A DNA stretch of 64,000 bases from Thermoleophilia bacterium. GTDB taxonomy: Bacteria; Actinomycetota; Thermoleophilia; Gaiellales; Gaiellaceae. Location: assembly GCA_009694305.1 (NCBI GenBank), contig SHVL01000001.1, positions 62,001-126,000 of the forward strand, given 5' to 3'. Numbering within the stretch: the stretch's first letter is position 1; the number at the start of each line of letters is the position of its first letter. This document shows positions 1 through 64,000 of the stretch, piece by piece. Both the position numbers and the translations under genes were made by a program. The notes under the pieces are model-generated. The model did no database searches. It was given only the letters and a program-made list of their open reading frames with translations, and had not been told where the DNA came from.

Positions 1-415
1 CGAGAGCCAGGCACGCGCAGCCGAACGCCGCTCGGGAGAGATCACCGCTGCCGCCGTCGGTGCTGCACCCGCCGCCGCACCGGTACAGGTCGAGTCGGGC
101 GAGGCGCCCTCCGCGGAGGCGCCGGCGCCGGTCGCGTTGCCCACCACGGGGACACGCACGTTCGTCGCCGATGCGGTCGCCTATCACCTCCCGGGGAAGA
201 CGGCGAGCGGCCTCCCCGTCGGGGTCGGCGTGATCGCCGTCGACCCGACCGTGATTCCCCTCGGCACACGCGTGTTCATTCCCGGCTACGGGCCGGCGGT
301 AGCGGCAGATGTGGGAACGGCGATCAAGGGGAACATCATCGACCTCTGGATGCCGAGCACTGCGCAGGCACGAACCTGGGGACGGCGTACGGTCACGATC
401 ACGATCTACGGTTGA
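1..415 (+). CDS. 3D-domain secreted protein, C-terminal part (truncated by window edge)
   Basis: The reading frame is open from base 2, so the N-terminus lies outside the window. The first ~45 visible codons are Ala/Pro/Glu-rich linker. The rest is a 3D domain, a double-psi beta-barrel named for three conserved aspartates, visible here as AVDP, AADVG and IIDLW in the expected order. The family is related to MltA-type lytic transglycosylases and is common in secreted cell-wall-remodelling proteins such as Rpf- and YocH-like proteins. An Ala/Pro linker before a terminal 3D domain suits an envelope protein whose N-terminal part (coiled coil, LysM or G5) is not visible. It converges on ligA with a 57-bp gap. 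The domain call is firm; the exact enzymatic role is not. Confidence 0.8.
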   Translation, partial: ESQARAAERRSGEITAAAVGAAPAAAPVQVESGEAPSAEAPAPVALPTTGTRTFVADAVAYHLPGKTASGLPVGVGVIAVDPTVIPLGTRVFIPGYGPAVAADVGTAIKGNIIDLWMPSTAQARTWGRRTVTITIYG

Positions 416-472
416 GCCTGCGGGTACCCGGGCGTGCGCGTCAGGCACGAGAAGCCTTTCCTACCTGATCCC

Positions 473-3109
<2,637 letters not shown>

Positions 3110-3113
<4 letters not shown>

Positions 3114-3880
3114 CCCTCGATCGTATCGACGTCGGCTACCGCGTACTCCACGTGCTCCAGATAGAGGCCCCACGGGGGAGCCGTCGCCCCACCTTCGAGG
3201 CGCGGACGTCCCTCGACCAGATGTGCGAATCGCTCCGGGCTGCTCTGGAGCATCGTGCCGACGAGCGTGCGCACCATATGCCGGAGAAACGAGTCCGCCG
3301 AGACGGTGAAGTGGAGGTGGTCGCCATGGCGCTCCCACGCAGCGTCACGCACGATGCGGACGAATACCTCGTGCTGGCTGTCGGCCGGGGTGAACGCCGT
3401 GAACTCGTGCTCGCCCGGCAGGAACGCGGCGCATACCTGCAATCGGTCGAGGTCGAGGGCACGCGGCCACCAGAGAGACCGTCCCACGTCGAGGGCCGAA
3501 CGGGCCGGACGGTTGAGCACGATGTACCGGTACGACCGACCCGTAGCCGAAAACCGTGCGTGGAAGCCCTCGGGTGCGTCGTCGGCTGCAAGAACCGAGA
3601 CGTCCGGAGGCAGCGCGGTGTTCAGTGCTTCCGCGGCCTTCGACGCAGGCGCGCCGGCCGTGACGTTCACGCTCGCAACCTGTCCCGTCGCGTGCACTCC
3701 GGTGTCGGTGCGGCCTGCGACGGCAAGGTCGTCCCACCCGCGCGGATAGATGGTGTCGAGAGCTTCGCGGAGCACTCCCTCTACCGTGCGCTGTCCCGGC
3801 TGCCTCGCCCAGCCGTGAAAACCACCCCCGTCGTATTCGATGGTGAGCCGGAGGACTCGCGCGGCCGGTCCCTCTCCCAC
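3110..3880 (-). CDS. truA: tRNA pseudouridine synthase A
   Basis: Converts U38-U40 in the anticodon stem-loop of many tRNAs to pseudouridine. The 256-residue length is normal. The hallmark motif AGRTDTGVHA carries the catalytic Asp (~59). IEYDGGGFHGWARQPGQRTVEG at the N-terminus and the RSYRYIVLNR and FLRHMVRTLVG segments are typical of TruA. The GTG start at 3880 comes just after the NfeD-like gene's stop at 3884. truA commonly follows rplQ in actinobacterial and firmicute alpha operons, which fits this position. Confidence 0.95.
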
Positions 3881-3883
3881 CGT

Positions 3884-4240
3884 TCAGCCTGGCCGCGCGG
3901 GATCGACCTCGAGCACGAGGCCGTCAACGGCGCGAACGACGATGCTCGAACCTCGTTCGATCGCTACGTCGGTTCGGGCACCCCAGATCTCTCCACTCAC
4001 CCGCACCTGGCCCACGGCTTCGGGAACGCCGGGGGTGAGCCGGGCCAGTGCTGTACCGCGTCGGCCGACAAGCGCTTCCACACCCACCTCGGGTGGTCCT
4101 CTGCGTCGGCGGCGGCGCGACCACCAGACAAAGACTCCTATCTCGCCGATGTCGATCAGTACGGCCACGGCGACGAGCAGGAAGCTCCACGGCGGCGAGA
4201 GGAAGAGGAGCGCGACGACGGCTGCAATGATGATAAGCAT
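3884..4240 (-). CDS. small NfeD-like membrane protein
   Basis: About 118 residues. The N-terminal ~45 residues hold two hydrophobic segments (IIIAAVVALLFLS and SFLLVAVAVLIDIGEIGVFV) followed by an Arg cluster WWSRRRRRR. The remainder resembles the OB-fold C-terminal domain of NfeD proteins: GVEALVGRRGTAL, then GEIWGARTD and GSSIVVRAVDGLVLEV. NfeD soluble domains usually partner with SPFH/stomatin-type membrane proteins, but none is nearby. The ATG at 4240 is preferred over an upstream GTG at 4297, which would lie inside the hairpin after rplQ. It sits between rplQ and truA and is probably co-transcribed. Function beyond membrane OB-fold protein is unknown. Confidence 0.7.
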   Translation of the reverse strand: MLIIIAAVVALLFLSPPWSFLLVAVAVLIDIGEIGVFVWWSRRRRRRGPPEVGVEALVGRRGTALARLTPGVPEAVGQVRVSGEIWGARTDVAIERGSSIVVRAVDGLVLEVDPARPG

Positions 4241-4286
4241 TGGTGCAGCGTACGGGTCACTGGCTCCTCCGCGGAGGGCGAGAATG

Positions 4287-4314
4287 GCGAAGGGCACCCA
4301 CAGGCGCCCTTCGC
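4287..4314 (-). terminator. hairpin after rplQ, possible intrinsic terminator or attenuator
   Basis: A 9-bp perfect stem (GCGAAGGGC with GCCCTTCGC) around a 10-nt loop lies 35 bp downstream of the rplQ stop. No U-tract follows on the minus strand, so it may be only a partial terminator or a 3'-end stabiliser of the ribosomal transcript. Confidence 0.45.
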
Positions 4315-4349
4315 AACGATCTCTCGGTTGTCAGGCCGTGGATCCAGGC

Positions 4350-4718
4350 TCAGGCTGCCGGGTCGTGATCGACGAACTCGAGCAGCACCATCGGTGCAGC
4401 GTCGCCCTGACGCGGGCCGAGCTTGACGATGCGCGTGTAACCACCCTTCCGCTCCGCGAAGCGCGGGGCAACGTTCAGGAACAGGTGATGGACGACATCA
4501 TTCGAACGAAGCTCTGCCATCGCGAGTCGCCGTGCGTGGAGATCTCCACGCTTGCCGAGCGTGATCATCTTCTCGGCATACGGCTTGACTGCCTTGGCCT
4601 TGGCTTCGGTCGTCTGGATCCGGCCGTGCTGGATCAACGCTCCCGCGAGGTTGGAATACAACGCCTTGCGATGCGCTGAATCCCGGCCGAGCTTCTTGCC
4701 TGCGCGTGCATGCCGCAT
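4350..4718 (-). CDS. rplQ: 50S ribosomal protein L17
   Basis: 122 residues, starting [20 protein letters not shown], the universal L17 N-terminus. L17 binds domain III of 23S rRNA near the exit tunnel. The C-terminus contains [25 protein letters not shown], also typical. The start lies 3 nt after the rpoA stop, the standard rpoA-rplQ arrangement of the alpha operon. It is the last true ribosomal protein gene of the superlocus in transcription order. Confidence 0.97.
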
Positions 4719-4721
4719 GAG

Positions 4722-5693
4722 TTAGCCGAGCTCCTCGCCCTTGAGTGTGAGACCGTGCGCGGCAAGCGTGTCGCGCACCTCATCGACAGACTTGCGACCG
4801 AAGTTCGGGATAGCGGCGAGCTCGGCCTCCGACTTCGAGGTCAGCTCGCCGATCGTCTCGACGCCGACGCGCTTGAGACAGTTATAGGAGCGGACACCAA
4901 GCTCGAGCTCCTCGATCGGGAAGTTCTCCATCCCGTGCGAGGTCGTCGCCTCGGCAGCCGCCTCGATCTCGCCGGGGGTGAAGACCGCGATCGAGTCGAG
5001 ATCGGTGAAGATCGCAAGCTGCCTGATGAGAATATCGGCGGCCTTGCCGATCGCATCCCGCGGCTCGATCGATCCGTCGGTCGTGACGTCGAGCACGAGC
5101 TTGTCGAAGTCGGTGCGTTGGCCGACACGCGCGGACTCCACCTCGTAGGAGACACGCCGGACAGGCGAGAAGATCGAGTCGATCGGGATAACACCAATTG
5201 GCACCTCCACACCACGGTTCTGGTCGGCGGGCACGTAGCCGCGGCCTCGGCCGATGGTGAGTGTCATCTCGAGCTTGCCCTTGGCCGCGAGTTGTGCGAT
5301 CTCGAGCTCCGGGTTGAGGATGTCGAGATCGGCCGGCGCCTCGATGTCGGCGGCCGTAACGTTGCCGGGCCCCTTCTTCGAGATGTGGACCTCGACCTCG
5401 GGTGACTCGCCATGCAACACGCAGATGAGGCTCTTCAGGTTGAGAATGATGTCGGTGACGTCCTCGCGCACGCCGGGAAGCGTGGTGAACTCGTGTGAGA
5501 CACCCTCGATCTTGACGGCGGTCACGGCGGCCCCCTCGAGCGAGGAGAGAAGCACGCGGCGAAGCGAGTTTCCGAACGTGTAACCAAACCCGCGGTCGAG
5601 GGGCTCGATCGCGAAAACGCCGCGATGATTGTCGCCCTCTTCGCTGACGATGCGGGGAATCTGGAAGTCCATCAGGCTAGTACGGGTTGCCAA
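4722..5693 (-). CDS. rpoA: DNA-directed RNA polymerase alpha subunit
   Basis: The assembly platform of RNA polymerase. The N-terminal domain has FAIEPLDRGFGYTFGNSLRRVLLSSLEGAAV and the C-terminal domain has IEELELGVRSYNCLKRVGVETIGELTSKSE, the UP-element and activator contact module. The start is read as TTG at 5693, giving 323 residues, because AAAGGA lies 5 nt upstream. The ATG seven codons later (5672) has no ribosome binding site in front. The gene is followed after 3 nt by rplQ and preceded by rpsD with an 83-bp hairpin-rich spacer. Confidence 0.96.
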   Translation of the reverse strand: MATRTSLMDFQIPRIVSEEGDNHRGVFAIEPLDRGFGYTFGNSLRRVLLSSLEGAAVTAVKIEGVSHEFTTLPGVREDVTDIILNLKSLICVLHGESPEVEVHISKKGPGNVTAADIEAPADLDILNPELEIAQLAAKGKLEMTLTIGRGRGYVPADQNRGVEVPIGVIPIDSIFSPVRRVSYEVESARVGQRTDFDKLVLDVTTDGSIEPRDAIGKAADILIRQLAIFTDLDSIAVFTPGEIEAAAEATTSHGMENFPIEELELGVRSYNCLKRVGVETIGELTSKSEAELAAIPNFGRKSVDEVRDTLAAHGLTLKGEELG

Positions 5694-5722
5694 TGCGATC
5701 CTTTCGTGTTCTTCACAACGGA

Positions 5723-5771
5723 TGAGGCTGTGCCTCACCCGTCCGATCAGGAGGAGAGGCGCGGCCTCTCC
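5723..5771 (-). other. two small hairpins in the rpsD-rpoA spacer
   Basis: The spacer holds TGAGGC/GCCTCA with a 3-nt loop (5723-5737) and GGAGAGGC/GCCTCTCC-type 8-bp pairing with a 3-nt loop (5753-5771). They sit between the S4 stop and the rpoA ribosome binding site, so RNA processing or translational regulation is possible. No known S4-leader consensus was recognised. Confidence 0.35.
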
Positions 5772-5776
5772 GCCAT

Positions 5777-6397
5777 CTACTTTGAGTAGAGCTCGACGAT
5801 GAGTGACTCCTGCACGGGGGTGTCGATCTCCGCGCGTTCGGGCCACCGCAGAACCTTGCCCGCGAGACCCTCGTGATCGGCCTGCAGCCATGGTGAGACC
5901 GATGCCGTGAGGTCGGTTGCGTCACGGACGAGCGGGGCCGCAGCGCTTCCCGACTTCAGGGTGATCACGTCGTTCGGACGCACGGCGAAGCTTGGAATGT
6001 TCACCCGCCTGCCGTTGACCTGGAAGTGGCCGTGACGGACGAGTTGGCGTGCCTGCGCACGGGAGCCTGCGAACCCGAGTCGGTAGACGACGTTGTCGAG
6101 ACGCGTCTCGAGCATCCGGAGCAGGTTCTCACCCGGCGCACCGGTACCACGGGTCGCCTTCTCGTAGGTGTTACGGAACTGCTTCTCGAGAAGGCCGTAG
6201 TAGCGACGCGCCTTCTGCTTCTCGCGCAACTGCAACAGGTACTCACTCTGCTTGATCCGGCCACGGCCGTGCTCACCCGGCGGATATGCGCGGCGTTCGA
6301 TTGCACACTTCTCCGTCAGGCAACGCTCACCCTTGAGGAACAGCTTGATGCCCTCGCGACGGCAGAGCCGACACTTGGGGCCGAGGTCTCTAGCCAC
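5777..6397 (-). CDS. rpsD: 30S ribosomal protein S4 (zinc-binding C+ form)
   Basis: 206 residues. S4 nucleates 30S assembly on 16S rRNA and in many bacteria represses its own operon. The N-terminus carries four Cys (KCRLCRREG and ERCLTEKC), the zinc-ribbon C+ version. The S4 RNA-binding domain is visible as [31 protein letters not shown]. The GTG start overlaps the rpsK stop by one base in TAGTG, which implies translational coupling. Confidence 0.97.
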
Positions 6398-6804
6398 TAG
6401 ACGCGCCTCCGCTTCTTCTGCCGCACGCCGTTGTGGGCCTGCGGGGAGACGTCCTTGACCCCGAGGATCTCGAGTCCCGCCGCCTGCAACGAACGGATCG
6501 CAGTCTCGCGACCGGAGCCCGGGCCCTTGACAAAAACCTCGACCTTCTGAAGACCGTGCTCCATTCCCTTGCGCGCACAGTTGTCTGCCGTGACCTGCGC
6601 TGCGAACGGGGTGGACTTGCGGGATCCCTTGAACCCGGCCGAGCCGGCGGACTCCCAGGCGATCACGTTGCCGTCCTTGTCGGTGAGCGAGACGATCGTG
6701 TTGTTGAACGACGTCTTGATGTGCGCCTGACCGATAGCAATATTCTTTTTGACGCGGCGGCGCGTACGACCGCGAGCGGCCGAAGCTTTACGAGGAGGTG
6801 CCAT
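6397..6804 (-). CDS. rpsK: 30S ribosomal protein S11
   Basis: 135 residues. S11 helps form the mRNA exit (E-site/Shine-Dalgarno) cleft of the 30S platform. Typical motifs are [54 protein letters not shown] and the C-terminal [18 protein letters not shown]. The start is directly adjacent to the rpsM stop and the end overlaps the rpsD start by one base. Confidence 0.98.
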
Positions 6805-7179
6805 CTACTTCCCCTTCTTTCCGCGTCCGACCGTCTTCTTCGGCCCCTTGCGTGTACGCGCATTGGTCTTGGTGCGCTGTCCGCGAACAGGAAGGCCGCG
6901 CCGGTGCCGGATTCCGCGATAGCAGCCGATCTCGGCCAGTCGCTTGAGTGCCTGTGAGCGTTCGCGCCGGAGGTCGCCCTCTACCTCGACGTTCGCGTCG
7001 ATGTAGGTGCGGAGCTTCGTGACCTCGTCGTCGGTCAAATCCTTGATCTTCTGGTCGAGATCGAGCTCCAGGTCCTTGCAGATCTTCTGCGCGGTCGACT
7101 GGCCGATCCCGTAGATGTAGGTGAGCCCGATCTCCAGACGCTTCTGGTTCGGGAGGTTGACGCCTGCGATGCGAGCCAC
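6805..7179 (-). CDS. rpsM: 30S ribosomal protein S13
   Basis: 124 residues beginning [26 protein letters not shown], the standard S13 N-terminus with a helix-two-turns-helix domain. The basic C-terminal tail ([16 protein letters not shown]) reaches the P-site tRNA. The GTG start overlaps the rpmJ stop by one base (TAGTG). The infA-rpmJ-rpsM-rpsK-rpsD-rpoA-rplQ order is the classic alpha-operon layout. Confidence 0.98.
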
Positions 7180-7292
7180 TAACCCTGCCTTTGCTTGTGG
7201 CGTGGGTTGACACAGATAACCATGGTGCGCCCGTGCCGCTTGATAACGCGGCAGCGTTCACACATTTGCTTGACGGATGGGCGAACTTTCAT
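7179..7292 (-). CDS. rpmJ: 50S ribosomal protein L36
   Basis: A 37-residue protein translated directly from the sequence. It starts [20 protein letters not shown] and ends close to NPRHKQRQG. The zinc-ribbon ligands CERC, the later Cys (VICVN) and the terminal His identify the zinc-binding C+ type L36. Start ATG is at 7292, with a weak AGGA a few bases upstream, and the stop overlaps the rpsM start by one base. It sits between infA and rpsM as expected. Confidence 0.96.
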
Positions 7293-7312
7293 AGAGGATT
7301 CCTCGTGGTGGC

Positions 7313-7534
7313 TCAGCGGTGACGAAACGTGATGCGGCCGCGCGTCAGGTCGTAAGGAGAGAGCTCGACCTTGACCCGGTCGCCGGGGAGGATGCGAATG
7401 TAGTGCTTCCGCATCTTCCCGGAGATCGCGGCGAGAACCGTGTGTCCTTCATCGAGCTGCACCCTGAACATCGTGCTCGGGAGCGCCTCGACGACCTCGC
7501 CTTCGACCTCGATCTTGTCTTCCTTGACTGCCAC
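7313..7534 (-). CDS. infA: translation initiation factor IF-1
   Basis: A 73-residue OB-fold protein ([20 protein letters not shown], then [33 protein letters not shown]) that occupies the 30S A site during initiation. The GTG at 7534 is preferred because family homology starts there, with a purine-rich GAGGGAAG just upstream, although the spacing is short. The frame stays open far upstream, but those codons overlap the map-infA spacer and show no homology. Confidence 0.96.
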
Positions 7535-7635
7535 CCTTCCCTCGCGCGAACGCCTCGTTGTGTGTGTGAGCTCCCGGACTGCAGAGCACCGAACAAAAAG
7601 CCTGGAGAACCGATCCCTGTCTGACAAATCCCGTC

Positions 7636-7655
7636 GCGCGGCAAAACAGCCGCGC
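7636..7655 (-). other. G+C-rich hairpin between map and infA
   Basis: A 7-bp stem (GCGCGGC/GCCGCGC) with a 6-nt loop lies just after the map stop in the 131-bp gap before infA. There is no U-tract, so it is at best an attenuator or mRNA-end stabiliser. The gap may hold a secondary promoter for the infA-rplQ segment, but no convincing -35/-10 pair could be assigned. Confidence 0.35.
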
Positions 7656-7665
7656 CGCGGGCTGC

Positions 7666-8451
7666 TTACTGTAGCAAACTCGCGCTCTCGACCGCGATCC
7701 CTACTCTCGGAGTGAGAATCCGGGGTCCTGCGCCGGTGATCGCGACGGTGTGCTCGTAGTGGGCAGCGAGAGAACCGTCCTCGGTCGAGATAGACCAACC
7801 GTCGTCATGGAGGTAGACATCGGGCGACCCGACGGTGATCATGGGCTCGATTGCAATCGTCATTCCCTCGGTGAGCTTTGGCCCACGCCCCGGCTGGCCG
7901 AAGTTCGGGACATGTGGATCCTCGTGGTAGTGGCGCCCCACACCGTGCCCGACGAGACTGCGGACGACCGAGAAACCCGCCTCCTCGACGACGGACTGCA
8001 CCGCGAACGAGATATCGCCGATGCGGTTGCCAGGCTGCGCCTGCGCAATCCCCGCGGCGAGTGCCTCGAGGCAGGTGTCGAGCAGGTGTCGAGCCACCGG
8101 GTCGATCTCACCGACGCCGAAGGTGTAGGCGCTGTCGCCGATCGCCCCCTCGAGCACGACACCGACATCGATCGTGATCAGGTCGCCGTTCTTGACCACG
8201 TACGGACCGGGAATGCCGTGAACGATCATCGAATTCGGCGAGATACAGATCTCGGCGGGATACGTCCCGTGATAGCCCTTCGACGCGGACACGCCTCCGT
8301 GTGCCGTGACGAACGCGCCGGCGATATCGTCGAGTTCGAGCGTCGTGATGCCCGGACGGATGTGGTCGCCGACGTGCGCGATGGTCGCGGCCACGAGGTC
8401 GCCTGCGCGCGCGATTCGCTCGATCTCCTCTGGCCCCTTGCGAATGATCAT
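7666..8451 (-). CDS. map: methionine aminopeptidase, type I
   Basis: Removes the initiator Met from nascent proteins using a two-metal centre. The length is 261 residues. Metal-ligand motifs occur in order: TIDVGV and GDSAYTF (Asp ligands), [15 protein letters not shown] (His), [11 protein letters not shown] (Glu) and YEHTVAIT after a Glu-containing strand. The start ATG overlaps the adk stop in ATGA. A secY-adk-map-infA order is standard for the spc/alpha junction in Gram-positives. Confidence 0.97.
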
Positions 8452-9026
8452 CGGGCGAGCCAGCCGAATGCGGCGGAGATCTCGGCGAAGACATCGTCAA
8501 CGCTCCTGGCGGCGTTGATCTCGTGCAGCGTTCCCGTGGCTCGGTACCGCGCGACGACGGGCGCTGTCTGCTCATGATAGATGGCAAGCCGCCGTGCGAT
8601 CACCTCCGGCGTGTCGTCCACCCGTGCTTCCCTGTTGGCCCGCTCGAGGGCGCGTGTGGTGGCCGTGGCGTCGTCGAGGTCGAAGAAGAACACCCTGTCG
8701 AGAGGACGTCCGATCACCTCGAGCATCCGGTCGAGAGACTCGGCCTGCGCAATGTTGCGCGGGAACCCGTCGAGGATGAAGCCTGCCTGCGCGTCATCTT
8801 TCGCGATCCTGTCACGGATGAGGGCGACCGTCAGCGCGTCCGGGACGAGCTCTCCCGCGGCCACGATCGGCTCCACCTCGCGACCCAGAGCTGTCTGCTC
8901 CGCTATCGCGGCGCGAAACATATCTCCCGTGGACACGTGGGGAACCCCGTGAGCTGCGCAGATCCGCGTTGCCTGCGTACCCTTCCCGGATCCCTGTGGC
9001 CCGAGGAACAGGACGTTGATCGTCAC
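8448..9026 (-). CDS. adk: adenylate kinase
   Basis: Interconverts ATP + AMP and 2 ADP. The P-loop is GPQGSGKGTQ near the N-terminus and the AMP-site motif is DGFPRNIAQAE. At 192 residues it is the short form: the LID (RVDDTPEVIARRL) is reduced to a few residues and lacks the zinc-binding Cys set found in Gram-positive long forms. The start overlaps the secY stop by one base and the stop overlaps map. Confidence 0.97.
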   Translation of the reverse strand: MTINVLFLGPQGSGKGTQATRICAAHGVPHVSTGDMFRAAIAEQTALGREVEPIVAAGELVPDALTVALIRDRIAKDDAQAGFILDGFPRNIAQAESLDRMLEVIGRPLDRVFFFDLDDATATTRALERANREARVDDTPEVIARRLAIYHEQTAPVVARYRATGTLHEINAARSVDDVFAEISAAFGWLAR

Positions 9027-10279
9027 TATTTGAGGAAGCCCTCGTAGTTGCGCATCATCATCTGGCTCTCCATCTGGCGCATCGTATCGAGTGCAACACC
9101 GACCGCGATCAGGACAGATGTACCGCCAAGCGCGCCGGAGCTTGCCTGGGAGAATCCGAAGAATCGAATGAAGAGGCTCGGCGCGATCGCGACGAGTGCA
9201 AGGAAAAGCGCACCGGGAAGCGTCAGTCGGGTCATGACCCGGTCGAGGTACTGCGCCGTCGGAGGGCCGGGTCGAATGCCCGGGATATACCCACCGTACT
9301 TGCGGAGATTATCGGCCTGCTCGACGGGATTGAACTGTACGGCGGTGTAGAAATACGTGAACAGGATGATCAGCGAGGCCTCGATAAAGAGGTACGTGAG
9401 GTTGCCGGGCTGGAAGTGGTCGTTGACGAATTCCTGCGTCGCCGGGAAGTACTGGGCGATCGTCGCCGGGAAAGCGAGCAGCGCCGCAGCGAAGATGACC
9501 GGGATCACGCCCGCCATGAGGATGCGCAACGGTAGGTAGGTGGCACCGCCCGTCGTCATTCGCCGCCCGACCATCCGCCGTGCGTACTGGATGGGAATCC
9601 GACGCTGCCCTTCCTGGACGAACACCACGGAGGCAACGATGGAGATGGCAATGAGCGGGAAGAAAATCCGCTCCATGGGTCCACCGTTCCACCAGGCGCT
9701 GATTCCGAGCGGGAGGCTCGTCAGGATCGACGCGAGGATGAGGATCGAGATGCCGTTGCCGATGCCACGCTTCGTGATCTGCTCACCGAGCCACATCAGG
9801 AGCACGGTGCCCGTCGTCAGGGTGACGACGATCAGGGTCATCCGCCCGGCGTTTGCCTGGAGGGCATCCTGCCGCTGAAAGAGCACCGCGTACCCGAACG
9901 CCTGGAGGGCGGCGAGGATCACCGTGAGGTACCGGGTGTACTGGTTGATCTTGGCGTACCCGGCCTCGCCTTCCTTCTGCAACTCGGCGAGTCGCGGGAC
10001 GGCGACCGTCATCAACTGGACGATGATCGATGCCGTCACATACGGCATGATCCCGAGCGCGAAGAGCGAGAACTGGGAGAGAGCACCACCGGAGAACAGG
10101 TTCAGCAATCCGAGGATCGAGCCGCCGTTGCCGGAGAAGTAGTTCTCGATCGCGGCCGCGTCAACGCCCGGTGCCGGCAGCCAGGAGCCCAGTCGGTAGA
10201 CGGCGAGGATGAACGCCGTGAAAAGGATTCGGCGCCGGAGTTCGGGGACGCGCCAGGCGTTTCCAAGCCAGCTCAGCAT
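9026..10279 (-). CDS. secY: preprotein translocase subunit SecY
   Basis: The pore-forming subunit of the Sec translocon; its partner SecE is encoded at 38240-38569. The protein is 417 residues with about ten hydrophobic helices. Motifs include NLFSGGALSQFSLFALGIMPYVTASIIVQL and the loop RRIPIQYARRMVGRR before a TYLPLRIL segment that carries the conserved cytoplasmic Arg residues used for ribosome and SecA contact. It overlaps adk and rplO by one base at either end. Confidence 0.97.
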   Translation of the reverse strand: MLSWLGNAWRVPELRRRILFTAFILAVYRLGSWLPAPGVDAAAIENYFSGNGGSILGLLNLFSGGALSQFSLFALGIMPYVTASIIVQLMTVAVPRLAELQKEGEAGYAKINQYTRYLTVILAALQAFGYAVLFQRQDALQANAGRMTLIVVTLTTGTVLLMWLGEQITKRGIGNGISILILASILTSLPLGISAWWNGGPMERIFFPLIAISIVASVVFVQEGQRRIPIQYARRMVGRRMTTGGATYLPLRILMAGVIPVIFAAALLAFPATIAQYFPATQEFVNDHFQPGNLTYLFIEASLIILFTYFYTAVQFNPVEQADNLRKYGGYIPGIRPGPPTAQYLDRVMTRLTLPGALFLALVAIAPSLFIRFFGFSQASSGALGGTSVLIAVGVALDTMRQMESQMMMRNYEGFLK

Positions 10280-10929
10280 TACTCAGCCGGTGCCTCGTTC
10301 TTCGAGGCCGGTCCATCGTCCTCGGAGGCGGTAGCGTCGCCGGCCGGAGCCTGCGTCGCCTCTACCGCGATCTCGGCCGGTGTCTCCTCGACGACCTCGG
10401 GGCGTCTCGCCTTTGCCTTCTTCTTCTTCTTCTTGGCGACCGGTTCGCCTCGCATCCACGTGATGCTCCCACCCGCGGCCTCGATCTTCTCCTTTGCCGT
10501 CTTCGAGAAGCCGTGCGCCGTGACGGAGAGGCTCTTCGTGAGGTCACCGGATGCGAGAATCTTGATGTCGATCTTCGTGTTCTTGATCAGCCCGACTGCA
10601 ATGAGCGCGTCGGGTGTCACCTCGGCACCGGCCTCGAAACGAGCCTCGAGGTCGCGGAGGTTCACGGGCTGCGTCGATGTCCGGAAAGGCCCGATCGGCA
10701 TCGCGTCGGCCGACGTGTTGCCCCGGAGTTTCGGGAGCCGCATGTCGATCGGCATCTGCCCGCCCTCGAAACCTGCGGGCATGTAGTGCGAGCCGGACCG
10801 TGACTTCTGGCCCTTGATCCCGCGACCGGAGTACCGGCCCTTGCCGGAGCCCATCCCGCGGCCGACTCGCTTTCGTGCCTTCCGCGGCTGCGCCGGGGAG
10901 AGGCTGTGGAGATTGAGCTCCTCGGCCAT
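10279..10929 (-). CDS. rplO: 50S ribosomal protein L15 with extended acidic tail
   Basis: 216 residues, against about 145-155 for usual L15. The core has LHSLSPAQPRKARKRVGRGMGSGKGRYSGRG and FEGGQMPIDMRLPKLRG. After WMRGEPVA there is a run of six Lys, then roughly 45 residues rich in Glu, Ala and Pro ending NEAPAE. The ATG at 10929 has GAAGGA 8 nt upstream; frames further upstream overlap rpmD. L15 is a late assembly protein of the central protuberance side of the 50S subunit. The tail is odd for L15 and matches the low-complexity tails on S17, L10 and S3 in this locus. Confidence 0.95.
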   Translation of the reverse strand: MAEELNLHSLSPAQPRKARKRVGRGMGSGKGRYSGRGIKGQKSRSGSHYMPAGFEGGQMPIDMRLPKLRGNTSADAMPIGPFRTSTQPVNLRDLEARFEAGAEVTPDALIAVGLIKNTKIDIKILASGDLTKSLSVTAHGFSKTAKEKIEAAGGSITWMRGEPVAKKKKKKAKARRPEVVEETPAEIAVEATQAPAGDATASEDDGPASKNEAPAE

Positions 10930-10931
10930 GA

Positions 10932-11117
10932 CTACGCGTCCTTCCCTTCGACCCTGACGAGGTGAGCGACATGGCGCAGCTGGCCAGCCAACTCGGGACA
11001 TTCCGTGTGCTCTGCGGTGCGGCCGATCTTGCCGAGGCCGAGCGCGCGGATCGTCCCGTGATGCGCCTTGCTCTGGCCGATCGTGCTCCGTACCTGGGTG
11101 ACCTTCACCGTGCTCAC
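10932..11117 (-). CDS. rpmD: 50S ribosomal protein L30
   Basis: 61 residues: [31 protein letters not shown] is the L30 signature, including the IGQSKAH basic loop. The start overlaps the rpsE stop (GTGA-type). It lies between rpsE and rplO, the standard spc order. Confidence 0.96.
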
Positions 11118-11710
11118 GCGCGTACCTCCACCGCTTCGACATCGGCTGAAGCGCCGGCCTCTGCCTCTGCAGCAGCAGCGACCTTGACCGCGTCGTAGCC
11201 CCGCGGCAGCGGCAGCACCTCACGGATCGTCTTGCCGCGCTGCCGGGCGATGTCTTCCGGCCGCCGCAGGCGCTTGAGGCCGTCCACGGTCGCCTTCGCC
11301 ATGTTGATCGGGTTCGTGGTGCCGAGGCTCTTGGCAAGAACGTCGCGGATGCCGGCTAGCTCGAGTACGGCACGGACTCCGCCGCCGGCGATGACACCGG
11401 TTCCCTCGCTGGCGGGGCGCAAAAAGACGCGCGCGGCACCGAACTCTCCGAGGATCTCGTGCGTGATCGTCGTGCCGTGCTTCGGCACCGTGAACAGGTT
11501 CTTCTTCGCGTCGTCAACGGCTTTTGAGATGGCGAGTGGAACCTCGCGCGCCTTCCCGTATCCGACACCGACCCGGTCGGTCTCGTCTCCGACGACGACG
11601 AGTGCCGTGAACGAGAACCGCCGTCCACCCTTGACGACCTTGGCGACGCGATTGATCTCGATCACGCGTTCTTTCAGCTCACGCGTCTCGGCTACCCCAG
11701 ACGTGCTCAA
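11114..11710 (-). CDS. rpsE: 30S ribosomal protein S5
   Basis: 198 residues. The double-stranded RNA-binding domain ([29 protein letters not shown]) and the C-terminal domain ([28 protein letters not shown]) are typical. S5 contributes to decoding fidelity and helicase activity at the mRNA entry. The last ~30 residues after [10 protein letters not shown] are Ala/Glu-rich, a mild version of the tails seen elsewhere in the locus. The start overlaps the rplR stop by 4 bp. Confidence 0.97.
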
Positions 11711-12060
11711 AACTCAAGTCCTCCTTCGCGCGCACCGTCGGCGAGCGCTTTGACACGTCCGTGGTAGAGGTAGCCGCCGCGGTCGAAGACGCAGGCGGTG
11801 ATGCCCGCCTCCTTCGCTGACGCAGCAAGCTGCTTGCCCACCTCGGCCGCCTGTTCGGTCTTGTTGCCGGAAAAACCCTTCAGCTGCAGCCACCCTGAGG
11901 CCGCGAGCGTACGCGCAGTCCGATCGTCTACCAGCTGGGCAAAGATGCCCCTGTTCGATCGGAAGACTGCGAGGCGAGGGCGCTCTTGAGTCCCCGACAC
12001 CTTCCCGCGGATGCGGCGGTGGCGCCGAAGACGTGCCTCACGCGTCGACAAAGAGCTCAT
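11707..12060 (-). CDS. rplR: 50S ribosomal protein L18
   Basis: 117 residues. Motifs [35 protein letters not shown] and the C-terminal [25 protein letters not shown] are the L18 hallmarks. L18 binds 5S rRNA together with L5 in the central protuberance. It overlaps rplF and rpsE by 4 bp each, consistent with coupling along the spc operon. Confidence 0.97.
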
Positions 12061-12593
12061 GCGCGCTTACCAACCTTTCTCCGTACCTGCTCGTCGCGGT
12101 AGCGGATCCCCTTGCCCTTGTAGGGCTCGGGAGGCCGTACCTTGCGAATCTCGGCAGCGATCTGGCCGACCGCCTGCTTGTCTGTGCCCTTCACGATGAT
12201 CTCCGTCGGAATCGGCACCTCGAACCTGATTCCGTCGCGCGGGATGACCGTCACGGAGTGCGAGTAGCCGACGGCGAGCTCTAGGTCGTTGCCCTTGAGC
12301 TGTGCCCTGTAGCCGACCCCCTGGATCTCGAGATGCTTCTCGAAGCCCTTTGTCACGCCTTCGACCATGTTCGCGACGAGCGTCCGCGTCAAACCGTGCA
12401 GCGCCCTGTCCTCGCCGCGGTCGGTCGGGCGGATGACGTTGAGCACGCCTTCCTCCTGCACGATCGAGATCCGGGCGGGAACCTGTTGCTCGAGGTTCCC
12501 GAGCGGGCCCTGAACGTTCACCGTTCCACCGGGCGAAACCTGGACTGTAACCCCACTCGGAACCTCGATTGGCTTGCGGCCGATACGACTCAT
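12057..12593 (-). CDS. rplF: 50S ribosomal protein L6
   Basis: 178 residues from the ATG at 12593 ([15 protein letters not shown]), the conserved L6 start; an in-frame start 12 codons earlier falls into the rpsH end. Two L6 repeats are present, and the C-terminal signature [22 protein letters not shown] is intact. L6 sits near the sarcin-ricin loop and the factor-binding site. Confidence 0.97.
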
Positions 12594-12597
12594 GGCG

Positions 12598-12993
12598 CTA
12601 CCAGACGAAGGCGAGAACTTCGCCGCCAACGCCGCGCTCGGCGGCCTGACGGCCGGTGATCACGCCGGTCGAGGTGGACAGGATTGCGGTGCCGAGCCCG
12701 CCGAGTACGCGCGGCAATCTGTTCTTGGGGGCGTACACACGCCGGCCCGGCTTCGAGATGCGCTTCAGATCGGTGATCACACGCTCCCGGTTTCGACCGA
12801 ACTTGAGCTCCACCACGAGCGTGGAGAACGGCGTGCCCTCGACGACCCGGAAGTCCTTGATGTACCCCTCGTCCCTGAGGAGACGCGCGATCTCCTCCTT
12901 CATCCGCGAGGAGGGCATCTGGGTGCTGTCGTGCATCGCCTTGTTGGCGTTTCGAATCCGGGTCAGCATGTCTGCGATTGGGTCAGTCAGCAT
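12598..12993 (-). CDS. rpsH: 30S ribosomal protein S8
   Basis: 131 residues starting [19 protein letters not shown]. The ATG at 12993 has GGAG about 7 nt upstream. The C-terminal motif [22 protein letters not shown] is the S8 signature. S8 binds the 16S central domain and is the usual translational repressor of the spc operon in enterobacteria. A 145-bp spacer separates it from rpsN, and this spacer could host such control. Confidence 0.97.
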
Positions 12994-13138
12994 TACTCGC
13001 TCCGTGAAAATACTCGGTGGGCGGGACAACTGTCGGCTCGAATCGAGCCGAATCTCTTCCCTTGAATACGGTTCTCCAGCTGTCCGCCGGAGGCGGAACA
13101 GTAGGCATCGAGAAGTGGTACGGGTGGTATGGCTTTCA

Positions 13139-13324
13139 TCACCAGGAGCTCTTCGTCATGCCGGGGATCGCTCCCTGATGCGCCAGTTCCCGTAGACAGA
13201 TCCGGCACAGCTTGAACTTCTTGTAGACGGCCCGCGGGCGCCCGCAGCGGTTGCACCGCGTGTACGCCTGGGTCTTGTACTTTGGTGTCCGCTTCTGCTT
13301 GACACGGAGTGAGGTCTTGGCCAT
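13139..13324 (-). CDS. rpsZ: 30S ribosomal protein S14, zinc-binding type Z
   Basis: 61 residues. Short S14 with a zinc ribbon: TRCNRCGRP and [18 protein letters not shown] supply the CxxC...CxxC ligands. This is the short zinc-dependent paralogue type, usual in Gram-positives. The downstream 145 bp (12994-13138) contains a small dyad (CTGTCCGCC/GGCGGAACAG) and no gene. Confidence 0.97.
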
Positions 13325-13327
13325 GCC

Positions 13328-13903
13328 TTAGTCCCTTCTGCTTTCGGCAGCGAACGCCATACCGAGGTGGCGCAGGAGTGCGCGCGCCTGGTCGTCGTTC
13401 TCCGCCGTTGTGGTGATGGCGATATCGAGGCCGCGGACCGACTGCACGCTGTCGTAGTCGATCTCGGGGAAGATGATCTGCTCCTTGATGCCGAGCGAGT
13501 AGTTCCCCCGCCCGTCGAACGAATCCGGGTTGAGGCCCCGGAAGTCGCGGATGCGCGGGAGCGAGATCGAGACGAGCCGGTCGAGGAACTCGTACATCAT
13601 GGTGCCGCGGAGGGTGACACGCGCACCGACCGCCATCCCCTCACGGAGCTTGAAGCTCGCGATCGACTTGCGGGCACGGCGCACCTGCGCGTGTTGGCCC
13701 GCGATCGTGGAGAGCTCCTCGATCGCCGCATCCATTGCCTTGGCGTCGGTCTTTGCCTCCCCGACTCCCATGTTGAGAGTGATCTTCGTTACCCGGGGCA
13801 CCTGCATGATCGAGTCGAGCTCGAGCTCGTCCTTGAGGGCCGGCCTGATCTCGTGCTCGTAGCGCTGCTTCAGGCGCGCAACGTATGTTTCGGTGGTCGC
13901 CAT
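13328..13903 (-). CDS. rplE: 50S ribosomal protein L5
   Basis: 191 residues. L5 motifs include [47 protein letters not shown] and [35 protein letters not shown]. It binds 5S rRNA and contacts P-site tRNA. The start overlaps the rplX stop by one base (TGATG). Confidence 0.97.
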
Positions 13904-14268
13904 CAGCGATCGATCTCCTCGTTACAGCGCTTGCAACAGCGGACACGAACGGTGGTGCCCTTGATCTCCTTGACGTGCACGGCTGTGCGCGATGCCTGCT
14001 TGCAGGTCGGACACACGAGCATGACGTTGCTGACATCGAGGGGAGAGGGCTTCTCGAAGATGCCACCCGGCGTCATCTGCGCTCCGCCCATGCGCGACGT
14101 GTCGCGCACCGGCGCCGGCTTGCGGTGCCGCTTGACAAGGTTGAGGTTCTCGACGATGACGCGGCCCTCGCTCGGGCGCGCCTCGATAACCCGGCCTTGC
14201 TTGCCGCGGTCCTTGCCGGACAGCACCTGCACGGTGTCGCCCTTCTTGATCTTCATCGCTGCTGCCAT
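13903..14268 (-). CDS. rplX: 50S ribosomal protein L24
   Basis: 121 residues with the KOW motif [26 protein letters not shown]24 is an assembly initiator for the 50S subunit. The C-terminal half carries [10 protein letters not shown] and [11 protein letters not shown], giving a CxxC pair set that could bind zinc, as seen in several actinobacterial L24 proteins. The ATG at 14268 lies 2 nt after the rplN stop, with GAGG about 10 nt upstream. Confidence 0.96.
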
Positions 14269-14270
14269 CT

Positions 14271-14639
14271 CTAGAGAACCTCGGGTGCCAGGCTGACAAT
14301 TTTCATGAAATTCTTCTCGCGCAACTCCCGCGCGACAGGCCCGAAGATGCGGGTTCCGCGCGGATTCAACTGGGCGTCGATGATGACGGCGGCGTTCTCG
14401 TCAAACCCGATGAGCGTGCCGTCGCTGCGACCGTAGGGCTTCTTCGTCCGGACGATGACGGCTTTCACCACTTCGCCCTTCTTGACCGTGCCCTGCGGAG
14501 TCGCGGCCTTGACGGTAGCAACGATGATGTCGCCGACGCGGGCGTACCGGCGATGAGAACCTCCCATCACGCGGATGCAGAGAATCTCGCGAGCACCGGT
14601 GTTGTCGGCGACCTTGAGGCGGCTTTCCTGCTGGATCAT
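14271..14639 (-). CDS. rplN: 50S ribosomal protein L14
   Basis: 122 residues, starting [20 protein letters not shown], with [32 protein letters not shown] and the C-terminal [11 protein letters not shown]14 contacts the 30S subunit (bridge B8) and is the RsfS anti-association site. The start overlaps the rpsQ stop by 4 bp (ATGA). Confidence 0.97.
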
Positions 14640-15751
14640 TTCGCAACCTCGACGATCTCGGTAAGGCGCCAGCGCTTGGTGGCAGACAGCGGCCGTGTCT
14701 CGACGATCCGGACGATATCGCCGACATTGGCCGTGTTGCCCTCGTCATGCGCATGAAACTTGACCGACCGACGAACGACCTTCTTGTACTTCCGATGCGA
14801 CTTGGTCACCTCGACCTTGACGACGATCGTCTTGTCCATCGCCGACGAGACGACGGTACCCTGTCGCTCCTGGCTGCGTCCGCGCTCGTGCTCGGGCTTC
14901 TCGAGCCGCACGATCGGCTTGCGCTCCGTCGCCTTCTCACGCTCGGGGCGCGTCTTCTGCGGCCGCAGTGAACGCGGCAGTCGCTTCTTCTTCTGCTTGA
15001 GACCGGACTGTGGGGCAGGAACCTTCTCCTCGATTGCCTCGACGACCGCGGCAGCGACGACGATCTCCTCGGCAATCACCTCGGCAGCAGCCTCCTCGAG
15101 CGCCTCCTCGACGACAGCGGCCTCCACGATCTCCTCGGCTATCACCTCGGCAGCAGCCTCCTCGAGCGCCTCCTCGACGACAGCGGCCTCCACGATCTCC
15201 TCCGCTATCACCTCGGCAGCAGCCTCCTCGAGCGCCTCCTCGACGACAGCGGCCTCCACGATCTCCTCGGCAATCACCTCGGCAGCAGCCTCCTCGATCG
15301 CGTCGATCGCCTCGGCGCCTTCCTCGGGCGTGAGCGTGCCTTCGGCCACAGCTTCCACGATGGCCTCCTCCGCCTCGGCGCCTGCCTCGAGATCAGCTAT
15401 CACGGCCTCTGCTGCAACCTCCTCGATAACCTCTTCCAGAGCCACAACCTCGGCAGCGATCTCGATGATGTCCTCGGCGACGGCGTCCTCGATGGCGTCC
15501 TCGGCAACGGCGACCTCTACAACGATTTCGACGGCGTCCTCGGCGACGGCGTCCTCGATGGCGTCCTCGACCGCAACGACCTCCGCGGCGATTTCGACGG
15601 CGTCCTCGGCCACGGCCTCCTCGACGGCGTCCTCGACCGCAACGACCTCCGCGGCGATCTCGACGGCGTCCTCGGCCACGGCCTCCTCGATGGCGTCCTC
15701 GACCGCGTCAGCCGGGGCCTTCTCGGTTGTCTTCTTCTTTCGTTCTGCCAT
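14636..15751 (-). CDS. rpsQ: 30S ribosomal protein S17 with a giant acidic N-terminal extension
   Basis: 371 residues from the ATG at 15751, against about 80-110 for normal S17. The last ~85 residues are a complete S17 OB fold ([60 protein letters not shown]). After a short basic start (MAERKKKT), residues ~15-245 are almost only Ala, Glu, Val, Ile and Asp, arranged in two families of 22-residue repeats. A Lys/Arg-rich linker (~250-285) joins this to the core. There is no stop, frameshift or alternative start with a convincing ribosome binding site near the core: the frame is open throughout, and the ATG sits 1 nt after the rpmC stop. An internal start, giving a normal S17, cannot be excluded. 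Confidence 0.92.
15058..15300 (-). repeat. 66-bp tandem repeat inside rpsQ (about 3.7 copies)
   Basis: The unit containing ACGATCTCCTC recurs at 15060, 15126, 15192 and 15258, exactly 66 bp apart, with only single-base differences such as GGCAATCAC versus GGCTATCAC. It encodes 22-residue units of the form [22 protein letters not shown] in the S17 extension, and the frame is kept because 66 is divisible by 3. Confidence 0.93.
15440..15715 (-). repeat. second 66-bp tandem repeat inside rpsQ, more diverged
   Basis: The segment CTCGACCGCAACGACCTCCG occurs at 15566 and 15632, again 66 bp apart, with diverged copies on either side. It encodes units of the form [22 protein letters not shown]. It has the same period but a different sequence from the neighbouring array, so the two probably expanded separately. 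Confidence 0.85.
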
Positions 15752-15752
15752 C

Positions 15753-15953
15753 TCAGATCTTCCCCAGTCGTTCACGCTCGGTCTTCACGGTCAGGATTCG
15801 GGCAATCTCACGCTTGGCCGACTGCAGCCGGGCGCTGTTCTCGAGCGCGCCGGTGGCCGACTGGAAGCGGAGATTGAAGAGCTCCTTGCGGGTTGCGACC
15901 ATCTTGTCCTCGAGCTCCTCGTCTGTCATTACACGTAGCTCTCTAGCTTTCAA
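15753..15953 (-). CDS. rpmC: 50S ribosomal protein L29
   Basis: 66 residues. The start is read as TTG at 15953, because [14 protein letters not shown] matches the usual L29 N-terminus and GGGAG lies about 9 nt upstream; an ATG eight codons later is less likely. [21 protein letters not shown] and [14 protein letters not shown] are diagnostic. L29 lies at the tunnel exit, a docking site for SRP and trigger factor. It overlaps the rplP stop by 11 bp. Confidence 0.95.
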
Positions 15954-16368
15954 AGAGATCAGTCTCCCGTCGCACGAACTTCACCTTGATGGGGAGCTTC
16001 TGGGCGGCGAGGCGAAGAGCCTCGCGGGCCAGCGCCTCTTCGACGCCCGCGAGCTCGAAGAGCACGCGCCCCGGCTTGACGACGGCGACCCATCCCTCCG
16101 GCGATCCTTTTCCGGAGCCCATCCGCGTCTCGGCGGGCTTCTTGGTGAAGGGCTTGTCGGGGAAGATGTTGATCCACACCTTGCCGCCTCGCTTGATCTT
16201 GCGCGTCATGGCGATACGAGCGGCCTCGATCTGCCGGTTGGTGATCCAACCGTCCTCGAGCGCCTTGATCCCGTAATCCCCGAACTGCACCGTGGTCTGG
16301 CCCTTCGCAAAGCCGTCACGCCGGCCGCGATGGTGCTTACGATGCTTGGTCTTCTTGGGCAGCAGCAT
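15943..16368 (-). CDS. rplP: 50S ribosomal protein L16
   Basis: 141 residues: [49 protein letters not shown] and [16 protein letters not shown] are all typical. L16 organises the A-site tRNA elbow region of the 50S subunit. The start overlaps the rpsC stop by one base (TGATG). Confidence 0.98.
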
Positions 16369-17420
16369 CAGGAGTCAGTCCCCTCGGCCAACGCGTCAGG
16401 TGTCACGTCGGGCGTCGATGCGTCTGTCTCGCCAGAAGCCGGTGGCTCCACGGAACGCGGTGGACGCTGCGACTCACGCGAGCGTCCCCCCTGACCCGAT
16501 GAGGAACGACCGCTCTGACCGCCCTGACCTCCCTGACCTCCGGGCCGCGGGCCGCCACGGCCGGGTGGACGACCGCCACCGCCCGGTGCTCCGCCACCGC
16601 GAGGCGCTCCGCCACCGCCGGGTGGGCGACCGCTCTTCTTCACGAGACCGAGACCTTCACGATCCTGGCTCCTGCCACGGCTGCTGTCACGCGAGGCTCC
16701 AAGGCCTTCCGATACTCCCCCACGCTTCCTGCGCGCCTGATCCTGGTCACCGAGGCGCGTCTCCTTGCCCGTGGAGGTTCCTTCGTAGCCCTCCGGCATG
16801 ATCTCGCCCTTGTTGACCCAGACCTTGACACCGATGCGGCCGTAGGTCGTCTTCGCCTCGGCGGCGCCGTAGTCGATGTCGGCGCGAATCGTATGCAGCG
16901 GCACACGGCCTTCGGTGTAGCGTTCGGTACGGCTCATCTCGCCACCGCCGAGCCGCCCACCGCACTGGATCTTGATCCCCTGGGCCCCCGACCGCATGGC
17001 GGACGCGAGTGCCCGCTTCATGGCACGCCTGAATGAGACGCGGTTCTGCAGCTGTTCGGCGATCGACTGTGCAACGAGTTGCGCGTCGAGCTCGGGCCGC
17101 TTGATCTCGTTGATGTTGATGTGAACCGACTTGCCGGTGATCGAGTGCAGCTCCTTGCGAAGCGCGTCTACCTCGACTCCCGACTTGCCAATCACGATTC
17201 CGGGGCGTGCCGTGTAGATGTCTACCGTGACCCGCTGCTTGTCCTTCCGGATCAGGATGTCCGACAGGCCGGCGTGGGAGAGCTTCCCGTTGATGTGCTC
17301 GCGGATACGCACATCCTCGAGGATGTAGTCGGCGAACTCCTTCTTGCTGGTGTACCAGTTCGACTTCCAGTCGTGGATGACACCGACGCGTAGGCCGCCA
17401 GGATGGATTTTCTGGCCCAT
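16368..17420 (-). CDS. rpsC: 30S ribosomal protein S3 with a long Gly/Arg/Pro-rich tail
   Basis: 350 residues, of which 1-210 are a complete S3: [13 protein letters not shown], the KH domain with [21 protein letters not shown], and [15 protein letters not shown]3 forms the mRNA entry channel with S4 and S5. Residues ~211-350 are low complexity: a Ser/Arg-rich stretch, then repeated GGGGAP/GRPPG units, then an acidic Thr/Ser-rich end. The tail is basic, Gly-rich and RGG-like in its middle, so RNA contact is possible. Short tails are known on S3 of some actinobacteria; this one is about 140 residues. Confidence 0.95.
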
Positions 17421-17911
17421 CAGGCTCGAGCCTCCTTCTTCTTCGCCAGCGACTTGCGCTTCGGCTTCTCGTCGGCAGCGGGAGTCTCGGAGACCGGGGT
17501 GACGGTCGCGGCGGCCTTCTCGGCCGACCGCTTCGGCCGTGCCTGCGCCTTCGGATTCTCACTGACGATCAGGGTGATATGGCACGTACGCTTGCGGATA
17601 CGGTTGACGCGGCCGCGTGCTCTGGCTCGCCAGCGCTTGAGCGTCGGGCCCTCATCCGCGTAGGCGGCAAGGACGATGAGCTCATCGCCGTCGAGAGCAT
17701 GTGCTGACTCTGCGTTCGCGACCGCCGAACGCAAGACCTTCTCGATGTCCACGGCCGCAGCACGCGACGTGAAGGCAAGAATCGTGCGTGCTTCCGGCAC
17801 GCTGCGCCCCCGAATATGATCGAGCACGAGACGGGCCTTCCGCGCCGAGAGGCGGACGTACTTCGCCTCTGCGCGGGACTGGGTCAGGCTGGATGTGTCT
17901 ACGCCGGCCAC
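17420..17911 (-). CDS. rplV: 50S ribosomal protein L22
   Basis: 163 residues, with [64 protein letters not shown] and a C-terminal ~40-residue Lys/Ala/Pro/Glu extension ([14 protein letters not shown]). The L22 beta-hairpin loop at the tunnel constriction (macrolide region) is present and of normal length. One-base overlaps join it to rpsS and rpsC. Confidence 0.97.
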
Positions 17912-18195
17912 TAGCGCTTCTTCACCTGGGTCTTGTTGTCACCGGCATGACCGCGGAACGTCCGGGTCGGAGCGAACTCGCCGAGCTTGTGGCCGACCAT
18001 CTGCTCGCTGACGAAGACGGGGACGTGCTTGCGGCCGTCGTGGACGGCGATCGTGTGGCCGACCATGTCGGGGAACACGGTGGAACTGCGCGACCACGTG
18101 CGGATCATCCGCTTCTCGTTTATGGCATTCATCGCCTCGATCCGGCCGAGCAGCCGTTCGTCGATGAAAGGCCCTTTCTTCGATGATCTGGACAT
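17911..18195 (-). CDS. rpsS: 30S ribosomal protein S19
   Basis: 94 residues starting [20 protein letters not shown], with [50 protein letters not shown]19 with S13 forms the 30S head contact to the central protuberance. The order rplB-rpsS-rplV is standard. Confidence 0.98.
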
Positions 18196-18201
18196 AGGTG
18201 G

Positions 18202-19044
18202 TTAGCGCCTTTCCTTGCCGCGGCGACGGCCGCGAACGATCAGCTTGTCTGATTCCTTGTGCTTGCGACGGGTTCGCTTACCGAGCGTCGGCACGCCCCA
18301 CGGCGTCACCGGATGGCGGCCGCCCTTGGACTTGCCCTCACCACCACCGTGCGGATGGTCTACAGGGTTCATCGCCGAGCCGCGCACCGACGGTCGTTTA
18401 CCGAGCCAACGGCTGCGCCCGGCCTTACCGGACTGCTCATTGGCGTGTTCGGAGTTTCCGACCTGGCCCACCGTGGCACGGCAGGTGAGCGGGACACGAC
18501 GCATCTCGCCGGACGGAAGCCGGAGGACGCCAAAGCCCTGATCCTTCGCGACGAGCTGCACTCCGGCACCGGCCGAGCGCGCCATCTTGGCGCCCTGTCC
18601 GGGCTTGAGCTCGACGTTATGAACGAGCGTTCCCGTCGGGATGTTGTCGAGCGGCAGCGCGTTACCCGCCTTGATATCGGCGGTAGGGCCGGACTCGACC
18701 GACGTGCCGACGCGAAGACCCTGGGGGGCGATGATGTACGCCTTGGCGCCGTCGGCGTAGTGCAGCAGGGCGATTCGGGCCGACCGATTGGGGTCGTACT
18801 CGATGGCCGCAACCTTCGCCGGCACACCGTCCTTGACGCGCTTGAAATCGATCACGCGATACATCCGCTTGTGGCCACCACCCTGGTGGCGCGTGGTGAT
18901 CCGCCCGTTGTTGTTCCGGCCACCCGTCTTCTTGAGCGGCTCGAGGAGCGACTTCTCGGGCGCTGTCCTCGTGACGTCCTCGAAGGAGGAGACCGCCATG
19001 AACCGGCGTCCCGGGCTTGTCGGCTTGTATTTCTTGACTGCCAT
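18202..19044 (-). CDS. rplB: 50S ribosomal protein L2
   Basis: 280 residues. L2 is required for subunit association and sits close to the peptidyl transferase centre. The conserved C-terminal signature [18 protein letters not shown] with its near-catalytic His is intact, as are [27 protein letters not shown] and [19 protein letters not shown]. It is 7 nt downstream of rplW. Confidence 0.98.
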
Positions 19045-19050
19045 CAGTGG

Positions 19051-19341
19051 TTAGACCTGTGCCCCTTCGAAGATCTCGATGGACTCGCCCTCACGCAACT
19101 GCACGATGGCCTTCTTCCAGCCGGGCCGGACGCCCTTGAAGACCCCTCGGCGCTTCGGCTTCGCGGGGACCTTGATCATGTGGACGCTCTCCACCTTGAC
19201 CCCGAAAAGCTGCTCCACGGCCTGACGCACCTGCGTCTTGTGCGCATCCTGGTGCACCTTGAACGTGTACTTGCGATCGGCGAGACCGGAGTAGCTCTTC
19301 TCGGAGACGACCGGTGCGATGAGAACGTCGGCAGCGTTCAC
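19051..19341 (-). CDS. rplW: 50S ribosomal protein L23
   Basis: 96 residues from the GTG at 19341 (VNAADVLIAPVVSEKSYSG), which overlaps the rplD stop in GTGA. VHQDAHKTQVRQAVEQLFGVKVESVHMIKVPAKPKRRG is typical. L23 lies at the tunnel exit and docks trigger factor and SRP. The frame runs upstream into rplD, but that part is antisense-free overlap without homology. Confidence 0.96.
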   Translation of the reverse strand: MNAADVLIAPVVSEKSYSGLADRKYTFKVHQDAHKTQVRQAVEQLFGVKVESVHMIKVPAKPKRRGVFKGVRPGWKKAIVQLREGESIEIFEGAQV

Positions 19342-19976
19342 GATGCCTTCCCTTCGACGAGCGGAAGTGCGGCTTCGCTGACGAGGACAGAGCGCGCCCA
19401 GACGATCGGCGCTACCTCGAGCTCCGATGCGACGGTGACGACGACGCGATCGAGATTGCGGAACGACTTGATCAGCGCCACCTCGCTCTCGTGGGCGACG
19501 ACGACGAGCGGCGTCTCCTTGCCCCACTTCTCGATCAGCGCCTTGGCCTGTTTCGTGGACGGTGTCTCGAAGGCGCCCCCGTCAACGAGCGCAAGCGTCT
19601 CGTTGCCGACGTGGTTCGACAGGGCTCCAGCCAGCGCCGCGCGGCGCACCTTGCGATTCACCTTGACATCGAAGCTGCGCATCCCGAGTGCAAACGCGAC
19701 GCCGCCACCCGTGAAATGCGGGGCGCGAATCGTTCCCTGGCGGGCCCGGCCGGTGCCTTTCTGACGCCACGGCTTCGCACGGCCTCCCGAGACCATCCCT
19801 CTGGTCTTTGCGCCACGCGTGCCTGCACGGTGCGCGTTCAGCTCTGCGCGGACGACCTCGTGCACGATGTGCCGCTTCAACTCGGCTCCGAAGACGGCCT
19901 CCCCGAGCGTGACCGACCTCGTGGCCGTACCGCCCAGGACGTCCGCTTTCAGTATCTGTGGCTTGGACGCTGCCAT
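19338..19976 (-). CDS. rplD: 50S ribosomal protein L4
   Basis: 212 residues. The extended loop HRAGTRGAKTRGMVSGGRAKPWRQKGTGRARQGTIRAPHFTGGG reaches the tunnel constriction (erythromycin region). L4 also represses the S10 operon in some bacteria. The start overlaps the rplC stop by one base. Confidence 0.97.
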   Translation of the reverse strand: MAASKPQILKADVLGGTATRSVTLGEAVFGAELKRHIVHEVVRAELNAHRAGTRGAKTRGMVSGGRAKPWRQKGTGRARQGTIRAPHFTGGGVAFALGMRSFDVKVNRKVRRAALAGALSNHVGNETLALVDGGAFETPSTKQAKALIEKWGKETPLVVVAHESEVALIKSFRNLDRVVVTVASELEVAPIVWARSVLVSEAALPLVEGKAS

Positions 19977-20593
19977 CAGCCGGTGCTCCTGATCTCGACG
20001 ATGCCGCTCGTCGGGCCCGGAACAGCGCCCTTGACGAGGAGTAGGTTGCGCTCGACATCCACGTCGTGAATGACCAGCCCGAGTTGTGTGACGCGCGTGC
20101 CGCCCATCCGACCCGACATCTTCTGACCGCGGAATACGCGAGACGGGGTCGCCGAGGCGCCGATCGACCCGGGGGCGCGCACATTGTGCGAGCCGTGGGA
20201 GACGGGGCCGCGGCTGAAGTTGTGGCGCTTGATCGTGCCGGCAAAACCCTTGCCGATCGACGTTCCGGCGACCTTGATCGCGTCGCCCGGCTGGAACGCC
20301 TCGACGGTCACGGTGTCTCCGACGGCCAACTCGCTCTCGCCACGGAACTCGACGAGATGCCTGTGGGCTGTGGCGCCCGACTTCTTGAGATGACCGATCT
20401 CGCCCTTGGTTATCTTGCGGTCGGCGACAGGCTCGTAGGCGAGCTGCACCGCGGCGTAACCATCGACGCTCTCGTTACGAACATGCGTGACCGGGCACGG
20501 CCCGGCCTCGATGACCGTGACGGCGGTGACGGCCCCGGTCTCGGGATCGAAGATCTGGGTCATGCCCAGTTTTCTGCCAAGGATGCCTTTCAT
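19976..20593 (-). CDS. rplC: 50S ribosomal protein L3
   Basis: 205 residues from the ATG at 20593 (MKGILGRKLGMTQIFD). The central extension KGFAGTIKRHNFSRGPVSHGSHNVRAPGSIGASATPSRVFRGQKMSGRMGG, which approaches the peptidyl transferase centre and carries the methylatable Gln region, is complete. It lies 8 nt after rpsJ. An in-frame start 10 codons earlier overlaps rpsJ and is not used here. Confidence 0.97.
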   Translation of the reverse strand: MKGILGRKLGMTQIFDPETGAVTAVTVIEAGPCPVTHVRNESVDGYAAVQLAYEPVADRKITKGEIGHLKKSGATAHRHLVEFRGESELAVGDTVTVEAFQPGDAIKVAGTSIGKGFAGTIKRHNFSRGPVSHGSHNVRAPGSIGASATPSRVFRGQKMSGRMGGTRVTQLGLVIHDVDVERNLLLVKGAVPGPTSGIVEIRSTG

Positions 20594-20600
20594 CACAGAC

Positions 20601-20909
20601 CTAGAGCTTGATCTCGATGTCAATGCCGGCGGGAAGGTCGAGGCGCATCAACGAATCGACCGTCTTCGGCGTCGGGCTGTGGATGTCGATCAGGCGCTTG
20701 TGCGTACGCACCTCGAAATGCTCGCGCGAGTCCTTGTCCTTGAAGGGGCTGCGGATCACGCAGTACACGTTCTTCTCGGTGGGCAACGGCACCGGCCCGG
20801 TGATCGTGGCACCGGTGCGCTGTGCCGTCTCGACGATCTGAGACGCCGAGCGGTCGAGCTGCTGGTGGTCGTAGCCCTTGAGCCGGATGCGGATTTTCTG
20901 TTGCGCCAT
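20601..20909 (-). CDS. rpsJ: 30S ribosomal protein S10 / NusE
   Basis: 102 residues starting [20 protein letters not shown]10 is both a 30S head protein and the NusE antitermination factor that binds NusG and Nus[37 protein letters not shown] and the C-terminal [11 protein letters not shown] are conserved. It is the first gene of the S10 cluster; a 75-bp gap with a strong hairpin separates it from tuf. Confidence 0.98.
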
Positions 20910-20942
20910 GTGCCTGGTCTCTTCTCTGTTGGAAGAGGGAAC

Positions 20943-20973
20943 GTCCCTCCCCGCGCCGTGCGAGGGGAGGGAC
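20943..20973 (-). other. 10-bp hairpin between tuf and rpsJ
   Basis: GTCCCTCCCC (20943-20952) and GGGGAGGGAC (20964-20973) pair perfectly across an 11-nt loop. It is the only large structure in the 75-bp tuf-rpsJ gap, marking the str/S10 boundary. No U-tract follows, so partial termination, attenuation or RNase processing are all possible. A related CCCTCCCC string recurs just outside at ~20978-20985. Confidence 0.55.
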
Positions 20974-20984
20974 AGATCCCTCCC

Positions 20985-22175
<1,191 letters not shown>

Positions 22176-22190
22176 CGTACGATCTCCTTC

Positions 22191-24284
22191 TTACGAGCCT
22201 GACTGCGAGTCGACGATGTCGCTCGCGATGGACTGGGGTACTTCGTCGTAGCGGTCGAACTCCATGGTGAAAGCTGCCCGGCCCTGGGACATAGAGCGCA
22301 GGTCGGTGACGTATCCAAACATCTCTGACAGTGGCACGCTCGCCTCGATCGATTGCGAGTTGCCGATCGGCTTGAGCGACTCGACCCGACCGCGCCGGCT
22401 GTTCAGGTTACCCATAACGTCGCCGAGGTAGTCGTCGGGTGTGACGACCTCGACCGCCATGATCGGCTCGAGCAGCTTCGGCTTGGAGCGCTTCAACGCC
22501 TCCTTGAAGGCCATAGAGCCGGCAATCTTGAATGCCCGTTCGCTCGAGTCCACATCGTGATAGGAGCCGTCGATGAGCTCGATCTTGATGTCAACAACGG
22601 GGTACCCCGCGAGAACACCTGCATTCATCGCTTCCTGGATGCCCTCATTGACCGGCTTGATGTACTCCTTGGGAATCTTGCCGCCGACAATCCTGTCAAC
22701 GAACTCGTAACCGGCTCCCGGCTCCTGCGGGAACAGGTTGATCGTGACGTCGCCGTACTGACCCGAGCCACCCGTCTGACGCACGAACCTGCCCTGCACC
22801 TTCTCGGCGGGCTTCCCCGCGGTCTCGCGGTAGGCGACCTGAGGCCGTCCGACATTCGCGTCCACGTTGAACTCACGCATCAGGCGATCAACGATGATCT
22901 CCAGGTGAAGCTCGCCCATCCCTGCGATGAGCGTCTGCCCGGTCTCCTCATCGGAGGTGACCCTGAAGGTCGGATCCTCCTCGGCGAGCCGCTGCAGGCC
23001 CTGCGAGAGCTTGTCCTGATCGCCCTTCGTCTTCGGCTCGATCGCCACGGAGATGACCGGCTCGGCAAACGTCATTCGCTCGAGCACGATCGGCGCCCTA
23101 TCGATTGCGAGCGTGTCGCCCGTCGTTGACTGCTTCAGGCCGACGGCGGCGGCGATGTCACCCGCGCCGATGTCGTCGCGCTCCTCCCGGTGATTTGCGT
23201 GCATCTGGAGGATGCGGCTAATGCGCTCGGTCTTCCCGTTGGTCGTGTTCACGACGCGGTCGCCCGACTTGATCTGGCCGGAGTAGACGCGGAAGTAGGT
23301 CAGCTTGCCGACGAAGGGGTCGGACATAACCTTGAAGACAAGCGCCGAGAAAGGTGCATCGAACGAGGCGGCGCGCGTGATGTCGTCTCCGGTCTTCGGG
23401 TCGATGCCCTGCACCGAGGGGACATCGAGCGGGCTCGGCAGATAATCGACGACTGCATCGAGCAGCGGCTGCACGCCCTTGTTCTTGAAGGCTGACCCGA
23501 GCAGGACGGGCGTGAAGGCGCTCGCGAGCGTCCCGGCCCGGAGCGCACGGCGGATCATCTCGGGCGTGACGGAGTTCTCGTCCTCGAGGTAGCTCTCCAT
23601 CAGCTCATCGTCGAACTCGGCAACGGCGTCGATGAGCGCGTGGTGGTGCTCCCGGGCGAGATCGACAAGTTCGGCCGGGATCTCACCGACGGTGAAGGAC
23701 TCACCGAGATCGTCGTCGTAGGTGATCGTGTTCATCTCGACGAGATCGACGACGCCAATGTGGTGCTCCTCCGCGCCGACCGGGATCTGCACGCAGACTG
23801 CGTTGGCGCCAAGGCGGTCGCGCATCGACTGCACAGCGGAGAAGAAGTCGGCACCCGTGCGATCCATCTTGTTGATGAACGAGATCCGCGGGACGCCGTA
23901 CCGATCGGCCTGCCGCCAGACGGTCTCGGACTGCGGCTGGACGCCGGCGACGGAGTCGAAGACGGCGATCGCACCGTCGAGGACGCGCAGCGAACGCTCG
24001 ACCTCGGCCGTGAAGTCCACGTGCCCGGGCGTATCGATAATGTTGATCCGATGGTCGCGCCACTCGGCCGTCGTCGCCGCAGACGTGATGGTGATGCCAC
24101 GCTCCTGCTCCTGCGCCATCCAGTCCATCGTGGCAGCACCCTCGTGCACCTCACCGAGCTTGTGCGTGCGTCCGGTGTAGTAGAGGATCCGCTCCGTCGT
24201 CGTCGTCTTGCCGGCATCGATATGCGCCATGATCCCGATGTTTCGAACGCGATCGAGTTGAATGCGGGAGGCGGTTGTGCTCAT
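22191..24284 (-). CDS. fusA: elongation factor G
   Basis: 697 residues, the standard length. Translocase GTPase with G1 [33 protein letters not shown] and [10 protein letters not shown]. Domains II-V follow, with domain IV residues GGSGQYGDV and the C-terminal RRGRVESL and [17 protein letters not shown]. It is the canonical EF-G1 type, flanked by rpsG and tuf. Confidence 0.98.
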
Positions 24285-24295
24285 CGTTGTCAGTC

Positions 24296-24766
24296 CTACC
24301 AGCGGTAGTGTGCGAAGGCCTTGTTGGCCTGTGCCATCCGGTAGATGTCGTCTTTCTTCTTGAAGGCGCCGCCCTGCTGGTTCCCCGCATCCATCAACTC
24401 GCCGGCAAGCTTGTCCCCCATGTGCTTTTCGCGACGGTCACGCGCAAACTGCACGATCCAGCGAATAGCCAGGGTACGGGCGCGCCGGGGCGGCACCTCG
24501 ATCGGCACCTGGTAGTTGGCACCGCCAACACGCCGCGAGCGAACCTCGAGAACGGGGGTGACGGACTTGACTGCGGCCTCGAGAATCTCGAGTGCCGGCT
24601 TGCCGGTCTTCTCCGAGGCGAGGGCGAGGGCGTCATAGACGATCCGCTCTGCCGTTGACTTCTTGCCGTCGAGCATGACGCAGTTGATCACCTGGGTCAC
24701 GAGGACGGAGGAGTAGACCGAGTCGGGCTCGAGTGTACGCGGCTGAATCTCTGCTCGACGTGGCAT
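24296..24766 (-). CDS. rpsG: 30S ribosomal protein S7
   Basis: 156 residues starting [21 protein letters not shown]7 nucleates the 30S head and reaches the E site by a beta-hairpin ([22 protein letters not shown]). [55 protein letters not shown] is intact to the end. One-base overlap with rpsL. Confidence 0.98.
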
Positions 24767-25140
24767 TAGCTCGAGTTCTTCTTCGCGCCGTACTTCGAGC
24801 GGCCCTGCCGCCTGTCGGAGACGCCCGACGTGTCGAGCCCACCGCGGATCACCTTGTAGCGGAAACCCGGGAGATCCTTGACCCGGCCACCACGAATCAG
24901 AACGACGGAGTGCTCCTGCAGGTTGTGCCCTTCACCGGGGATATAGACACCGACCTCCATGCCGTTCGTCAGCCGGACGCGCGCGACCTTCCGCAGCGCC
25001 GAGTTCGGCTTCTTGGGCGTTGTGGTGTAGACACGCGTGCAGACCCCACGCTTCTGAGGCGCGCCACGGAGGGCCGGGGTGTTGGTCTTGGCCACGGGCG
25101 CCTTGCGGCCTTTGCGGACGAGCTGATTGACGGTGGGCAC
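24766..25140 (-). CDS. rpsL: 30S ribosomal protein S12
   Basis: 124 residues starting [16 protein letters not shown]12 is the decoding-centre protein whose Lys43 and Lys88 positions give streptomycin resistance when mutated. Both lie in unaltered contexts here ([16 protein letters not shown] and [10 protein letters not shown]), so no resistance is suggested. The GTG start at 25140 has AGGAG 5 nt upstream. First gene of the str cluster. Confidence 0.98.
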
Positions 25141-25169
25141 GTTACTCCTGAGGCTCTGGTCGCGGTTCG

Positions 25170-25197
25170 ATAATCACAGGCAGACGGCGGCAGACAA
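25170..25197 (-). promoter_or_regulatory. candidate promoter of the str/S10/spc transcript
   Basis: On the minus strand TTGTCT (25192-25197) and GATTAT (25170-25175, preceded by TG as in an extended -10) are separated by 16 nt. They lie about 30-50 bp upstream of the rpsL start and face it. This is the only convincing -35/-10 pair in the gap between rpsL and the divergent GGDEF gene. Confidence 0.5.
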
Positions 25198-25255
25198 AGA
25201 AACCCGCCACCTGCGGAGAGAGAGTGTAGCTGAGACTACCCACCTCTGATGGGCG

Positions 25256-26428
25256 ATGTGTCTGCTCGACGGCTCCCCGTATACAAAGGCCCGCTTTCCG
25301 CCTACTGTTGGACACAGAAGGGGAGGGATCACGACTGCTGTAATCGTTGCGGCTCTAGGTGCCATCTGTGTTGTCGGCGTGCTCGTCGCGTTCTGGCTCG
25401 CCTCGCGGCGGCCTCTGGATGCGCGCGTCACGAGGGCCTTCGAACAGATGGACGAGCGCCTCGTCTGTATCACCGAGCAGATTGCAACGGCTGCACTGGG
25501 GCCGGTCGAGTCGGCCCGGGGACTCGGCGACGCAATCGGATCGACGATCGACCTGGACGAGGTGCTGCAACGCACGCTTGCCGCGGCAGCGGCCCTACCT
25601 GCAGTAGACGGGAGCTCCGTGAGGGTGCAGCGGAAAAACGGTGCGGTCGAGACGGCCTTCCGAGGCCTCGCTACCGAGGGTGGAGCCGGGTTCCTTGCCG
25701 GCCCGCCCGACGGCGCGCCGTTTGTCGCCGGACTGACCTCGTGGGACACCGAGGGCTCCGATGCACTGCGCACGGGCCTCGTCGTACCGCTCGGGACGGA
25801 TGGCACCGGAACGCTCGCAGTATTCTCGCGCAGCGTGAAGGCTTTCGACGCGGAATCCGTTGCGGTCCTTGCCATGATCGCCCGCTATGCAAGCCCGGCC
25901 GTCCAGAACGCCTTTCGCTTTCTCGATGTTCAGGAACTCGCAGCAACGGATCTGCGCACGGGCGTCGGCAGCGCCCTCGCCTTCGAGGAGGCGTTGCCCC
26001 GTGAGATCAGCGAAGCCCGGCGACATAGCCGACCGCTCTGCCTGATCCAGGTAGACCTCGACGACTTCGGCGAGATCAACAAGCAGCACTCACAGGAGAT
26101 CGGCAACACCGTCCTGACCGAGTTCGGTGAGCGCGTCCGCGCCACGATTCGGGGCAGTGATGCCGCGTTCCGAAACTCCGGCGGCGCCGACGAGTTCTTC
26201 CTGGTCTTGCCCGACACGACCCGTGAGGTCGCGAAGCTCTTCTACGGTCGCCTCACCTTCGAGATCGCGGAGCGCCCGTTTGGTGACACGGGCAAGCTCA
26301 CGATGTCCGGAGGCCTCGTGGAGCTGAGAGCCGATGACACGGCGAAAGCCTTCCAGGCTCGCGCCGGAGCACTCGTGCGAGAGGCAAAGAACGGCAAGAA
26401 CCGACTCTGTGACGACGGGCCACCGTAG
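25256..26428 (+). CDS. membrane-anchored GAF-GGDEF protein with an altered GGDEF motif
   Basis: Up to 390 residues. One N-terminal TM helix (TAVIVAALGAICVVGVLVAFW) is followed by a GAF-like region (~90-225) and a diguanylate-cyclase fold (~235-385; LIQVDLDDFGEINKQHSQEIGN). The active-site loop reads RGSDAAFRNSGGADEF: the RxxD inhibitory-site pattern is kept, but GGDEF becomes GGADEF with two extra residues, so cyclase activity is uncertain and a sensor role is possible. The start is unclear: ATG 25256 has no good ribosome binding site, while a strong AGAAGGGGAGG at 25316-25326 is not followed by a canonical start. It lies head-to-head with rpsL and tail-to-tail with rpoC. Confidence 0.75.
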   Translation: MCLLDGSPYTKARFPPTVGHRRGGITTAVIVAALGAICVVGVLVAFWLASRRPLDARVTRAFEQMDERLVCITEQIATAALGPVESARGLGDAIGSTIDLDEVLQRTLAAAAALPAVDGSSVRVQRKNGAVETAFRGLATEGGAGFLAGPPDGAPFVAGLTSWDTEGSDALRTGLVVPLGTDGTGTLAVFSRSVKAFDAESVAVLAMIARYASPAVQNAFRFLDVQELAATDLRTGVGSALAFEEALPREISEARRHSRPLCLIQVDLDDFGEINKQHSQEIGNTVLTEFGERVRATIRGSDAAFRNSGGADEFFLVLPDTTREVAKLFYGRLTFEIAERPFGDTGKLTMSGGLVELRADDTAKAFQARAGALVREAKNGKNRLCDDGPP

Positions 26429-26464
26429 CCGTCGAGCGTCACGCCAAATCTGGCTCTAGTCCAA

Positions 26465-26514
26465 AACGATGACGGGGTGTTTCTCGGTCGCCCGAGAGAC
26501 ACCCCGTCATCGTT
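26465..26514. terminator. strong bidirectional terminator between the GGDEF gene and rpoC
   Basis: AACGATGACGGGGTGT (26465-26480) pairs perfectly with ACACCCCGTCATCGTT (26499-26514), 16 bp, and the inner arms TCTCGG/CCGAGA extend the stem around TCGC. It lies between two convergent genes. T-rich flanks follow on both strands (TTGG leftwards, CGTTCTTCGG rightwards), so it should end the rpoBC transcript and the GGDEF transcript. Confidence 0.85.
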
Positions 26515-26551
26515 CGTTCTTCGGTTCCGCACGGCGGAACCGCATCGTGTT

Positions 26552-31087
<4,536 letters not shown>

Positions 31088-31110
31088 CGATTTCACCTCC
31101 GGTGAAATCG
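31088..31110 (-). promoter_or_regulatory. hairpin enclosing the rpoC Shine-Dalgarno
   Basis: In the mRNA, CGATTTCAC and GTGAAATCG pair perfectly (9 bp) around a CGGAG loop, directly before the TTG start. The full Shine-Dalgarno GGAGGTGA is split between loop and 3' arm, so folding would limit ribosome access to rpoC and could tune beta' translation. Confidence 0.65.
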
Positions 31111-31208
31111 TTAGCTAGGGCGTTCATCAGTTGCATTGCTCCTCCGGGTGCTCAACTTTTTGGGAATACCATCTGTTCTCACGCCACGTTGCGGGCGCAC
31201 TCTTTCAG

Positions 31209-31229
31209 GGGGTTCTCGAAGCGGAACCC

Positions 31230-31230
<1 letters not shown>
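31209..31230 (-). other. small hairpin directly after the rpoB stop
   Basis: GGGGTTC and GAACCCC pair (7 bp, 8-nt loop) immediately after the rpoB stop codon. No U-tract, so it probably stabilises or processes the rpoB 3' end within the 142-bp rpoB-rpoC spacer. Confidence 0.4.
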
Positions 31231-34829
<3,599 letters not shown>

Positions 34830-35023
34830 GATGCGACAGCCTCCCTTGATGGCATGCATTGAAGGAGCGAGAAAGCTCGGGCGGGACGATGGAGAATCGG
34901 GGACGCAAATGTGCCACCGCAACCGCCGGGGGGCGACGTCGGCGGAACCTCCATCAATGACTATAGCGTAAAGGAGCTACGGAACGACGGCTAGGTGGTA
35001 CGTCGGGCCGACGAATGGGCCGG

Positions 35024-35074
35024 GCCGGGCCTTCCGCGTTCCACGAGCGTGGAAGACGGACGACCTGGCCCGGC
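35024..35074 (-). other. hairpin in the rplL-rpoB spacer
   Basis: Outer arms GCCGGGCC (35024-35031) and GGCCCGGC (35067-35074) enclose an inner TTCCAC/GTGGAA stem. It lies just after rplL in a 260-bp spacer before rpoB. In E. coli the same spacer holds a partial terminator and an RNase III site, so a similar role in lowering rpoBC relative to L7/L12 is a reasonable inference. Bases 34830-35023 otherwise show only the rpoB ribosome binding site. Confidence 0.55.
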
Positions 35075-35089
35075 GAATCCGCGAGGCAC

Positions 35090-35473
35090 CTACTTGAGCT
35101 CGACGCTCGCGCCGGCTTCCTCGAGCTCTGCCTTGAGCTTCTCGGCCTCGTCCTTCGTAACGCCCTCCTTGACCGGGCCGGGCGCTGCATCGACGACGTC
35201 CTTCGCCTCCTTCAGACCGAGGCCGGTGATCGCCCGCACGACCTTGATCACCTGGATCTTCTTGTCGCCGACCGCCGTGAGAACGACGTCGAACGAGTTC
35301 TGCTCCTCGGCGGCACCACCGTCGCCGCCACCCGCTGTTGCGGCCGCAGCAACCGCAACCGGGGCTGCAGCCGTGACGCCCCACTCCTCCTCGATCGCGT
35401 TCTTCAACTCGACGAGCTCGAGCACGGTCATCTTGCCGAGCGTCTCGAGCACCTTTGCCGTATCCGTAGCCAT
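35090..35473 (-). CDS. rplL: 50S ribosomal protein L7/L12
   Basis: 127 residues. N-terminal dimerisation domain ([25 protein letters not shown]), Ala/Gly hinge ([16 protein letters not shown]) and C-terminal factor-binding domain ([34 protein letters not shown]). It forms the flexible stalk that recruits EF-Tu, EF-G and IF2. Start ATG at 35473; the open frame continues upstream into rplJ but without homology. Confidence 0.98.
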
Positions 35474-35531
35474 GTGGTGTTTCCTCTCACGTCTGTGGTT
35501 TGTGATGGAGATGGGCGGGATTGTTCCCCCC

Positions 35532-36233
35532 CTACGCCTCCGTGGTTTCTGTCTCGGCCTCGGCCGCCGGTTCAGCGACTGCCTCCGCGACGTCCTCGGT
35601 CGTCGTTTCCGTGACTGCCTCAACGACCGGTTCGTCTGCCACAGCCTCCTCGGCCGCGACCTCGCCGGTTGGCACCTCCGCCGCAGGACTGACGTCCTCG
35701 ACGGCTTCGGCACCACCGAGCTGCGTGATTCTGGCGTCGATCAGGCCCACCAGGTTCCGGAGCGGTGCGTTCAACACCGCAACGAGCTGGCTCAGCGGGG
35801 CGACGATCACTCCGACGAGCTGCGCCTTCAGGACATCGAGCGGCGGCAACTCCGCGAGGCTCTCGATATCGGCTGCGCTGATCGGAGTACCCGACAGCAC
35901 ACCCCCGCGCAGCGTGAGGATATTCGTCTGCTTGGCCGTGTCGCTGAGTGCCTTCGCAACCGCGACCGGGTTCCCGTCAGCTGCCACGAATGCGATAGCC
36001 GTCGGGCCCTCGAGGAGAGCCAGCAACGCATCGGCACCTGCCGCCTCGGCGGCACGCCGGGTGAGCGTATTCTTGACCACGCTCAGCCTGGCACCGTGGT
36101 TCAACAGCTCGACCCGCAGGCTTGCGAGCTGGCTGTTCGTGAGACCACGATAGTCGGCCACGAGCAGCACATCCGCCGACCGGAGTCGCTCGGTCAGATC
36201 CTCGATCAACCTCTCCTTGTCTGCTTTCTGCAT
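35532..36233 (-). CDS. rplJ: 50S ribosomal protein L10 with acidic tail
   Basis: 233 residues, about 55 longer than typical. The core has the N-terminal rRNA-binding domain ([28 protein letters not shown]) and the helix that binds L7/L12 dimers ([31 protein letters not shown]). After [11 protein letters not shown] the last ~55 residues are almost only Ala, Glu, Val and Thr. L10 usually represses its own mRNA by binding the leader upstream. The ATG at 36233 is preceded by GAGGAGGTGA. Confidence 0.96.
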
Positions 36234-36400
36234 CTTTCACCTCCTCTCGAACATCGAGCCCGCACGGAGGCGGGCTCGAGCGAGTGACGGTGTTGCAGTC
36301 ATTCGTGCGAGGCCACCTCGGCCGGGCTTCTGCGCTGTGTTGGCTGGCGCCGTCTCGCCGCCGCCATGTGACGAAAAATCGTGTCACATGGCTTTGGCGA
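36234..36400 (-). promoter_or_regulatory. probable L10(L12)4 autoregulatory leader of rplJL
   Basis: A 249-bp gap separates rplA from rplJ. Two stems are visible: CGAGCCCGC/GCGGGCTCG (36255-36263 with 36270-36278, 6-nt loop) just before the rplJ ribosome binding site, and CCATGTGAC/GTCACATGG (36364-36372 with 36383-36391). The position matches the known L10-leader class, in which the L10-L12 complex binds upstream of rplJ. No base-by-base fit to the family model was possible. The remaining ~80 bp up to rplA hold no clear promoter. Confidence 0.5.
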
Positions 36401-36482
36401 TTCGGCGCGAGCTAGCACAAGGCTGCCGGCTGTCTTCGGCGACGGGCATGTCAGAAAAACGTCAACGGGCAAGGCAACGGCC

Positions 36483-37217
36483 TCACCCCGTCAGGGCTGC
36501 TGCCTCCTCGAGTTCCTCGACGATCCCGCGTGTGCGCGACGGATCGATGTGCAGGCCCGGGCCCATCGTGGACGTCAGCGTGATGCCCTTGATGTAGCGC
36601 CCCTTGGACGAGGCCGGCTTCGCGCGAACGATCTCGTCCACGAGCGCAGCATAGTTCTCGACGAGCGCCCGCTCGCCGAAGCTCTTCTTGCCGATCGCGA
36701 CGTGCACGTTCGCACCACGGTCGGTGCGGTACTCGAGCTTGCCCGCCTTCGCATCCGAGACGGCCTTCGCGATGTCGAAGGTAACCGTGCCCGTCTTCGG
36801 ATTGGGCATCAACCCACGCGGCCCGAGGACGCGGCCGAGCTTGCCGACGTTGCCCATCTGGTCGGGGGTGGCGATGGCCACGTCGAAGTCCACGAAGCCG
36901 CCCTCGATCCGGGCAGCGAGGTCGGCTGCACCGACGACGTCGGCACCTGCCTCCTCCGCCTCACGGGCCTTGTCACCCTCGGCAAAGACCGCAACTCTCG
37001 TCGTCCGGCCGGTGCCGTGCGGCAGCATCAGGGTTCCACGCAGCTGTTCATCAGCGTGGCGGACGTTCAGGCCGAGCAGGAAATGCACTTCGACTGTCTC
37101 GTCGAACTTCGCGCCCTCGATCTCCTTGAGAATCCTGATCGCCTCGACCGGCGTGTAGAGGTTCTCACGATCGATCTTTGCGCGGGCGGCTGCGTACCGC
37201 TTTCCGTGACCGCTCAT
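36483..37217 (-). CDS. rplA: 50S ribosomal protein L1
   Basis: 244 residues. [54 protein letters not shown] and [20 protein letters not shown] are typical. L1 forms the mobile stalk that escorts E-site tRNA and, in many bacteria, represses the rplKA mRNA. ATGA overlap with rplK. Confidence 0.97.
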
Positions 37218-37639
37218 GCCTCCACCTCCACGCCCATCGACCGGGCGGTGCCGGCGATCACCTTCATCGCCTGCTCGATGTCGTTGGCGTTCAGATCTGG
37301 CATCTTCGTCTCGGCGATCGAGCGGAGCTGCGCCTGCGAAAGCTTGCCGACCTTCACCCGGTTCGGCTCCGCCGAGCCCGACTGGAGGCTGAGCACCTCC
37401 TTGATCAGGACTGCTGCGGGCGGCGTCTTTGTGATGAACGTGAACGAACGATCCTCGAAGACCGTGATCTCGACCGGGATGATCCGGCCGTTCTCATGGG
37501 CGGTCTGCGCGTTGAACGCCTTGGTGAACTCGACGATGTTGACGCCGTGCTGGCCGAGTGCGGGACCAACGGGCGGGGCCGGGTTGGCCTGGCCACCCGG
37601 AATCTGAAGCTTGATAAGTGTGAGAACTTGTTTTGCCAT
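37214..37639 (-). CDS. rplK: 50S ribosomal protein L11
   Basis: 141 residues. The N-terminal thiopeptide and RelA-signalling domain shows [36 protein letters not shown] with the key Pro residues. The C-terminal domain binds 23S rRNA with L10 at the GTPase centre. A 59-bp gap with a small GGGGC/GCCCC hairpin separates it from nusG. Confidence 0.98.
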
Positions 37640-37698
37640 ATGCGTGAGTGCAGTCGGGGCTGCGCGCCCCTCCTCCCGTCTTGTCGATTACAAAATAG

Positions 37699-38232
37699 TC
37701 AGTCGATCTTTTTGACCTGGTCGAAGGTGAGCTCGACCGGCACCTGGCGCTCGAAGATGTCAACGAGCACTTTGAGCTTCTGCGCCTCGGGATTGACGTC
37801 AACGATCTCGCCGTCGAAGTCGGAGAGCGGCCCCGAGGTGACCTTGACCGACTCGCCGAGCACGAACTGCGCCTGCGACTTCGCTGCTGGCCCGCCGCCG
37901 GCACCCGCCGTGTGCAGGATGCGGTCTACTTCGACCTGGGACAGCGGCACGGGCTTGGCACCTGCGCCGACGAATCCGGTCACACCGGGCGTCCCCTTGA
38001 CCACGATCCACGCCTCGTCGCTCAGATCCATGTTGACAAGGACGTAGCCGGGCAGAACACGCTTCTCTGTCTGCACCTTCTGTCCGTCCTTCGTCTCGAT
38101 CACCTGCTCGGTCGGTACGACGACGCGCCGAAACCGTGGCGACTGGTTCAGAGAAACGATCCGGTGCTCGAGGTTCGTCTTGACCTTTTTTTCGTGCCCG
38201 GAATAGGTGTTGATCACGTACCAGAGAAACAT
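37699..38232 (-). CDS. nusG: transcription termination/antitermination factor NusG
   Basis: 177 residues. The NGN domain (LWYVINTYSGHEKKVKTNLEHRI, EKRVLPGYVLVNMDLSDEAWIVVKGTPGVTGFVG) binds the RNA polymerase clamp. The KOW domain (SVKVTSGPLSDFDGEIVDVNPEAQKLKVLVDIFERQVPVEL) binds S10 or Rho. It is compact, without the long N-terminal extension seen in some actinobacteria. Confidence 0.97.
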   Translation of the reverse strand: MFLWYVINTYSGHEKKVKTNLEHRIVSLNQSPRFRRVVVPTEQVIETKDGQKVQTEKRVLPGYVLVNMDLSDEAWIVVKGTPGVTGFVGAGAKPVPLSQVEVDRILHTAGAGGGPAAKSQAQFVLGESVKVTSGPLSDFDGEIVDVNPEAQKLKVLVDIFERQVPVELTFDQVKKID

Positions 38233-38239
38233 GGTTGCC

Positions 38240-38569
38240 TCACTGCCCGAGAAGGACGTCGCGGACGAAGGGCCGAACCAGCTGGTCGACCCCCCAGAGA
38301 TACGCGCCCACGATGGCGACGGCGATGATGACGGCGACCGTGCCCTGGATCACCTGGGCGCGGTTGGGCCAGTCCACCTTGTGCAGCTCGGCCCAGGACT
38401 CGCCGAGAAAACCGCCGCGCCGCCGGGACTCGTGCTCGACAATGCCTCCGGGCGCGCTACCGCCGCCCGCTGCTTCAGCGGGCTGTGGCACGCTGCGAGG
38501 CTCGCTCGGCTCCTGGTCTCCCGCAGCCCGGCGCGCATCGCGCCTCTGCCTCCGGGTTTCGTCGGCCAT
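38240..38569 (-). CDS. secE: preprotein translocase subunit SecE
   Basis: 109 residues with the single essential C-terminal TM helix (TVAVIIAVAIVGAYLWGVDQLV) and the preceding amphipathic SecE signature (ESWAELHKVDWPNRAQVIQ). The first ~50 residues are a charged, Arg/Glu/Gly-rich cytoplasmic extension, common in actinobacteria. It completes the translocon with SecY at 9026-10279 and abuts rpmG. Confidence 0.95.
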   Translation of the reverse strand: MADETRRQRRDARRAAGDQEPSEPRSVPQPAEAAGGGSAPGGIVEHESRRRGGFLGESWAELHKVDWPNRAQVIQGTVAVIIAVAIVGAYLWGVDQLVRPFVRDVLLGQ

Positions 38570-38731
38570 TTAGCGGGTCTCCCGATGGATCGTGTGGGAA
38601 CCGCACCAGCGGCAGTACTTCTTGAACTCGACCCGGTCGGGTGAGTTTCGCTTCGACTTCTCCGTCTGGTAATTCCGCCGCTTGCAGTCGATACAGGCGA
38701 GCGTGATTGCGACTCTGACTCCGGTTGCCAT
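38570..38731 (-). CDS. rpmG: 50S ribosomal protein L33
   Basis: A 53-residue protein read directly from the sequence: it starts [20 protein letters not shown] and contains [20 protein letters not shown]. Two CxxC pairs (CIDC, CRWC) make it the zinc-binding form. ATG 38731 has AGAAG upstream, and the stop abuts the secE start. The tRNA-rpmG-secE-nusG order is familiar in actinobacteria. Confidence 0.95.
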
Positions 38732-38768
38732 GGCTTCTTCTCGTAGCGGTGGGAAGGGACGTGCGAGG

Positions 38769-38842
38769 TAGCGGCGGTAGGACTCGAACCTACGACACGC
38801 GGATTATGATTCCGCTGCTCTAACCAACTGAGCTACGCCGCC
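38769..38842 (-). tRNA. tRNA-Met (CAT), elongator type
   Basis: A full 74-nt cloverleaf: acceptor GGCGGCG paired with CGCCGCT (first pair G-U), D-arm GCTC-AGTTGGTTA-GAGC, anticodon stem GCGGA/TCCGC with loop ATCATAA giving anticodon CAT, and T-arm GTAGG-TTCGAGT-CCTAC. Discriminator base A; CCA is not encoded. The anticodon stem lacks the three G-C pairs of initiator tRNA, and the body resembles elongator Met rather than Ile2. It precedes rpmG by about 40 bp and is probably co-transcribed. Confidence 0.95.
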
Positions 38843-39066
38843 GAGCAGCTACCAACTCTAGCAGGGCAGAGTAGCAGTGGCACGGAGGCGCAGGCACCGA
38901 CCCGGTGAGGGGCAGGAACCACTTGTGCAGGCCGCCACACACTAGCGCAGATCGGCGACTCGCCCGCCGCCGAGTAAGAACACCGTCTGCACGCCGAACA
39001 CGCAAACGGACCCGCACCGGTGCCGATCGCGTGATGTTCGCAGTCGTGACCGCCACTCGCACGGGG

Positions 39067-40035
39067 TCAGGGGAGGAGCACGACCTTGCCGAACCCCGCT
39101 CCCTCTTCGAGGTGCCTGAACGCGGCGTGCGCATCGGCAAGCGGAAACTCCGAGTCCACGAGGGGCTTGACGCCCGTCTGCTCGAGAAAGGCGCACATCT
39201 CCTGAAACTCGGCGAACGTCCCCATCGACGAGCCCAGAACAGCGAGTTGCCGCCAGAAGATCCGGGCCAGGTCGGCCGAGGGATCGGGCCCACTCGTTGC
39301 CCCGGCAACAACCACGGTGCCTCCGGTACGCAGAGACTTCAACGAGTGGTCCCACGTCGCCTTGCCGACCGAGTCGAGCACAGCATCCACGCGCGTCGGG
39401 AGGCGGCTGCCCGGCGCGAAGGCGCCGGCCGCACCGAGTTCGAGCGCACGGGCTCGTTTCTCCTCGCTGCGGCTCGTCACGTAGACGACGAGCCCGGCGG
39501 CCCGCCCGAGCAGCAGAGCGGCCGTCGAGACGCCGCCGCCTGCACCCTGGATGAGAACCGACTGGCCCGGTCGGAGGGCCGCCCGGTTGAAGAGCATCCG
39601 GTAGGCGGTCAGATACGCGGTCGGGAGACATGCCGCCTCGGCAAAGGAGAGCGCCGCCGGCTTGGGCACGAGATTCCGTGACGGGGCGGCGACCCTCTGG
39701 GCGAGCGTGCCGGGAACTCCGCGCTCCGAGAGAACGTGAAAGTCGGCCGCGAGCGTCTCGTCTTCCCCGGGGGCCGGGTTCCCGAGGACGGCGTAGATCA
39801 CAACCTCTGTTCCGTCTGCCGTCACGCCCGCGGCGTCCGTTCCAAGAACGACGGGAACCCCGTTCTCGCTCACTCCGATCCCGCGAAGGCTGAAGAGGTC
39901 GTGATGGTTCAGAGCGGCGGCACGCACCTCGACGACCTCCCATCCTGCCGGAGGAGACGGCTCTGGGACGTCGGTGACATCGAGGCCGGCGAGGGGATCG
40001 CCGGGCGAGATCCGGGCGCAGACCGCTGCGAGCAC
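39067..40035 (-). CDS. MDR-family zinc-free alcohol dehydrogenase / quinone oxidoreductase
   Basis: About 322 residues from GTG 40035, which has GGAGG 7 nt upstream. GroES-like N-terminal fold (GWEVVEVRAAALNHHDLFSLRG), then a Rossmann fold with GQSVLIQGAGGGVSTAALLLGRAAGL, and the ending VPLVDSEFPLADAHAAFRHLEEGAGFGKVVL. Catalytic zinc ligands are not evident at the usual positions. It probably uses NAD(P)H to reduce an activated C=C or carbonyl; substrate unknown. It is divergent from a second MDR gene (40142-41122) across 106 bp. Confidence 0.85.
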   Translation of the reverse strand: MLAAVCARISPGDPLAGLDVTDVPEPSPPAGWEVVEVRAAALNHHDLFSLRGIGVSENGVPVVLGTDAAGVTADGTEVVIYAVLGNPAPGEDETLAADFHVLSERGVPGTLAQRVAAPSRNLVPKPAALSFAEAACLPTAYLTAYRMLFNRAALRPGQSVLIQGAGGGVSTAALLLGRAAGLVVYVTSRSEEKRARALELGAAGAFAPGSRLPTRVDAVLDSVGKATWDHSLKSLRTGGTVVVAGATSGPDPSADLARIFWRQLAVLGSSMGTFAEFQEMCAFLEQTGVKPLVDSEFPLADAHAAFRHLEEGAGFGKVVLLP

Positions 40036-40141
40036 CTTGGAACCTCCGGGGGCAGAATGTGGCCGTCGGCGGCTGCCGGCAGCGTCAGCAGTCGCGAGCG
40101 TACCGGTGCGATGACCCTCCCTGTCGCGTACGCTGGAGTGC

Positions 40142-41122
40142 ATGCGTGCGGTTGTCTTCACGGGGGCCGGCGGGAACGAGGTCATCGAGGTCGTGGAGCG
40201 GCCGGATCCCGTCCCGACCGGGGACGACCTGCTCATCGCCGTGCGGTACGCGGGACTGAATCCCGCCGACCTCGCCCAGCGCGAGGGCCGCTATCCCGCT
40301 CCCCCCGGCTCACCGCCCGACGTTCCCGGTATCGAGGTGTCGGGAAGCGTGATCGCCCGTGGGCCGACGGCGCTCCGATTCGCCGTGGGCTCCCGGGTCT
40401 TCGGCATCGTCGGAGGCGGTGGGTTCGCAGACCGGGTCCTCGTCCATGAACTGCACGTCACCGATGTACCGGAGCGGCTCGACGAGCTCGCTGCCGCGGC
40501 GGTGCCCGAGGTGTTCGTGACCGCCCACGACGCCGTGATGATGCAGGCCCGCCTTCGGCCCGGCGAGCTTCTCGTCGTCAACGGCGCAAACGGCGGAGTC
40601 GGTACTGCAGCCGTACAGATCGCGTCGGTCGCGGGCGCCCGTGTACTCGCAACCGTTCGCAGCGAAGCGCTGCGCGATGACGTGGCCCGGCTCGGAGCAA
40701 CCGTGATCGGGCCGGAGGAACTCGTTGAAAGGGCCGTCGCCGAGGGTGGCGCCGACGTCATTCTCGAGCTCGTCGGCGCACCGAACCTCGGCCCCGACCT
40801 CCGCGCCCTCGCCGTCCGGGGGCGCATCGTGATCGTCGGCATAGGCGCCGGAACGGAGGCTCCACTCGACCTGAGGAAGCTGATGGGACGACGTGCGCAG
40901 ATCATGGGAACCACCCTGCGGGCCCGACCGCTCGAGGAGAAGGCTATTGCAGTCCAGGCCTTTGCCCGTGAAGTCGTGCCGCACCTCGCGGCCGGGCGCA
41001 TCGCTCCGCTCGTCGATCGGGTCTTCCCGGCGAGCGACGTCGCCGCGGCGTTCGACCGGCTGCAGTCACCCGGCAAGCTCGGCAAGGTTTTGCTCGACTT
41101 CGGTGCAACGAGCCGTTCCTGA
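40142..41122 (+). CDS. MDR-family NAD(P)H:quinone oxidoreductase
   Basis: 326 residues, PIG3/QOR-like: MRAVVFTGAGGNEVIEV at the start, AGLNPADLAQREGRYPAPPGSP, dinucleotide site VVNGANGGVGTAAVQIASVAGARV, and C-terminal PLVDRVFPASDVAAAFDRLQSPGKLGKVLL. Cofactor is probably NADPH. It is followed 44 bp later by egtB on the same strand and may share a transcript. The ATG has GGAG with only a 3-nt spacer, while a TACGCT -10-like box lies ~10 bp upstream, so a short-leader transcript is possible. Confidence 0.87.
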   Translation: MRAVVFTGAGGNEVIEVVERPDPVPTGDDLLIAVRYAGLNPADLAQREGRYPAPPGSPPDVPGIEVSGSVIARGPTALRFAVGSRVFGIVGGGGFADRVLVHELHVTDVPERLDELAAAAVPEVFVTAHDAVMMQARLRPGELLVVNGANGGVGTAAVQIASVAGARVLATVRSEALRDDVARLGATVIGPEELVERAVAEGGADVILELVGAPNLGPDLRALAVRGRIVIVGIGAGTEAPLDLRKLMGRRAQIMGTTLRARPLEEKAIAVQAFAREVVPHLAAGRIAPLVDRVFPASDVAAAFDRLQSPGKLGKVLLDFGATSRS

Positions 41123-41166
41123 TCGAGACGCAGAACCTCTGTGGCTACGCTTCCTCCAAGATCATC

Positions 41167-42450
41167 GTGGATAAGCCTGTCTCTAGAACCCGCATCGCCA
41201 CCGAACTCGAGCGGGTTCGCCTGGCGACAGAAGCACTGATCGAACCACTTGGCGATACGGAGCTCCGCCGGCAGGTGTCACCGCTGCAGTCACCGCTCGT
41301 CTGGGACTACGCGCACATCGCATACTTCGAGGAGCTCTGGCTGTCACGGCAGGTCGGCGGCGGCGAACCGATTGCCACGGGCCATGACGACATCTACGAC
41401 GCCTTCCAGCACGAGCGGGACGGACGCGCCGACCTACCTCTCCTCGATCCTTCGGCAGCGCGGGCCTACACCGCCGAAGTCCGTGAACGGACGCTCGAGG
41501 TGCTGGCGGAGGTCGATCTGGAAAGCGAAGATCCGCTCGTGCGTGACGGCTTCGTGTTCGGGATGGTGCTCCAGCACGAGACGCAGCACCAGGAGACGCT
41601 GCTGCAGACGCTCGCGCTCAGGGACGAGGCCTACCCCCTGCCCGAGCGCGCGACGACGACAGCTCCGGCGGGGCCCGAGGACGTGTCCGTCCCGGCAGGG
41701 CCTTTCACCCTCGGCACGTCCGAGCATCCGTGGGCCTACGACAACGAGCGGCAGGCTCACGAGGTCGTGCTCGACGGGTTCCGGATCGACAGGCTGCCCG
41801 TGACGAACGCTCGCTATCTCGACTTCGTCGAGGATCAGGGCTACGACGAGCAGAGCCACTGGAGCGAGCCTGGCTGGGCCTGGCGCCTCGCAGAGAACGC
41901 GACGCTCCCACACGGCTGGCGCGTCAGCGCCGGCGAGAGAGCGCGCCTCCGGTTCGGTCATCTGGAGCCGCTACCGCCGGACGAGCCGGTGCAGCACGTC
42001 TCGTTCTTCGAGGCAGAAGCGTTTGCCCGCTGGGCAGGGAAGCGGCTTGCCACAGAGCAGGAGTGGGAGAAGGCCGCGCGATGCAGACCCGGCGTGGAGA
42101 CGCACGCCGCACGTTTCGCCAACGACGACGACGACGGCCCTGAGGCGAACCTGGGGGGCGCGAGCTTCGGCCCCCTTCCGGCAACGCCCGGGAGCGCCAC
42201 AGCCTGCGGCGCGCTGCAGCTCATGGGCGATGTCTGGGAGTGGACATCCTCGCACTTCCTTCCCTACCCCGGCTTCACGCCTTTCCCCTACCCCGAGTAC
42301 TCCGAGGTGTTCTTCGGCGAGGCCTTCAGGGTGCTGCGTGGCGGCTCGTGGGCATCGGATCCGCTGGTGGCGCGTCCGACTGCACGCAACTGGGACTACC
42401 CTCAGCGCCGTCAGATCTTTGCGGGCTTCCGGTGTGTGACCGATGCTTGA
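41167..42450 (+). CDS. egtB: ergothioneine biosynthesis sulfoxide synthase EgtB
   Basis: 427 residues. Couples hercynine to a thiol donor (gamma-Glu-Cys or Cys) using O2 and a non-haem iron. The N-terminal DinB-like domain provides the iron ligands: His50 in WDYAHIAYFEE, and His137 and His141 in LQHETQHQE. The C-terminal FGE-sulfatase-type domain shows VPAGPFTLGTS, LPVTNARYLDFVED, WEWTSSHFLPYPGF and LRGGSWASDP. GTG start at 41167. It overlaps egtD by 8 bp. Confidence 0.92.
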   Translation: MDKPVSRTRIATELERVRLATEALIEPLGDTELRRQVSPLQSPLVWDYAHIAYFEELWLSRQVGGGEPIATGHDDIYDAFQHERDGRADLPLLDPSAARAYTAEVRERTLEVLAEVDLESEDPLVRDGFVFGMVLQHETQHQETLLQTLALRDEAYPLPERATTTAPAGPEDVSVPAGPFTLGTSEHPWAYDNERQAHEVVLDGFRIDRLPVTNARYLDFVEDQGYDEQSHWSEPGWAWRLAENATLPHGWRVSAGERARLRFGHLEPLPPDEPVQHVSFFEAEAFARWAGKRLATEQEWEKAARCRPGVETHAARFANDDDDGPEANLGGASFGPLPATPGSATACGALQLMGDVWEWTSSHFLPYPGFTPFPYPEYSEVFFGEAFRVLRGGSWASDPLVARPTARNWDYPQRRQIFAGFRCVTDA

Positions 42451-43456
42451 AATGACGCCAAGGGCTCCCCGTGTCCGGATCGACGTCCTCTTCGCAGCCG
42501 ACGACCGCCGTGTGGCGCTTCTCGACGAGGTGTTCTGGAGCCTGCGGGAGACGCCAAAGCAGATCGCGCCCCGGTGGCTGTACGACGAGCGAGGGTCAGA
42601 GCTCTTCGACGAGATAACCCGTCTGCCGGAGTACTACCCGACCCGCACCGAATGGATGATCCTAGAGGGCTGCGCCGCCGAAGTCGCCGAGTTGACCGGG
42701 GCAACGACACTCGTCGAGCTCGGTTCGGGTACCTCCGAGAAGACGACTCTGCTCCTCGATGCGCTCCATGCGGTCGGCACGCTGGCCGTGTTTGCTCCCG
42801 TCGATGTCAGCGAGGAGATACTCTCCCAGAGCGCCAACGCTATAGCGGCACGCTACGAAGGCATCGGCGTCGAGGCGGTCGTAGGGGACTTCGAGAAGCA
42901 CCTGCACTCGATCCCCAAGGGCTCCCCCCGGCTACTCGCGTTTCTCGGAAGCACGATCGGGAACCTCGGCCCTGAGCACCGCGCGCGCTTTCTACGTGCC
43001 GTCTCCGAGACGCTTGCAGCCGATGACCATTTCCTGCTCGGCATCGACCTCGTCAAGAGCCCGGAGCGCCTCGAAGCGGCATACAACGACTCGGCGGGCA
43101 TCACCGAGGCGTTCGTTCGTAATGCGCTGACGGTGCTCGACCGTGAGCTCGGTTCGCGCTTCGACCAGGAGGGTTTCTCGTTCGAGGCGCGCTGGGATGC
43201 AGAGAACGAGTGGGTGGAACTGGGCCTGCGTTCGCTGCGGGCGCAGACGGTCGCGCTACCCGTGCTCGACACGGACGTCTCGTTCGGGGACGGCGAACTG
43301 TTGCGCATCGAGGTGAGCTCGAAGTTCCGGCGCGAGGGGATCGAGAAAGAGCTTGCCGCGGCGGGCCTGACCGTCGAACGCTGGTGGACGGATCCGGACG
43401 GGGACTTCGGCCTCCTGCTTGCCACGCCGGCCGTCAGCGCCAGCGAAACCCCGTAA
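42443..43456 (+). CDS. egtD: L-histidine N-alpha-methyltransferase EgtD
   Basis: 337 residues. Trimethylates histidine to hercynine with SAM, the first step of ergothioneine synthesis. Signatures: PRWLYDERGSELFDEITRLPEYYPTRTE, SAM-binding LVELGSGTSEKTTLLLDAL, FLGSTIGNLGPEHRARFL and LLGIDLVKSPERLEAAYND. EgtB is translated just upstream with overlapping codons. EgtA, EgtC and EgtE homologues are not adjacent, so the rest of the pathway is encoded elsewhere or uses other enzymes. Its end overlaps the convergent enolase-superfamily gene by 23 bp. Confidence 0.93.
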   Translation: MLEMTPRAPRVRIDVLFAADDRRVALLDEVFWSLRETPKQIAPRWLYDERGSELFDEITRLPEYYPTRTEWMILEGCAAEVAELTGATTLVELGSGTSEKTTLLLDALHAVGTLAVFAPVDVSEEILSQSANAIAARYEGIGVEAVVGDFEKHLHSIPKGSPRLLAFLGSTIGNLGPEHRARFLRAVSETLAADDHFLLGIDLVKSPERLEAAYNDSAGITEAFVRNALTVLDRELGSRFDQEGFSFEARWDAENEWVELGLRSLRAQTVALPVLDTDVSFGDGELLRIEVSSKFRREGIEKELAAAGLTVERWWTDPDGDFGLLLATPAVSASETP

Positions 43457-44456
43457 CTCCGGCGACGGGGCCGAAAGGACTCGACGGGAGTCCCGTTCCG
43501 GGCCCGGCGTCGTTGTAGCCCGGCGGCGCAAGGTCGTTCGGAGAGGTCGGGTAGAACAGAGACGCCAGGATCTGCGCCTGACCCCGGCCCGGCCCGATCT
43601 CCGACTGACCACCGCCGTAGACGGGTATCTCGCATCTCGCGCAATGCTCGAGCAGGGAGAGAACGCCCTGGATCGAGCCGATGCGGGCAGGCTTGACGTT
43701 CACTGCCCCGGCGCCAACCGGGACATCGTCCACCGAGCCGACCGGCTCGTCCCAGGCGATGCGCGCCCGATGGGCCGCAAGCACTCGCTCGGTCGCCGGA
43801 GTCAGGCCGGGATCCTCGAGCCAGACATCGGGGAACAGGCGGGCAACACGCTCGTAGATCACGGGGTCGGGCTCGAGATAGACCGAGCTTCCCGGCGAGG
43901 TCCCCTTGAGATCGAGTGTCGCCACGGTGCCACTCGCTGCGATAGCGGCGGCGACTCCCTCCGTCCAGCCCGACGTAACGTCGAGCTTGAGGGACAGGCC
44001 CGGAAAGCGCCGCAGGAGTTCGAGAAAATCCTCCTGTCCGTCCACCCTCCGCGAGACGACGAAGTGGAGTGGGGCAGGAATGCGACCGAGCGCCTCCGCT
44101 ATACCGATGCCGCCCTGGCGCAGGGCCAGGTCGAGCGCGGCTGCCTCGATCGCCCAGAAGCGATAGCGGTGCACAGCCTCCCATCGCGGTCGTGCCGCGG
44201 TGAGCTTGCAGTCCCGGAGCAGAGCCGTTACGTCGCCGACTGTCCGTGCCGCATACAACCCCTCCGGGAGGCCTGCATCGAGAAGAGCACGCCTGTCTGC
44301 GGCGTCGAAGGTCACGTCCTCCCCACGCCCCTCCTCGCCTCGTCCGCAGAGGCGGACGAGGTTCGACCGTCGGACGCCGTCGGCAACCACGCGCTCGAGA
44401 GGAACGATCTCGGAGGCCTCGATCCGAACCGGCAAGGCAAGCAGACGGTCGGGCAT
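43434..44456 (-). CDS. enolase-superfamily enzyme (o-succinylbenzoate synthase / MLE-like)
   Basis: About 340 residues (ATG 44456; a TTG three codons earlier is possible). The barrel contains KLDVTSG, the metal-binding set DLKG, WLEDPG and AWDEP, the base Lys in VNVKPARIGS, and the late GGGQSEIGPGRGQAQILASLFYP strand. The mix fits the muconate-lactonising/OSBS subgroup. Substrate specificity cannot be read from these motifs, so menC is not assigned. It overlaps the tail of egtD and is transcribed towards it. Confidence 0.75.
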   Translation of the reverse strand: MPDRLLALPVRIEASEIVPLERVVADGVRRSNLVRLCGRGEEGRGEDVTFDAADRRALLDAGLPEGLYAARTVGDVTALLRDCKLTAARPRWEAVHRYRFWAIEAAALDLALRQGGIGIAEALGRIPAPLHFVVSRRVDGQEDFLELLRRFPGLSLKLDVTSGWTEGVAAAIAASGTVATLDLKGTSPGSSVYLEPDPVIYERVARLFPDVWLEDPGLTPATERVLAAHRARIAWDEPVGSVDDVPVGAGAVNVKPARIGSIQGVLSLLEHCARCEIPVYGGGQSEIGPGRGQAQILASLFYPTSPNDLAPPGYNDAGPGTGLPSSPFGPVAGVTGFRWR

Positions 44457-44573
44457 GAGAGCCAACGCTACCCAACGGCCTGGCTGCAGGCCTCCACTCG
44501 TCTCGCCCGAACGGTGTGGGCCCGGCCCCTGCCGGTCGGGAGAGAGCGACGTTGCCGGTCGGGAGGCCGCGCC

Positions 44574-46256
44574 TCAGCCAGCGTAGGCGCCCGGCGTCGA
44601 ACGGAAGCCGCGGACGACTCCCTTCCGGTCGCGGGGCACCGCATTGGAGAGGTTCCCGACAGGCACGCCTGCCGGAGCATCGGCCCAGCGAAATGCCGGG
44701 GCCGCGACGGTGCGCGCCGAGAGAGCCGCCGCTGAAGCCGTCGTGAGAGCGTAGTCGCCGTCCTCCGGTGAGACGAGCACCGGACGCACGCTGTTGACGC
44801 GGTTCTCGGTCCGGTAGCGGGTGTCGTTGCACGTGGAGTTCTCGTCACGGCAACCGGCGTCGCCGCCCAGGCCGCTCGGATGACCGCGGGGGCCGTCCCA
44901 CACCACGTTGCCGCGGAAGCGGAGGTCGGCGTCGAAGCGGGTAGGGACAGGGACGTTCGAACCGGCCTGCCACTCCCCCGCATAGGGCCGTGCGACGGCG
45001 ATGTGCATGTACCTGCTCTGCGTCCCGGGCGGGTTGAAGATGAGGTTGTCGTAGACGTAGACGTGGTTGTTCGGAATCCGCACGTAGTTCTCGCCGTCGT
45101 CCACCCGCGTCGTACCGAAGCCCCGCCGGGCGAGCCACGCCGCACAGCGCCCGCGTCCGTCGTCGCCCGGCCGGCCGTCGCAGGAGCGGTGGCCGGCAAC
45201 GAACTCGAGCAGATGGTCGCGTGCGCCGACCCGGTAGAGGGTGTTGTACGCGAGGAGCACCGCATAGCCACCGTTGACGCCGAGGCCTGCACCGTCCACG
45301 TCGTGGACGACGTTGTTCGTCACCTTGACGTCGTAGGCCTCGTACTGCAGCCACGGCCAGGTCATGAACTGGAATCCCGTTCCCTGACCCGCGCTGAAGC
45401 CACCCGTGCCGCAGTCGTAGATCTCGTTGCCACTCACCCTGACAGAGGCAGAGCCGCCCTTGACGTAGGCGCACCAGTCGTTGCTGTCGTGGATTCTGTT
45501 GGAGAGAATCGTGGCGTACTGCACGGCCACGAAGTCAACCGCGTTGTCGGATGCCCCGGAGATGTCGTTCGACTCGAGATAGACGTGCTGTGACTGGTTG
45601 ACCTTGAGCAGGTCGCCGACCTTCCAACTCGCACGCGGAGCGCCGCGGACGACGCTGTTGCGCAACAGGAAATGGTCGCATTTCTCGCAGTGCAGGGCAT
45701 CGCCGATGGCCGATGCGAAGCGCAGACCGAGGAGGTAGAGGTACCGCGTGTCGTAGATGTTGGCCGCGGCCAGCGTGACCGTGCCGGGGCCGTCGGCAGC
45801 CTCGATCAGGATCGGGAACCGGTAGGTGCCATGGCGAGACTCGAAGTAGTTCGGCACCCCGGCGGCTCCGAGCGTGCCCGGAGTGATCCGGATCCGGTAC
45901 CCCGTTCCCGTCAGGACGCGGCCACGGGGAATCCTGAGCCATGCCGCAGCGAGGGTGCGCAGTGCCTGCCGCCGCGTCCTGCCGCTACGGCCGTCATTGC
46001 CGCTGCGGGGATCGACCCAGATCGAGCGCAGCACCGGCGAGCCGATCTCGTAGGGCACGGAGACCGGCGGCAGCGCCACGCCCCGGGCGACGCGCCCGAC
46101 ATCTCCGGCCGTGGCAGCCGCCACCTCAGCGCAGGAGAAGGCTGCGGTGACGGCCGCCGCCGAGATACCGCAGGTGACAACTGCCACACGCAGGAGCGTC
46201 TTGCGGGGCCGGCACCGCTGCCGCGCGGAGGAGAAGAGCAGCAATGGTCTCCTCAT
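44574..46256 (-). CDS. secreted right-handed parallel beta-helix protein
   Basis: 560 residues. The N-terminus has Arg/Lys (RPRKTLLR) and a hydrophobic core (VAVVTCGISAAAVTAAF) ending near AEVAA, a likely signal peptide. The body has DUF1565-like SIWVDPRSGNDGRSG, then many Asn-ladder coils (YLESNDISGASDNAVDF, ILSNRIHDSND, VSGNEIYDCG, VTNNVVHDVDGAGLGV, VYDNLIFNPPG), typical of PbH1 pectate-lyase-like folds that bind or cut polysaccharides. Cys and His groups (CEKCDH, CRDENSTCND) stand out. The ATG overlaps the znuB stop in ATGA, making it the last gene of the znu operon. The enzymatic role is unknown. Confidence 0.75.
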   Translation of the reverse strand: MRRPLLLFSSARQRCRPRKTLLRVAVVTCGISAAAVTAAFSCAEVAAATAGDVGRVARGVALPPVSVPYEIGSPVLRSIWVDPRSGNDGRSGRTRRQALRTLAAAWLRIPRGRVLTGTGYRIRITPGTLGAAGVPNYFESRHGTYRFPILIEAADGPGTVTLAAANIYDTRYLYLLGLRFASAIGDALHCEKCDHFLLRNSVVRGAPRASWKVGDLLKVNQSQHVYLESNDISGASDNAVDFVAVQYATILSNRIHDSNDWCAYVKGGSASVRVSGNEIYDCGTGGFSAGQGTGFQFMTWPWLQYEAYDVKVTNNVVHDVDGAGLGVNGGYAVLLAYNTLYRVGARDHLLEFVAGHRSCDGRPGDDGRGRCAAWLARRGFGTTRVDDGENYVRIPNNHVYVYDNLIFNPPGTQSRYMHIAVARPYAGEWQAGSNVPVPTRFDADLRFRGNVVWDGPRGHPSGLGGDAGCRDENSTCNDTRYRTENRVNSVRPVLVSPEDGDYALTTASAAALSARTVAAPAFRWADAPAGVPVGNLSNAVPRDRKGVVRGFRSTPGAYAG

Positions 46257-47053
46257 CCTCGACGCACCACTGCGGAAAGGCCCGAGGCTACGAGGAAGAA
46301 TCCTGCGGCGACGAGAACGATCGTGCCTCCCGGTGGCAGGTTCGCGTAGTAGGCGATCGACAGTCCGGCGATGACCGCGCAGACGCCGAACATCATCGAG
46401 AGAGCGAAGGTCGAGCGGAGGCTCCAGGCAACCCGGTTTGCGGCAATCACCGGGAGAACCATAAGCGCCGCGATCAGGAGGATCCCGACGATTCGCATCG
46501 AGACCGCGACGGTGAGGGCCGCCAGCACCGCGACAACGACGTTGAGCCGGGTCACTGGAACGCCCGCCACACGACTCCCTTCACCGTCGAGCACCGTTGC
46601 GACGAGGCCACGAAAGAGAATCGCGATCGTGGTCAGGGCTCCGACACCGAGCACGAGCACCGTCAGGAAGTCGGCACGCGTGACCGTGAGGATCGAGCCA
46701 AACAGGAACTGGAAGAGGTTGACGTTGAGCGCACCCGCCTTCGAGATGAGTACGACGCCGGCAGCGATACCCGTATAGAAGACGAGAGCAAGGGCCTGGT
46801 CGCCGGCGGCTCCACGACGCGTGCGCAACCACTCGATTGCGAGAGCGCCGATCACTGCCGCGACAAGCGCAGTCAGCACCGGCGAGATGCCGAGGAGGTA
46901 CCCCACCGCGACGCCGGCGAACGCGACGTGCCCGAGGCCGTCGCCGACGAGCGAGGCCTGCCGCTCGACGAGGAAGAATCCGACGGCCGGAGCCAGCACT
47001 CCGACGATCACCCCCGTCGCGAGGGCAAGCCGCATGAACTCGAGATCAAGCAT
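46253..47053 (-). CDS. znuB: zinc ABC transporter permease ZnuB-like
   Basis: 266 residues from ATG 47053, with about eight TM helices of the ABC-3 family (GVLAPAVGFFLVERQASLVGDGLGHVAFAGVAVGYLLG, NLFQFLFGSILTVTRADF, SMRIVGILLIAALMVLPVIAANRV). It moves a divalent metal across the membrane with ZnuC. Zinc is inferred from the adjacent Fur/Zur gene; manganese is the alternative for this family. It overlaps znuC by 8 bp and the beta-helix gene by 4 bp. Confidence 0.9.
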   Translation of the reverse strand: MLDLEFMRLALATGVIVGVLAPAVGFFLVERQASLVGDGLGHVAFAGVAVGYLLGISPVLTALVAAVIGALAIEWLRTRRGAAGDQALALVFYTGIAAGVVLISKAGALNVNLFQFLFGSILTVTRADFLTVLVLGVGALTTIAILFRGLVATVLDGEGSRVAGVPVTRLNVVVAVLAALTVAVSMRIVGILLIAALMVLPVIAANRVAWSLRSTFALSMMFGVCAVIAGLSIAYYANLPPGGTIVLVAAGFFLVASGLSAVVRRG

Positions 47054-47774
47054 GCGTGTGGGAGGGGTCGTGCCACACACCCGGGAGGCCACTCGGGGGC
47101 CCGTCGTAGACGATGCCTCCACGCACGAGGACGATCCGGTCAACGACGTGCTCGACAGCACCGAACTCGTGGGAGACGTACAGAATCGTCACCCCGAACT
47201 GCGTGCGTAACTCCTCGAGCAGAACACCGAGCGAATCCTGCGACTCGGCGTCTACCCCGGTGGTCGGCTCGTCGAGTGCGAGCAGCGTTGGCTCGGAGGC
47301 GAGGGCCTTGGCGATCAGCGCCCGCTGCTGCATCCCGCCAGAGAGCGTCCTCAGGGGCGAGTCGGCACGGTCGCTGAGTCCGACCGTCTCGATCGCACGC
47401 GCAACTGCCTCACGGTCGGAACGGCGCAACGGCCCCCAGATTCCTGCCGAGGTGAGGCGCCCCGTCGAAACAACCTCGCGCACGGTGACGGGTGCCTCAC
47501 CAACGACACGGGCGCGCTGCGGGAGATAGCCGATCCGCGCGCCGTCCACGCTCTTGCCACCCACTTGCCCGAAGACGCGCACCGTTCCCGTTGTAGGACG
47601 TTCGAGACCGAGCACGAGTCGGAGAAGGGTCGTCTTGCCCCCGCCGTTCGGTCCCGCGATCGCCACGAACTCCCCGGCGGAGACCTCGAAGGACACATCC
47701 TCGAGCACCCGAACGCCCGCCCGATAGGCAAACGAGACGCCCTCGAGCTCGACGACGGAGGTCAGCTCCGGCAT
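47046..47774 (-). CDS. znuC: zinc ABC transporter ATP-binding protein ZnuC-like
   Basis: 242 residues. Walker A GPNGGGKTTLLRL, Q-loop GYLPQRA, signature LSGGMQQRALIAKAL, Walker B LLALDEPTTGVD and H-loop YVSHEFGAVEH are complete. Energises ZnuB. Its start lies inside the end of znuA (13-bp overlap), so the three genes form one translationally coupled unit. Confidence 0.93.
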   Translation of the reverse strand: MPELTSVVELEGVSFAYRAGVRVLEDVSFEVSAGEFVAIAGPNGGGKTTLLRLVLGLERPTTGTVRVFGQVGGKSVDGARIGYLPQRARVVGEAPVTVREVVSTGRLTSAGIWGPLRRSDREAVARAIETVGLSDRADSPLRTLSGGMQQRALIAKALASEPTLLALDEPTTGVDAESQDSLGVLLEELRTQFGVTILYVSHEFGAVEHVVDRIVLVRGGIVYDGPPSGLPGVWHDPSHTHA

Positions 47775-48652
47775 CCGAGAGCCTTCCCCAGAGCTGCAAG
47801 GTTCGCACGCATGACGGAGAAGTAGTCCGCCCCTGCGGCGACCTCGCCACCGGTCAGCCCTTCCAGCGGGTTCAACACGGCGGTCTCGACCCCCGCCTCA
47901 CGTGCGACCGTCTGCGCGAGCTTCGGTGAGACCAGCGTCTCGAAGAACACCGTTGTCGCGCCGGTTGTCTCGACGAGGCCGGCGAGGCCGGCGATGTCGC
48001 GGGCCGACGGTTCGGCCTCGGGAGAGAGCCCCTCGAGCGGAACCTGTTCGAGGCCGTATCGAGCTGCGAGATACCCGAAGGCCGCATGGCTCGTGACGAT
48101 CTGACGACGCGCGCAGCTCGCAAGCCGTTGCCGGAACACGGCATCGAGCCGCTCGGCCCTGCCGGCGAGACGCTCGGCTCCGGCTCTCTTGTGCAGCGCA
48201 ACCCCGATCGCGCGCACCATGGCGGCGTACCGAACCGGATCGAGCCACACGTGCGGGTCGCGGGCCTTCGCTCCGTCCTCGTCACGACCGGGGCTGAGCA
48301 CCTGATCGGCGAGAAGGTCTACCGAACGCCCACCGCGCTGCTCCACGGCGGTCTCGAGACCCGGCATGAACCCCTCGCCGAGATAGAGGACGAGCGCCGC
48401 GCCGTCCACGTCGCGCACGTCGCCCGGCGTCAGTTCGAGGTCGTGCGGCTCGACACCGGCCGGAGTGAGGTTGCGGACATCGACGCTCTGTCCCGCAATC
48501 TGCTCGACGGCGTAGGCAATGGGATAAAACGCCGTCACGACGCTCTCGTTCGCGCTGACGGCCGTTGTGGTCGAGCCACACCCGGCGAGAGGTACGGACG
48601 CCGCTGTGAGCACAGCGCAGACGCCACTAAAGAGAATGATTCTCGAAAGCAT
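47762..48652 (-). CDS. znuA: zinc-binding lipoprotein ZnuA-like (cluster A-I SBP)
   Basis: 296 residues. A lipobox ASVPLAGC follows a hydrophobic signal. Metal-ligand positions typical of the ZnuA/TroA fold are visible: EPHDLELTPGD, DPHVWLDPVRYA, TSHAAFGYLAARYG and the Glu in FFETLVSPK. The His-rich loop of enterobacterial ZnuA is absent. ATG 48652 is chosen over GTG 48658; no Shine-Dalgarno is present, and TAGTCT lies 6 nt upstream, so a leaderless transcript is possible. The operator-like GAGAATGATTCTC falls in codons 4-8. Confidence 0.9.
   Translation of the reverse strand: MLSRIILFSGVCAVLTAASVPLAGCGSTTTAVSANESVVTAFYPIAYAVEQIAGQSVDVRNLTPAGVEPHDLELTPGDVRDVDGAALVLYLGEGFMPGLETAVEQRGGRSVDLLADQVLSPGRDEDGAKARDPHVWLDPVRYAAMVRAIGVALHKRAGAERLAGRAERLDAVFRQRLASCARRQIVTSHAAFGYLAARYGLEQVPLEGLSPEAEPSARDIAGLAGLVETTGATTVFFETLVSPKLAQTVAREAGVETAVLNPLEGLTGGEVAAGADYFSVMRANLAALGKALGCRS
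48632..48644. promoter_or_regulatory. perfect Fur/Zur-type dyad at the znuA start
   Basis: GAGAATGATTCTC is a perfect 13-bp palindrome resembling the GATAATGATTATC core of Fur-family boxes. It lies in the first codons of znuA, beside the divergent Fur-family gene. Confidence 0.6.
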
Positions 48653-48672
48653 TACCACAGACTAGCAGCGAG

Positions 48673-48688
48673 TGAGAATCGGTATCAT
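48673..48688 (+). promoter_or_regulatory. zur -10 region overlapping a second imperfect Fur-family box
   Basis: TGAGAATCGGTATCA (48673-48687) keeps TGA and TCA ends with an AT-containing core. It overlaps TATCAT (48683-48688), which sits 7 nt before the GTG at 48696, as expected for a -10 of a leaderless mRNA. It lies exactly between znuA and the regulator, so one protein could control both. Confidence 0.5.
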
Positions 48689-48695
48689 CTATAAC

Positions 48696-49148
48696 GTGTC
48701 CGGGCATCACGAGAACTGGAGTGGCCGCGCGCTCGAGAGCCTCCAGGCGGAGGGGCTCCGCAACGGGGGCTCCCGCCGGGCCGTGATCGAGCATCTCGGG
48801 GCCCAGCCGTGCTGCCATTCGGCGCAGGAGATCTTCGACGACATCCGCGGGCAGGGCAAGCGCATCGGGATTGCGAGCGTCTATCGCGCCCTCGAGCAAC
48901 TCGTCGAGCTCGACCTCGTGCAACGTGTCGAGCTCGGCGACGGGATTGCGCGGTTCGAGCCCGCCCACGCGGGCGGAGAACATCACCATCACCTCGTATG
49001 TGACGACTGCGGCAGGATCGAGCCGTTCTCCGACCCCGGGCTCGAGAAGACGCTCACAGCGGTCGCGGAACGACTCCACTGTGGGATGCGGTCCCACGAG
49101 GTCATCCTCCACGGCAGCTGCGCTGCCTGCCTGACCGCCGCGCTCTAG
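48696..49148 (+). CDS. zur: Fur-family metalloregulator, probably Zur
   Basis: 150 residues from GTG 48696 (an earlier GTG at 48672 would overlap the operator). Winged-helix segment GSRRAVIEHLGAQPCCHSAQEIFDDIRGQGKRIGIASVYRALEQLVELDLVQRV, metal-sensing GGEHHHHLVCDDCGRIEPF, and a second Cys pair HGSCAACL giving the structural zinc site. Divergent from znuACB, so zinc-responsive repression of uptake is the best inference; Fur proper is less likely. Its stop overlaps the convergent membrane protein by 4 bp. Confidence 0.87.
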   Translation: MSGHHENWSGRALESLQAEGLRNGGSRRAVIEHLGAQPCCHSAQEIFDDIRGQGKRIGIASVYRALEQLVELDLVQRVELGDGIARFEPAHAGGEHHHHLVCDDCGRIEPFSDPGLEKTLTAVAERLHCGMRSHEVILHGSCAACLTAAL

Positions 49149-50323
49149 CCGGGCGGCGCAGGCGGATCGAGCGGTGCAGCGCTCGCCGTGTCCGCGACCG
49201 GAGCCGACCCTGCCTCCGCAGCCACCTGCCGTCGGAGAATGACGAACCCGATCGCAGACAGGAGCACCAGGCCGACACTGGTTCGGAACATCTGGATCGG
49301 CAGGATCCAGATGAGCAAGAAGATGATCACGGCGTACGAGGCCCAGGCGACTCCGGTACGACTCAGCGCCGGTGCGACAGCGCTCCGAACAGACGTCGCT
49401 CGTTGGCCATGCCCGATCAACCAGGCGCCGAGTGCCACGAGAGCGCCGACGGCAAACGTGACCCACCCTGCGTCGGCCAGCGCCTTCGTGATGATCTGCC
49501 ACGCGTCACTCGCCGCCGGCCTCGCCGCCTCGCTCGTGACGAGGTTCTCGACGAAGTACTTGCCCGCAAAAAATCGCAGGACGAGAACGAGGATCCCGAC
49601 GGCGATGAGGCCGATTCCGAGCGCCCGAACCTCCTGCCGACGTCTACCGCGGGCGAGCCAGATCGCACCGACCCAGGCGGCAACCGCGAGAATCCAGATG
49701 TAGTTCGCAACCTGCTCGAGCCAGCGCGTGATCGTCTGCGCGGTATCCAGGCCGTCGGCGTTCACAATCGTAATCTGCGCCGACCCCTGCGGAATCTTGT
49801 CCGCGAGGTTACTGACGAACCCGAACCTGTCGCCGAACTTCAGCACGAGCGGTGTCAGATCGAGAACGACATTACCGTTCGTCGTACTCACGACCCTCGT
49901 GTTTCCCTGGAGGATCTTCACGACCTGCGACTGGGAGAGCGAGGCAAGCTCGACGAACGCATCCTGGGCGCTCGAACGGGTCAGGAGCTTCTGCGCCGCC
50001 GTATCTGCAAACCCCCGCGAGAGGCCCGTGAGCGGACCGGCGAGCGGCTTGAGGTTCGTCGGAAGGGCGTCCTTCAGCTCGGCAGAGACGTCCACCTTGG
50101 TATAGAACGCGTCAACGAGGCGTGCCGCCACCTGCTCCTGGATCAGGGGGTCCGCGATCAACGCCCGAGAGGTCTGCTTGAACCGGTCGGTGTCGAGTGC
50201 CTCACGTTTGACGTAGGTCGAGAGAATGCTGAGAACGCTGAGCAGAACGCCGAGGACGAGGAGAGCACGCACACCGATGATGCGGCCACGTGACAGAGAG
50301 TGACTTGCGGGGACGTCGGACAC
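49145..50323 (-). CDS. unrecognised integral membrane protein
   Basis: 392 residues; no family recognised with confidence. One N-terminal TM helix (ALLVLGVLLSVLSILSTY), a ~175-residue extracytoplasmic region (DTDRFKQTSRALIADPLIQEQVAARLVDAFYTKVD onward), then four to five C-terminal TM helices. The layout and the DPLIQEQVAARLVD helix resemble uncharacterised actinobacterial membrane proteins with an extracellular domain between TM1 and TM2. GTG start with AGGAGG 6 nt upstream. Followed on the same strand, upstream in transcription, by the AI-2E permease gene. Confidence 0.7.
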   Translation of the reverse strand: MSDVPASHSLSRGRIIGVRALLVLGVLLSVLSILSTYVKREALDTDRFKQTSRALIADPLIQEQVAARLVDAFYTKVDVSAELKDALPTNLKPLAGPLTGLSRGFADTAAQKLLTRSSAQDAFVELASLSQSQVVKILQGNTRVVSTTNGNVVLDLTPLVLKFGDRFGFVSNLADKIPQGSAQITIVNADGLDTAQTITRWLEQVANYIWILAVAAWVGAIWLARGRRRQEVRALGIGLIAVGILVLVLRFFAGKYFVENLVTSEAARPAASDAWQIITKALADAGWVTFAVGALVALGAWLIGHGQRATSVRSAVAPALSRTGVAWASYAVIIFLLIWILPIQMFRTSVGLVLLSAIGFVILRRQVAAEAGSAPVADTASAAPLDPPAPPG

Positions 50324-50380
50324 GGAGCTCCTCCTCTACAACAATGACGGCGCGCTTTCCGCCGCACAGCGTAGCCCAAC

Positions 50381-51505
50381 TCAGACGGACGCGACCGGTG
50401 GGTCAGCTGTCGATCGGAGAGCCGCCATGCTGGCGCGCCGCTCCCCGGTGAGCTCTCTGACGACGATCTGGATCGAGGCGATGATCGGAACCGCGATGAT
50501 CGCGCCGACGACGCCGAAGAGCGCTCCGAAGAGCATCACGCTCAGGATCACGAAGAAGCCCGAGATACTGGCGGCCTTGCCGAGGATCGTTGGTTGGAGA
50601 ACGTAGTTCTCGAACTGCTGGTAGACGAGGACGACCGCCAACATGATCAACGCCGGGGTGAGACCCTGCGTGAGCGTTGCCAGCACGAGAATTGTCCCGG
50701 CGATCGTGGCGCCGACCATCGGGACGAGATCGAAGAGCCCCCCGATGACGCCCATCACAACCGGGAACGGCGTCCCGAGGATCCAGGCAGAGACGCCGTA
50801 GATCAGCCCGCAGATGATCGAGATCGCGATGTTGCCGAGCATCGTGCGCGAGACCGCGGTGATGATCCGCTCCGACATGCGGTTCCAGCGATCGGAGTCG
50901 CGCGGGTCGAGCAAGGTGTCAACGGCTGCGATCAGGCGCTGGAGGTCGATCATCAGGAAGAGCGTGAGGAAGACCGTCGTGACGAGCGCGAGGACGAGGC
51001 TGAACGTGGAGATGACGAACCCCGCGAGACCACCGGCGGCAGCCGCTACACCCTGCGCGATCTCCTTCACGTTGGCCTGCGCTGTCTCCGGCGTCTGACT
51101 GTGGGCGTCAACCCACGCACCGACCGAGGAGTTCGTGCTGATGTCCTCGACAATCGACGGCAGCTCGTCAACGAAATCGCTGAACATCTGGGCGAGCGGC
51201 GAGAGGAGCAGGAGCGCGAATCCGATTCCGACAACGGCGAGTCCGAGCAGGAGCAGAACAGCACAGGCGCCGCGGCCGAGGGGCAGCTTGCGCTGCATTC
51301 CCCGCAGCACGGGTTCGAGCACGAGTGCCATGAAGAGAGCCAGGAACAGCGTCATCAGTGCGTCCCGGATATAGACGAACGCCCACGCGAGGCCGACGAC
51401 GGCTGCAACGAGGAACATCGTCCGAGCCGTGAAGTTGACGTTCAATGCTCTCACGCCTGACACCGGAACCTCGGAGGCCGGAGGGGATGCCTGAGACACC
51501 TCCAC
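50381..51505 (-). CDS. AI-2E family transporter (PerM/TqsA-like)
   Basis: About 374 residues from GTG 51505, with GGAG 7 nt upstream; the open frame extends to 51721 but overlaps the divergent MBL gene. Seven to eight TM helices in the family layout: paired N-terminal helices (FLVAAVVGLAWAFVYIRDALMTLFLALFMALVLEPVL), a soluble loop (MFSDFVDELPSIVEDI), and the conserved C-terminal core (GTPFPVVMGVIGGLFDLVPMVGATIAG, YQQFENYVLQPTILGKA). Members export AI-2 or act as Na+/H+ antiporters; substrate not predictable. Confidence 0.87.
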   Translation of the reverse strand: MEVSQASPPASEVPVSGVRALNVNFTARTMFLVAAVVGLAWAFVYIRDALMTLFLALFMALVLEPVLRGMQRKLPLGRGACAVLLLLGLAVVGIGFALLLLSPLAQMFSDFVDELPSIVEDISTNSSVGAWVDAHSQTPETAQANVKEIAQGVAAAAGGLAGFVISTFSLVLALVTTVFLTLFLMIDLQRLIAAVDTLLDPRDSDRWNRMSERIITAVSRTMLGNIAISIICGLIYGVSAWILGTPFPVVMGVIGGLFDLVPMVGATIAGTILVLATLTQGLTPALIMLAVVLVYQQFENYVLQPTILGKAASISGFFVILSVMLFGALFGVVGAIIAVPIIASIQIVVRELTGERRASMAALRSTADPPVASV

Positions 51506-51557
51506 ACCGTACGCTCCGTCCCGGACGGCCACTCGTGACGAGACATAGGATCTCGAC

Positions 51558-52325
51558 GTGACCTCGTCACCTCTCCCGGCAGCTGTCGCGTATCTCGGGC
51601 ACGCCACCGTTCTCGTCGAGTTGGGCGGCGTCCGACTCCTGACCGACCCGCTGCTCCGCAACCGCGTCGCACACCTGCGTCGTGCCGGCAAGGTTGACTC
51701 CGGCGCCTTGCGGGGCGTCAACGCGGTTCTGATCTCACACCTGCACTACGACCACCTCGACCTGCCCTCCTTACAGAAGCTCGGGCGCGATGTCCCCGTC
51801 ATCGCTCCCCACGGAGCCGGAGCGCTGATCCGGCGCAAGGCGGGTGTGAAGAACGTCGTCGAGTTGCGGGCCGGCGAACAGATCGAGATCGGATCCGTGA
51901 CGGTGCGCGCGACGAGGGCCGAGCACGACACGGGCCGGCTACCGTTCGGCGCACAGGCCGAGCCGCTCGGCTACGTGATCACCGGCGAGGGGCGCTCCGT
52001 CTACTTTGCGGGAGACACCGACCTCTTCCCCGCGATGGCCGAGCTCTCTCCCCTCGACGTTGCCCTCCTGCCGATCTGGGGCTGGGGGCCGACGATGGGG
52101 CCGGGCCACATGGATCCGACCCGTGCGGCACAGGCCGCGGCGCTGCTCGGTGCCCGCCTCGCAATCCCGATCCACTGGGGCACCTACTACCCGATCCACC
52201 TCGGCCTGCAAAGCCCGCCCGGGTTCCTGGAGATGCCGCCCGCCCTCTTCGAGCAGGCTGTCCTCGAGCACGCTCCCTCCACGGCCGTCCGGATTCTCAG
52301 GCCCGGCGAGCAGATCGCAATCTGA
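51558..52325 (+). CDS. MBL-fold metal-dependent hydrolase (UlaG-like)
   Basis: 255 residues. The metallo-beta-lactamase core shows SHLHYDHLDLPSLQKLG (HxHxDH), later His in RAEHDTG, GDTDLFPAM (Asp) and PIHWGTYYPIHLG (His). Opening LGHATVLVELGGVRLLTDPLL is typical of the UlaG/beta-lactamase-like subgroup, which includes N-acyl-phosphatidylethanolamine and lactone hydrolases. GTG 51558 has AGGA 7 nt upstream. Divergent from the AI-2E gene. Confidence 0.87.
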   Translation: MTSSPLPAAVAYLGHATVLVELGGVRLLTDPLLRNRVAHLRRAGKVDSGALRGVNAVLISHLHYDHLDLPSLQKLGRDVPVIAPHGAGALIRRKAGVKNVVELRAGEQIEIGSVTVRATRAEHDTGRLPFGAQAEPLGYVITGEGRSVYFAGDTDLFPAMAELSPLDVALLPIWGWGPTMGPGHMDPTRAAQAAALLGARLAIPIHWGTYYPIHLGLQSPPGFLEMPPALFEQAVLEHAPSTAVRILRPGEQIAI

Positions 52326-52366
52326 TACCTGCCCCCGCAACGACGACGCGCAGAGCAGGCCGTCTC

Positions 52367-54082
52367 TCAGTCGTGAGCATCGGGCACGCGGGCAAGAAAT
52401 GCCTCGACCCCGTCGTGCAACGACGGATACAGGTGATCGACACCGATCCGGTCGATCAGGCCCGCTCGCAGCAGAGAGTCGTCGAGCGGTGTCGTCGTCC
52501 GGGCAAGCTCGAGGGTTACCCCCTTGGCGGCGAGACGTTCCAGGAGGTCATCGAGCATCCATGCTGCCGTCGCGTCGAGATGGCTGATCGCAGCGGCGTC
52601 AACGAGGACGGTACGCGCGGGGGGGTCGGATGCGTCAACGAGTCGCAACGTCGCGTTGCGAAAGAACGAGGCGTTGGCAAAGAACAACTCGTTCGAGAAG
52701 CGGAAGAGAACGAGCCCGGGGATGGTCTTGCACGCTGGATGACGGTCGATGCTACGGAACATGAAGTCCTCGTCGACACCCGGTTCTCCTTCCAGGCGAC
52801 CGAGCACGGTGATCGTGGGCTTGTACAAACGCCGCACGAGCACGAGCAGCGATGCGAGCACAGCCGTCAGGACGCCGGGCAAGATGCCGAGCAGACACAC
52901 GCTCGCGAACCCGACGACGGCGAGCATCGCGTCTGGCGGATCAATCCGCCAGAGCGTCCGGAAACCACCCACGTCAACGAGTCCGATGACGGCTGCGATG
53001 ATGATTGCCGCGAGCGTCGCCTGCGGCAGGCCGTCAAAGAACGGCGTCAGAAAGAGCATCGTGAGGACGACGAACGCTGCCACGATGAGCCCCGACACAC
53101 GCGTGAGACCCCCGATAGCAACGCCCACGGCGCTCCGGGAGAGGCTGGCGTCGGCCGGGAACCCCTGGAGCAGCCCTGTCCCGACATTCGCCGTGCCGAG
53201 CGCGATGAGCTCCTGATTCGCATCGATGTCATAGCCGCCCTTCAACGCGAGCGACCGCGCGGTACCGATGGACTCGGCGAGGGCAACAAACGCAACGGCT
53301 ATCGCCCCGCTCCAGAGTGCGCTGAACTGATCGAGGCCGAGACCGGGGAGTGCGAAGCTCGGGAGGCCGGCCGGGACATCGGCGATCACCGCGATGCCGT
53401 TGGCGGAGAAGTCGAACGCGCGGCTACAGATGATCGCTACGGCAGTCACACAGAGCGCCCACGGAACACGAGGGGCTAGCCGCCGAAGCACGAGCAGCGC
53501 AAACAACGACACGCAACCGACGGCCGCGGTGTCCCACTTGATGTCAGCGAACGTTTCGGCCTCCCGCCATAGTTCCTCGGGCAGGTTCCCGGTCTCGGCA
53601 GGAATACCGAGAAGCTTCGGGATCTGCCCGGCGATGATCAGGAATGCGACCGCACTGATGAAACCGACGAGCACGGGCCTGGCAAGGAACTCGGATACGA
53701 AGCCAAGGCGAAGCACGCCGGCGATGATGAGCAGAACGCCGGTCAAAACCGCGAGCGCCGCGAGCAGGACGGCGTACGACACATCGGGGTAGAGAGTCAC
53801 GACCGGAACGAGCACCGCAGCTGCCGTCACGGCGGTCATGGAACTCGGCCCGACGTCGAGTTGACGGCACGTGCCGAACACCGCGTACAGCACGCCTGCA
53901 GCAAGGGCAGTTGCGAGTCCGGCGTCCGGCGGCGCACCGGCAAGAGCCGCGTAGCCGACGGCCTGCGGCACGAGCACGGCCCAGACGGCGAGCGCTGCAA
54001 GAAGATCGCGGCCGAAAAACGAGCGACGGTACCCCGGGAGCCAGATAACGATCGGAGCGAACCGTCCAAGACGTTCACGCAT
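52367..54082 (-). CDS. SulP-family anion transporter with STAS domain
   Basis: 571 residues. N-terminal transport core of about 12-14 TM spans (WLPGYRRSFFGRDLLAALAVWAVLVPQAVGYAALAGAPPDAGLATALAAGVLYAVFG, FVALAESIGTARSLALKGGYDIDANQELIALGTANVGTGLLQGFPADASLSRSAV). A C-terminal STAS domain (~440-560) has IPGLVLFRFSNELFFANA and AAAISHLDATAAWMLDDLL. Transports sulfate, bicarbonate or a similar anion. ATG at 54082 with GAGGAAG 8 nt upstream. Confidence 0.92.
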   Translation of the reverse strand: MRERLGRFAPIVIWLPGYRRSFFGRDLLAALAVWAVLVPQAVGYAALAGAPPDAGLATALAAGVLYAVFGTCRQLDVGPSSMTAVTAAAVLVPVVTLYPDVSYAVLLAALAVLTGVLLIIAGVLRLGFVSEFLARPVLVGFISAVAFLIIAGQIPKLLGIPAETGNLPEELWREAETFADIKWDTAAVGCVSLFALLVLRRLAPRVPWALCVTAVAIICSRAFDFSANGIAVIADVPAGLPSFALPGLGLDQFSALWSGAIAVAFVALAESIGTARSLALKGGYDIDANQELIALGTANVGTGLLQGFPADASLSRSAVGVAIGGLTRVSGLIVAAFVVLTMLFLTPFFDGLPQATLAAIIIAAVIGLVDVGGFRTLWRIDPPDAMLAVVGFASVCLLGILPGVLTAVLASLLVLVRRLYKPTITVLGRLEGEPGVDEDFMFRSIDRHPACKTIPGLVLFRFSNELFFANASFFRNATLRLVDASDPPARTVLVDAAAISHLDATAAWMLDDLLERLAAKGVTLELARTTTPLDDSLLRAGLIDRIGVDHLYPSLHDGVEAFLARVPDAHD

Positions 54083-54199
54083 TCGCGTCGCTTCCTCTCC
54101 GTCCCGCGGCCAGATGTGTCATTGTTGGAAGCGTAACCTTACGGTCGCGTCGGCCTCGGACGGTCTGATGGCGCACCACCCTCGACGAAGGAGATCTCA

Positions 54200-54592
54200 G
54201 TGTTCCCACTAAGTAGCTATCCGTTCCTCGACGCACTCTGGTTGATGATCGTGTTCTTTGCGTTCATCATCTGGATCTGGATCCTGATCACCGTCTTTGC
54301 AGACATCTTCCGCCGCCGCGACATGGGTGGTCTCACCAAGGCAATCTGGATCATCTTCGTCGTCCTCTTCTGGTGGTTGGGTGTCCTCCTCTACCTCATC
54401 ATCAACCACAACGGGATGGCCGACAGAAACGTGGAACAGATGAAGGCGGTAAAAGCGCAGCAGGACGATTACATCAAGTCCGTCGCAGGCCCGTCGCCCG
54501 CAGACGAGGTCGCGCAGGCGAAGTCGCTGCTCGACAGCGGCGCCATCACGCAGGCCGAGTTCGAAACGATGAAGGCGAAGGCACTCGGCTAG
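54200..54592 (+). CDS. two-TM protein with C-terminal SHOCT domain
   Basis: 130 residues. Two TM helices of the phospholipase-D N-terminal (PLDc_N) type (LWLMIVFFAFIIWIWILITVFADIFRRRDMGGLTKAIWIIFVVLFWWLGVLLYLII), a short cytoplasmic linker, and a SHOCT motif (DEVAQAKSLLDSGAITQAEFETMKAKAL) that mediates oligomerisation. GTG start with GGAG 6 nt upstream. Common stress-related small protein in actinobacteria; function unknown. Followed by a universal stress gene on the same strand. Confidence 0.85.
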   Translation: MFPLSSYPFLDALWLMIVFFAFIIWIWILITVFADIFRRRDMGGLTKAIWIIFVVLFWWLGVLLYLIINHNGMADRNVEQMKAVKAQQDDYIKSVAGPSPADEVAQAKSLLDSGAITQAEFETMKAKALG

Positions 54593-54603
54593 AGCCGATT
54601 GCC

Positions 54604-54648
54604 TTTCTGCATGGTCGCGGCGGCACTGACGCCGCGACCATGCAGAAA
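54604..54648 (+). repeat. 19-bp perfect inverted repeat between the SHOCT and usp genes
   Basis: TTTCTGCATGGTCGCGGCG (54604-54622) and its exact complement (54630-54648) flank a 7-nt loop, giving a 19-bp stem directly after the SHOCT stop and 16 bp before the usp start. The 3' arm ends in AAA rather than a U-run, so intrinsic termination on the plus strand is weak; on the minus strand the stem ends in the same form. A 3'-stabiliser, bidirectional terminator or mobile repeat (REP/MITE-like) are alternatives. Confidence 0.8.
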
Positions 54649-54664
54649 CTGCGATGGTCTCCGT

Positions 54665-55105
54665 ATGGCAAGCACGATCCTCATCGGGTACGACGACTCC
54701 GAAGGCGCCGATCGCGCCCTCGACCGCGCGATCGAGGAGGCGAAGTCCTCGGGGGACTCCCTCGTCGTCCTCTCGGTTTTCGAGATGCTGTTCGACCCCG
54801 AGGGCCCGCAGAACTTCGGCAACATCAACGAGAGAGCCGAGATGATCCCTCTCGTCGAACCCGCCGAGCTCGAGCCTATCTTTGCCCACGCCCGTGTCCG
54901 GATCGAGGCCGCAGGACTCGAAGCCGACTACGTCTGGGCCGTCGGCAACGCCGCCGACAAGATCGCGGCCACCGCACGTGACCGCGGGGCTCGTCTCGTC
55001 GTTCTCGCCGCGCACCACCATGGCTTTCTGAGCCGGTTCCTCGGCACCGACGTGGCCGTCGAGGTCGAGCGCGAACTCGGCTCGCGCGTCCTCGTCGTCG
55101 ACTGA
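54665..55105 (+). CDS. universal stress protein (UspA family)
   Basis: 146 residues from ATG 54665 (MASTILIGYDDSEGADRALDRAI). The first strand and Asp of the Usp fold are clear. The usual ATP-binding GxxGx9-10GS motif is degenerate here: the equivalent stretch reads AHHHGFLSRFLGTDVA, keeping only the last Gly followed by Thr, so ATP binding is doubtful. Probably induced under stress like its relatives; it follows the SHOCT gene on the same strand across the inverted repeat. Confidence 0.85.
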   Translation: MASTILIGYDDSEGADRALDRAIEEAKSSGDSLVVLSVFEMLFDPEGPQNFGNINERAEMIPLVEPAELEPIFAHARVRIEAAGLEADYVWAVGNAADKIAATARDRGARLVVLAAHHHGFLSRFLGTDVAVEVERELGSRVLVVD

Positions 55106-55417
55106 GACGACCACCGACTATCTCCGGGCACGGGCCGGAACAGAAACTGGTTTCCTGCTCTCGGGCACGTCGGCCGTAGGCGACGAACCCCGCCAGGCCG
55201 AGCACGGCTCCGCGCTGCTCTTGCAGGCAGTCAGCGTCGGCCGGGTCTCGACGCGGGCGGGGATCTGACCCACGCGCCACCGGCCCAGCACGTTCGGGCC
55301 GTCAAGACGTGCGAAGGGGTCATCGTCGAAGCCAGAGTCCTGATCTGCGGGAGGAGCGCGGCCGGGGCCTGCAGCAACACCCTCTCTGGGCGCGCTCCTC
55401 CTACAGCTCGGTCTTCT
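55106..55417. other. 312-bp gap between convergent usp and DUF1269 genes
   Basis: No convincing gene. It holds GAGGAGCGCG (55351-55360) and its complement CGCGCTCCTC (55391-55400), a 10-bp stem with a 30-nt loop, possibly a terminator for both converging genes. Open frames here lack ribosome binding sites and homology. Confidence 0.5.
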
Positions 55418-55930
55418 CTAGCCGGTGCTGCTTGCTGCAGCGCTCTTGACCTGCTCGACGCTCTCGGCGTCAACCTTGCGCTTGTTGATCTCGCTCGCGT
55501 TCGTGAGCGTCTTGTCTACCTCGACGGCCCACCGCTCCTCGAAGAGCGCGACGATCGCCGAGCTGTTCAGCGGCAGCACGTCCTCGACGTCCTCCTTGAT
55601 CTCCTTCTTCTCGTGATGGGAGCGAAGTCCACCGAGTCCGGCACCGATCCCACCACCGACGACGGCCCCGACGATCAGCCCGGGCGGGAAGATCAGGCCG
55701 ACGACGAGGCCGCCGACGATACCCCAGAGAAGGCCCTTGCGGGTGTCATGCGAGGAATCCTCGACGTGAATCTTCCCGTCGGACTTGCGGCTGACGAGCA
55801 CGAGCCCGTCGATCTTGATCTCGCCCTCGTCGGCAAGCTCCTTGATTGCATCCCAGTCGCCCTGTGCAGCCCCGGCGTCAGGGTAGACGGCGATATACAG
55901 GTCGACTACGACGATCTCTGCTTCTGACAT
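55418..55930 (-). CDS. DUF1269-type glycine-zipper membrane protein
   Basis: 170 residues from ATG 55930 (MSEAEIVVVDLYIAVYPDAGAA). It has an N-terminal ferredoxin-like half and then a Gly-rich membrane hairpin (GLLWGIVGGLVVGLIFPPGLIVGAVVGGGIGAGLGGLRSHH). The C-terminal part ends in VEQVKSAAASSTG. The family is usually described as stress-induced membrane proteins. It lies next to usp, but convergent. Confidence 0.8.
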   Translation of the reverse strand: MSEAEIVVVDLYIAVYPDAGAAQGDWDAIKELADEGEIKIDGLVLVSRKSDGKIHVEDSSHDTRKGLLWGIVGGLVVGLIFPPGLIVGAVVGGGIGAGLGGLRSHHEKKEIKEDVEDVLPLNSSAIVALFEERWAVEVDKTLTNASEINKRKVDAESVEQVKSAAASSTG

Positions 55931-56123
55931 ACGTGTGTCCTCCCGGTGCGTTTGTAGACCCGGATCCGCGGCTGCGTACCGGGCACAACGCCCGATGCTA
56001 CTCCTTTCATGTTCCTGATGGAAGACCCACCTCGAAAACACTCGATGTTCACCGGCCGCCGTCGGCGAAGCCGAGCGACGCACGCAAACCGCTCCGCACC
56101 AGGGGTGAGTCCCTACGCGCGCG

Positions 56124-57368
56124 CTATTTGACGAGCGTGAGGAGCTTGAACATCGGGAGGTACATGCTGACGATGATGACCCCGACCATGGCGCCGACGC
56201 CGATCATCATCATCGGCTCGATGATCGATGTCAGAGCCTGGACAGACGCGTCCACCTCGTCCTCGTAGAAGTCGGCCACCTTGGAAAGCATCTTCTCGAG
56301 CTCACCCGTCTCCTCGCCGATCTTCACCATCTGGGCGATCATGGGCGGGAAGATGTCGCTCTCGATCAACGGTGTCGCGATCGCTGTTCCCTCCTCGACA
56401 CGAAGCCGCAGATCGGCAGTCTCCTTCTCGACGACCCAGTTGCCCGAGGTCTGCGCCGTAATCTCGAGCGCACGCATGATGTCTACGCCCGACGCGATCA
56501 ACGTCGCCAGTGTCCGCGACCAACGGGCCATCGCAACCTTGAGGACGACCCCACCGATCTGCATCGGAATCCGGAGCTTGAAGGCATCCCACTTCGCTCT
56601 GCCCCCGTCGGTCTTCTTCCATCGGCGGAAATACCAGAATGCGGTGCCGAGGCCACCGAAGATGAAGACGACGCCCGGGATCGGAACGCCCGGGAACCAG
56701 GGGTAGCGCAACGCGTTCGACGCCTTGAGGACGTACTGCGTCAACAGCGGCAGGTCGCCGCCGAGCTGGTCGAAGATCTTGACGAACACGGGGACGAGGA
56801 ACATCAGCATGCCCGTCATCACGAGGCCCGCGAAGGTGATGACGACCGCGGGGTAGATCATCGCTCCACGGACACGGCGCTTGATTCGCTGCTCCTTCTC
56901 GATCTGGATAGCGACACGATCGAGCACCGTGTCGAGCACACCGGCTGCCTCGCCTGCCTCGACCATTGCGACGAAAAGGCGGCTGAAGACCTCCGGGTGG
57001 AGGGCCATCGCCTCCGAGAGAACCGCTCCGGTTTCGACCTCCTCACGCACGTTCGCAATGACGAGCTTCAGCGGCGGATCGTCACTCTGTTCCTCCAGGA
57101 TGACGAGAGCGCTGACAACCGACAGGCCTGCCTCGATCATCGTCGCGAACTGCCGCGAGAACACCTGCAGCGACTTCGGCTTGACCTTCTTGTCGAAGAA
57201 ACCCGGTTTCTTGACGGTCCGAACCCGGCCCAGTTGTTCCGAGATGACCTCGGCCAGCAGGCCGTTGCCGCGAAGGGCATCACGCGCAGCAGAGATATCG
57301 GCCGCCTGGATCTCGCCCGAGAGCTCGATGCCCTGCGCGTTGATGGCGTTGTAGGCGAAATGCGGCAT
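56124..57368 (-). CDS. pilC: type IV pilus inner-membrane platform protein PilC (T2SS F family)
   Basis: 414 residues. Two repeated cytoplasmic T2SSF domains (FSRQFATMIEAGLSVVSALVILEEQSDDPPLK and RTLATLIASGVDIMRALEITAQTSGNWVVEK) separated by TM helices (VVITFAGLVMTGMLMFLVPVFVKIF) and ending with IIEPMMMIGVGAMVGVIIVSMYLPMFKLL. It forms the platform rotated by PilB and PilT. The start MPHFAYNAINAQG is the family norm. Last gene of the minus-strand pilus cluster. Confidence 0.92.
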   Translation of the reverse strand: MPHFAYNAINAQGIELSGEIQAADISAARDALRGNGLLAEVISEQLGRVRTVKKPGFFDKKVKPKSLQVFSRQFATMIEAGLSVVSALVILEEQSDDPPLKLVIANVREEVETGAVLSEAMALHPEVFSRLFVAMVEAGEAAGVLDTVLDRVAIQIEKEQRIKRRVRGAMIYPAVVITFAGLVMTGMLMFLVPVFVKIFDQLGGDLPLLTQYVLKASNALRYPWFPGVPIPGVVFIFGGLGTAFWYFRRWKKTDGGRAKWDAFKLRIPMQIGGVVLKVAMARWSRTLATLIASGVDIMRALEITAQTSGNWVVEKETADLRLRVEEGTAIATPLIESDIFPPMIAQMVKIGEETGELEKMLSKVADFYEDEVDASVQALTSIIEPMMMIGVGAMVGVIIVSMYLPMFKLLTLVK

Positions 57369-57410
57369 CTCAGGCTCCCGGGGTCGAGCGGTTGAAGCAG
57401 TTGGCAGCGA

Positions 57411-58235
57411 TCACGGCTGTGGGGTGGGCGTGGGGGCTGCGGGGGCAGCCGCCGTGGCAGCTGCAGGGGCCTGGGCTGTGAAGGCAGCGGCGTTCTCCGT
57501 CCGCACGAGCAGTACCTCGTACCGGACGTCGGTTGCGGTATTCACGAGAACGAGCTTCTTGCCGACCTCGAGCTTGACGGTCTCCCCGGTGTCGAACGAC
57601 CCGCCGGAGACGGCGATCTTCGCAGCCTTCTTCGTGAGAGAGACGAGCACGAAGGCCGGATCGTCGGTCGGGAACGTTGCCTTCAGGGTCACCTGCTGCT
57701 CCTTGCCGTCGATCTTGATCGTGGCGCTGTTGAGCGCTGCAGGATGCGGGGCAGCGGCGGTCACGGGTTTCGCGCCCTGCCCGGTGGGCTTGTCTGCGGG
57801 CGGCGGCCCGGCGACGGGCAGCGGCTCGTCGGCCGACGGAATTGCACCCGTATCTCCTACGGTCTCGTTGCCGGCCTGCGGAACGAACGGATCCTTGACC
57901 TCGAACAGCCTGAATGAGGCAAGCTGGTCGGTCGCGACGGCCACGGTCGCCCCCGCCGGCAGAGCCACACCGGCCACGCTGCCAGCTGTTGCACCGGCCG
58001 CCGCTGTGGTCGCGACGCTCGTTCCGGGGGACGTCGTCGAAACAGGTGTGAGCGTCGTCCCGGACTGCGAGGAGGCAACCGGGTCGGCGGCTGTCGCACC
58101 GCCGTGCTTCAGGAGCTTCGGGCCCTGGAGGGCGGCCATCGCGAGCAGGACGACGCAGCCTGCGATCAGGATGGTCTTCTGCTGCTTCGCCTTTGCGGCT
58201 GCCGCGCGATCGGATTTCTGAGGCGTCCTGGACAT
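57411..58235 (-). CDS. pilus-cluster single-TM protein in the PilP position
   Basis: 274 residues. One TM helix near the N-terminus (TILIAGCVVLLAMAALQGPKLL) after a Lys-rich start, a ~90-residue Thr/Ala/Ser/Gly linker, the short motif FRLFEVKDPFVPQ, another Pro-rich linker, then a small beta-rich domain (SATIKIDGKEQQVTLKATFPTDDPAFVLVSLTKKAAKIAVSGGSFDTGETVKLEVGKKLVLVNTATDVRYEVLLV), ending in Ala/Pro repeats. Adjacent to pilO with a one-base overlap. It stands where pilP normally is, and the F-x-KDPF motif is reminiscent of the segment by which PilP contacts partners; no real homology was recognised. Confidence 0.65.
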   Translation of the reverse strand: MSRTPQKSDRAAAAKAKQQKTILIAGCVVLLAMAALQGPKLLKHGGATAADPVASSQSGTTLTPVSTTSPGTSVATTAAAGATAGSVAGVALPAGATVAVATDQLASFRLFEVKDPFVPQAGNETVGDTGAIPSADEPLPVAGPPPADKPTGQGAKPVTAAAPHPAALNSATIKIDGKEQQVTLKATFPTDDPAFVLVSLTKKAAKIAVSGGSFDTGETVKLEVGKKLVLVNTATDVRYEVLLVRTENAAAFTAQAPAAATAAAPAAPTPTPQP

Positions 58236-58897
58236 CAGGGGGTCACTCCTGCCGCGACCGTCCCACCGGAGGACGAGTCGGTTGCGGTGGGCGCACCGGA
58301 GGTTCCGGGCGGCGTAGCCGGTGGGGCGCTGAAGGCGTAGGCGTTCAACAGGACGTTCGCCCTGACGAGGGGAAACTTCGCCGCCCCTTCGGGGGCGCTG
58401 AGATCGATCTTCGAGACCGAGTAGAGACGACCTCGGGCGTCGAGCCGGCCTCCGCGAACGGAGACGAGCAGGCGCAGTTCGCCGAGGAACCGGGAGACGT
58501 CTGCGAAGCGCCCCTGGAGGCTCACGGCGAGCGGCTGCTTTGTATAGCCGATTCCCGCAACCTCGGGCGCCGGCGTCACGGAGTGGAACGCAAGGTCATT
58601 GCTTCCGGCAAGGCGATTCAGGTCGAGCAGGATCCCAGGCATGTCCGTCTCGTTCGGGAGCGCCTTCGTCAGCCGGAAGAGGTCGGCAGGCCGAACGGTG
58701 ACTGCGACGGAGGGGTTCGCCACTGCCGCGCGACGCGCGAGAAGCTCGGCCCTGGCGATGGCCACCTGCGAGCTCAGGTCGGTCGCCTTCGACCGCTCGG
58801 GAGCGATGACAAGCAGCCAGCAGGCGACGAGCACGAGCAAGCCACCGGCTACAGCCGCCCCGAGCTTGCGCTTCGGGGAAGAGAGCAATGAGCTCAC
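58235..58897 (-). CDS. pilO: type IV pilus alignment protein PilO-like
   Basis: 220 residues. Short cytoplasmic start, one TM helix (LGAAVAGGLLVLVACWLLVIAPE), coiled coil (SSQVAIARAELLARRAAVA) and a ferredoxin-like periplasmic domain (LPNETDMPGILLDLNRLAGSNDLAFHSVTP, YTKQPLAVSLQGRFADVSRFLGELRLLV). PilO pairs with PilN and PilM to align the pilus motor. It overlaps the pilMN stop (4 bp) and the next gene (1 bp). Confidence 0.87.
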   Translation of the reverse strand: MSSLLSSPKRKLGAAVAGGLLVLVACWLLVIAPERSKATDLSSQVAIARAELLARRAAVANPSVAVTVRPADLFRLTKALPNETDMPGILLDLNRLAGSNDLAFHSVTPAPEVAGIGYTKQPLAVSLQGRFADVSRFLGELRLLVSVRGGRLDARGRLYSVSKIDLSAPEGAAKFPLVRANVLLNAYAFSAPPATPPGTSGAPTATDSSSGGTVAAGVTP

Positions 58898-61626
58898 GAG
58901 GCACCTCCAGCGTTCTTCAGGTCGGCGACGATGACGAAGTGGACGACGTCCTTCGAGCCGACAACGGTCTGTTCGCTGCTGACGAGCGTGACTCTCGCGA
59001 GCGAGGGGACCGTCGCGAGTCGAGCGAGGAGGCGAGCAACGTCCGGCTGCTCGTACGTGAACCCGTCGATGTTGACGGCGGCGGGCGCGGCAGCCGGCTG
59101 GCCGGGGGGAACCGGCACCACTGCTCCCTCTGCGAGACCGACTTGCTCCGGCTGACTGAGGGAGAGTGTCTGGAGCCAGACGTTGGCCGGAAGCACAAGG
59201 GAGAGGTCACGAAAGACAGCGTCCCAGGCGACACGGCCACCGAGAACGCTCGCCACGGCCGTGGCACGTACCACCTCGTCGCCGACGACATTCGCCGCGA
59301 TGCGAGGGGTTGCCGGTGCGGGCAGGCTCGCGACCTCGGCCGCAACAGCGGTGAGCTGGGCCTGGCTGTCCGACGCAGATCCATGCGCGCCGAGATAGAG
59401 AAGGCCGAGTGCGACGAGGGGAACCGCAACAGCGGCGGGGGCAGCGATCGAGAGCGAGAGCGATCGCCGGCTCCTCGTCTTGACGACATCGCCAGGCGTC
59501 AGATTGACGCCCCGGGTTGCGAGGTCTTCGACCGCGAGCCCGATCGAGACGGCCATCGAGCCGATCACGGCTTCGATCGCGGGATCGAATGCGGCCGAGT
59601 GAGTCACGCGGGCGAGTGGATCGCCGATCTCTACATCGACTCCGATCATCTGGCGCAGCTCCGCATCGAGTCCCTCGAGGCCCGATGCGGCACCCGTGAC
59701 GACGATGCCGCCGATGCCCAGTGACTCGGCCTGGGTCTGGTAGAACTGCAGCGAGCTGACGATCTCCCGTGCGAACGGCGTCAGCCGCAGCCGGATCGCG
59801 TCTACTGCGCGCGAGCGCGTCTCGTCGTCGAGTGATTCGAGCCTGAGACCGGGGCCCGACAGGGACATGTGTTGGAGGATCGTTGCCGCTTCCATCCGGT
59901 CGATCTCGAGCGATGTCGCGATCGCCTCCTCGAGCGTCTCTCCACCCCAGTCAAACACGCGGGTGAACTGGCAGGCACCGCCACCGGCGACGAGCAGCGT
60001 CGAAGACTCGCGTCCGATCTCGACGACGATCGTGGCTATGTCATCGACCGCACCGGCAGCGACGGGCCCCGGGCTGACGAATGTGCGCAGGAGAGCGAGA
60101 GCCTCCAGGTCAATGCCCTTGAGCTTCAGGCCCGCGGTGGCAGCTACCCGGGCGTAGGGCTCGACGTGAGCGCGCGGTGCGACGACGAGCAGCACCCGCC
60201 GAACCATCTCGCCTTCCTCGTTCGGTCGCTCTCCGAGCACCCGGTAGTCGAGCACCGACTCCTGGGCCGCGAGCGGCAGCAGTTCGTGGGCCTTGAATCT
60301 GACCGCGTTGCCGAACTGCACCTCATCCTGGATCCCGACGGTGTCGAAGGTGCGAACGCCGATGCGATTGCTCGACACGCCGATGCGCACGCTTTTCCGC
60401 GGCAGCTTCTCGTCGTCGAAGAATGAGCTGAGCGCCAGCGCGAGCGCGTCGGGGTCGCGAACTTCGCCGCCCACGACGATCCCGGGGGCCAGGGGCCGAC
60501 GGGCGAGCTGAACGAGCTCGTGGCCCGTCTGCGTCTCGTTGACGACGGCGGCGGCAATCTGCGACGCGTCGATCTCGAGGCCAACCACCTGGCGCACCTT
60601 CTGACGGCGGGAAGGACGACTCGTGTTTCTCGGCTCACGGCCGGGCCTTCGAAGCCTCGAGAGCCCGGACGACCCGGACGGCCCGGACGGCTCGGACGGT
60701 GCATCCTCGACGGCATTTCCGGGCTCGCCGGCAACCCCGCCGTCCACCGCGGTGCCGGCGTCGATCGGAGAGGGGCCGGGCAGAACGATGTCGCCCAACT
60801 GCTCGTCACGTGTCCAGCCGCTGCCGGCAGCCGACGGCACCAGGGGGGCCTCCGAACCGGGACTCGGTTGCTCCACGGGCGCCGAGGCAACCGGGCTCTC
60901 GCCTGTTGGCTCGGATGCGTCAGAAGCGTCGGGAGCTGTCTCGGCCACTCGCGCAGGAGCCGCTTGCTTGCGTCGGAAGCTGATCTCGCGGCGGTAGAAC
61001 GGGAGAGAATCGGTATCAGATGCATCCCCGACCTCACCGGTGGCCTCGTCGAGGTCGGTGGCGACAGCCTGCTCGGACTCGAGAGCGGGGAAAAGCGCTT
61101 CTGCCTCCACAGGGGTTCCAACCTCCGCCTGGATTTCGGCCACGCCGTCATCGGCCGGTGCCTCCAGGATGACGGGTTCGTCCACGGGGGCTTCGTGCGC
61201 GGAGGACAGCACGTTCTCCTCTGCAGCACGCACGCGATCTCCGGACTCGGAGACAACCCGGTCGGATGCGACAAAATCAGGGGTGGTCTCCTGGGGGGTG
61301 CGCCACGACGCGGGCGCATCGCCTGCCGGCTGGTCCGGAGTCACGCTGGCGCGGGGAGATCCCTCGTGCCGCTTGAACGACAACTCCGTGCTGAAGCGCA
61401 ACTCGGGCCGGTCGTTCTCGGGCGGCGCGAAGCCGATCGGGCGGCGACCCGAGCCGCCGGTTGCGGCAGGAGCATCGACATGGGTCGCGCCGTATGCGAT
61501 CGAGGAAGACTCCCGACCGGGGCTCTGCGAGTCGCCCGTGCGCGACGGATCGAATGCAGAGGATGGCGTCGTCCCGTCGCTCTGGCCGGGGTCGGGGATT
61601 GCGTTCCGTGGATGCAAGAAGGACAT
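58894..61626 (-). CDS. PilM-PilN fusion with a long disordered N-terminal region
   Basis: 910 residues in one uninterrupted frame. Residues ~1-335 are low-complexity Ser/Pro/Glu/Ala sequence with a duplicated motif (ELSFKRHE ~82 and EISFRRKQ ~214). Residues ~345-700 are a PilM actin-like ATPase: VVGLEIDASQIAAAVV, IATIVVEIGRESSTLLVAGGG, GGIVVTGAASGLEGLDAEL. RGVNLTPGD (~705) is the PilN N-terminal motif that normally inserts into PilM; a TM helix (~725-747) and a PilN periplasmic domain (WDAVFRDLSLVLPANVWLQTL, FTYEQPDVARLLARL) follow. Normally these are two genes. No stop or ribosome binding site separates them here. Confidence 0.88.
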   Translation of the reverse strand: MSFLHPRNAIPDPGQSDGTTPSSAFDPSRTGDSQSPGRESSSIAYGATHVDAPAATGGSGRRPIGFAPPENDRPELRFSTELSFKRHEGSPRASVTPDQPAGDAPASWRTPQETTPDFVASDRVVSESGDRVRAAEENVLSSAHEAPVDEPVILEAPADDGVAEIQAEVGTPVEAEALFPALESEQAVATDLDEATGEVGDASDTDSLPFYRREISFRRKQAAPARVAETAPDASDASEPTGESPVASAPVEQPSPGSEAPLVPSAAGSGWTRDEQLGDIVLPGPSPIDAGTAVDGGVAGEPGNAVEDAPSEPSGPSGSSGLSRLRRPGREPRNTSRPSRRQKVRQVVGLEIDASQIAAAVVNETQTGHELVQLARRPLAPGIVVGGEVRDPDALALALSSFFDDEKLPRKSVRIGVSSNRIGVRTFDTVGIQDEVQFGNAVRFKAHELLPLAAQESVLDYRVLGERPNEEGEMVRRVLLVVAPRAHVEPYARVAATAGLKLKGIDLEALALLRTFVSPGPVAAGAVDDIATIVVEIGRESSTLLVAGGGACQFTRVFDWGGETLEEAIATSLEIDRMEAATILQHMSLSGPGLRLESLDDETRSRAVDAIRLRLTPFAREIVSSLQFYQTQAESLGIGGIVVTGAASGLEGLDAELRQMIGVDVEIGDPLARVTHSAAFDPAIEAVIGSMAVSIGLAVEDLATRGVNLTPGDVVKTRSRRSLSLSIAAPAAVAVPLVALGLLYLGAHGSASDSQAQLTAVAAEVASLPAPATPRIAANVVGDEVVRATAVASVLGGRVAWDAVFRDLSLVLPANVWLQTLSLSQPEQVGLAEGAVVPVPPGQPAAAPAAVNIDGFTYEQPDVARLLARLATVPSLARVTLVSSEQTVVGSKDVVHFVIVADLKNAGGAS

Positions 61627-61632
61627 TGGCGG

Positions 61633-62811
61633 TTAGCTCCCGGCTACCCGCAGCGCCGCGCCGAACGTCGGCGAGGCAGCAGGTGTACCGTCGTTGAACA
61701 TGACAGGGACAGACACTCCGGCGCGCTCGAGTGCCGATACAAGGGCTTCCGGGCGGCCCGAACAGCTGATCGCCTCGTCGAAGGAGATGACATTCTTCTG
61801 CACCAGTTCCGTGAGCGACTGCTCCATGGTCTGCATGCCACGGCGTGTGCCGGTCTGCATGTAGGAGTAGACCTGCTCGATCTTCCCCTGGCGGATCAGG
61901 TTCCTGATTGCGTCGTCGAGGAACAGAATCTCGAGAGCCACGGCTCGCCCCCGCCCGTCGAGGGTCGGGAGCAGGGTCTGGGTGACGATCCCCTGAAGCG
62001 TGTTGGCGAGCTGCATCCGCACCTGCGCCTGCTGCTCTGCCGGGAACACGTCGATGATCCGGTCGATCGTGCTCGGCGCGCTCTGGGTGTGCAGTGTCCC
62101 GAAGACCAGGTGGCCCGTCTCGGCCGCGGTAAGTGCAGTCGAGATCGTCTCGAGGTCACGCATTTCGCCGAGAAGGATCACGTCGGGGTCCTGACGTAGC
62201 GCACCGCGAAGCGCATCTGCGAAGCCGGTTGCGTCCTCGCCGATCTCGCGCTGGTTGACGATGCACCCCTTATGGGAGTGCAGGAACTCGATCGGGTCCT
62301 CGATCGTGATGATGTGATCCGTCCGTGTCCTGTTGATCTCGTCCACGAGCGATGCCAGCGTGGTGGACTTGCCCGAGCCCGTCGGGCCGGTGACGAGAAC
62401 GAGGCCGCGGGGCTTGTTGGTGAGGTCGAGCAAGCTCGAGGGGAGGCCGAGCTCGTCGAGCGACTTGATGTCAGTGGGAATCGTGCGGAAGGCTGCGGCC
62501 AGGCTCCCGCGCTGGAAGTACGCGTTGACCCGGAAACGTGCGAGGCCGCGGATGCCATAGGCAAAGTCCAGCTGGCGCTTCAACTCCAGGTTCTTCTGCT
62601 GCTCGGTTGTAGTGATGCGGTAGACGAGCTGGCGGATGAGATCGGGGTCGAGGAGCGGAAACTCGCCGAGCAGCTCGATGTGGCCGCGCCGGCGAATCGC
62701 CGGGAGGGAGCCCGAGGTCAGGTGCAGGTCGGAGGCACCGAGCGCAACCGTTCGCTCGAGTAGGGCATCAACGGAAACCGAGGTGCCTGATGTGTGCTCC
62801 GACTGTTCCAC
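61633..62811 (-). CDS. pilT: type IV pilus retraction ATPase PilT
   Basis: About 392 residues from GTG 62811 (alternative GTG 62892 has an abutting purine run with no proper spacing). PilT core: ALGASDLHLTSGSLPAIRRRGHIELL, Walker A GPTGSGKSTTLASLVDEIN, Asp box IITIEDPIEFLHSH, Walker B LGEMRDLETISTALTAAETGHLVFGTLHTQSAPSTIDRIIDVFPAEQQ with the His box. The AIRNLI segment matches the retraction-ATPase C-terminal motif. Drives twitching motility by depolymerising pilin. pilMN follows after 6 bp. Confidence 0.92.
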   Translation of the reverse strand: MEQSEHTSGTSVSVDALLERTVALGASDLHLTSGSLPAIRRRGHIELLGEFPLLDPDLIRQLVYRITTTEQQKNLELKRQLDFAYGIRGLARFRVNAYFQRGSLAAAFRTIPTDIKSLDELGLPSSLLDLTNKPRGLVLVTGPTGSGKSTTLASLVDEINRTRTDHIITIEDPIEFLHSHKGCIVNQREIGEDATGFADALRGALRQDPDVILLGEMRDLETISTALTAAETGHLVFGTLHTQSAPSTIDRIIDVFPAEQQAQVRMQLANTLQGIVTQTLLPTLDGRGRAVALEILFLDDAIRNLIRQGKIEQVYSYMQTGTRRGMQTMEQSLTELVQKNVISFDEAISCSGRPEALVSALERAGVSVPVMFNDGTPAASPTFGAALRVAGS

Positions 62812-63287
62812 GTTGCTTCTATCGGCAGGGCCCGCGTGAGCCTTGAGGGCCTGTTCGCTTCCCGCCCGGGTCGGGAAGGTACGGGGGCTCACTCCCCTTT
62901 CTCTGTCTCACCTCTTTAGATCGCGCGCGCGAGGGAATACACGCGCCGCCTCCGCCGCCTCCGCCGCCTTCACTCTCCGGGAGCTCGGGCGGCCTGGCTG
63001 TCGCCGTACCGGACTGACCCCCGTCCGGACTGACCCCCGTCCGGACGAGACCGAGCCCAAAGAAGAAGCAGCGGCAGTGTGGCACCTACCCGACGAGAAC
63101 GCTTTTGTAGGACCGCCTCACGGAAATGCCTTGCGCGCGCCCAAGAGATGGAGCAAGGCGTCGCCTCTCTCTCACCGCGTGACTCCCTTCTCCGGCGAAT
63201 CACCCGTTCGGGGGTATGGGGATCCTCGCGGGCCGTCCGATACAGGAACAAGTTGGTTCTCTCCCCCCCCAAGCAAGGAGCAAGTAC
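62812..63287. other. 476-bp divergent region between pilT and pilA
   Basis: Promoter region of both pilus transcripts, with no supported gene. Visible elements: a 9-bp triplet-like GCCGCCTCC repeat (~62944-62970, three copies), a 16-bp direct duplication GGACTGACCCCCGTCC (63011-63026 and 63027-63042), and a run of eight C before the pilA ribosome binding site. No clear -35/-10 pair could be assigned. Confidence 0.5.
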
Positions 63288-63674
63288 ATGTCTTCGTTCA
63301 TCTCCCGGTTGCAGGCACGGGTCTCCAAGGAGGAGTCGGGCTTCACGCTCATCGAGCTCCTCATCGTGCTCGTCATCATCGGCATTCTGCTCGCGATTGC
63401 AGTGCCGTCGTATCTCGGCTTCAAGGATCGCGCCAACAAGACTGCGGCCCAGGCCAACGTCCGCTCGGCCGTACCGACCATCGAGACCTACTTCGCTGAC
63501 AACAACACCTACGTCGGAATGACAACGACAAACCTGGCCGCCATTGATGCCGGTATCCAGATCACGGTCGTCTCGGGTAGCCTCTCGACGTACTGCGTCA
63601 GCAACACGCAGGGTGGCTTCGCCTACTACAAGAATGGCCCTTCTGGGGCGATCGGCACCACCGTCTGCACCTAG
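63288..63674 (+). CDS. pilA: type IV major pilin PilA
   Basis: 128 residues from ATG 63288 (AAGGAG 7 nt upstream); the frame is open earlier but without a ribosome binding site. Prepilin peptidase site after an 18-residue leader: EESG, then FTLIELLIVLVIIGILLAIA with Phe+1 and Glu+5. A globular domain follows, with two C-terminal Cys (STYCVSN and TTVC) likely to form the D-region disulfide, and a short linker KNGPSGAIG. Divergent from pilT; followed by a strong terminator. Confidence 0.95.
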   Translation: MSSFISRLQARVSKEESGFTLIELLIVLVIIGILLAIAVPSYLGFKDRANKTAAQANVRSAVPTIETYFADNNTYVGMTTTNLAAIDAGIQITVVSGSLSTYCVSNTQGGFAYYKNGPSGAIGTTVCT

Positions 63675-63696
63675 GTCATACCCATCCGGTACGACG

Positions 63697-63729
63697 GAGA
63701 GGGCGCGGAGCGATCCGCGCCCTCTCTTT
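63697..63729 (+). terminator. intrinsic terminator after pilA
   Basis: A 13-bp perfect stem GAGAGGGCGCGGA / TCCGCGCCCTCTC with a GCGA tetraloop, followed by TTTCGTTGT, lies 23 bp after the pilA stop. This is the best intrinsic terminator in the window and limits pilA to a monocistronic transcript, as expected for an abundant pilin. Confidence 0.88.
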
Positions 63730-63844
63730 CGTTGTCGGGCTATGAGAGCCCGCATCACGACAACGCCCTGCGCCCGCCGAGCCGTGAGCAGCTTCGCGTT
63801 GCGGAGCCGTAAAGGCCACGGCCCGTTCTGCCGATAGGAACACC

Positions 63845-64000
63845 ATGAAAACATTCACCATCACATCCCAGCGCATTCCACGACCCGTTCTGATCGGCAT
63901 CGCAGTGCTGTTTGCCGCCTTTGCCGCACTGATGATCGTCCGCGTCGTCCATCCCGGCGGGCCGTCCTCGACAGCTGCAGCCCCGCCCGCACCGGCGCCG
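63845..64000 (+). CDS. membrane-anchored protein, N-terminal part (truncated by window end)
   Basis: 52 codons without a stop up to the window end, from ATG 63845. MKTFTITSQRIPRP is followed by one TM helix (VLIGIAVLFAAFAALMIV) and then RVVHPGG and a Ser/Ala/Pro-rich start of an extracytoplasmic region. Position beside the pilus genes suggests a pilus accessory protein, but no family can be named from this part. Confidence 0.6.
   Translation, partial: MKTFTITSQRIPRPVLIGIAVLFAAFAALMIVRVVHPGGPSSTAAAPPAPAP

What the first reader, a model, noticed from the sequence alone, without database searches (positions are those of the whole stretch)
58894..61626. PilM and PilN fused into one 910-residue protein
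PilN's N-terminal peptide normally inserts into PilM. Here the PilM ATPase is followed directly by RGVNLTPGD, a TM helix and the PilN periplasmic domain in one chain, so the contact would be intramolecular and fixed at 1:1. This changes how the motor could signal across the membrane.
Basis: partly seen in the sequence, partly recalled or inferred. Interest (0 to 1): 0.7.

Follow-up and report, generated by a model that had tools for sequence, protein, structure and literature searches.

The report
Single-chain PilM–PilN pilus protein
In an uncultured actinobacterium (class Thermoleophilia), two proteins that normally clip together at the base of the type IV pilus motor are made as one chain; the fusion is real and arose by loss of a stop codon, but the same kind of fusion was already known in other bacteria.

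Summary
The 910-residue ORF is real. It contains a ~345-residue disordered tail, a PilM domain (346-700), a short linker, the PilN docking motif VNLTP, a transmembrane helix and a PilN domain, inside a secretin-less type IVa pilus cluster. It is not an assembly error: all five searched genomes of the genus that have pilM carry the fusion, plus one more from a database scan, while every other family genome in which the end of pilM could be read has a stop there. The junction fits loss of the pilM stop codon ahead of an in-frame pilN start, which has since decayed in the window (ACC). Fusion arose at least three times in Actinobacteriota; a single origin is rejected.

Fused PilM-PilN is already published for Clostridioides difficile and most Campylobacterota pilus clusters, and GspL is described as the same fusion. 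A changed signalling mode is not shown.

Two new details: the docking Asn is lost in 5 of 14 fused proteins but 1 of 104 separate PilNs; and the tail carries a repeated KKEISF-type motif found on either PilM or PilN in this family.

The parts
58894..61626 (-). pilMN fusion gene, 910 aa
60592..61626 (-). N-terminal disordered tail (residues 1-345), rich in P/S/A/E/D, net charge about -27
   Evidence: composition by codon position
60961..61005 (-). tail motif LPFYRREISFRRKQA (residues 208-222), member of the family-specific [SP][FI][WY]K[KR]E[IL]SF motif
61360..61404 (-). degenerate tail motif ELRFSTELSFKRHEG (residues 75-89), also in G003
59527..60591 (-). PilM domain (residues 346-700)
   Evidence: Pfam PilM_2 5.8e-27; PDB 3JC8, 5EOU, 2YCH
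59509..59526 (-). junction DLATRG (residues 701-706): CTC (59521-59523) stands where relatives have the pilM stop codon; ACC (59515-59517) stands where they have the pilN start ATG
   Evidence: junction DNA
59494..59508 (-). PilN docking motif VNLTP (residues 707-711); relatives VNLLP
59392..59454 (-). transmembrane helix of PilN (about residues 725-745)
   Evidence: hydropathy; helix in AlphaFold models
58897..59391 (-). PilN extracytoplasmic part (residues 746-910; Pfam PilN 804-902)
58235..58897 (-). pilO, start overlaps the pilMN stop
   Evidence: Pfam PilO 3.8e-11
57411..58235 (-). cluster protein of unknown family with a hydrophobic segment near its N-terminus; starts where pilO ends
   Evidence: no Pfam or NCBIfam hit; hydrophobic segment read from sequence
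56124..57368 (-). pilC platform protein
   Evidence: Pfam T2SSF 1.1e-60
61633..62892 (-). pilT retraction ATPase
   Evidence: TIGR01420 pilT_fam 3.9e-142
63216..63674 (+). type IV prepilin
   Evidence: Pfam N_methyl 7.4e-9

Best explanation
The gene encodes a GspL-like single-chain PilM-PilN of a monoderm type IVa pilus. In the genus ancestor the pilM stop codon mutated to sense in a stop-NNN-ATG-pilN arrangement that several close relatives still have (shown by comparison), so pilM ran on into pilN. The two proteins probably already worked as a constitutive 1:1 pair, so the fusion was tolerated (inferred). The VNLxP segment then docks into the cleft of its own PilM domain (predicted) and the chain crosses the membrane once to the PilN fold, which pairs with PilO (inferred). 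The fused PilM would connect the ATPases PilB and PilT to the membrane platform as in other systems (inferred). Covalent tethering removes free PilM and keeps the local docking concentration high, so the docking motif is under weaker selection (supported by substitution counts). No new kind of signalling is needed.
For: ORF and domains. Fusion in 5 of 5 pilM-bearing genomes of the genus, with G300's contig ending inside PilN, plus contig L185. Unfused relatives read GIED-stop-(A)-MRAVNLLP, some in frame, for example L034, L041, L058, L062; fused ones read DDIAMRSVDLLP, DDGAIRSVNLMP, DDISTRSVNLLP, EDLATRGVNLTP. No in-frame ATG/GTG/TTG lies between residues 691 and 785, so a separate PilN with the motif is unlikely from the window gene. 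Independent origins: 4 label changes on the tree; one clade rejected, p-AU 9e-55, and genus g1 plus the g51 clade rejected, p 5e-7. Docking Asn lost in 5/14 fused against 1/104 separate, Fisher p 6e-5. AlphaFold of residues 345-735: pTM 0.90, docking segment pLDDT ~90. Structural TM to 5EOU_B 0.85 and 2YCH 0.83 against 0.72-0.75 for PilN-free PilM. Cluster holds PilT, PilC, PilO, prepilin; PilB with MshEN domain and prepilin peptidase lie just beyond; no secretin.
Against: The full-length model has a low-confidence junction (pLDDT 38-50); docking appears only with the deeper PilM alignment and truncated chain. pLDDT is local and no coordinates or interface errors were available, so the cleft contact itself was not measured. 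Two genomes of the genus (G085, G299) have no detectable pilM. The motif test ignores shared ancestry, and the unfused PilNs were found with a pattern that allowed only N, D or S at the position; at least one unfused pilN (L049) lacks the motif, and a stricter count that includes it gives p 0.001. No expression data exist for the organism.
Confidence: 0.85

Rival explanations
1. Assembly or sequencing error joined two genes that are separate in the living cell.
For: The genome is a fragmented assembly (98 contigs) and all other sampled genera of the family have separate genes.
Against: Five genomes of the genus plus contig L185, from independent assemblies, carry the same fusion at 51-67% identity, and the old start codon has decayed differently in each lineage.
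Confidence: 0.01
2. The chain is fused but docking occurs in trans: each VNLxP segment enters the PilM domain of a neighbour, cross-linking a ring.
For: The linker is short (7 residues; 5 in genus g51), and PilM-PilN rings are reported in Myxococcus (as cited in PMC8389850). I could not check whether 5EOU docks in cis or trans, because the paper is not held.
Against: A single-chain AlphaFold model places the segment with pLDDT ~90, where the only partner is its own PilM domain.
Confidence: 0.2
3. The fusion gives a new mode of transmembrane signalling: removing the PilN-free state of PilM changes PilB/PilT selection.
For: The title of McCallum et al. [quoted passage not shown] aeruginosa PilM, so loss of a free state could matter.
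Against: Repeated fusion in several lineages, and GspL, suggest the pair is constitutive anyway. No data bear on signalling in this organism.
Confidence: 0.12
4. The protein is a GspL homologue of a type II secretion system.
For: Same order of parts: actin-like cytoplasmic domain, one transmembrane helix, ferredoxin-like extracytoplasmic domain (PMC10191384, PMC4471445).
Against: Hits PilM_2 and PilN, with no GspL family in the Pfam or NCBIfam lists; pilT is adjacent; no secretin in the genome.
Confidence: 0.02

Closest known systems
Fused PilM-PilN of Clostridioides difficile (PMC6916266, citing Melville and Craig 2013)
   Same: PilM and PilN in one chain in a monoderm type IVa pilus
   Different: Firmicutes; sequence not compared here; no tail motif known to me
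Fused pilM-pilN of most Campylobacterota pilus clusters (PMC11870540)
   Same: One gene for PilM and PilN, followed by pilO
   Different: Diderm phylum with pilP and pilQ downstream; separate lineage
GspL/EpsL/PulL of type II secretion (PMC6325625, PMC10191384)
   Same: Order and role of parts; [quoted passage not shown]
   Different: Different sequence family, secretion system without PilT
Engineered P. aeruginosa PilM-PilN(1-12) chimera, PDB 5EOU
   Same: PilN docking peptide fused to the PilM C-terminus through a short linker; best structural match
   Different: Made in the laboratory, only 12 PilN residues, 10 residues between GLAL and INLLP against 7 here
Amuc_1101 family (NCBIfam NF045709)
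   Same: PilM-like pilus protein whose profile matches from PilM past the junction (346-822)
   Different: Score 86 against cut-off 650, so not a member; whether it is a true fusion was not tested

Membership tests
PilM (TIGR01175, PF11104) | Profile match above curated cut-off over the actin-like domain | tested here: met
   140.2 bits against 133; 94.9 against 27
PilN (PF05137) | Profile match above curated cut-off | tested here: met
   40.1 bits against 22.8
PilN | Cytoplasmic [VI]NLLP docking motif before one TM helix | tested here: met
   VNLTP 707-711, conserved Asn and Pro kept, fourth residue T unusual; TM at 725
Type IVa pilus machine, monoderm type | PilT, PilB, PilC, PilO, PilD and prepilin present, secretin absent | tested here: met
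GspL (type II secretion) | Match to a GspL profile and a secretin in the genome | tested here: not met
   No GspL family listed; no secretin
Fused PilM-PilN (as in C. difficile, Campylobacterota) | One uninterrupted reading frame for both domains | tested here: met
Fused PilM-PilN (as in C. difficile, Campylobacterota) | A single protein product in cells | not testable with these tools
   No expression data
Amuc_1101 family (NF045709) | Score above 650 bits | tested here: not met
   86.2 bits

The most novel reading that the evidence does not exclude
The tail-PilM-PilN chain is a scaffold: a disordered cytoplasmic tail with repeated [SP][FI][WY]K[KR]E[IL]SFx[RK]K motifs, which in this family hangs on the N-terminus of PilM or, in genera with short PilM tails, on PilN (as a WKKEIxVSDLF variant), and works as a multivalent tether for an unknown pilus-base partner or the membrane. 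Fusion locks this tether, the PilM ring and the PilN/PilO ring into one chain.
Probability: 0.35. Interest if true: 0.55.

Novelty: new member of a known kind. Interest (0 to 1): 0.33.

Why it matters
It shows PilM and PilN being joined repeatedly, in this genus by simple stop-codon loss, which supports the view that they act as a constitutive pair and that GspL-type architecture is easy to reach. The looser docking motif in fused chains gives a testable prediction about what the motif is for. The tail motif points to an unrecognised contact at the pilus base in this Thermoleophilia family.

Tried and rejected
Sequencing error: rejected by independent assemblies. Separate PilN by internal start: no start codon near the junction in the window, though G150 keeps the ATG. 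GspL membership: rejected. One mixed alignment of PilM and PilN rows (A1) misplaced PilN N-termini and was not used. The full-length AlphaFold model did not resolve the junction. Other proteins with the tail motif: none in +-4 kb nor convincingly in 12 genomes; a weak recurrent hit VPLWKKEIYVGGEEWI lies in an unrelated ORF, which I take from memory to be MoaE-like. McCallum 2016 and Karuppiah 2011 are not held.

Full report
Observation. The window encodes an uninterrupted 910-residue ORF at 58894-61626 on the minus strand. Pfam finds PilM_2 at 349-700 and PilN at 804-902, and NCBIfam calls the first part pilM above its cut-off. The most hydrophobic segment starts at 725, just after VNLTP at 707-711. 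The gene sits between pilT and pilO; pilC and a prepilin gene are near. Beyond the window on the same contig lie PilB with an MshEN domain, a prepilin peptidase and a second PilT-like ATPase. The genome has no secretin match, as expected for a monoderm type IVa pilus.

Organism. A scan of named genomes returned records titled Thermoleophilia bacterium that carry the same fusion, for example JAJAZN010000174.1 and JAOUEK010000222.1, so class Thermoleophilia is the best placement.

Not an artefact. In the genus, seven genomes were searched; five have pilM and all five have it fused, the other four at 56-67% identity to the window, with no stops inside. In G300 the main contig ends inside PilN (query 2-506) and the rest is on another contig. 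Another fused contig (L185, 51% identity) was found in the named collection. Outside the genus, 51 loci of the same family were read (L034-L084); all whose pilM end is on the contig have a stop there (one, L047, runs off its contig).

Origin. In unfused relatives pilM ends GIED-stop and pilN starts MRAVNLLP. In several the two genes are in the same frame with zero or one codon between stop and start: L034 GIED*MRAVNLLP; L041, L058 and L062 GIED*AMRAVNLLP. The fused proteins read IDDIAMRSVDLLP (G150), IDDGAIRSVNLMP (G135), IDDISTRSVNLLP (G003), LEDDPLRSVNLIP (G300) and VEDLATRGVNLTP (window). The pilM stop has become a sense codon, and the former ATG survives only in G150. In the window it is ACC, and no in-frame ATG, GTG or TTG lies between residues 691 and 785.

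Repeated origin. A second fusion occurs in genus g51 (G023, G035, G306, G307), with linkers of the type GLAAPGLPG-VSLIP. A search of 397 genomes across the phylum added four more whose frame runs through both domains: G011, G324, G511 and G560. Pfam PilN is above its cut-off in G011 and G023, below it in G560 and G324, and not listed in G511; my own PilN profile matches all four new cases, the weakest (G511) at 7e-18. On a tree of 78 PilM domains the fused label needs four changes. With the two longest branches removed it needs three, and the AU test rejects one clade of all fused rows (p 9e-55) and of the window's genus plus g51 (p 5e-7). The tree was built with the quick method.

Docking. 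PDB 5EOU is an engineered chimera whose chain ends GLALRSFDSSG-MARINLLPWREE. The natural chains with a recognisable motif have 5 to 10 residues between the final GLA(x) of PilM and the NLLP-type motif, 7 in the window, so the geometry is close to the laboratory construct. AlphaFold on the whole PilM-PilN part gave mean pLDDT 79 and an unresolved junction. On residues 345-735 with 13 fused and 29 PilM rows it gave pLDDT 92 and pTM 0.90, with the largely extended stretch 351-370 at about 90. Foldseek ranks 5EOU_B first (TM 0.85 by target), with 2YCH at 0.83, while PilN-free P. aeruginosa PilM scores 0.72-0.75 (same trend). This supports cis docking but does not measure it, because no coordinates were available.

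Relaxed motif. Among 104 separate PilN proteins found directly behind pilM, the motif Asn is present in 103; among 14 fused proteins it is missing in 5 (D, S, D, S and one with no motif), Fisher p 6e-5, or 0.001 on a stricter count. The window keeps Asn but has T where others have L, I, M or V. Relatedness is not corrected for, and the separate PilNs were found with a pattern that allowed only N, D or S, so the test is suggestive.

Tail. Residues 1-345 are rich in P, S, A, D and E. The window tail has LPFYRREISFRRKQA and a weaker ELRFSTELSFKRHEG. Over 55 family tails the core [KR][KR]E[ILV][SGT][FY] occurs 54 times, against 0.007 expected from shuffled tails and 1 in 5,033 residues of other families' tails. 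In four family genomes whose PilM tail is 30 residues or shorter, the PilN protein has a long N-terminal tail; three of these carry 3-7 WKKEI-type copies and the fourth starts MGIDMKKEIKVSDLW. Where PilN starts directly with its docking motif it has none. A profile search of 12 genomes found the motif strongly only in PilM-tail frames. Its partner is unknown.

Literature. PilM and PilN fused in C. difficile: PMC6916266. Most Campylobacterota pilus clusters with pilM and pilN in one gene: PMC11870540. [quoted passage not shown] PilMN complex as orthologue of GspL: PMC4471445. Hence the finding is a new member of a known kind.

Verdict. Real, well-bounded and convergent, but of a known kind. Interest is moderate to low for the fusion itself, and somewhat higher for the relaxed docking motif and the tail motif, which are leads rather than results.

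Noticed in passing
60592-61626 (tail), motifs at 60961-61005 and 61360-61404: Repeated short motif [SP][FI][WY]K[KR]E[IL]SF in the disordered tail, specific to this family and carried by either PilM or PilN (WKKEIxVSDLF variant in L055, L056, L076, L079).
   Followed up: partly
L049 (G132), pilN start near 1676: Separate pilN that appears to lack the NLLP docking motif (starts VRDDRRRKGPSIP), against AINLLPK in its relative L036; deletion or assembly error.
   Followed up: no
57411-58235: Protein of unknown family between pilO and pilC, in the position where PilP stands in diderm clusters; no Pfam or NCBIfam match.
   Followed up: no
G085 and G299 (same genus): No PilM detected although G085 is 92% complete in 5 contigs; possible loss of the pilus cluster.
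   Followed up: no
L088, L089, L126-L128 (family f9): PilM domains whose Pfam match stops about two thirds of the way, some with large inserts, and 2-3 PilM matches per genome; not examined.
   Followed up: no
L145 (G011): Fused PilM-PilN in which the docking motif is not recognisable at all.
   Followed up: partly
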